A stretch of 30,958 bases of DNA from a virus. The stretch's first letter is position 1. Each line of letters begins with the position of its first letter. The notes below the pieces were generated by a model. It saw only the letters and a program-made list of their open reading frames with translations, searched no databases and was not told the DNA's origin. Shown in pieces: positions 1-30,958 of this stretch. The position numbers and the translations under genes are program-made. Location: positions 1 to 30,958 of the IMG/VR virus record IMGVR_UViG_3300025030_002201; one strand, 5' to 3'.

Positions 1-300
1 CCCCCGCCACGAGCGTTCAACCGGTACATCAACGGCTCAGACTTGCTGCAGGAGTTCATCCATTTCCTTGGATCGCACCAGGTTCGGAAGGCCGAGGCCC
101 TCAAGATGCCGCTCGAGCTCTTCATCCAGTGGCTGATCATCGTAGCGGCCAAGGCGGACGACGAGGAGCCACCCGTGAAGCTCTGTCTCCCCGCCAAAAA
201 ACTTCGCTGTCTGAGCTGCTCCAGGGTTCTAAAAAGGAAGACCGCGATCATGCTGTGCAGCACCGCGTGCGTGATGCGCCGGCTGAGGACAGCAGCATGA
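1..300 (+). CDS. Hypothetical protein with C-terminal zinc ribbon (5' partial)
   Basis: The frame is open from the first base, so this is the C-terminal 99 residues of a gene that begins left of the window. The visible part starts with a helical, hydrophobic stretch (a FIQWLIIVAAK-like segment near residues 43-53), followed by an acidic turn and then a Cys-rich tail with a CLSC pair and a second LCSTAC pair 13 residues later. This is the spacing of a small zinc ribbon. I do not recognise a family. The stop overlaps the start of the next gene in an ATGA arrangement, so the two are probably translationally coupled. The following gene is also a zinc ribbon, which suggests related roles in nucleic-acid or protein binding (inference). 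Confidence 0.7.
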   Translation, partial: PPPRAFNRYINGSDLLQEFIHFLGSHQVRKAEALKMPLELFIQWLIIVAAKADDEEPPVKLCLPAKKLRCLSCSRVLKRKTAIMLCSTACVMRRLRTAA

Positions 301-707
301 AAAACCGACCCTATCTCATCACGACCAATCCAGACTTCCCGAAGTACATCCGCTGTCTAACCTGTAACAAGACGTCGTACAACCCAGACGACATCTACTA
401 CCGCTTCTGTACCCGATGTGGGTTTCTTGGTGATGAAGTGCGCTGGAAGTGGGGCGAGGCGAGCGCGCGCGAGTATCTGAAGCAGATCGTGGCCGAGTGC
501 GGACTCTACAAGAAGGTGCGTAACATTGGCGACAGCACGTGGCATGCGGTCCCAACCGAGCGCATTGCGACCGAAGGTGTGAAGGGCTACGAGATCTGCC
601 ACTTCCCCATCTGGACGGATGCACACGAGAAGAATCGGGTGCCCCAGAAGATCGACGACATCGTCGTACTATCGTCAGAGGATTTCGATCCATCGTCAAA
701 GACTTGA
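297..707 (+). CDS. Zinc-ribbon hypothetical protein
   Basis: 136 residues. The start is the ATG that overlaps the previous stop as ATGA. The frame is open further upstream, but that part lies inside the previous gene and reads as low-complexity Arg/Gly/Ser. Near the N-terminus two Cys pairs, CLTC (about residues 19-22) and CTRC (about 37-40), are separated by 14 residues with aromatic residues between them, a typical zinc-ribbon or rubredoxin-like knuckle. The remaining 95 residues are mixed alpha/beta with no motif I can name. The role is unknown. The small size and coupling to another zinc ribbon would fit an accessory DNA-, RNA- or ribosome-binding factor, but this is not shown by the sequence. 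Confidence 0.75.
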   Translation: MKNRPYLITTNPDFPKYIRCLTCNKTSYNPDDIYYRFCTRCGFLGDEVRWKWGEASAREYLKQIVAECGLYKKVRNIGDSTWHAVPTERIATEGVKGYEICHFPIWTDAHEKNRVPQKIDDIVVLSSEDFDPSSKT

Positions 708-761
708 CACCGAGTCGTGTCGTTTTGACCCCTCCTCTCAATCTTCACTGAAGCTTTCGCC

Positions 762-796
762 AGGCATGCGCCTTGCTCTGTGGGCGTCGCATGCCT
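762..796 (+). promoter_or_regulatory. 9-bp inverted repeat over a start codon
   Basis: AGGCATGCG at 762-770 is perfectly complementary to CGCATGCCT at 788-796, with a 17-base loop. The right arm contains the ATG of the next gene (791-793). In RNA this hairpin would bury the start codon, and there is no strong Shine-Dalgarno sequence in front of it. It could moderate translation, or it could be chance in GC-rich DNA. Confidence 0.35.
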
Positions 797-1120
797 ATCG
801 ACTACGACGCAATCCAAGCAATCCTCGGTAAGCTAACCGCAGACGAGCGTGCGGCCATCGCGGGCCAGATGAAGGCCAGGGCTCTCACCAAGCCCAAGGC
901 CACCCCGGCGAACCGCTACGCCGAGACCGTACAGACGCGCAACGGGACGACCATCACCTTCACAGTGGGGCGTCAGAAGGGAAACGTGCGTGTGTATGGG
1001 CTCGATCGGAAGCGACCAGTGGCGCTTTTTGGCAAGCAGTGGCTCCAGCTGCTGGAAGTGACCGGCGAGTTACAGAACTTCATCCACAAGCACCTCGAGC
1101 GCCTGAAGGAGAAGCCATGA
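791..1120 (+). CDS. Hypothetical protein, basic, about 109 aa
   Basis: I do not recognise a family. The predicted protein has an N-terminal helix-rich part (residues 1-35), a Lys/Pro/Ala linker, a beta-rich middle (an ETVQTRNGTTITFTVG-like segment near 48-63) and a C-terminal helix rich in Lys, His and Glu. I chose ATG 791. A TTG 18 bases upstream (773) is the alternative and has no better ribosome site. An inverted repeat covers this start. The gene is preceded by 83 bases without coding signal and overlaps the next gene as ATGA, so it heads the small cluster leading to the VWA/MoxR pair. Confidence 0.7.
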   Translation: MPIDYDAIQAILGKLTADERAAIAGQMKARALTKPKATPANRYAETVQTRNGTTITFTVGRQKGNVRVYGLDRKRPVALFGKQWLQLLEVTGELQNFIHKHLERLKEKP

Positions 1121-1296
1121 GACAAGTGCGCTTCGACACCAAGGTGCTCGGCGGGTACTACTGCAACTCCAACCACTGCAAGAAGTACTACGTGTGCATG
1201 TACTACGACCCGTGCTGGCGGCCCACCAAACGGTTTGGTAAAGCGGCGCCGAGACTCGGACTCAGCCCCGCGAACCAACGTCGCAACGAGCGATGA
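1117..1296 (+). CDS. Small Cys-rich hypothetical protein (59 aa)
   Basis: This short gene is held between two ATGA overlaps: its ATG overlaps the stop of the preceding gene and its stop overlaps the ATG of the VWA/peptidase gene. The first half has four Cys and one His (C21, H25-like, C26, C32, C38 by position) among Tyr residues, which could bind a metal ion. The second half is basic and Pro/Ala-rich. No family is recognised. The tight coupling on both sides is the main evidence that it is real, together with coding bias that continues through the overlaps. It may be a cofactor for the downstream metallopeptidase/VWA protein, but that is speculative. Confidence 0.65.
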   Translation: MRQVRFDTKVLGGYYCNSNHCKKYYVCMYYDPCWRPTKRFGKAAPRLGLSPANQRRNER

Positions 1297-2420
1297 CGCT
1301 CACCCGGCAGACCGAAGACAACCTCGTCCGGGCTCGCATCGTCTTGATGGATCAGTTCCCCTTCTGGGGCGAGCTCACGAAGTATCTACGGCCGAAGATC
1401 TCAGAGACCGCCACGGCGACAGCGTGCGTCGACCCGAAAGGGCAGATGTTTCTCAACCCAAGCTTCGCGAACAAGGCGAACGCTGCGGATCTCCTCTTCG
1501 TGCTGGCGCATGAGGCGATGCACATCGTCAACTCGAGCCACTCCCGCTTCCCCAAGCACGCGAACTTCCCTCTCTGGGCGCGCGCGGCGGACATCGCGAT
1601 CAACTACCTGCTGGTGCAGGAGGGTCACGTCAAGCTGCCCCGGCCCGAGCTCGTTCGGCCACTGTACGAGGACTTCTCGCACTACTGGAACAAGACCCAC
1701 GAGGAGATCTACGCCGACCTGATGCGAAATCCTCTCCAGGCGCGGAGGGCCATGAAAGGGGACTACTGGTGTGACGAGGTCTCGTGCCGCTGCACGGAGG
1801 AGATGGACCCAATCGAGGCCGAGAAGTGGCAGCGGCGGATCCAAAACGCAGCGGAGATCGCGGAGGGTAGAGGCAAGCTGCCCAGGTCCCTCGAGCGGTT
1901 CCTCGCACAGGTCGGCCGGGCCAAAAAGAACTGGCTCCGTGTGCTCGCTCTCGCTGCCCAGTCCGAGCTGCTGAAGTCGTACACCTGGCGCAAGCCGAGT
2001 CGACGCACGATGGCGCTCGGGCTCGTGACGCCCAGCCAGGATCGCGAGAAGCCTGACGTGGTGCTGTACCTGGACACGAGCGGGAGCATGCACGAGCACC
2101 TCTTGAACGAGGGCCTCTCCGAGATCTCCGCCATCCTCCAGCTTGCGAAGACCACGATGATCCTCGGTGACGCAGAGGTGTACTTCTGTGGCCCCGTGTC
2201 GCGTGAAGAGCTGAACAATCTTCCAATGCAGCGGGGTGGCACGGACTTCACCGTCGTGTTCAACAAGATCGCCGAGAAGAAGCTCAAGCCTCGTCTCTTC
2301 ATCGGCTTCAGTGATCTCGATGGTCCGTTCCCCGATGATCCACCGCCGTACCCTACGATCTGGTGCCGAAGCTCCTCAAGCCGAAGCGAGCCACCGTGGG
2401 GTCGGCTCATAACCATGTAA
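1293..2420 (+). CDS. Metallopeptidase-like plus VWA domain protein (DUF2201/COG3864 type)
   Basis: 375 residues with two recognisable parts. Residues 5-150 resemble the putative metallopeptidase domain of the DUF2201/COG3864 family, with an intact HEAMH zinc-binding motif at 73-77. Residues about 255-375 are a VWA-like domain: DTSGS at 261-265 is the first MIDAS element, the Thr of GGTD (315-318) the second, and FSDLDG near 339-344 the third, so Mg2+-dependent ligand binding looks possible. A Cys cluster lies at 160-167. In known systems VWA proteins of this type act with a MoxR AAA+ ATPase, and such a gene follows 17 bases downstream. The likely role is a chaperone-like or proteolytic remodelling machine in the cytoplasm. 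The substrate is unknown. Confidence 0.85.
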   Translation: MTLTRQTEDNLVRARIVLMDQFPFWGELTKYLRPKISETATATACVDPKGQMFLNPSFANKANAADLLFVLAHEAMHIVNSSHSRFPKHANFPLWARAADIAINYLLVQEGHVKLPRPELVRPLYEDFSHYWNKTHEEIYADLMRNPLQARRAMKGDYWCDEVSCRCTEEMDPIEAEKWQRRIQNAAEIAEGRGKLPRSLERFLAQVGRAKKNWLRVLALAAQSELLKSYTWRKPSRRTMALGLVTPSQDREKPDVVLYLDTSGSMHEHLLNEGLSEISAILQLAKTTMILGDAEVYFCGPVSREELNNLPMQRGGTDFTVVFNKIAEKKLKPRLFIGFSDLDGPFPDDPPPYPTIWCRSSSSRSEPPWGRLITM

Positions 2421-2437
2421 GCCACTGGGAGAGTTGC

Positions 2438-3538
2438 ATGAGCCACCCTGTCACCATCGGACAGATCAAGAGCGTCGTTCGCAAGTTGAGCGCGAAGAAC
2501 CAGCTCGGCGACGTAGCCCTGTACGTTAGCGGCGCACCAGGCGTCGGGAAGACTGCGCTTTTTGAGCAACTTGCCAACGAGCTCAACTTGGCGCCCGATA
2601 TCTACCTGGCGTGCACGATGGATCCTGTTGATATTTCAGGTCTGCCGTTCCCTGTCCGTCGAGAAGGGATCACCAAGTTCTTCCCCTGGGATCGGCTGCT
2701 CGGTCTCACGGAGTACGCCAAGGATGCGGGGCCCGCGGTCGCTGTGTTCGACGACTTACCGGCGTGTGAGGAGCGTGTCTTTTATGCCTTGTACAGATTC
2801 TTTTACGAGCGCTACGTCGGCAAGTGGGCGATCAGAGACGACGTCCTCCTCGTGGCGACGGGCAACCGAGCGGCCGACATGGCGGGTGCCAAGGAATTAC
2901 CGACCGCTCTGGCCAACCGCTTCGTCCACTTCGAACTCAAGGTGGACGTGGAAGAGTGGGTGCGCTGGGCCTATGTGAATGGTGTGGACCCGATGGTCAT
3001 CAGCTTCATCCAAAGCACGGAGGGACGCATGCTCCACGACTTTGATGCCACTCGAGGGGACGTCTGCTTTCCCTCCCCACGCTCCGTCGTGATGGCCAGC
3101 CTGATGTACCAGGTGCTCGAGGGCACCGACCAGAGACTCCTCACGAGTGCGATGGCCGGCTGCTGTGGCGAGTCCTGGGCTCTCGCGTTCCTCACCTACA
3201 ACGAGCTGAAGCAACTGCTCGTGCCCGTCGAGGAGATCTTCGCCAACCCCACCACCGCACCGATCCCTCCCAATCTGGACGTGGCCTGGGCTGTGCTCAG
3301 CAACGTGGTCTGCGCGGTGGCCAGAGATGTGAAGGCCGAGAAGGTCAACAGCGCGCTGCGCTATGGGCTGCGCTTCGACAGCTTCCGAGACATGGGTGCC
3401 AAGCTCTGCAAGGACGTCACCACGCTCGTCGTCGAGGGGCAGCACACCGAGATCTACGACCAGGTGAAGGACGCCTTGACCGAGGCCAAGAGGAAATACG
3501 GTAGTCTCCTCTCACTGAGAGGAAACACTGGCTTCTAA
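2438..3538 (+). CDS. MoxR-family AAA+ ATPase
   Basis: 366 residues from ATG 2438, which has a GGGAG-type ribosome site 5-10 bases upstream. An in-frame extension to 2363 lies inside the VWA gene and is unlikely. Walker A is GAPGVGKT at 32-39. Walker B is VAVFDDLP at 101-108, with the usual second acidic residue as Asp. A sensor-1 Asn follows in ATGN (140-143) and a probable arginine finger in LANRF (158-162). This is the layout of MoxR/AAA_5 ATPases. These typically form hexamers and work with a VWA partner to remodel or activate target proteins; the partner gene is directly upstream. The long C-terminal helical part is typical of the family. The stop lies inside the next, lipoprotein-like frame. 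Confidence 0.9.
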   Translation: MSHPVTIGQIKSVVRKLSAKNQLGDVALYVSGAPGVGKTALFEQLANELNLAPDIYLACTMDPVDISGLPFPVRREGITKFFPWDRLLGLTEYAKDAGPAVAVFDDLPACEERVFYALYRFFYERYVGKWAIRDDVLLVATGNRAADMAGAKELPTALANRFVHFELKVDVEEWVRWAYVNGVDPMVISFIQSTEGRMLHDFDATRGDVCFPSPRSVVMASLMYQVLEGTDQRLLTSAMAGCCGESWALAFLTYNELKQLLVPVEEIFANPTTAPIPPNLDVAWAVLSNVVCAVARDVKAEKVNSALRYGLRFDSFRDMGAKLCKDVTTLVVEGQHTEIYDQVKDALTEAKRKYGSLLSLRGNTGF

Positions 3539-4004
3539 GTGGCGCGCTGCAGCGCTCTCGCTGCTGATCGCATGCTCATCCGCGGGTAGTCTGACCGAAC
3601 TCTCTGAGTACGAGAGCCTGCAGGGCTTGCTCGCCTCGGATCCACGGCTCGAGGCGGGCAACCATCGCCTCTTCATCTACCTACGGGTGGAGAACCATGA
3701 CCTCGTGGTCTGCCTTGCCCACAACGGTGCACGCAAGGACATCCTCGAGCAGCTCCAAGCCCTCCTGATACAGGGCCGAGAGCACACCGTCTACGTGTAC
3801 GCCGAGAAGGTCAACGCGGCGATCGAAGAGATCGTCGGAGGCGTCGACTACGAGGTGTACGCGGTGGGTGTGTTCATCCCTGACGCGCAGAAGAATCGTG
3901 TGGTCGTCACGGGCTACGGGAACTCGCTGCTCGAGGCCATGAAGAATGTGAAGTGGACGGACTTCTTGCAACGTCTGCTTGGAAAGGGAGTTGACGCGAT
4001 CTGA
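3528..4004 (+). CDS. Probable lipoprotein, CTG start
   Basis: The open frame begins after the stop at 3516-3518 and contains no ATG, GTG or TTG until TTG 3627. The segment before that TTG encodes a lipoprotein signal: a short basic n-region (KWR), a hydrophobic AAALSLL core and a LIAC lipobox followed by SSAGS. A CTG at 3528, preceded at 5 bases by GAGAGG (3517-3522), would include all of it and give 158 residues. Without that start the product would be a cytoplasmic 125-residue protein from TTG 3627. The mature part is a mixed alpha/beta domain I do not recognise. Ser at +2 would predict outer-membrane sorting in enterobacteria. Phage lipoproteins are often superinfection-exclusion factors; here that is only a suggestion. 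The gene overlaps moxR by 11 bases. Confidence 0.6.
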   Translation: MASKWRAAALSLLIACSSAGSLTELSEYESLQGLLASDPRLEAGNHRLFIYLRVENHDLVVCLAHNGARKDILEQLQALLIQGREHTVYVYAEKVNAAIEEIVGGVDYEVYAVGVFIPDAQKNRVVVTGYGNSLLEAMKNVKWTDFLQRLLGKGVDAI

Positions 4005-4006
4005 TC

Positions 4007-5104
4007 ATGATGCTCGGACACAACACCGCAGTGCTCACCATGGAACAGACCAAGGTAGCAGCCACCGCGAAGAAGCAGGCGTTTCAGAACTTCGTGATCT
4101 GCCTGCTGATGATTGATGAGTTCCGTGATGCGATCATTGATGCTTGGAAGGAACGAGTGGCGAATGGTCAGGTGGTGACCAAGCTATCGGATGACTACGG
4201 AAACAACCGTTACACCCTTACTCAGCTGCGCGAGAGCGTGAACCTCAACATGCAGCGAGCCGTCGAAGCGACTGATCGCACCGGGAAAGTGAAGTACATC
4301 TACAACGCCAACCTAGCTACGTCGGTGTACGAGGATCTCTACAAGAAGCTCTGCGGCACACATCTCCGCACTCACAAACTGATCAACGAGAAGTACGAGG
4401 AGTACATCTACCACCGCAACCTGCTCTTCAAGGCGAACCTCCGCCTGGTGCCAAGGTTCGTAACACCCTTTGCGCGGCGCGGCGTGGACTTCGAGGACCT
4501 GGTGCAAGAGGGACGTGTGGGGCTGCTACGAGCGGTTGAGAAGTACGACCCCGATCGGGAGATCAAGTTCTCGAGCTACGCGTCGTGGTGGATCAAGCAG
4601 GCGATCCGCAAGGCGCTCAAGAACGATCGTCGCACCGTACGGCTCCCACACCACGTATACGATTACGTGAGCAAGGTGACCAAGCAGAGCGCCCAGTTCC
4701 GCATGTTGCACCAGCGGGAGCCCACGTTGCCCGAGCTCGTTCGCTTGACCGGCCTTTCACAAGAGAAGATCGAGGGTCTAAGCGGGACAATGGCGGATCT
4801 CATCTCCATCGAGACACCAATGAAGGTCAGCCGGGAGGAGCTCAAGGACTACGTCTCGACGGAGATCGAAGCACGAGCACCCGCCGAGGACGCGGTGCTT
4901 AGTCGACAGATGAGCAGTCTGATTGATCAAAACCTCACCGAGGAGGAGGCATCAATCGTCCGCCGACACTATGGCATCAACTGTGCCGAAGAGTCGATCT
5001 CCGAAGCAGCCAAGGCGGAAGGGTGCTCAGGTGAGCGCGTGCGTCTGATCCTGCAGCGGTCCCTCAAGAAAATGCGTGAAGCAATGGGTGGGGAAGACAT
5101 CTGA
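4007..5104 (+). CDS. RNA polymerase sigma factor, sigma-70 family
   Basis: 365 residues. Region 2 spans about 139-205, with the core-binding helix (NLRLVPRFV), the DLVQEGRVGLLRAVEKYDP stretch and the -10-recognition part (FSSYASWWIKQAI). Region 3 lies at about 215-270, and region 4 with its helix-turn-helix at about 298-360 (ISEAAKAEGCSGERVRLIL). All parts expected of a primary-like sigma factor from region 2 onward are present. Region 1.1 is not visible. The first 130 residues are a helical extension I cannot match. It would redirect host RNA polymerase to phage promoters, so middle or late promoters elsewhere in the genome should share a motif. ATG 4007, 4010 and 4040 are all possible starts. 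Confidence 0.92.
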   Translation: MMLGHNTAVLTMEQTKVAATAKKQAFQNFVICLLMIDEFRDAIIDAWKERVANGQVVTKLSDDYGNNRYTLTQLRESVNLNMQRAVEATDRTGKVKYIYNANLATSVYEDLYKKLCGTHLRTHKLINEKYEEYIYHRNLLFKANLRLVPRFVTPFARRGVDFEDLVQEGRVGLLRAVEKYDPDREIKFSSYASWWIKQAIRKALKNDRRTVRLPHHVYDYVSKVTKQSAQFRMLHQREPTLPELVRLTGLSQEKIEGLSGTMADLISIETPMKVSREELKDYVSTEIEARAPAEDAVLSRQMSSLIDQNLTEEEASIVRRHYGINCAEESISEAAKAEGCSGERVRLILQRSLKKMREAMGGEDI

Positions 5105-5141
5105 ATCGCTAGTATTCAGAGTATCCAGGAGGGGTCTTCCG

Positions 5142-6047
5142 TTGGAAAAGGTTACGGTCGGGATCGTAGGCGGTGGCTTTGTGGGCGCTGCACTTGCCCA
5201 AGTCTTCATGCACTACACGGATACCCGCGTATTCGATCTGAACCGAACACGCAGCACCCACAGCTTGAGCGAAGTAGTGCAGCAGGATGTGATCTTCGTC
5301 TGCTTGCCCACACCCATGCGCGCAGATGGAAGGGTGGATGACAGCATCGTCGAGGATGCGCTGGCGCAGATCGAAGCGAACACGCATTCGTGGAAGCCGG
5401 TCATTCTCAAGAGCACGCTCCCCCCTGAATCACTCGTACATCTCGCCGAGAAGTACCAGGAACTGATCTATTTGGTCTTCTCCCCCGAGTTTCTCACCGA
5501 GCGCACCGCTGAGTACGATCTACAACAGAGCACGAGGTTCATCTTCGGAGCGCCGCCGCGCTGTGAGGGCGCAACCCTAGCCCGCGACTTCATCGATCTC
5601 CTGTTCCACCAGCGCTTTCCCAAGGTGCAGCGAGAGTGGACAACCTACGCCACGGCGAGCCTCGTCAAATACTTCACGAACGTGTTATTCGCCAGCAAGA
5701 TCAGCTTGATGAACGAGTTCCATGCCCTAGCGGGCGCATGGGGGCAGAACGGGGAGGAAGTCGTGAGTCTGATGATGCTCGATCCCCGTATCGGTCGCAG
5801 CCACTACCTGGTGCCGGGCCACGATGGTCAGCTTGGCTTCGGTGGGCACTGCTTCATCAAGGACCTGCATGCCTACCTCCATGCAGCGCGGGAGGTTGGC
5901 GTGGACCCTCTCATGGCGCGGGCCGCGTGGAAGACAAACGTGAAGTACCGGGGAGCCGAGGCACTTGCGCTCGAGCTGACCCGAATGGTAGGCCGAGCAG
6001 CAGTCGAGGAGATGACCCCTCAAAGAGTGAAGTCCCTTGACGAGTAG
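5142..6047 (+). CDS. UDP-glucose/GDP-mannose dehydrogenase family, short form
   Basis: TTG 5142 was chosen because AGGAGGGG (5127-5134) lies 7 bases upstream and the product then opens directly with the Rossmann strand MEKVTVGIVGGGFVG. Family motifs appear in order: the nucleotide loop GGGFVG (10-15), LPTP (55-58), KSTLPP (90-95), SPEFL (114-118), K176 and N180 in the central helix, and the catalytic Cys237 in GFGGHCFIKD (232-241). The product is 301 residues; the family norm is about 390-450. The C-terminal UDP-binding domain is absent, and the next gene does not supply it. Family enzymes oxidise a UDP- or GDP-hexose to the uronic acid with 2 NAD+. The substrate is open, and the missing domain may change specificity. 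It begins the sugar block. Confidence 0.88.
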   Translation: MEKVTVGIVGGGFVGAALAQVFMHYTDTRVFDLNRTRSTHSLSEVVQQDVIFVCLPTPMRADGRVDDSIVEDALAQIEANTHSWKPVILKSTLPPESLVHLAEKYQELIYLVFSPEFLTERTAEYDLQQSTRFIFGAPPRCEGATLARDFIDLLFHQRFPKVQREWTTYATASLVKYFTNVLFASKISLMNEFHALAGAWGQNGEEVVSLMMLDPRIGRSHYLVPGHDGQLGFGGHCFIKDLHAYLHAAREVGVDPLMARAAWKTNVKYRGAEALALELTRMVGRAAVEEMTPQRVKSLDE

Positions 6048-6059
6048 CAAGAAAGAATC

Positions 6060-6299
6060 ATGAAGCTCGACGGGTACGGACTGATCGCGAAGACCGAGCT
6101 GCTGGGCACAGGGGATGTGATCGTGCGAGCGTACTACCACGCGGGCGCCCGCAAGCTGCTCTTCACCCTCGAGTACACTACCGCCACAGGAAAGCAGACA
6201 ACGTACTTGGGCCCCATGGAACGTCGACATCTGAACCCGCTCATCCAGACACTACGAGATGTAAACGAGATGCAGGTCCCGTACTACATCAACGAGTAA
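6060..6299 (+). CDS. Hypothetical protein, 79 aa
   Basis: I do not recognise a family. The product looks like a compact beta-rich fold: alternating hydrophobic strands (residues 7-30 and 33-48), a short turn and a C-terminal helix. No Cys, signal peptide or membrane segment is seen. ATG 6060 follows an AAGAAAGA purine stretch, and only 12 bases separate it from the UDP-sugar dehydrogenase stop. The stop is followed two bases later by the GTG of the deacetylase-like gene, so it sits inside the sugar operon. Confidence 0.75.
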   Translation: MKLDGYGLIAKTELLGTGDVIVRAYYHAGARKLLFTLEYTTATGKQTTYLGPMERRHLNPLIQTLRDVNEMQVPYYINE

Positions 6300-6301
6300 C
6301 C

Positions 6302-6970
6302 GTGCTGAGAATTCGTGACGATGATATCCTCGTGCCCAGCTCCTCATGGTCCAACCCGTTTGAGCGGTTCAAGGAGATCCACGAATGGATCGTGCCGCAT
6401 CAGGGACGGGTCGTGCATGTCCCCACGATCCTCGTGGCGGAACTCCAGATGTTCCCGGAGTGCATCGCGTACATCAAGGAGAACGTGGCCAACGGCACGA
6501 TGGAGCCGCAGATCCACGGTTTCCACCACATCGATTACTCCAGGCTGCGCCTCCCGAAGGATCGCGTACCCGATCGAGGCGCCGTGGACCTCAGGCTCTT
6601 CAATCTCGAGGAGCTCAACGTCCACTTCCGGGCTGTGCAACAGCACATCGCGACCTCGAAGGAATGGATCTCGAACCACTTCGGGGCCCCCGATACGTGG
6701 TACACGCCCTGGGGTGCGGACAACCCTCTCCTCCGCAAGGTCGCAGAGTCGCTCAAGCTGAAGCTCGTGGGCGTGGACAAGAAGAGCTTCCTCCAGCACG
6801 TGGGCGCGGAGCTACGTGATGGAAAGACCACCGTGGACGAGATCAAGGATCGCGAGCTATTTATCCACTGGTGGGACCGAGGGCGTCGTGTGCTACGCAT
6901 GTGCCTCGCTGTGGAGTACGGCAGTTGGGCCGAGGCGGAGAAAGCGAGACCCGACGCATTCAAGGAATGA
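6302..6970 (+). CDS. Polysaccharide deacetylase-like protein (NodB-type fold)
   Basis: 222 residues from GTG 6302. Three motifs match the carbohydrate esterase 4/NodB pattern in order: an acidic RDDD (5-8) in place of TFDD, HGFHHIDYS (72-80) for the metal-binding HxxxH, and TPWGADN (135-141) for the RxPxG loop. Family members remove N- or O-acetyl groups from polysaccharides using a divalent metal. There is no signal peptide, so the protein would work in the cytoplasm, perhaps on a nucleotide-linked or lipid-linked sugar. It lies with a UDP-sugar dehydrogenase, glycosyltransferase and epimerase. The identification rests on motif pattern only; a diverged non-catalytic homologue is possible. 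Its stop overlaps the next ATG (ATGA). Confidence 0.65.
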   Translation: MLRIRDDDILVPSSSWSNPFERFKEIHEWIVPHQGRVVHVPTILVAELQMFPECIAYIKENVANGTMEPQIHGFHHIDYSRLRLPKDRVPDRGAVDLRLFNLEELNVHFRAVQQHIATSKEWISNHFGAPDTWYTPWGADNPLLRKVAESLKLKLVGVDKKSFLQHVGAELRDGKTTVDEIKDRELFIHWWDRGRRVLRMCLAVEYGSWAEAEKARPDAFKE

Positions 6971-7128
6971 GTACGTTCCTCCTGGGACTAGGGCTCATCA
7001 TGGTCAGCGGTGCGATCGGCTTCCTCGCTGGCGTCTGGGCGACACACAGCTGGGTGGAAAAGATCTCACCCGGCACCAGTCGGCAGCTGCTCGATCTTGA
7101 CACCCGACAGCGGAGGAACCAGAAGTGA
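6967..7128 (+). CDS. Small single-span membrane protein (53 aa)
   Basis: ATG 6967 overlaps the previous stop (ATGA) and has AAGGA just upstream. Residues 4-24 form one strongly hydrophobic, Gly-rich segment (FLLGLGLIMVSGAIGFLAGVW), followed by a polar, basic tail of about 29 residues. This predicts an N-out/C-in or signal-anchor orientation. The stop overlaps the GTG of the glycosyltransferase, so it is likely co-translated and could anchor a sugar-modifying complex to the inner membrane (inference). Confidence 0.7.
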   Translation: MSTFLLGLGLIMVSGAIGFLAGVWATHSWVEKISPGTSRQLLDLDTRQRRNQK

Positions 7129-7928
7129 ACATCGTAGGCGTCATGTGGGCCAAGAACGAAGCGGACATCATCGCGGAGACGATCACCGATGCCATGCGAC
7201 ACGTGGACAGACTCATGATCGCTGATGATGGCAGCACCGATGGGACGTGGGAAATTGTGAAACTCGCCCAGAAGTTCTGGCCCGACAAGATTGAGCACAT
7301 CCAGCAGAAGCCAGACAGATACGACAAGGGGCAAAGACAGGCACTGCTCGACGTTGTGCGACAGCGCTACCGCCCTGACGACACCTGGGTCCAGGTGATC
7401 GAAGCAGACATATTCCTCTTGGACACCGACGTGCGGGCTGTCTGTCAGGCAGAGACCAAGATTGGCATCTCCTGGCAGACCCTCAACGCAGTACGCGCTC
7501 CAGGAACGTGGGCCGCGGTCGATACTTATCCACATTGGACGAGATCAATCCGGGAGGTAATGCCGCTGGTGCACCGCATCGAGGTGATGCTCTACACGTT
7601 CCGTCCACTACCACTACTGCAGTACGACCCCGCCACGTGGCGGCCGTGGCCCCAAGGCTTCAGCCACTACGTGAGCACACCTCTGAAGGAGAACGCCAAG
7701 GAGGCCGACTCCCCGCTGCTCCTGCACTGTGGGTACCGAGGACCGACGCACTTCTACGAGAAGTACAAGAGCATGGGCGACCGGCACACGAAGTACCCGA
7801 CCTGGGATCTCACGACACCTGAACAGATCGAGCGTACGGTCGCGTTCTTCAACGGAGACTGGAACACGGGCGCGTTCGAGGCGAGCCGGAAGGGATGGCA
7901 AGCATGGCTGAAGAATCGAACGGGATGA
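7125..7928 (+). CDS. Glycosyltransferase family 2-like protein
   Basis: 267 residues from GTG 7125, overlapping the previous stop as GTGA. The N-terminus matches a GT-A fold: VMWAKNEADII with a conserved Asn-Glu, then IADDGSTDGT (32-41), the UDP/ribose-binding DDGS signature of GT2 enzymes, and EAD (93-95) at the place of the metal-binding DxD. The C-terminal half has Trp- and His-rich loops (an HCGYRGPTHFYEKY-like segment) resembling acceptor-binding parts of small glycosyltransferases. It would transfer a sugar from a nucleotide sugar to an unknown acceptor: host surface glycan, virion protein or DNA base. Genes for making or altering nucleotide sugars flank it. Confidence 0.82.
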   Translation: MNIVGVMWAKNEADIIAETITDAMRHVDRLMIADDGSTDGTWEIVKLAQKFWPDKIEHIQQKPDRYDKGQRQALLDVVRQRYRPDDTWVQVIEADIFLLDTDVRAVCQAETKIGISWQTLNAVRAPGTWAAVDTYPHWTRSIREVMPLVHRIEVMLYTFRPLPLLQYDPATWRPWPQGFSHYVSTPLKENAKEADSPLLLHCGYRGPTHFYEKYKSMGDRHTKYPTWDLTTPEQIERTVAFFNGDWNTGAFEASRKGWQAWLKNRTG

Positions 7929-8302
7929 GGATCCCGAACGTGGACACACTCGCCGACTACATCGACAGACTAGTGGTCGAGATTTCAAAGCTGGCCTGGT
8001 TCGAAAATCGCAAGCGCGAAGTGCAGGGCTGGGAATCTCCCGACCCAACGCTCATCGCGGACCTCGACGACAAGTCGAGAGACTGCTGCGAGCTGAGAAG
8101 CCTCCTGAAAAATAGAATCAACGCTCTCTTCCAAGAGATCCTAGCTGGGCAAGAGTATCGGGTGCTCCGAGAGGTCCGCACGTTTCGGCCCCCGAAGCGC
8201 ACCCTCGCTGACGTAATGGCTGATCGCTGCCACGACATCGGGAACATGTTTCTGCGAGGCGAGATGGCCCAGGCACTGGAGCAGGAACTCCTTGGGGAGT
8301 GA
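7904..8302 (+). CDS. Hypothetical helical protein, about 132 aa
   Basis: I do not recognise a family. The product is mostly helical and charged, with two Cys (DCCEL near residue 62) and no membrane segment. Two starts are plausible: ATG 7904, after AAGGGATGG, and ATG 7925, which forms an ATGA with the glycosyltransferase stop. I list the longer form. The C-terminal end overlaps the next TTG start by 11 bases. Its place within the sugar block is the only clue to its role. Confidence 0.7.
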   Translation: MAEESNGMRIPNVDTLADYIDRLVVEISKLAWFENRKREVQGWESPDPTLIADLDDKSRDCCELRSLLKNRINALFQEILAGQEYRVLREVRTFRPPKRTLADVMADRCHDIGNMFLRGEMAQALEQELLGE

Positions 8303-8801
8303 TGAGAACTGGGAGGCGAGCGACGAACTGCGCCAGTTCATCCGAGGGCTCCTCACTCCTGGCAGCACCATCCTCGAGCTAGGCTCCGGCACGGGCACGG
8401 CGAAGCTGGCCGAGAACTACGAGATGATCTCGATCGAGCACGACGAGAGGTTCGTGGGCCGCTACAAGAGCCGCTACATCCATGCCCCGATCCAACCTTT
8501 CCGCAAGCCCTGCTCACTCTTCACCGATGACACGGGCTGGTACAACCGAGAAGTGCTGCGACGCGAGCTGCCTGGCCTCAAGTACCAGCTGATCTTGGTC
8601 GACGGGCCACCGAATTCGTTCGGGCGAGGCGGCTTCTACAAGTGGAAGGAGCTCTTCAACTTCACCGTTCCGATCATCTTCGACGACGTACATCGCCGAC
8701 GAGAGACGACACTGATCCAGCGCGTATCCGCACACCTGAAACGACCCTACACCGTGCACTCGGCGTGGACGCCGAAGCACTTTGGAGTAATCCTGCCATG
8801 A
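8292..8801 (+). CDS. SAM-dependent methyltransferase-like protein
   Basis: 169 residues from TTG 8292, with AGGA 5 bases upstream. The frame contains no earlier canonical start outside the previous gene. A Rossmann glycine loop ELGSGTG (29-35) is followed by an acidic strand end (SIEHDERF, 47-54) suited to hold the SAM ribose, then LVDGPP (102-107) at the motif IV position. The family looks like the small class I methyltransferases often found in glycan gene clusters, but no target motif is visible. The C-terminal part has an acidic FDD motif before an HRRRE run. It is followed, with an ATGA overlap, by a second methyltransferase-fold gene. Confidence 0.7.
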   Translation: MGSDENWEASDELRQFIRGLLTPGSTILELGSGTGTAKLAENYEMISIEHDERFVGRYKSRYIHAPIQPFRKPCSLFTDDTGWYNREVLRRELPGLKYQLILVDGPPNSFGRGGFYKWKELFNFTVPIIFDDVHRRRETTLIQRVSAHLKRPYTVHSAWTPKHFGVILP

Positions 8802-9361
8802 TGATGGAATTTCTCAAGCAACTTCGATCGAGGGAGGGTGACACCCAGTACAAGAAGGAACGTTGGATCACGTTGAAAGAGGCTCAGGTCATCTACGACC
8901 TGATCGCAACCAACGACATCGACTCCTACTACGAGTGTGGAACGGCCAACGGGTTCAGCACATGCTGGGCCATACTCGCCCTCCAGTCCAAGGTCTGTTG
9001 CCACGGGGTCCACACCTGGGACCTGCATGACCGTCCGAAGGTCTGGGAGATGCCGCCGCTCACCAATATTCGGCACAGCGTCAACTTCCACCACGAGAAG
9101 TACAACGACTCGTTGGCGCGCTGGGTCGAGACCGATCGAGGACGCAATGCGCTCTTCTTCATCGACGGCGACCATCGTATGAGATCGGCGCGGAACGACA
9201 TCAAGAACACACTGCTCGTGGCCAAGCCTGGTGACATGATCCTCTTGCACGACATCACGGCGTACGAGTGGCTCAACGGTCGCTTCAGGGAGTTCGAGAA
9301 GACGCACAAGACCCAGTTCTGCGACACCGAGCGGGGGATGGGAGTGGTGTGGGTCGAATAA
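8798..9361 (+). CDS. Class I methyltransferase-fold protein (Methyltransf_24-like)
   Basis: 187 residues from ATG 8798, whose ATGA overlaps the previous stop. Motifs: ECGTANGFST (46-55) as the SAM loop, FIDGDHR (121-127) at motif IV, with His as often seen in Methyltransf_24/CmcI-like enzymes, and GDMILLHD (about 147-154) as the next strand. CmcI-like proteins methylate hydroxyl groups of small molecules or sugars, often with Mg2+. In this setting methylation of a sugar is a reasonable guess. It is distinct from the upstream methyltransferase, so two different positions could be modified. Confidence 0.78.
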   Translation: MMMEFLKQLRSREGDTQYKKERWITLKEAQVIYDLIATNDIDSYYECGTANGFSTCWAILALQSKVCCHGVHTWDLHDRPKVWEMPPLTNIRHSVNFHHEKYNDSLARWVETDRGRNALFFIDGDHRMRSARNDIKNTLLVAKPGDMILLHDITAYEWLNGRFREFEKTHKTQFCDTERGMGVVWVE

Positions 9362-10023
9362 GGAAGCGATCCGGGCCGGGTCGACCCCCGGCGAAGGATG
9401 CGCTCGGTCGGTTCGTGTTCGCCCTCCGGGAGCTAAACTCCAAGATCTCGAAGATCAAGCTTCGCGGGCGAAAGAATTACTACCGCTACTCCGATGTCCA
9501 AGGTGTCTTCGGTCGACAGGAGGGGCGCTGCTACTACTGCGGCATGGTCCTCCAGCCCACCGGCTATACGCTCAACAGCGTGCGCTTCGTGCACCGTATC
9601 CGAATCCAGACCGGGGGACAAGTCCACGAGAGCAACCTGATCGCGGTGTGTGAACGCCATGCGAAGGAACGTGATCACCCGGCACCCCAACCGCAGGTAC
9701 GAGTGATCGACTTCAACACCTTCGGTGACCTGGTCGTTCAGCTGGTGTGGTCCACCCTATCAGAGGACGAGCTGCGCATCACCTACTTCAAGCGCTCGAT
9801 CGACGTGGCACTCGCGCAGTTCGTGCAGGAAATGTACGCGATACCGATTGGACTCGAGGAGTCGATGCCCCCGCCGGTCGAGTACGCAGCCAATGTGTCT
9901 GAGCACGTTCTGGATATCATCCACAAGTTGAGCGAAGTGTTCGAAGAGATTGCCTACACACGGGAGTATCGACCGGCCCACCGAATTGTAAAGAGTAGGC
10001 TCTCCCAGGAGGAAACTGTCTGA
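9349..10023 (+). CDS. HNH-like zinc protein
   Basis: 224 residues from GTG 9349, with GGGAG 4 bases upstream. Residues 57-106 look like a degenerate HNH/beta-beta-alpha-metal nuclease: CYYC (61-64), RFVHRIR (79-85) at the place of the catalytic DH/HH, ESNLIAV (94-100) with the structural Asn, and CERH (101-104). The first 45 residues are basic with a GPGRPP segment, possibly DNA-contacting. The C-terminal 110 residues are helical and unmatched. It might be a free-standing nicking endonuclease or a non-catalytic zinc protein, because the His-His pair is not clear. It overlaps the downstream epimerase start as CTGA. Confidence 0.6.
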   Translation: MGRIRKRSGPGRPPAKDALGRFVFALRELNSKISKIKLRGRKNYYRYSDVQGVFGRQEGRCYYCGMVLQPTGYTLNSVRFVHRIRIQTGGQVHESNLIAVCERHAKERDHPAPQPQVRVIDFNTFGDLVVQLVWSTLSEDELRITYFKRSIDVALAQFVQEMYAIPIGLEESMPPPVEYAANVSEHVLDIIHKLSEVFEEIAYTREYRPAHRIVKSRLSQEETV

Positions 10024-11084
10024 AGATTTTGGTTACCGGCGCCGGTGGACTCATCGGCTCCTGGACTGCAGAGTACTACAAGAAGCGAGGTGACATCGTC
10101 GTGGGTGTCGACAACTTCGAGCGGTCAGAGCTGCTTGGCCATCACGCCAGCGAGCATCGCATCTACTACAACGCGATTCGGTTGAAGGAGCTCGGCATTC
10201 CCGTGGAGGAGTTCGACATCAGCCAGCCCTCCACGCTGGAGCGACTCGCGGGGCGGCACGGGCACTTCGATTTCATTTTTCATCTCGCTGCGCAGTGCGG
10301 CGTCCCTCCCTCCATCAAGCGACCGCGGCGCGACTTTGAAGTCAACGCGTGCGGCACGCTGAATGTGCTCGAGTACGCCCGAGAGCGGGGCGGCGAGTGC
10401 GGCGTCGTGTACGCGAGCACCAACAAGGTGTACCCGATCCACGCTGGGTGGGAGCGAGAGGACGGGCGCTGGCGCTGGACCGACAAGAAGCTCCACAAGT
10501 TCGGCTGGCCCGTCGAGGGCATGAACTCCGACCTCTGCCGTGGTACGCGTACCCCCTACGGGACCAGCAAGTACACGGGAGATCTCTACTGCCAGGAGTA
10601 CGCGCAGCTCTACAACCTCCGCGTCGGTGTGTTCCGAATGAGTTGCATCGTAGGCGAGCATCAACTCTCCTACCAAGAACAGGGCTGGGTGACGTGGTTC
10701 GCCCTAGCCAATTCCCAGTCCCGAGAAGATGTGCGCGTGTTCGGGGACGGACAGCAGGTGCGCGATGTGCTTCATGTATCCGATGTGGTCAGCGCTTACG
10801 ACGCCTTCGTGAGATCCCCGCATCGTCATGGTGTATGGAACCTGGGGGGAGGGCCCAATCAGGCTACCAGCGTCAATGAGTGTCTACTCGCGCTGCAGGA
10901 AGCGGCGGGAAAGAAGTTCAAGGAAGTCTCCTACGAAGACTGGCGCGAGAGTGATCAGCGCTGTTACACGAGTGACATCCGACCCGTCATGCGCGACTTG
11001 AAGTGGCGCGCGAGCGTGAAGCTTGATGAAATCTACGATCGTCTTGTGACCTGGATCGACGCTAAAGGTCACCTGTTGGCGTGA
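10020..11084 (+). CDS. NAD-dependent sugar epimerase, CDP-paratose 2-epimerase-like SDR; CTG start
   Basis: 354 residues if started at CTG 10020. That codon lies 7 bases after a perfect AGGAGG (10007-10012), overlaps the previous stop as CTGA, and restores the family-standard N-terminus MKILVTGAGGLIGS. The next canonical start, TTG 10029, would remove the first three residues of strand one and has poorer spacing. Motifs: GAGGLIG (7-13), STNKVYP (about 133-139), Y180/K184 catalytic pair in TPYGTSKYTGD, and RMSCIVGEHQ...QEQGWVTWF, very like CDP-paratose/tyvelose epimerases. Those enzymes interconvert CDP-3,6-dideoxyhexoses for O-antigen. The exact substrate here is unknown. It closes the sugar block. 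Confidence 0.85.
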   Translation: MKILVTGAGGLIGSWTAEYYKKRGDIVVGVDNFERSELLGHHASEHRIYYNAIRLKELGIPVEEFDISQPSTLERLAGRHGHFDFIFHLAAQCGVPPSIKRPRRDFEVNACGTLNVLEYARERGGECGVVYASTNKVYPIHAGWEREDGRWRWTDKKLHKFGWPVEGMNSDLCRGTRTPYGTSKYTGDLYCQEYAQLYNLRVGVFRMSCIVGEHQLSYQEQGWVTWFALANSQSREDVRVFGDGQQVRDVLHVSDVVSAYDAFVRSPHRHGVWNLGGGPNQATSVNECLLALQEAAGKKFKEVSYEDWRESDQRCYTSDIRPVMRDLKWRASVKLDEIYDRLVTWIDAKGHLLA

Positions 11085-11097
11085 CGATAAGCGGAGT

Positions 11098-12609
11098 GTG
11101 ACTGCACTCATCACGTTTGACAACACCCGTGCCAAGCTGACCGGCGTCACGCCGGAGCAGGAGAGGGCGGTGCGAGCGGCGACGACCGTCTACGCACCGG
11201 GCTACCGTTTTGCGCCCCTCTACAAGAAGCGCGACTCCCAGGGCAATCGTGTCTGGGATGGCAAGGTTCGCGCCCTCAACCGGGACCTGTACTTCGACGC
11301 GGGATTCGTGCCCTTCGTGGCGAGCCTGCTGGGTGAGGTGCAGTTCGACGATCGCCGCTTCCTGAAGCAGCTGCGAGCGAAGACGAATATTGACCACGGG
11401 CTGAGGGACTACCAGTTCGAGGCCCTGACGAAGGCCCTGAGCCACACCTACATGGGCATGTGGTGGCCCCGGGGCGTGATCCAGATCCCTACGGGGGGTG
11501 GCAAGACCAAGCTTGCCGCTGCCATGATCCGTGTAGCCCATGGTGCGCGCACGATCTTCATCGTCCCGTCCGCCGACCTGGTGGACCAGACTCGAGATGA
11601 GTTTGGTGAGAACGGGATCGAAACCGGCACCGTGCAGGAGAGCGAGATCATCGGTGCCCAGGACGTGGTCGTGACCACGGTCCAGTCCCTGATGTGGTGG
11701 GCCATGGGCGAGGCCGCTGCCCCGAAGGAAGACGAGACCCCCGAAGAGTTTCAGGAGCGGGCGATGTTCCGAGCAGCGGAGCTCGCCGAACGACGCGCTC
11801 GAGGGGAGGAGATCCGCCGCTACCTCTCAAGCGTCGAGCAGGTGTTCATCGATGAAGCGCACTCTGCGGCGGCGAACGATCAAAACAAGGGCAACCTGTT
11901 TGTCCAAGCACTGCGCCTGATGAACTGCGCGTACATGCGCTGGGGCCTCAGTGCAACGCCGTTCATGCGTGAGGAGTATCACAACTGGCTGCTCGAGGGA
12001 GTGGCCGGTCAGCTGCTCTACAAGATCTCGACCAAGCAGCTGGTCGACGCAGGGATCCTTGCTCGACCGACGATCACGATGGTGCGCTGCAAGCCGCTCG
12101 GCATCATGCAGACCTGGGCAACGGCGACTGAGCTCGGCATCGTGATGAACATCGCCCGCAATGAGAGGATCGTCGACATCCTCCAACAGGCCCAGGGGCA
12201 GGCCGCAGTGCTCATCCAAGATGTCGCACACGGGAAGATCCTGCGCGACATCTGTGTCGCACGTGGCATGCGCGTTGAGTACCTCTATGGTCCGATCGGG
12301 AAGTCCAAGCGAAAGCAGGTCTGGGAGGACTTCACCTCCGGTCGCATCGATGCGGTGATCGCGTCCCGCATCGGGGACCAGGGTCTCAACATCCCCGCGA
12401 TCAAAACGCTAGTAATAGCAGGCGGGGGAAAGAGCAAGGTCAAGACGATCCAACGTCTCGGCCGTGCCCTTCGTCGTACCAGCACCAAAACGGAAGTCTC
12501 CGTGTGGGACTTCATCGATGTTGCCACCCCCCACCTCCTGCGCCACTCAAAGGCAAGAAGGAAGACGTACCTCGACGAAGGGCACGACGTGACAGAATGT
12601 GAGTTGTGA
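11098..12609 (+). CDS. uvsW: UvsW-like superfamily 2 DNA helicase
   Basis: 503 residues from GTG 11098 with CGGAG upstream. The SF2 motifs are complete: Q-motif region RDYQFEAL (103-110), Walker A PTGGGKT (131-137), motif Ia IVPSADLVDQ, DEAH (252-255), SAT (285-287), motif V near DQGLNIPAIKT and motif VI QRLGRALRR (452-460). The N-terminal 100 residues resemble the small DNA-binding domain of phage UvsW. In T4, UvsW unwinds R-loops and branched DNA, moving replication from origin-primed to recombination-dependent mode; RecA, SbcCD and SSB genes in this window fit that. A charged insertion (about 205-240) between motifs Ib and II is longer than usual. Confidence 0.88.
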   Translation: MTALITFDNTRAKLTGVTPEQERAVRAATTVYAPGYRFAPLYKKRDSQGNRVWDGKVRALNRDLYFDAGFVPFVASLLGEVQFDDRRFLKQLRAKTNIDHGLRDYQFEALTKALSHTYMGMWWPRGVIQIPTGGGKTKLAAAMIRVAHGARTIFIVPSADLVDQTRDEFGENGIETGTVQESEIIGAQDVVVTTVQSLMWWAMGEAAAPKEDETPEEFQERAMFRAAELAERRARGEEIRRYLSSVEQVFIDEAHSAAANDQNKGNLFVQALRLMNCAYMRWGLSATPFMREEYHNWLLEGVAGQLLYKISTKQLVDAGILARPTITMVRCKPLGIMQTWATATELGIVMNIARNERIVDILQQAQGQAAVLIQDVAHGKILRDICVARGMRVEYLYGPIGKSKRKQVWEDFTSGRIDAVIASRIGDQGLNIPAIKTLVIAGGGKSKVKTIQRLGRALRRTSTKTEVSVWDFIDVATPHLLRHSKARRKTYLDEGHDVTECEL

Positions 12610-14022
12610 TTGCCCTTTCGCGAGAAGATTTTCATCAAGGCCCTCACCGAACGGCCTGAGACAGCCCGTCTGATGATGCGCGTCTTCGAGCCTGGCTGGC
12701 TCACGGACGCCCCCCTCCAGCCCGTCCTCGCTGCGATCTACGAGTTCATCAAGAAGACCGGCATCCCCCCAAGCGTGGACACGCTGCGCGAGATCTTCAA
12801 GAAAGAGAACGAGACCTTCTACACCAACCGGATGAAGCTCGTGCTCGACGAAGTTGACGCTGCGACCTCAGCCCCCTCTGACGTTCTCTACGAAGTGGAA
12901 CAGGCACGCTCCCTCGCAGTGACACGCTCGTTCAGCCAGCTCGTCTACAGCGAAAGAATCCGGTCCCTGGTGGATGAGGGCGAGGCGGTCGAGCTGATGG
13001 AGGAGCTGAACAAGTGGCGGCGCGGATTCGAGGGGGATAGCGACGCCGTCGAGATGAACATCCGAGAGGCGATCGACTACCTGATCCAGGCAAGGGCCTT
13101 CGAATCGCACGAGAACATCTGGATCAAGACCGGCCTCCCATTCCTGGACGAGTGGTGTGGCGGAGGACTGCAGAAAGCCGAGACGGGGATCATCCTGGCG
13201 CCAACCGGACAGGGGAAGAGCGTCGTGCTCACCGTCATCGCGCACAACATCGCGAAGCAGCTCGAGCGAAATGTCCTGATGATCACCAACGAGCTCACCA
13301 TGCGACAGGAGGCCGAGCGCTTTCTCTCCCGCATCACGGGCCATGCCCTCCACGAAGTACGCCAGGACCCACTGCACGCCTACCACGGACTCGAGCGCCA
13401 CTGGGCGTCAGGGATGCACAAGCATCTCCGCCTGGTCGAGAAGCTCCAGGAGTTCGACACCGACTACATCGAAGGTCTCATCGCGAAGTACGTGAACCTC
13501 TATGGATGGAAGCCGGACGTAGTAGTAATCGACTACATGGAGCGCATGCGACCAACCGTCAGCGGGGTCCGGCGTGATCAATCGTGGAACTGGCTGAAGT
13601 ACATCGCACAGGACATCGTGCGTATGTCCAAGCGTGGCGGCTATCTGGTGTGGACGGCTGCGCAAGTCAATCGCTCTGGCTACGACGGCAAAGCGGAGAT
13701 GTCGCTAGCGCACGCACAAGGGTCAATGATGCACCTACAGGAAGTAGATTTCATCGCCATCATGCGAAAGGTGCGACAGACAGACCCAAGCTCGAAGATG
13801 GATTTGTTACAATTTGCATGTCGCAAGGCGAGGTCAGCCAAGTCGGATGAGCACACGGTCTACGTCGAGGCCGACCTGTCGCGTATGTACATCACCGAGA
13901 ACGTGAGAACCGAGATCATGCCGGGTGAGATAGCGACAACCAAAAACGGCTTCCCCCTAAAGGACAGCAATGCGAGCCCAACCGTACTTCACGGTGAAGA
14001 AGAAGAGCCGGAACAAGCCTAA
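12610..14022 (+). CDS. dnaB: DnaB-like replicative DNA helicase
   Basis: 470 residues from TTG 12610, immediately after the stop of the UvsW-like gene, with only a weak ribosome site. Residues 1-140 form a helical N-terminal domain as in DnaB/gp41. The RecA-like motor follows: TGLPFLDEWCGGGL (174-187), Walker A APTGQGKS (197-204), the ITNELTMRQEAERF segment (225-238), Walker B VVVIDYMERM (304-313) and the AQVNRSGYDGKAEMSLAHAQGS region, equivalent to the H4 loop that contacts ssDNA. It should form a hexamer that unwinds the fork 5'-3' and cooperate with the primase downstream. The C-terminus is acidic and repeats EEEEPEQ, a usual partner-binding tail. It overlaps the AAA+ gene by 53 bases. Confidence 0.9.
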   Translation: MPFREKIFIKALTERPETARLMMRVFEPGWLTDAPLQPVLAAIYEFIKKTGIPPSVDTLREIFKKENETFYTNRMKLVLDEVDAATSAPSDVLYEVEQARSLAVTRSFSQLVYSERIRSLVDEGEAVELMEELNKWRRGFEGDSDAVEMNIREAIDYLIQARAFESHENIWIKTGLPFLDEWCGGGLQKAETGIILAPTGQGKSVVLTVIAHNIAKQLERNVLMITNELTMRQEAERFLSRITGHALHEVRQDPLHAYHGLERHWASGMHKHLRLVEKLQEFDTDYIEGLIAKYVNLYGWKPDVVVIDYMERMRPTVSGVRRDQSWNWLKYIAQDIVRMSKRGGYLVWTAAQVNRSGYDGKAEMSLAHAQGSMMHLQEVDFIAIMRKVRQTDPSSKMDLLQFACRKARSAKSDEHTVYVEADLSRMYITENVRTEIMPGEIATTKNGFPLKDSNASPTVLHGEEEEPEQA

Positions 14023-15100
14023 GTTTGAAGAGGAGCTTCGCGAACTCGCCTGTGACAAGCGGGTGGCGCTGGACGGGAACGCCAAGTGGACCGTAAAGGT
14101 GGAGTGCGGGCAGTGGGCGGACTTCAAGCGCGAGTCTGTACCCCTCCACCACATGCACAGGAAGCTCCGTGAAGTCTCGATCAAGCTCGTGCTCGAGAAG
14201 CTCGAAGCTGCGATTGGAGAACCATTCACGGTATTGAGCTGCACTCTTGGACACGGCCTAGCGGTGCTCTTCCAGGAGGCCGACGTGTTCTGCGTGTTGG
14301 TGAAGGACGGAGTCACCCTCTACTCGAGCGATGCCGAGATCCTTGATCACCTGGTAAGAGAGAAGGTGATTCCCCAAGTATCCCAGGCGAAGAGCGTGAA
14401 CCTCCTCAACGCCGGTGGCGGCCGAGGGATCCAGATTCAGTTCGCTGGCTGCATCGATCGGCCGTTGAATGACCTCAACTACGCTCCGGAGGTGGCGAGC
14501 CAGATCCGCGACGTCCTCAGCTGGGTCGCAAGCTCGGACCCCTTCGGCCGCATTGTGATCTTCGCTGGGCCTCCTGGTACGGGGAAGAGCTTTGCCGTGA
14601 GAGCCCTCGTCACCGAGACCGAGAACGTCGAGTGGGTGATCGTGCCCTCTCATCTCGTCTCGAGGTTGGCTGGCCCCGACATGGTGCAGGTCCTGCTGGA
14701 GGAACGCGGAGCCGCGGAGGGCCCACTCGGCCTGATCGTCGAGGACGCCGACTCGCTCCTGCGAGAGAGACTCGCCGGCAACGATGAGAACGTGGTGAGC
14801 CAGCTCCTCAACCTGGGGGAAGGTCTCACGGGGGACCTCGCCAACATCCGGATCATCCTTACCACCAACGTGGCGAGGTTGCAGATCGACAAGGCACTCC
14901 TGCGGAAGGGGCGCCTCTACAAGTTCGTGCAGTTCAACGCGCTGGCGCCAGAGAGAGCAGCAGCTCTCTTCAAGACCCTGACGGGGCGGGATCACGAGTT
15001 CCGAGACCCGATCGCCCTCTCTGACGTGTACGGGCTGGCGAACGAGCATGACACCAACGTCAAGGAACCAAGCACTGATGGATTTGGACAATACGCCTAA
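13970..15100 (+). CDS. AAA+ ATPase, possible helicase-associated factor
   Basis: 376 residues from ATG 13970, chosen because AAAGGA lies 5 bases before it although it is inside the helicase gene. Residues 1-160 are an unmatched N-terminal domain. The AAA+ core follows: Walker A GPPGTGKS (200-207), Walker B LIVEDAD (255-261), sensor 1 TTN (294-296) and a probable arginine in LLRKGRLYKF. The core resembles cell-division/protease-type AAA modules more than DnaC. The position directly after a DnaB-like helicase and before the primase suggests loading or remodelling of the replisome, but a protein-unfolding role is equally possible. No protease domain is fused. Confidence 0.8.
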   Translation: MRAQPYFTVKKKSRNKPKFEEELRELACDKRVALDGNAKWTVKVECGQWADFKRESVPLHHMHRKLREVSIKLVLEKLEAAIGEPFTVLSCTLGHGLAVLFQEADVFCVLVKDGVTLYSSDAEILDHLVREKVIPQVSQAKSVNLLNAGGGRGIQIQFAGCIDRPLNDLNYAPEVASQIRDVLSWVASSDPFGRIVIFAGPPGTGKSFAVRALVTETENVEWVIVPSHLVSRLAGPDMVQVLLEERGAAEGPLGLIVEDADSLLRERLAGNDENVVSQLLNLGEGLTGDLANIRIILTTNVARLQIDKALLRKGRLYKFVQFNALAPERAAALFKTLTGRDHEFRDPIALSDVYGLANEHDTNVKEPSTDGFGQYA

Positions 15101-15263
15101 ACCTCCTCCGTCGCTGCCACCGTGTAGGCACAACTGGGCCGAGTCGTACCGGGAGGCGGGCTTCCAAGTGGTCGAGCGCTGCCGCTGGTGCACGGTGGTG
15201 CAGCGTCGAACAGAGTTGCCATACGTGCCCGATTGGGCTGTCCCAATGTCAAGGGTAAGATAG
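15078..15263 (+). CDS. Small zinc-binding protein (61 aa)
   Basis: ATG 15078 is preferred over ATG 15048 because AAGGA lies upstream of it, and the extra ten residues would lie wholly inside the AAA+ gene. After a Pro-rich start, Cys/His residues (CRHNW near 18-22 and CRWC near 37-40) form a plausible four-ligand zinc site, followed by a short Arg/Val/Pro tail. Such minimal zinc knuckles are common in phages, with unknown function. It ends with TAG, and the same frame stays open for 41 more codons. It is the last gene before the long non-coding region. Confidence 0.65.
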   Translation: MDLDNTPKPPPSLPPCRHNWAESYREAGFQVVERCRWCTVVQRRTELPYVPDWAVPMSRVR

Positions 15264-15658
15264 ATAAAACCAGAGTTCGAAGGGTACGCGCTGAAGCTCG
15301 GCGGCGGACCAAAACGCAGGGAGAGACAACCGGCGGTCAACAGGGTGTCAAGTGCCTGGCGGGATGAGCTCCGATTCTCCAGTCGATAAGAAAATGAAGA
15401 AACCTGAAATAGTAATGACGACGTTGATAGAAGTAAGAGCAGAGAAGAACACAGAAGTGAACACAACAGACAAGAATGACGTTTCATGTACAGAGAAGCT
15501 GGTATGACAAAGATCATGAGGAAGGACCTGGGAGGAGAGGGAGCACTGAGGGGAGAACCGCTTCTGTGTTCTTCTCTGCTCTTACTTCTCTCCACTTCTT
15601 CCTTACTCTTTCAGGTTTCTTCCGAAACCTTGAGATATCTAAGAGTTAACCTAAGGAG
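15264..15658. other. 395-base region without a convincing gene
   Basis: This is the only gap over 300 bases in the window. The first 125 bases are GC-rich and in-frame with the preceding zinc-protein gene beyond its TAG. From about 15380 the composition becomes clearly richer in A and T and strongly purine-biased on the + strand. A 62-bp-arm inverted repeat occupies 15396-15622. An 8-bp palindrome, AGATATCT, lies at 15633-15640, and the primase ribosome site AAGGAG at 15653-15658. I see no sigma-70 promoter with both boxes at proper spacing, no U-tract terminator and no tRNA. Position between helicase and primase/polymerase genes makes it a candidate origin or a structured RNA element. Confidence 0.7.
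15396..15622. repeat. Long inverted repeat, 62-base arms, 103-base spacer
   Basis: The left arm is 15396-15457 and the right arm 15561-15622. The inner 29 bases (15429-15457 against 15561-15589) and the outer 14 bases (15396-15409 against 15609-15622) are perfectly complementary. The 19 bases between them match at 13 positions, giving 56 of 62 overall. The left arm is almost all purine and the right arm pyrimidine. Both arms stay in register without gaps, so it could extrude as a cruciform or fold into a long RNA hairpin. No target-site duplication flanks it, which argues against a miniature transposon. Confidence 0.9.
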
Positions 15659-16522
15659 ATGAAGTCCGGGGAAGTTCAGCTGCCCTGCCCGAGGTGCTCT
15701 CATCCCCAGTTCTACTTCAACCTTAGGAAGGGAGTCGGTTACTGTCACAGAGCCAAGTGCGGGTGGTCTCCCAATCGAGTCCAGGTCGAGCAGCTCCTGA
15801 AGGAAAAGGGCCTCCGACTCCAGCTGGACCCAGCCCCTACGCCTCAGGTCGAGAAACGAACAGAGGGGCCGCTAGCCTTCCCTCCTGACGTGGTGCCTCT
15901 ACTGGGATCGGATCTCGTCGCCCACTGCGAAGTGTGTGAGGAGACGGTCCAGCGACTGGAGCGTGATCGTCGCGTTCCCAGAAAGCGTCAGCAGCACTTT
16001 GGGTTCCGGGGCTCCGAGAACCGGATCTACGTGCCGGTGACCGAGAACGGGCAACTAGTGAACTACGTGGGCCGTGTGAAGTGGTGGATCGACTCCGATG
16101 CCCCTCGCTATCAGTACGCACCGGGGGTGACGACGAGTAGCTACCTCTTTACCTGGGATGTCTTCCGAACGCGTGAACAGATGGCCCTGGTAGAAAACAC
16201 CTTCAACGCCCTCTGGCTCCGCCAGTACAACGTGACCACGAACTTCGGTTCCCACCTCAGCGACGTACAGATCGAGAAGATCGCTGAGTCCAGAATACGA
16301 CACGTGTTGATTCTCTGGGACTCAGGCGCCGAGATGAAGGCGGAGAAGGCTGTGAAGGCGCTCCGTCTCCATGGGGTGCGATCGGCATACGTTAGGCTCG
16401 AAGGCCAGCCGGATGGCCACCGAGAAGAGTGTCTCGCTTCGATCATCCAGGGTGGCTTTGAAGCCCTCCCGGGAGATGGAGCGAACCTCGAGTATGTCAG
16501 GAAGTGCGCCTGCGTTCGGTGA
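15659..16522 (+). CDS. DNA primase-like protein, zinc finger plus TOPRIM
   Basis: 287 residues from ATG 15659, with AAGGAG directly upstream. The N-terminal zinc finger has C10, C13, C29 (or H30) and C34, in the CHC2-like layout of DnaG primases. A second Cys pair lies at 90-93. A TOPRIM-like segment follows: ALVENTFNALWL (176-187) carries the catalytic Glu179, and RHVLILWDSGAEMKAEKAVKAL (starting near 214) is the second strand with D221. The canonical DxD at this point is DSG here, so one metal ligand is missing or moved. It would make RNA primers with the DnaB-like helicase. It is shorter than DnaG (about 580) and has no helicase-binding domain. Confidence 0.82.
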   Translation: MKSGEVQLPCPRCSHPQFYFNLRKGVGYCHRAKCGWSPNRVQVEQLLKEKGLRLQLDPAPTPQVEKRTEGPLAFPPDVVPLLGSDLVAHCEVCEETVQRLERDRRVPRKRQQHFGFRGSENRIYVPVTENGQLVNYVGRVKWWIDSDAPRYQYAPGVTTSSYLFTWDVFRTREQMALVENTFNALWLRQYNVTTNFGSHLSDVQIEKIAESRIRHVLILWDSGAEMKAEKAVKALRLHGVRSAYVRLEGQPDGHREECLASIIQGGFEALPGDGANLEYVRKCACVR

Positions 16523-19100
16523 GCGACATCAGTCCTGCGATCCCCGTCTCAGGGGCAACCCACTGTGTGGCCTCGGTCAGCTCGAGGGCAGCTACCGTCC
16601 TCTCCGCATCCAGATCCCAGGAGCGTCTGCCGAGGAGGTGGTCGCTGGGAGGATCAAGCAGGACGGCTTTGAGCCTCGCTTCGGGATCTTCATCATCGGT
16701 GAAGCGCCTGGGCGTCAAGAGGACCTCGCAGGAATCCCGTTTGTGGGTGATTCAGGTCAGCTGCTGCGGGACATCCTGGAGAAATCCGGCATACCCTTAC
16801 TCGAGACCTTCGTCACGAATATTGTGCGCTGTAAACCCCCCAAAAACAGGGATCCAGGGGCAAACGAGATCAAGGCGTGCCTGACGCACCTGTACTTTGA
16901 GTTCAGAAAGTTCAGCCCTCGGGTCGTGATCTGCTGTGGGCGCATTGCGCTCAAGGCGTTCGGTCTCGATCGGGAGGGGGGCATCACTCATGTCCGTGGC
17001 AAGGTGTACGAGCGCAAGCTCCCCATGTGGGAGGACGGACCGACCTTCAAGGTTATCCCGACCTTCCACCCGGCCTACATCGCGTACAAGGGAGGCGACC
17101 CGAAGCTCAAGGCCCGGGTCACTCAGGACTTCATCCTGGCGCGTCAGGTGTACGAGGGGACCGCGACCTCCGAGCCGGTCTACCAGATCCAGTACAAGCT
17201 CTGTGAGACGGTGCAAGACGTCTCGGCAGCTGCGGGCGAGATCTTAGCCGCCGGTCAAGTCGCGGTTGACACGGAGTCCCCCGATGTCCAGTTCCGCAGC
17301 GTCCCGATGATCACGACGCAGCTCTCGACTGGGAAGAATCAGAACTGGGTGATCCCGTTCTGGCGCCACGACCCTGACGTCAAGTATGGCCAGTGGAAGC
17401 TGCGGGCGCAGTGGGGCGAGGCGGAGCGGGGTGAAGTGTCCACGATTCTCCGTGAACTGTTCACCCACCCCGACCTCACTGTCTTCGCCCACAACGCCAA
17501 GTACGACCTCAACGTGCTCCGTGCCTGGTGTGGGGTCGAGATCGCGGGTCCCGTCCACGACAGCTGCTGCCTGCACCACCTCTTGCACGAGCTTCCACCC
17601 CACGGCCTCGACTACCTGGCGGACATCGAGTTTCAGTATGGCGACTGGGAGGCCCGGGTCCGCAACATCGTCGGCCACGGTCGGAAGCGGAAGAGCTACG
17701 ACAACATCCCTGACGATGTGCTCCATCCGTATGGCGCCACCGATGCCGAAGCCTGCTTCCGTCTGGGCCAGCTCTACCTCAGCCAGGTCCACGAGAAGCC
17801 GCACCTCCGTCGCCTGTACGAGTCCGAGACCTACGCCGCCACCGAGATCTTCCAGGAGAGCGAGTGGAGCGGCGTGCGGATCTCGAAGCCCGATCTCGAC
17901 AAGCTCGCCACCTACTACACCCGGGAGCTCGAGCGCCTGATCGCAGAGTGCCGGGAGATCGTGGGCGATGCGGAGTTCAATCCTGGCAGCCACGACCAGC
18001 TGAAGGACTTCCTGATCAAGGTCGGCTTCGCCCAGAAGATCGCCGCCCCCGCATCGACCAAGGGCTACTCCACCGCCGCTGACGTGATCGCGAAGATCGA
18101 TCACTCGCTCTGTCCGCTGATCCTCAAGTACCGCACCTACCAGAAGATGAAGAGCACGTACGTCGAGAACCTGATGAAGGACATCCAGCTCGACGGGCGG
18201 GTGCGCTACAGCATGCGGATCCACGGCACGACGAGTGGTCGACAGGCGTGCACGATCTATCACCAGATTCCCAGGACGGATGAGGACCTGGAGGAGGAGG
18301 CCGGAGCTGACCTCCGGGACTTGTTCATCGAGGAGGACGGGTACTCGATCATCTACGGCGACTTCAAGCAGGTGGAATTCTTCCTGTTGGCCTACGAGAG
18401 CCAGGAGAAGGCGCTGATCGCTGCGCTCGAGGGCGGTCAGAACATGCACAAGATCTCGGCCGCCGCGGTGCTGAACATCCCGGTTGAGGAATGCGACGAC
18501 TTCAACCGCAGCTCAGTAGGGAAGCCCTTCAACTTCGGGGTCGCGTACGGGTCGATGGGTGGACAGATCGCCCAGTGCAAGTTCAAGAATCCGAGGACCG
18601 GGCTGATCGAGCTGGTGGGGCAGGAGCGGGCGAAGCTCTTTGTGGAGAACTTCCACAAGCGCTTCCCGAGGATCCGCCAGTTCCAGGCTGAGCTCCTGGA
18701 CACGGCGCTCGTGAACGGGTGCATCGTGCGGAGCCGGTTCGGGCGGGAACGACGCCTCCCCGAGCTCATCAGCAGCGACCCCATCAAGCGGAGCCATGCC
18801 GAGCGGGAAGCGATCAACTTCAAGATCCAGTCTCCGGCGGCCTCACTCACTACCAGGACCATGATCGAGATTCGTAAGTGGCTGAAACATTACGATGTTG
18901 GGTATGACAAGGTGCGACTTCTGTTCCCAGTGCACGACGCTCTTCTCTATGGCGTCAGGGACGATTTAGTAGAATGGTTTAGGGAGTGCTTCCATAGGTG
19001 CGCTCAACGCACCATCCCTGAGTACAACAAAAACTTCCTGATGGACGTTGGTGTCGGCCGCTCGTGGGCGGAAGCGGAGAAAAACTCAAAAAAAAAATGA
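16494..19100 (+). CDS. Uracil-DNA glycosylase / 3'-5' exonuclease / family A DNA polymerase fusion
   Basis: 868 residues from ATG 16494; further upstream the frame lies inside the primase gene. Residues 1-220 match family 4 uracil-DNA glycosylase: GEAPG (69-73) with ED at 76-77, PFVGDSG (82-88), RCKPPKNR (112-119), HPA (192-194), and four Cys (C15, C25, C113, C129) fitting its iron-sulfur cluster, though the C15/C25 spacing is wider than the usual CxxC. Residues 255-435 are a DnaQ-like exonuclease: DTE (259-261), HNAKYD (333-338), YGATD (413-417). Residues 440-868 are family A polymerase: motif A DFKQVEF (623-629), motif B from R672 through K677 to Y685, motif C HDA (814-816), where HDE is usual. 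It copies phage DNA and may scan for uracil. A run of ten A ends the gene. Confidence 0.93.
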   Translation: MSGSAPAFGERHQSCDPRLRGNPLCGLGQLEGSYRPLRIQIPGASAEEVVAGRIKQDGFEPRFGIFIIGEAPGRQEDLAGIPFVGDSGQLLRDILEKSGIPLLETFVTNIVRCKPPKNRDPGANEIKACLTHLYFEFRKFSPRVVICCGRIALKAFGLDREGGITHVRGKVYERKLPMWEDGPTFKVIPTFHPAYIAYKGGDPKLKARVTQDFILARQVYEGTATSEPVYQIQYKLCETVQDVSAAAGEILAAGQVAVDTESPDVQFRSVPMITTQLSTGKNQNWVIPFWRHDPDVKYGQWKLRAQWGEAERGEVSTILRELFTHPDLTVFAHNAKYDLNVLRAWCGVEIAGPVHDSCCLHHLLHELPPHGLDYLADIEFQYGDWEARVRNIVGHGRKRKSYDNIPDDVLHPYGATDAEACFRLGQLYLSQVHEKPHLRRLYESETYAATEIFQESEWSGVRISKPDLDKLATYYTRELERLIAECREIVGDAEFNPGSHDQLKDFLIKVGFAQKIAAPASTKGYSTAADVIAKIDHSLCPLILKYRTYQKMKSTYVENLMKDIQLDGRVRYSMRIHGTTSGRQACTIYHQIPRTDEDLEEEAGADLRDLFIEEDGYSIIYGDFKQVEFFLLAYESQEKALIAALEGGQNMHKISAAAVLNIPVEECDDFNRSSVGKPFNFGVAYGSMGGQIAQCKFKNPRTGLIELVGQERAKLFVENFHKRFPRIRQFQAELLDTALVNGCIVRSRFGRERRLPELISSDPIKRSHAEREAINFKIQSPAASLTTRTMIEIRKWLKHYDVGYDKVRLLFPVHDALLYGVRDDLVEWFRECFHRCAQRTIPEYNKNFLMDVGVGRSWAEAEKNSKKK
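19088..19097. repeat. A10 homopolymer at gene junction
   Basis: Ten consecutive A residues cover the last codons of the polymerase gene and the first base of an ATGA. The DUF1353-like frame is open through the tract in another frame, so slippage by RNA polymerase or ribosome here could join the two products. Confidence 0.95.
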
Positions 19101-19116
19101 AGAACTCAAGGAAGAA

Positions 19117-19467
19117 GTGAAACTGTTCCCCACGTGGGAGGAGTGGAAGGTTGCGACGAAGGCTGGCTTCCAGTCGAACGGCGCCACGATCGCTCCCGAT
19201 AGCATCTACCTGGTCAGGATCGCAAACGGCGACAACAGGTACCCCCCACTACCAGCCGATCTCCATGACTATCGCTACTGGGTCGGTGGCGACGAGGAAG
19301 ATCGTAGACTCGCCGACCACGAGTTCTTCGAGTTCATGCTGGACATCATCGAAGAGCGTATGTGGTGGGTGCTTCATCCGTTCGCGAGGCGGCGTGCCCT
19401 CAAGTACTACGAGGCCGTTCGTCTCTTGGGCTACAGGTACTTCAACTACAAAGGAGAGAAAGAGTGA
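19117..19467 (+). CDS. DUF1353-like protein
   Basis: 116 residues from GTG 19117, with AAGGA at 19108-19112; no ATG exists in this frame nearby. The order of segments resembles DUF1353 proteins: SNGATIAPDS (about 23-32), LHDYRYWVGG (about 51-60), RRLADHEFFEFML (about 66-78) and a C-terminal helix with KYYEAVRLLGYRYF (about 98-111). The function of DUF1353 is unknown. The His-Asp and Asp-His pairs may bind metal. It sits 16 bases after the polymerase and overlaps the next gene as GTGA. The frame continues upstream across the A10 tract, so a fused form is conceivable. Confidence 0.72.
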   Translation: MKLFPTWEEWKVATKAGFQSNGATIAPDSIYLVRIANGDNRYPPLPADLHDYRYWVGGDEEDRRLADHEFFEFMLDIIEERMWWVLHPFARRRALKYYEAVRLLGYRYFNYKGEKE

Positions 19468-19928
19468 TCGAGGAAATGAACATCGAGCAGACGGTCGAGC
19501 TGAGTAGTGGTACGGAGGCTGTGGAGATGATCAATCTTCCGCCGTACTTCTTCCATGTTGATCCAACTGCTCTCGACGCCGATCTATGCGCGATCGGCAA
19601 GCTGATGCTTTATTACGCGGACATCGAGACCCGCCTCGGGGCTGAGGTCGCGAGCCGTGAGGCCAGGCTCAAGGAGATTGAAGGCGAACTTGATCTGTCC
19701 ATTCGCGCCAATGGTGCAGTTACAGGTGATCGTCTGACGGAGAACAGGATCTCCTCCATGATCATCACCCACCCTGACCGCAAGGCAGCTCACTCCGTTT
19801 TGGTGAGTTCAGGGAGAAACCATAATCTGATGAAGTGGGCGATGCGGATCCTGCAAGGCAAGAGAGACATCCTGATCGCCCTGACCTACCGTGAAAAAGA
19901 GCTGATCAAGTCAGAACGATTCACTTAA
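19464..19928 (+). CDS. Hypothetical helical protein upstream of SSB (154 aa)
   Basis: GTG 19464 overlaps the previous stop (GTGA) and has AAGGAG (19451-19456) 7 bases before it. ATG 19476 with GAGGAA is an alternative. The product is mostly helical and charged, with a probable amphipathic or coiled-coil region near residues 52-80 (an LYYADIETRLGAEVASREARLKEIE-like stretch) followed by segments rich in Arg and Ser. No domain is recognised. Proteins of this size are common next to SSB and RecA genes in phages, so a recombination or replication mediator is a possible role, without motif support. Confidence 0.72.
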   Translation: MIEEMNIEQTVELSSGTEAVEMINLPPYFFHVDPTALDADLCAIGKLMLYYADIETRLGAEVASREARLKEIEGELDLSIRANGAVTGDRLTENRISSMIITHPDRKAAHSVLVSSGRNHNLMKWAMRILQGKRDILIALTYREKELIKSERFT

Positions 19929-19939
19929 GAGGAAAACAG

Positions 19940-20758
19940 TTGATCAACGGATACAAGCGGGACCCTGATGCCATTCAGCGCGACGCGAACCAGAAGAACA
20001 CGAAGTTCCATTCGTTCCAGTCGGGGCGCACGGTGATCCGGGTTCTGCCCCCGTGGTCGGAGCGGGGGGTGTGGTTCAAGCCGATCCTTGAGTACGTGAT
20101 CAAGATGGGGGACGAGTTCAAGTTCATGATCTCTCCCAAGGACTCCGGTGGACGGGATCCACTACTCGAGTTCGCAGAGCAGCTTATCTCTAGTGGGGAT
20201 GAGAAGCTCGTTCAGCGCGGCAAGGATATTCGGCCTCGCCGCAGGTACCTGGTGAATGCCCTCGTGATCGCCGATGGAAAGGGCGTGACGATGAGGGACG
20301 GGCCGAAGGTCGTCAATCTCCCGGTGAGGGTGAAGGATGATCTGATCAACCTGGATACGGATGTTCAAAGCGGATATGGTGACATCACCAACCTCGAGCG
20401 CGGGTTCAACGTCAGCGTCGAGCGTCAAGGGGATGGTCTCAATACTCGCTACTCGGTCCGGGCGCACCGAGAGCCCTCGAGCATCCTGACCACTGCACGG
20501 GAGCAGGGCTACGATCCGGATGCGTGGTCCTTGCACGACCTGGATGCGCTGACCAAGCCGACCTCGGAGCATGAGCTCTCGGATGTGGTTCAGCGTCTGA
20601 AGGCGATCCAGCTGCATCTCGAGGCCCAGCCTGTGGAGACCCGAGCGTTCGAGTCGCCCCGTGAGCCGACTGTGAGCTTAGCGCGGCCACCGGAGGTCGG
20701 ACCTCCAACGGGTCTCGACGATCTGGTGGGTCCTCCACCGGGGTTCGAGAAGCCGTAG
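19940..20758 (+). CDS. gp32-like single-stranded DNA-binding protein
   Basis: 272 residues from TTG 19940, with GAGGAAAA upstream. Residues 20-60 (an SFQSGRTVIRVLPPW core, then FKPILEYVIKMGDEFKFM) match the start of the OB-fold of phage gp32-like SSBs, where a tight strand pair and Arg-Ile-Leu-Pro-Pro is conserved. The usual zinc Cys residues after this part are absent; SPKDSGGRDPL replaces them. The C-terminal 60 residues are Pro-rich and end in PPPGFEKP, probably a flexible tail for partners. It would coat ssDNA at the fork and during RecA filament exchange. The next gene starts one base before its stop ends (TAGTG). Confidence 0.7.
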   Translation: MINGYKRDPDAIQRDANQKNTKFHSFQSGRTVIRVLPPWSERGVWFKPILEYVIKMGDEFKFMISPKDSGGRDPLLEFAEQLISSGDEKLVQRGKDIRPRRRYLVNALVIADGKGVTMRDGPKVVNLPVRVKDDLINLDTDVQSGYGDITNLERGFNVSVERQGDGLNTRYSVRAHREPSSILTTAREQGYDPDAWSLHDLDALTKPTSEHELSDVVQRLKAIQLHLEAQPVETRAFESPREPTVSLARPPEVGPPTGLDDLVGPPPGFEKP

Positions 20759-21015
20759 TGCGGAAGGTTCTGTTCAGCGAGCAACAGCGTCAGCGCATGA
20801 AGCGGATGTACGAGGTTGAAGGCGCCGCGCTCGCAACGATCGCGATGAACTTTGGCGTGAGCACCCCGCTTATCTCCTCCCATCTACGAGAGCTGGGCGT
20901 CGCGATCAAGGGTCGGGGGAGGCCCAAGAAGAAAAGTATGGTGAAGACGCTGGACTGTGACCCAGTGCCCACCCCCGAGCCCAAAGTCGAAGTGGTTCAG
21001 ATCTTCGACTTCTAA
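20758..21015 (+). CDS. HTH DNA-binding protein with basic AT-hook-like tail
   Basis: 85 residues from GTG 20758, overlapping the SSB stop by one base. Residues about 21-47 form a helix-turn-helix (LATIAMNFGVSTPLISSHLRELG), as in resolvase- or Sigma-like HTH families. It is followed by GRGRPKKK (about 52-59), a typical AT-hook core that contacts the minor groove. The last 20 residues are acidic and Pro-rich. It is probably a small transcriptional regulator. The hairpin and recA gene immediately downstream are candidate targets, but no operator repeat for it is evident. Confidence 0.72.
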   Translation: MRKVLFSEQQRQRMKRMYEVEGAALATIAMNFGVSTPLISSHLRELGVAIKGRGRPKKKSMVKTLDCDPVPTPEPKVEVVQIFDF

Positions 21016-21021
21016 GAACGG

Positions 21022-21076
21022 CGTAGAGAGCCCCAACCTCCTTCTGCATGTGTGTCGTCTCCTGGGGCTCTCTACG
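21022..21076 (+). promoter_or_regulatory. Hairpin with anti-Shine-Dalgarno loop upstream of recA
   Basis: Perfect 14-bp stem: CGTAGAGAGCCCCA (21022-21035) pairs with TGGGGCTCTCTACG (21063-21076), with 27 bases of loop. The loop starts ACCTCCTT (21036-21043), equal to the 16S anti-Shine-Dalgarno core. Its first six bases are complementary to GGAGGT (21085-21090), the ribosome site of recA. A pseudoknot-like pairing could block translation. There is no following U-run, so a simple rho-independent terminator is less likely. Confidence 0.7.
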
Positions 21077-21094
21077 TCACCTCTGGAGGTATTC

Positions 21095-22165
21095 GTGTCT
21101 TCATGGCGGGAGCAGTTTCGCGACGTCATGTCAGCTGGGAAGAAGCCCACGGCTGACTTCACGATGTACTCTGCCACCGATCTCACGGTGGGTAGTTACA
21201 TCCCGTACGGTGTACCGTGTGGGATCCCTCAGCTCGATCTGGCGCTCGGTCGACCAGGCTGGCCGGCTGGTCGCATGGGTGAGATCTCTGGCTTCGAACA
21301 CACGGGCAAGACAAGTCTTGTACTCGCCGCAGCCGGAGCCATGCAGCGCGCCGGTGGTCACGTAGTTTGGGTCGACGCGGAGCGTGCCTTTTCTCCGGAA
21401 TGGGCCGCGGTGAACGGTGCCGACCCGAATGCCATCGACTTGGCAGAGGCAGATACGATCGAAGGTATCTTCGCCTGTATCGAGAAGACCCTTGAGTCGT
21501 ACGCGAAACTCGACGAGGGGCGGCCACCTCTCCTGATCGGAGTCGACTCGGTCACGTCTGTGCCTTCCACGGAGATGTTCGAAAAAGCGTTTGGGGAGGT
21601 ACAGCGTATCGGCACCGATGCGAGGGCGATCCGCGTGGGCATGCGGAAGATCAACTCCAAGATCGCTGCGAGCAAGGCCGTGGTCTTGTTCATCAACCAC
21701 TCCGTCGCGAATCCGGCCTCTCCCTTCAACCCTTCCGTATCGGCTGGTGGCCACGCCCTCAAGTTCAACGCTGCACTCCGCATCCAGCTCGCGCGCCACA
21801 AGAACGTCCAGGAAGAGCAGGACGACGTGAAGGTGTATAGGGGGATGGAGGTGGGCATCACTGTCGAGAAAAATCGTATTGGGAAGACCAGCACGAGGAA
21901 GTTTTCTTGCTTCCTGCTCGAGAACGGCTTTGATCTTCACGAGAACCTGTTCGACGCGTTCCAGCGCATCGACGTCCTCGAGAAGGTCAACAACCGCACG
22001 TACCTGTTCAAGCCCACCGGCACGAAGCTGAGCCGTGGGGAGTGGAAAACGTTCCTGGACGAGCAGTCGAAGGGTGTGCACGAGTCATACCGCTGGTTCC
22101 TTCAGCGCGCAGCAGAGCTTGGGGAGATCGTAAACTATGGCGGGGAAGTTCATCGTTCTCAGTGA
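21095..22165 (+). CDS. recA: RecA family recombinase
   Basis: 356 residues from GTG 21095, with GGAGGT 4 bases upstream. ATG 21128 is a weaker alternative. Walker A is GFEHTGKT (66-73), the WVDAERAFSPEWA segment (92-104) contains the RecA catalytic Glu (E96), and Walker B is LLIGVDSV (146-153), followed by the VLFINHSV strand and a Gly-rich loop (SAGGHALKF) equivalent to loop L2. The DAE pattern places it nearer bacterial RecA than phage UvsX or Sak4. It forms ATP-dependent filaments on ssDNA for strand exchange and recombination-dependent replication, with SSB upstream and SbcCD downstream. Expression may be controlled by the hairpin in front. The stop lies within the SbcD gene. Confidence 0.93.
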   Translation: MSSWREQFRDVMSAGKKPTADFTMYSATDLTVGSYIPYGVPCGIPQLDLALGRPGWPAGRMGEISGFEHTGKTSLVLAAAGAMQRAGGHVVWVDAERAFSPEWAAVNGADPNAIDLAEADTIEGIFACIEKTLESYAKLDEGRPPLLIGVDSVTSVPSTEMFEKAFGEVQRIGTDARAIRVGMRKINSKIAASKAVVLFINHSVANPASPFNPSVSAGGHALKFNAALRIQLARHKNVQEEQDDVKVYRGMEVGITVEKNRIGKTSTRKFSCFLLENGFDLHENLFDAFQRIDVLEKVNNRTYLFKPTGTKLSRGEWKTFLDEQSKGVHESYRWFLQRAAELGEIVNYGGEVHRSQ

Positions 22166-23213
22166 CATTCACCTGAACCTCTGGGGGTACGGTGATCCTG
22201 AGGAGCGACTCGACGATCAGATCTACGCGATCGAGGTCGTGATGGGGCGAGCGGTGGAAGAGGACGTCGATGCGGTCCTCTGGACAGGCGACATCTTCCA
22301 CACCCAAGGCCAGGTCCACACCCAGGTGTTGCGGGCTCTCTACGGGGTCCTCTCGCCGTTCCGGAGCGATCTAAAGGACAAGACAGTTTTCTTGCCCGGC
22401 AACCATGACATGGTCTACCGGGACCACTCCAGCGTTCATGCCCTGGACTTCCTGAGTCTGTTTGGCCAGCTACCCATGATGCAGAGCAGCATATGGGGGG
22501 GGCCGATCAACATCCCAAACATGCCGCAGATCTGGGCCTTCCCCTACACCGACCTTCATGACCAGCTGGCTCGATGGCTCGATCTCTTCCAGAACCGGGA
22601 CCACGACCTGCTGCTCCTTCATCAGGGTGTCCGCAACGTCGAGTTCAAGTCCAGGGGCTTCGTTCTCGACGAGGGCCTCTCCGCAAGCATGATCCCTCCG
22701 GGCGTGTTCCACGCCTTCGTTGGTCATTGTCACTCGATGCGCAGGGTCTCCTCCAACATGACCGTGCCTGGCGCGCTCCAGCAGCACAACTTCGGGGACG
22801 TGGGGGACCCAAGAGGATTTCTGCTTGTGGAGTACAACGAGAGCGGTCTCACCTTCCAGCATATCCCGGTGGGTAACACTCGCTTCATCGACATCCCATA
22901 CACCGACGATCTTCCCTCGCTGGTTGACCAGATCAACGGTGAACGCGTTGACCTACCAAACGAGTTCATCCGCATCAGCAACGTGCCGGTGTCGAAGGTG
23001 GACGAGGTTCGCGCCTGGACGAAGGACGTGGGGGGGAACGATCTCAAGATCACCACACGGGATGACGTGCATGTCCCACTGCGTGTGCAGCAGCACGAGA
23101 TCGGCGACATCGAGTCCTTGCTCACCCGCTTTGCAAAGGAGAACGACCTGGGGCAGGACCTCCTCAAGGTGGGCTACGAGATCCTGAAGGGAGCTGAGGG
23201 TGGAGTTTCTTGA
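22137..23213 (+). CDS. sbcD: SbcD/gp47-like nuclease (metallophosphoesterase)
   Basis: 358 residues from ATG 22137, overlapping recA by 29 bases with GGGGAG in front. Phosphoesterase motifs in order: DIH (10-12), TGDIF (50-54), LPGNHD (86-91), the LLHQG segment (about residue 160) and GHCHS (about 199-203), supplying the two-metal site. Residues 270-358 are the capping/partner-binding part. With SbcC it forms the Mre11-Rad50 type complex (gp47/gp46 in T4), which trims double-strand ends and hairpins for recombination. The start of SbcC overlaps its stop by 14 bases, matching a two-subunit complex. Confidence 0.92.
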   Translation: MAGKFIVLSDIHLNLWGYGDPEERLDDQIYAIEVVMGRAVEEDVDAVLWTGDIFHTQGQVHTQVLRALYGVLSPFRSDLKDKTVFLPGNHDMVYRDHSSVHALDFLSLFGQLPMMQSSIWGGPINIPNMPQIWAFPYTDLHDQLARWLDLFQNRDHDLLLLHQGVRNVEFKSRGFVLDEGLSASMIPPGVFHAFVGHCHSMRRVSSNMTVPGALQQHNFGDVGDPRGFLLVEYNESGLTFQHIPVGNTRFIDIPYTDDLPSLVDQINGERVDLPNEFIRISNVPVSKVDEVRAWTKDVGGNDLKITTRDDVHVPLRVQQHEIGDIESLLTRFAKENDLGQDLLKVGYEILKGAEGGVS

Positions 23214-24996
23214 GATAAAGATCGAGAACTTTCTCTCGATCGCGAACGAAACGCTGCGCCTCGACAATCGCGGAGTGCTTCTGATCAGTGGGGAGAACGG
23301 TGCGGGGAAGAGCAGCCTCACGTCGAAGGCCATCGCCTGGGCCCTGTTCGGTCAGACCCTGAAGGGGGTGAAGGGTGACTCGGTTGTGAACGTGACCGAC
23401 CCCTCTGGACCGTGTGGGGTCGAGGTCACCTTCCGCGTTGGGGGCAAAGTGCACACTGCACATCGCCGCCGCAACCCCGCCTCCCTCGAGCTGGACGGCC
23501 AACGCTTCCGCGTCCCCTCCGAGACCCAGCGTGCGATCGAGCAGCTTGTGGGCCGAGATCTCGACGCGTTCATGGCCACGGACTACTTTGGCCAGGACCG
23601 AGCGACGGACTTTCTTGCGATGACGCCTACCTCCCAGATGGAGACGATGGAAGGAATCCTACGCCTCTCACGTCTGGACGAGCTCGTTGTGGAAGCGAAG
23701 GAGAGGGCGGCGCTTGAACGAGCGGGCCTCGAGCTGGACCAGAACACGTTGCGCTCGAGACAGGGGCAGACCGAGGAGCTGGTGCGGCAGATGACTGCAG
23801 CGACCAGCCGATATGATCAGCTGCAGGCTAGTTTGGATTTTCGAGAGGCGCACCGTCGTCAGCTGGACCTGAGGGAGAAGGAGCTGCGCAGATCAATTCT
23901 CAAGGGCCCAGTGGACGAGGCGCTCGTCGACCTTCGCCGGATCGAGCTTCAGCTCGACGAGGTCACCGAGCAGCTGAGGAAGCACGATGTATCAAGCGAG
24001 CACTACAAGGCCCTGTCCATCCAACTGCGAATTGAAGTCAGCAGCTACCGCAGCCAACTGAAGGACATCCAGGACGCGATCTGCCCAACCTGTGGGGGAA
24101 CGATCCAGAAGGAGCTGACGGACCGGTTGCGCGAGGAGCAGAAAGTCCTCCAGTTAACCTACGATAATCTGCTTGGTCGGCAGGCGGGGGTCAGCGAATG
24201 GCTTGGCACGTGTCAGGAAACCCACGTCGCGTTACGCAATCAGAAGATGGCCTACGAGCGTAAGCTCAGCGACAGCAACCAGAACTTCGAGAAGTTTGAG
24301 CAGAGCCTAGCGGAACTCAATGAGCTTCGCGCGACCCAACGCGCTCATGATGAGCGTGAGAAGGCTATCATGCTCGAGTTGGTGGGGATGGTCGACACGA
24401 TGACCAAGCAGCGTACGGATCTGGAGACGATGATGGCGGTGAACGAAGCGGCTTCCAAGCGTGGGCTGCATCGCCTCTCGATGATCAACTACTGGATGGA
24501 CATCTTCGGCAAGACCTTTCGGAACATGATCCTCGAGCAGGCTCTACCCTTCCTGCAGGAGAGGACGGAGTACCACCTGCGCCTCCTGAACAACTCTGCA
24601 CTCAGGGTGAGCTTTTCTACGCAGAAGACGTTGAAGAGTGGAGAGGAGCGTCAGCAGTTCACAGTCACGGCCTTCCGTGACCAGGGTGGTCAGTCCGAGA
24701 TGGCGCTCTCCGGCGGAGAAAGGCAGATCGTGTCCTTTGCTGTGGGCTTGGCGCTGTCAGAACTCGCAGATTCCCAAACTGGCTCCGCATCGAACCTCAT
24801 GATCCTAGATGAGCCCTTCACCATGCTGGACGAAGGGAACTGTGAGGAGGTCGTGCAGTACGTGACGACCGAGCTCGTAAAAAGAAAGGCTACTATCCTT
24901 CTGATCTCGAACGATGACCGCATGAAGGCACTGATTCCAGGGGGACTTCATGTGAAGCGTGGAGACGATGGCAAGTCCCGAGTTGATGGCACCTAG
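23200..24996 (+). CDS. sbcC: SbcC/gp46-like SMC-type ATPase
   Basis: 598 residues from GTG 23200, with AAGGGAG upstream. Walker A is GENGAGKS (31-38). The Q-loop-like DYFGQDRATDFL follows (about residues 128-139). Two coiled-coil arms of about 150 residues flank a zinc hook CPTC (295-298). The ABC signature LSGGERQIV comes near residue 502-510, and Walker B LMILDEPF near 532-539. This is the Rad50/SbcC layout, close in size to T4 gp46 (560). It would join DNA ends through the hook and drive the SbcD nuclease with ATP. A large inverted repeat in the genome could be a substrate (inference). Confidence 0.93.
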   Translation: MEFLEIKIENFLSIANETLRLDNRGVLLISGENGAGKSSLTSKAIAWALFGQTLKGVKGDSVVNVTDPSGPCGVEVTFRVGGKVHTAHRRRNPASLELDGQRFRVPSETQRAIEQLVGRDLDAFMATDYFGQDRATDFLAMTPTSQMETMEGILRLSRLDELVVEAKERAALERAGLELDQNTLRSRQGQTEELVRQMTAATSRYDQLQASLDFREAHRRQLDLREKELRRSILKGPVDEALVDLRRIELQLDEVTEQLRKHDVSSEHYKALSIQLRIEVSSYRSQLKDIQDAICPTCGGTIQKELTDRLREEQKVLQLTYDNLLGRQAGVSEWLGTCQETHVALRNQKMAYERKLSDSNQNFEKFEQSLAELNELRATQRAHDEREKAIMLELVGMVDTMTKQRTDLETMMAVNEAASKRGLHRLSMINYWMDIFGKTFRNMILEQALPFLQERTEYHLRLLNNSALRVSFSTQKTLKSGEERQQFTVTAFRDQGGQSEMALSGGERQIVSFAVGLALSELADSQTGSASNLMILDEPFTMLDEGNCEEVVQYVTTELVKRKATILLISNDDRMKALIPGGLHVKRGDDGKSRVDGT

Positions 24997-25636
24997 CATG
25001 AATCCTCATGATGAAGAGCTTCGGCGCCTGTACCTCAGGCACGCGATCCTGCTCGAGTCGGGGGCGGATCTCGAAGGCCGAAACCTGTTCATGGTTGGCG
25101 ACGTCACGTCTCCCAACGCGGAGAACATGATCAGCAGCCTGCACCTGATGAACACACGGGATGCCTCACCAATCAAGCTCTGGATCAACTCATTCGGCGG
25201 CGAAGACGACATGCTGTTTTACATGTACGACGCCATCACGGCGAGCTCCGCTCCGGTCTACACAATTGGAACGGGGATGATCTGCTCTGCAGCGGCCCTC
25301 CTCCTGGTGTGTGGCGACCGGCGGTACGCAACCCCGAACTCCTGGTACATGACCCACAAGGGCAGGTTCCAGATAGAGGGTGACGAGGACGAGGTGCGTG
25401 CAGCAACGGACCTCTCCTCGGCCGTGTCGGATCGGTACTGGAAGCTCATCGGTCGACACACGACTCGCTCACCGAAGTGGTGGTTCAGTCGAAGCAAGGG
25501 GCGGGGAGAGCTGTGGATGGATGTGGACGACATGCTGAAGAACGGCGTGATCGATGATGTGCTCAAGCCTACGCGTCGCGAGCTTGCACCGCTGAACCGT
25601 AGTCGGGTCCAGAAGAACGAGGAAGAAGACGAGTAG
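24968..25636 (+). CDS. ClpP-like serine protease fold protein
   Basis: 222 residues from ATG 24968, with GGAG 3 bases upstream; ATG 24998 just after the SbcC stop is an alternative. ClpP-family motifs are clear: LWINSFGG (71-78) for the oxyanion loop, TGMICSAAAL (102-111) with nucleophile S107, and YMTHKG (127-132) with His130. The place of the catalytic Asp (the TDRD segment of ClpP) reads SRSKGRGELWMD (174-185), with no Asp in the same position, although D185 or D187 is near. It may use another acid, work as a Ser-His dyad, or be an inactive partner. Phage ClpP-like proteins act as prohead proteases or alter host Clp. The tail is basic then acidic (KNEEEDE). Confidence 0.82.
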   Translation: MASPELMAPSMNPHDEELRRLYLRHAILLESGADLEGRNLFMVGDVTSPNAENMISSLHLMNTRDASPIKLWINSFGGEDDMLFYMYDAITASSAPVYTIGTGMICSAAALLLVCGDRRYATPNSWYMTHKGRFQIEGDEDEVRAATDLSSAVSDRYWKLIGRHTTRSPKWWFSRSKGRGELWMDVDDMLKNGVIDDVLKPTRRELAPLNRSRVQKNEEEDE

Positions 25637-25638
25637 AG

Positions 25639-25746
25639 ATGCGACCCTTCGGACTCGGCGACCTGGAAGCAGCGTTGCTCTGGCAGGCGATCTGGTTCTT
25701 CTCTGGTGTCGTGGTGGGTGTGGGCCTAGCGGTGCTGATCCTGTGA
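25639..25746 (+). CDS. 35-residue single-span membrane peptide
   Basis: ATG 25639 comes two bases after the protease stop, and the TGA overlaps the GTG of the next gene (GTGA), so it fills the gap exactly. Residues 12-35 are strongly hydrophobic (LLWQAIWFFSGVVVGVGLAVLIL with one Gln near its start), giving one transmembrane helix. A short N-terminus with one Arg and one Asp precedes it. The fit to its neighbours is the main support. Its function is unknown, and lysis, membrane anchoring and inhibitor peptide are all possible. Confidence 0.65.
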   Translation: MRPFGLGDLEAALLWQAIWFFSGVVVGVGLAVLIL

Positions 25747-26096
25747 CACCAAGCTCGGCGAAGAGCAAAGGCCGAGCACTTCAGAAGTACGTCGCTGCGC
25801 GGATCCAAGAGGTGTTTGGTTTACCTAAGACTGATGTTGTGTCTAGGTCTATGGGCTCTGGCGGAGTGGACATTATGTTGAGTGACAGAGCCCTGCAGCT
25901 GTTTCCTGTCGCTGTCGAGTCCAAGAATACGCGGACTTGTCCGGGGCTATCCGCGCTGGAGCAGAGTGCAGCTAATGCTGGTAATTACCTACCAGTCGTC
26001 TGTTGGAAGCCACCGGGGAAGGGAATGGAGAAGACAATGGTGTACATGGACCTAGATCACTTTCTGTATTTCGTGCGCGATTGGCGGCGCGTTTAA
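25743..26096 (+). CDS. PD-(D/E)XK nuclease-like protein
   Basis: 117 residues from GTG 25743 (GTGA overlap with the membrane peptide). After a basic N-terminal helix (KSKGRALQKYVAARIQ), the motif GSGGVDIMLSD (38-48) contains D43, and the next strand AVESKN (57-62) has the E59-S-K61 triad of PD-(D/E)XK enzymes. The family includes phage Holliday-junction resolvases, VRR-type nucleases and recombination endonucleases. The Cys-Trp-Lys C-terminus is unmatched. The location after RecA/SbcCD suits a junction or end-processing nuclease. Sequence-specific cutting cannot be judged. Confidence 0.75.
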   Translation: MTPSSAKSKGRALQKYVAARIQEVFGLPKTDVVSRSMGSGGVDIMLSDRALQLFPVAVESKNTRTCPGLSALEQSAANAGNYLPVVCWKPPGKGMEKTMVYMDLDHFLYFVRDWRRV

Positions 26097-26116
26097 GCCT
26101 GTACAGAGGAGGAAGA

Positions 26117-26407
26117 ATGAAGTTTGTGATCTACCTCGGCGGGTATGAAGTTCTCATTGCCACTCCAGAGTCGGAGAGGAAAATGGTTCAGAAGATCTTC
26201 GGTGAGCAAGGATCGCTTCGTTCCATATCCAATGGCAACTGGACCCTGCAGTACAGGAGGATCGAGTTCGACGCGGACTACTTGGTCGGTGGCATCTACG
26301 GCCCGCGCGCGTGCGGAAGACCTGGGTTGCACATGGGAATCGAAGGGGATCTGTCGAGGGATCTATTCCTAGCTGACGAACCGATCCCGGAACAGGAGAT
26401 CCGATAG
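26117..26407 (+). CDS. Hypothetical protein, 96 aa
   Basis: ATG 26117 is preceded by a strong AGAGGAGGAAGA ribosome site, so good translation is expected. The product has alternating strands and helices (MKFVIYLGGYEVLIAT at the N-terminus, then Gly/Pro-rich loops near residues 57-75) and an acidic C-terminus. There are no motifs, membrane segment or signal peptide. The next gene starts one base before its stop ends (TAGTG). I do not recognise a family. Confidence 0.75.
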   Translation: MKFVIYLGGYEVLIATPESERKMVQKIFGEQGSLRSISNGNWTLQYRRIEFDADYLVGGIYGPRACGRPGLHMGIEGDLSRDLFLADEPIPEQEIR

Positions 26408-26748
26408 TGGGTTACGGCACGTTTGACTTCACGGAGTCGTTGCGCGTCGCAGGCGTGGAGCTCCACCAGGTGGAGAAGGTTCTCTACGGGTGGGGCAACG
26501 TTGATGAGCAAGGTAAGTGCTGCAACGAGTGCGGAGGTGAGTGGTCTGGAGGCTTCATCTTCCGCATGAAGGATGGCAGGGTTGGGAAGGTCACCGGCTG
26601 GTGCGACTACACCGGCTGGGGTTGCCAGGACGGTGCGGATGTCGAATGGATAAAAGCAGGTGCGGGTCTGCCGGAGATCCCCATGGGCGCTGATGAGGAC
26701 CCAGCGGATCTGAACGCAGAGTTGACGGGGACCGGTGACGTGGTCTGA
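26407..26748 (+). CDS. Cys-rich hypothetical protein, 113 aa
   Basis: GTG 26407 overlaps the previous TAG by one base. A metal site is likely: CCNECGG (38-44) and, about 30 residues on, WCDYTGWGCQDG (about 66-77). The region around these Cys is rich in Gly, Trp and aromatic residues, and a similar arrangement is seen in small phage/bacterial proteins that may bind zinc. The acidic C-terminus is probably disordered. I have no function to propose. It is followed by 14 bases and an HNH gene. Confidence 0.7.
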   Translation: MGYGTFDFTESLRVAGVELHQVEKVLYGWGNVDEQGKCCNECGGEWSGGFIFRMKDGRVGKVTGWCDYTGWGCQDGADVEWIKAGAGLPEIPMGADEDPADLNAELTGTGDVV

Positions 26749-26762
26749 GGACAATTACGACC

Positions 26763-27260
26763 ATGCAGTGCAAGTCCTGCATGCGAACATTGTCTCTCGT
26801 TGCCTTTTATCCTTCGGTTCAATCGGGACGATGGGGTCAACGGCTCTGCATCGAGTGTTCTAAGGAGAATGCACGTCAACGTCGAGCGAACCCTGAGAAC
26901 CATCTCCAGATCCGCAGTACAGAGATCGCTTCGCAGCTCACGCAGCGAAACCGAAAGAGAAAGAAGAAAATGGGCTGTGATGTAACGGGCAGAGAGATTC
27001 GTTGGCTCTGGGTGTTTCAGAACGGCTTGTGTGCAGACACCGGGGAACCGATGACTCTTTCAGGCAAACGAAAGAGAAAGACTCCACTTCGCACCGCGAT
27101 GTCTGTCGATCGCATTGATCACCATAAGGGGTACGCGAAGGATAACATTCGTCTTGTCTGCCACTATGTCAACATGGTGAGACGAGACCTTCCCTTCGAC
27201 ATTTGGAGAAGTGTTGTAGATAAGTTCGATTGGAAGCGTCTGCTTCACGAGGAGCAATAG
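26763..27260 (+). CDS. HNH endonuclease
   Basis: 165 residues from ATG 26763. The N-terminal zinc pair CKSC (3-6) with CIEC (29-32) forms a zinc ribbon. A Lys/Arg-rich stretch (about 60-70) precedes the catalytic part: LCADTGEPM (89-97), SVDRIDHHKGYAKDNIRLV (114-132, with D116, D119 and N128) and N137, i.e. the VDRIDxxKGY-N-N pattern of HNH homing-type and nicking endonucleases. Such genes commonly sit beside ribonucleotide reductase genes as mobile intron or intron-less homing nucleases. Here it lies immediately 5' of the reductase with a one-base overlap. It has lower GC and an AGA/AAG-rich codon flavour in the middle, hinting at separate origin. Confidence 0.85.
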   Translation: MQCKSCMRTLSLVAFYPSVQSGRWGQRLCIECSKENARQRRANPENHLQIRSTEIASQLTQRNRKRKKKMGCDVTGREIRWLWVFQNGLCADTGEPMTLSGKRKRKTPLRTAMSVDRIDHHKGYAKDNIRLVCHYVNMVRRDLPFDIWRSVVDKFDWKRLLHEEQ

Positions 27261-29236
27261 TGCAGTTTGAAGGTGCTGAATTTTCCTTGAAAGAGAAGTT
27301 CATCGACCTCTACAAGCGCAAGCGCGTAAACTGGGGCCCGCTCGGTACCTTCGTGTTCAACCGCACGTACGCGAGAGAGTTGGAGGATGGGACGAACGAG
27401 CGCTGGTGGCAGACCGTTCGTCGTGTCGTCGAGGGCTGCTATCTGATCCAGAAGCGGCACTGCAAGCAGCAGTTCGTGTTGTGGGATGAGCGCCAAGCTC
27501 AGAAGTCGGCCCAGGCCATGTACGACGCGATCTTCACCTTCAAGTTCCTTCCGCCAGGCCGTGGGCTTTGGGCCATGGGGACCGAGTTCTTGTTCAAGCA
27601 GGGTGGCGCGTGTGTCAACAATTGCGCCTTTATGTCCACTGAGGATCTCGCTCACGATTTCTCAGGGCCGTTCGTATGGCTGGCCGAGATGTCCATGTTG
27701 GGTGTGGGCGTGGGCTTCGATTGTGAGGGCGCCTTCGGCCGGGAGATTCTCCTCCGTGCTCCTCGAGTAGCAATCGGTGAGAGTTTCGTCGTAGAGGACT
27801 CGCGGCAGGGTTGGGTGGCGGCGTTTCGTCGCGTGCTGGATTCCTTCGTGGGTAAGGACACCCTACCGGAGTCCTTCGACTACAGCGCGATTCGACCGGC
27901 TGGGTCCCCCATCAAGGGATTCGGTGGTGTGGCCCCTGGCCCCGAGCCGCTCCAGAAGCTCGTCGACCGCACGCGCATCATCCTCGACGAATACGTGAAA
28001 GAGGATAAGCCAGTCGACTCGCGGCTCATCGTCGATGTCATGAACTTCGCGGGAGCTGCGGTGGTGGCCGGAGGTGTCAGGCGCAGCGCAGAGCTTGCTC
28101 TGGGGCGGCCTGACGACCTCGAGTATATTGGGCTCAAGGATCAAGGCCGAGTCGAAGACCCTACACTGGCAAGGTGGGCTTCGAACAACTCGGTGATCGT
28201 GAAGCAGGGTAGTTCCTATGAGGCGCTGGCCTCGCGTAGTGTCGAGAATGGGGAGCCGGGCTACTTTTGGCTGGACAACGCCAGAGCTTACGGGCGACTC
28301 GCCGATGGTCCCACGAATGCTGACCGTCGTGTCCGTGGTGGCAACCCCTGTCTCGAGCAGACCTTAGAGTCCCGAGAGCTCTGCTGCCTTGTCGAAACGT
28401 TCCCATCTCTACATTCCTGTCTTGAAGAGTACAAGCAAACCCTGAAGTTTGCCTATCTGTACGCCAAGACCGTCACCCTGATTCCGACTCACGACCCACG
28501 CACCAATGCCGTCATGTTCCGCAACCGGCGGATCGGGCTCAGCCAGACTGGGATCGTCGAGAACATCAACCGCATTGGTCTCAGAGAGCACCTGCGCTGG
28601 TGTGATGAGGGGTACAAGGAGGTCCGCAGGTGGGATGACGTGTACAGCGATTGGATGTGCATCCCTCGCTCGATCAAGGTGACTACGGTAAAGCCTAGTG
28701 GCACCGTGAGCCTGCTGCCGGGCGTCACGCCGGGGATCCATTCCCCCCATTCGGAGCACTACATCCGACGTATCCGCGTGAGCAAGAACTCGGATGTCTG
28801 GCAGCACTACCAGAAGGCGGGGTACGAGGTCGTGCAGGATGTGTACGCGGACAACACGATGGTGATCGAGTTCCCGGTGAAGGAGAACAACTTCACCCGT
28901 GGAAAGGACGACGTCTCGATGTGGGAGCAATTCGCCCTAGCAGCTGCGCTCCAGCGCCACTGGTCAGACAACGCGGTCAGCATCACGATCACCATCCAGC
29001 CTAACGAGGCCAAGGACCTGGCCTCTGCTCTGACCGTGTACGAGTCCCAGCTCAAGAGCGTCTCGTTCCTGCCCGTGCGTGGCGACCAGGTCTACCAGCA
29101 GGCGCCCTACGAGAGCATCACGGCCGAGCAGTACAAGGAACGCACCTCGAGTCTCAAGCCTGTCAACTTCGACGCCATCGCCGACATCGACAAGAAGGAA
29201 GAGCGCTTCTGCGATGGCGAGGTATGCACTCTCTAA
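27260..29236 (+). CDS. Adenosylcobalamin-dependent (class II) ribonucleotide reductase
   Basis: 658 residues from GTG 27260 with GAGGAG 5 bases before it; the start overlaps the HNH stop by one base. It resembles monomeric B12-dependent ribonucleoside-triphosphate reductase: the N-terminal redox Cys around C118-C122 (GGACVNNCAF), NPCLEQTL (from 362) with thiyl-radical Cys364, a second Cys pair ELCC (375-376), and C-terminal CDGEVC (651-656), which in the Lactobacillus leichmannii enzyme shuttles electrons from thioredoxin. It is shorter than that enzyme (739), so some insertions are absent. It makes dNTPs without oxygen or a diferric partner but needs cobalamin from the host. No class I subunit is visible. 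Confidence 0.92.
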   Translation: MQFEGAEFSLKEKFIDLYKRKRVNWGPLGTFVFNRTYARELEDGTNERWWQTVRRVVEGCYLIQKRHCKQQFVLWDERQAQKSAQAMYDAIFTFKFLPPGRGLWAMGTEFLFKQGGACVNNCAFMSTEDLAHDFSGPFVWLAEMSMLGVGVGFDCEGAFGREILLRAPRVAIGESFVVEDSRQGWVAAFRRVLDSFVGKDTLPESFDYSAIRPAGSPIKGFGGVAPGPEPLQKLVDRTRIILDEYVKEDKPVDSRLIVDVMNFAGAAVVAGGVRRSAELALGRPDDLEYIGLKDQGRVEDPTLARWASNNSVIVKQGSSYEALASRSVENGEPGYFWLDNARAYGRLADGPTNADRRVRGGNPCLEQTLESRELCCLVETFPSLHSCLEEYKQTLKFAYLYAKTVTLIPTHDPRTNAVMFRNRRIGLSQTGIVENINRIGLREHLRWCDEGYKEVRRWDDVYSDWMCIPRSIKVTTVKPSGTVSLLPGVTPGIHSPHSEHYIRRIRVSKNSDVWQHYQKAGYEVVQDVYADNTMVIEFPVKENNFTRGKDDVSMWEQFALAAALQRHWSDNAVSITITIQPNEAKDLASALTVYESQLKSVSFLPVRGDQVYQQAPYESITAEQYKERTSSLKPVNFDAIADIDKKEERFCDGEVCTL

Positions 29237-29248
29237 GGAGGAAGCATT

Positions 29249-29638
29249 TTGGGGCCCCGTGGCTACTTCATGCATCGACGTTTCGGGAACTGCCCCAAGG
29301 GGGGTGTCACCGCCTACTTCATGGTCGAGCTGCTGCCGGAGAACAGATACCTGATCTCGTACAGCCTCGCCCGCTGCAACCCCATCGACAACTTCGAGAA
29401 GCGGCGGGGTCGATCCATCGCCCAGGGCCGCTTCGAGAAGCGTCGGAACTGCGGGGACGTGACCACATACATGGTCGAGGCACCCGACCCAGAGGCCGCG
29501 CGGGGGATCGTCATCAGACGGATGGAGAAGGTCTGTCTCGGGGAACTCGATGCGATGCGGGATCTGCACGCACTCCGCATCGGTGAGCTCATGCGCAAGT
29601 ACACCCAACTGATTCGAGAAGGGATCATCACGATTTGA
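29249..29638 (+). CDS. Hypothetical basic protein, 129 aa
   Basis: TTG 29249 has an excellent AAGGAGG (29235-29241) 7 bases upstream. The product is rich in Arg and Tyr with four Cys scattered (C14, C43, C67, C96 by position), and a helical C-terminal third. There is no membrane segment or motif I can name. Its stop overlaps the TTG of the RNA ligase gene (TTGA), indicating coupling. It follows the ribonucleotide reductase without a gap, so a nucleotide-metabolism or RNA-repair partner is possible. Confidence 0.72.
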   Translation: MGPRGYFMHRRFGNCPKGGVTAYFMVELLPENRYLISYSLARCNPIDNFEKRRGRSIAQGRFEKRRNCGDVTTYMVEAPDPEAARGIVIRRMEKVCLGELDAMRDLHALRIGELMRKYTQLIREGIITI

Positions 29639-30540
29639 AGTATCACTCGTACCCGAGCATCTACAACCTCGGCCATCGTGCCGTGCGGGACCTGTTCATG
29701 GGTCCGGTGCTCGTGGAAGAAAAGGTCGACGGCTCGCAGTTCAGCTTCGGACTGCTCGAGGAGGGACTCGTCTGTGCCTCCAAGCGCACGCAGCTGATCC
29801 TCGACGCCCCGGACAAGCTCTTCACACAGGCGGTCACCACGGCCTTGTTTCTGGCGCCATACCTGCACTCGGATTGGATTTACCGGGCTGAGTACCTACA
29901 GAAGCCCAAGCACAACGCCTTGGCGTACTCTCGAATTCCCGCTCAGCACTTGATCATCTACGACATCGTGCGGGGGCAAGAGGATTACCTGGACGAGGAG
30001 GAGAAGGTCCTAGAGGCGCAGCGTCTCGGTCTGGAGTGCGTCCCGACGCTGTACTCAGGCCAGGTGGAGAGCGCAGACCTATTGAGGGGGCTGCTCGAGA
30101 CGGAGTCGATTCTCGGCGGGGCGAAGATCGAAGGCTTCGTCATCAAGAATCATCGGATGCTCGGGCCGGACAAGAAGGCTCTGATGGGCAAGTTCGTGTC
30201 CGAGGAGTTCAAGGAGAAGCACGCGCACGAGTGGAAGGTTAGCAACCCCAAGCAAGGCGACGTGATCCAGCTGCTCATCAAAGCCCTTTGCACTCCAGCT
30301 AGGTGGGACAAGGCGATCCAGCACCTGCGGGACGACGGGGTCCTGACCGACTCGCTGAAGGACATCGGGGCACTTATTCTCGAGATCAAGGCCGACATGA
30401 CGAAGGAGTGTGAGGACGAGATCAAGGACGTCCTCTACAAGTGGGCGCTGCCAAAGGTCCAGCGAGGGGTGACGGGCGGCTTCCCAGAGTTCTACAAGCA
30501 GCTGCTGCTCAATCGGCAGTTCGAGAGCCCCGACACGTGA
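29635..30540 (+). CDS. RNA ligase, Rnl2-like
   Basis: 301 residues from TTG 29635, overlapping the previous stop as TTGA. Nucleotidyltransferase motifs: I EEKVDGS (28-34) with Lys30 as the AMP-accepting residue, III WIYRAEYL (81-88), IIIa LIIYDI (106-111), IV EGFVIKN (166-172) and V MGKFVSEEFKE (184-194). This order matches T4 Rnl2-type RNA ligases (334 residues), which seal 3'-OH/5'-phosphate nicks in RNA via ligase-AMP and RNA-adenylate. The C-terminal helical domain (220-295) corresponds to the Rnl2 RNA-binding domain. In phages it reverses host tRNA cleavage used as defence. No kinase-phosphatase gene is in the window. Confidence 0.9.
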   Translation: MKYHSYPSIYNLGHRAVRDLFMGPVLVEEKVDGSQFSFGLLEEGLVCASKRTQLILDAPDKLFTQAVTTALFLAPYLHSDWIYRAEYLQKPKHNALAYSRIPAQHLIIYDIVRGQEDYLDEEEKVLEAQRLGLECVPTLYSGQVESADLLRGLLETESILGGAKIEGFVIKNHRMLGPDKKALMGKFVSEEFKEKHAHEWKVSNPKQGDVIQLLIKALCTPARWDKAIQHLRDDGVLTDSLKDIGALILEIKADMTKECEDEIKDVLYKWALPKVQRGVTGGFPEFYKQLLLNRQFESPDT

Positions 30541-30958
30541 TCGAGAGGGAAACTGCGCAGCGTCTCGTAAAGGAGTCGCTCGCGATCGAGGGGATAGATC
30601 GGGGTCTGCGCAAGGCAGAGGTGGATGAATTCCTGCGTTTTGTGGCGCTCGACGAGGTGACACCCATCGAGCTCGTCCGCTTCGTACGGGTCTTCCAGCC
30701 GGATGCACTGCTGCGGATCCGCCCTGGCCAGAACGTCTACATCGGGGACCACCGTCCAGTCATGGGGGGGCCGATGGTCGAGGAGGAACTCAAGTTGCTC
30801 CTCAAGGAGATCAAGGAGAGGAATCTCGAGCCGTTTGACGCGCACTGTGAGTACGAGCACCTCCACCCCTTCACCGATGGCAACGGTCGCTCGGGACGGG
30901 CGCTCTGGGCGCAGATGATGGTGAAGACCGGGAAGGAGGCGTGGCTCCATCTCCCGTT
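30537..30958 (+). CDS. Fic domain protein with inhibitory motif (3' partial)
   Basis: The frame begins at GTG 30537 (GTGA overlap with the ligase stop) and runs off the right edge after 140 residues. HPFTDGNGRSGR (110-121) is a perfect Fic active-site motif, with the catalytic His110 and the ATP-binding GNGR. At residues 14-19, SLAIEG fits the [ST]xxxE[GN] auto-inhibitory helix, so Glu18 would block ATP, as in class II Fic proteins. Residues 65-80 (QNVYIGDHRPVMGGP) match the beta-hairpin flap. Fic enzymes transfer AMP, or rarely other phosphate groups, to target hydroxyls, often to host proteins. The target is unknown, and the remaining sequence is needed to see any fused domain. Confidence 0.88.
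   Translation, partial: MIERETAQRLVKESLAIEGIDRGLRKAEVDEFLRFVALDEVTPIELVRFVRVFQPDALLRIRPGQNVYIGDHRPVMGGPMVEEELKLLLKEIKERNLEPFDAHCEYEHLHPFTDGNGRSGRALWAQMMVKTGKEAWLHLP

Follow-up and report, generated by a model that had tools for sequence, protein, structure and literature searches.

The window considered here is the whole 30,958-nt stretch of viral DNA given as positions 1-30,958 of IMG/VR record IMGVR_UViG_3300025030_002201, with every predicted main gene on the + strand. Its longest gap, 395 nt at positions 15264-15658, is found in a replication gene cluster with the order helicase, DnaB-like helicase, AAA+ ATPase, a 71-aa ORF, the gap, primase, and a UDG-PolA fusion (Table 1). The fusion gene (16371-19100) encodes a 909-aa DNA polymerase A to which an N-terminal uracil-DNA-glycosylase domain is fused, and SSB, UvsX, SbcD, and SbcC follow farther downstream. 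An earlier note, made from the sequence alone, had located the gap between helicase and primase genes; this is right for the primase, but the left neighbours are the 71-aa ORF and the AAA+ ATPase, the DnaB-like helicase lying one gene farther. Family searches gave no match to the 71-aa ORF. For the AAA+ ATPase, the best match offered by cultured phages is that in Myxococcus phage Mx1, with 38% over 59% of its length; the resemblance may be taken as a hint of host range and nothing firmer. Elsewhere in the window, an NAD-dependent epimerase/dehydratase-like gene (10029-11084) adjoins the replication genes and a gene resembling B12-dependent (class II) ribonucleotide reductase is found at 27230-29236. 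SbcD- and SbcC-like genes are indeed encoded nearby (22137-24996), as the same note had pointed out, but such genes are common recombination genes in phages and their nearness to the repeat described below therefore carries little weight.

Of all 100-nt stretches in the window, the one lowest in GC (36% GC), the one richest in purine, and the one poorest in purine fall in the gap. It had been described as the only long non-coding region; it is the longest gap, but short ORFs lie inside it and its non-coding status is uncertain. Past the TAG of the 71-aa ORF (15261-15263), the frame continues for 41 codons and closes with a TAA (15387-15389) shortly ahead of the repeat, so that less of the gap may be truly non-coding. 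Stop-codon readthrough or a broken gene are both possible explanations of this open frame (15261-15389). Neither sigma-70 promoters nor intrinsic terminators were found in 15000-15800.

Table 1. Positions of the features in and around the gap, numbered along the window.
Feature	Position	Strand	Remarks
AAA+ ATPase	13970..15100	+	PF00004, 3e-14; left neighbour of the gap region
71-aa ORF	15048..15263	+	Cys/His-rich pattern; ends in TAG
Left arm of inverted repeat	15396..15457	+	76% purine
Left-arm block with all six mismatches	15410..15428	+	Positions 15410, 15416, 15419, 15422, 15425, 15428
Spacer	15458..15560	+	103 nt, 71% purine; Shine-Dalgarno-like GGGAGGAGAGGGAG toward the 3' side
Short ORF	15486..15662	+	58 codons from ATG 15486 or 52 from ATG 15504; right arm read as LLCSSLLLLLSTSSLLFQVSS
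Right arm of inverted repeat	15561..15622	+	Pyrimidine-rich; pairs with the left arm at 56 of 62 positions
Right-arm partners of the six mismatches	15590..15608	+	Third codon positions of ORF 15504-15662
Small alternative hairpin	15611..15631	+	AGGTTTC-TTCC-GAAACCT, in the present reading of the sequence
AAGGAG and primase ATG	15653..15661	+	AAGGAG abuts the ATG, zero spacing; predicted paired
Primase, 287 aa	15659..16522	+	PHROG 47, 9e-16

The inverted repeat in this gap has two ungapped 62-nt arms, complementary at 56 of 62 positions and including one perfect block of 14 bp and another of 29 bp, on either side of the spacer; position, arm length, matching, blocks, and spacer were all confirmed as previously described. 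The earlier statement that the left arm is nearly all purine is an overstatement (Table 1), the reverse complement of the right arm reaching 85%. The repeat is by far the strongest local one in the window, the runner-up being a pair of 38 nt with 71% matching, 5.3 kb apart. Given the size and composition of the window, the expectation for a perfect 29-bp inverted pair at most 400 bp apart is about 1e-10, which excludes chance as the origin of the repeat. The 5,918 bases of L001, another IMG/VR contig (metagenome 3300025012), are all identical to the window, repeat included; a random one-off assembly error is thus unlikely, although an identical copy yields no evolutionary information. Such repeats are rare: among 122 viral loci (1.43 Mb) of comparable phage regions, only two harbor inverted repeats of at least 30 bp with a spacer of at most 400 nt, namely L001 and the unrelated phage contig L018. 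The latter (L018:13005-13139) has 53-bp arms with 98% matching and a 29-nt spacer, located between two apparently divergent genes, and in the present reading each arm carries a sigma-70-like TTGATT-17-TATAAT; judged by this motif, it resembles a duplicated promoter directed to both sides.

With 29-mers from the arms, L001 was the sole other carrier among 2.9 million viral contigs, and with 25-mers no match was found in bacteria and archaea, of which about 85,000 genomes were searched. No meaningful DNA-level relative was found among phages and plasmids. At the protein level, the best hit of a PolA profile among viral contigs, apart from the identical L001, has 28% identity over its length, a primase profile scan gave at best 26% identity, and an AAA+ ATPase profile built with Myxococcus phage Mx1 found no viral relative; a polymerase-domain scan of genomes reached 32-33% identity, again with no close relative. 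These scans thus gave no relative close enough for an analysis of covariation, the lone homologous copy being the identical L001. Two distant relatives, L081/L170 and L168, share this gene order, and in both the helicase gene abuts or overlaps that of primase, leaving neither gap nor repeat at the junction. Searches of the literature turned up nothing that matched the arrangement of the repeat. The repeat is a real, unusual, and lineage-specific structure, of a general kind that is already known.

All six mismatches between the arms fall in a single phase modulo 3, and with the arms in the same orientation each is a T-versus-G or C-versus-A exchange; in the stem, T or C faces C or T, so that every difference breaks a pair and no G-U pair is left. 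Read outward on their pyrimidine-rich strands, the two arms yield the identical peptide LLCSSLLLLLSTSSLLFQVS, and all six differences are synonymous. From the first to the last mismatch, all four-fold codons differ between the arms, while the lone TTA, where the same exchange would alter the amino acid, is unchanged. In simulations, a common phase was obtained in about 0.2% of cases (P about 0.002), a common phase together with synonymy in 0.04-0.06% (P 4-6e-4), exclusively T/G or A/C exchanges in 0.03-0.14%, and phase and exchange type jointly in 0 of 200,000 trials; these simulations were framed after the pattern had been noticed, and the P values are to be discounted accordingly. The codon-phased, synonymous, pair-breaking differences are a new observation and a statistically odd feature of the repeat. 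Codon adaptation was rejected as their cause, since only the A-to-C changes lead to common codons, the G-to-T changes giving rare ones, as was a DGR-like template/variable pair, the differences not being adenine-specific.

The suggestion that the repeat forms an RNA stem is strongly borne out by prediction. The + strand RNA folds at -101 kcal/mol (z = -8.2), far below its shuffles, none of 200 being equally stable; the corresponding values are -92 kcal/mol (z = -7.0) for the - strand RNA and -53 kcal/mol (z = -7.6) for single-stranded DNA. The arm duplex is worth -82 kcal/mol, as against -111 to -117 if it were perfectly paired. The uninterrupted 29-bp block of the predicted stem exceeds the regular duplex of about 20 bp or longer that is expected of an RNase III hairpin, and the stem is therefore a chemically plausible target of this enzyme, as far as a modelled fold can tell. 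Alternatively, a small hairpin could form between the outer right-arm end and the GAAACCT just downstream. An Rfam scan gave nothing above the gathering score; the best hit, MIR831 (28.4 bits, cutoff 100), is most likely a low-complexity purine match.

The short ORF includes the right arm, and its stop codon, TGA, shares bases with the ATG of primase in the sequence ATGA (15659-15662). Family and sequence searches gave no relative of this ORF. Its GC3 is 0.46, as against 0.7-0.8 in most other genes, its base statistics are not gene-like, and its Shine-Dalgarno is weak. The peptide is membrane-like, but 23% of shuffled arms give similar hydropathy; a membrane-spanning peptide was consequently rejected as proof of coding, since pyrimidine-rich composition tends to produce one. 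The arm-to-arm differences in the ORF frame are all synonymous, the comparison being between two arms of one repeat and not between orthologues. The matching frame of the left arm is part of a minus-strand ORF of 445 aa, which is antisense to the AAA+ gene, has poor coding statistics, and is regarded as spurious. The most economical account would confine translation to the right arm and have the changes arise in that arm.

Taken together, these features tentatively favor, ahead of the alternatives, an inverted duplication acting at the RNA level in the leader of the primase-polymerase message, perhaps with a translated ORF coupled to primase. It can be hypothesized that the + strand transcript, if it crosses the gap, folds into a long stem with the 103-nt purine-rich loop, which would separate the upstream (helicase, AAA+) from the downstream (primase, UDG-PolA) parts of the message and tune their expression. 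The stem might serve, for example, as a cut site for a double-strand-specific RNase and/or as a barrier to translation, and translation of the short ORF, which crosses the right arm and stops at the start codon of primase, could link the opening of the stem to the translation of primase. Such translational coupling is plausible because AAGGAG directly abuts the primase ATG and is predicted to be paired. The depth of the + strand fold, together with the location of all predicted main genes on that strand, counts for action in an RNA leader, and so do six third-position synonymous differences in the ORF frame. The absence of G-U pairs at the mismatches is what would be expected if changes in a translated arm weakened the stem but kept the peptide, whereas the breaking of a pair by every difference argues against simple conservation of the stem. 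Several points count against the RNA-leader reading: the only other copy is identical and offers no covariation, the short ORF has no homologue, a low GC3, and a weak Shine-Dalgarno, the phase pattern was recognized post hoc, and the gap is missing in two distant relatives.

The main rival, itself a possible if less favored account, is a recent inverted duplication without selected function, in which a polymerase switched templates and made a foldback copy of the left arm, changes accumulating later. It fits with the lack of any further copy or homologue in the viral contigs and genomes searched and with the absence of the repeat from distant relatives, and the recurrence of GAAACCT at 15625-15631, just outside the right arm, could represent the microhomology of a switch back. 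However, neutral drift predicts transitions and random phases, while the six differences share one phase and are all T/G or A/C exchanges (P 3e-4 to 1e-3). Moreover, a divergence of ten percent indicates that the duplication has some age, in spite of which no change has touched the 29-bp block.

A replication origin, which the earlier note had suggested, comes next and is rather doubtful. The gap, AT-rich and asymmetric in its purines and pyrimidines, would then be a region of unwinding, and its hairpin might act through an R-loop or as a single-strand hairpin recognized by primase. The concentration of the compositional extremes of the window at this very place and the genes for DnaB, AAA+ ATPase, primase, and PolA that flank it make the suggestion compatible with the locus. 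On the other hand, no iterons were found at the site, where direct repeats do not exceed those in shuffles, and no DnaA box was found nearby, the sole exact match of the window being at 7526; both absences argue against a classical origin. The cumulative GC skew likewise shows no turn at about 15.4 kb, a weak test where all genes are on one strand, and no such gap is present in the two distant relatives that share the gene order.

The remaining explanations are improbable. One is a dual-coded hairpin, in which the same peptide would be encoded on opposite strands with different synonymous codons, the pairing thereby being weakened, as an invertible or translation-sensing switch before primase; this is a long shot. 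Slightly more remote is a plain invertible switch, in which recombination between the arms would flip the 103-nt spacer and swap the ORF start before primase: both outward frames are open and read as the identical LLCSSLLLLLSTSSLLFQVSS on opposite strands, and a flip would preserve the frame, but the orientation is the same in both contigs, no site-specific recombinase was seen among the genes tested, and the left-arm minus frame is the antisense one with poor coding statistics. Like an invertible segment, a mobile element is unlikely, and the least probable of all is a non-autonomous, MITE-like element with 62-bp terminal inverted repeats, which the compact 227-bp unit, with two such repeats and a GC content clearly below that of the surrounding 59% GC genome, resembles, but whose target-site duplication is absent (the flanks differ) and of which no other copy exists in the window or the collections. 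An RNA linked to a retron or reverse transcriptase was set aside, no reverse transcriptase being found among the identified neighbouring genes.

As a rule, a long hairpin is unstable in a genome. Between the helicase and primase genes of a replication operon, such a hairpin would be a good place to study how a phage balances its replisome components, the codon-phased pattern predicting that the right arm is translated. With regard to known systems, phage replication origins occur in helicase/primase intergenic regions; unlike these, the present gap lacks detectable iterons, DnaA boxes, and a skew turn, while sharing an AT-rich, strand-asymmetric composition and a place in a replication gene cluster. 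Quasi-palindromes made by template switching are likewise known, and are similar as long imperfect inverted duplications that are lineage-specific and without other copies, but the arm differences here are codon-phased and all pair-breaking transversions. Leader ORFs can exert control by translational coupling through an ATGA stop-start overlap. The short ORF is putative, without homologue, and itself one arm of the stem, but it resembles such leaders in ending on the start of primase, whose Shine-Dalgarno is poorly placed and predicted to be paired. Finally, hairpins processed by RNase III are known in phage polycistronic messages, as in the T7 early region and lambda sib. The stem described here is much longer than those, has a 103-nt loop, and shares no homology with them, its cleavage being hypothetical, but like them it is long and imperfect and separates genes that presumably belong to a single transcription unit.
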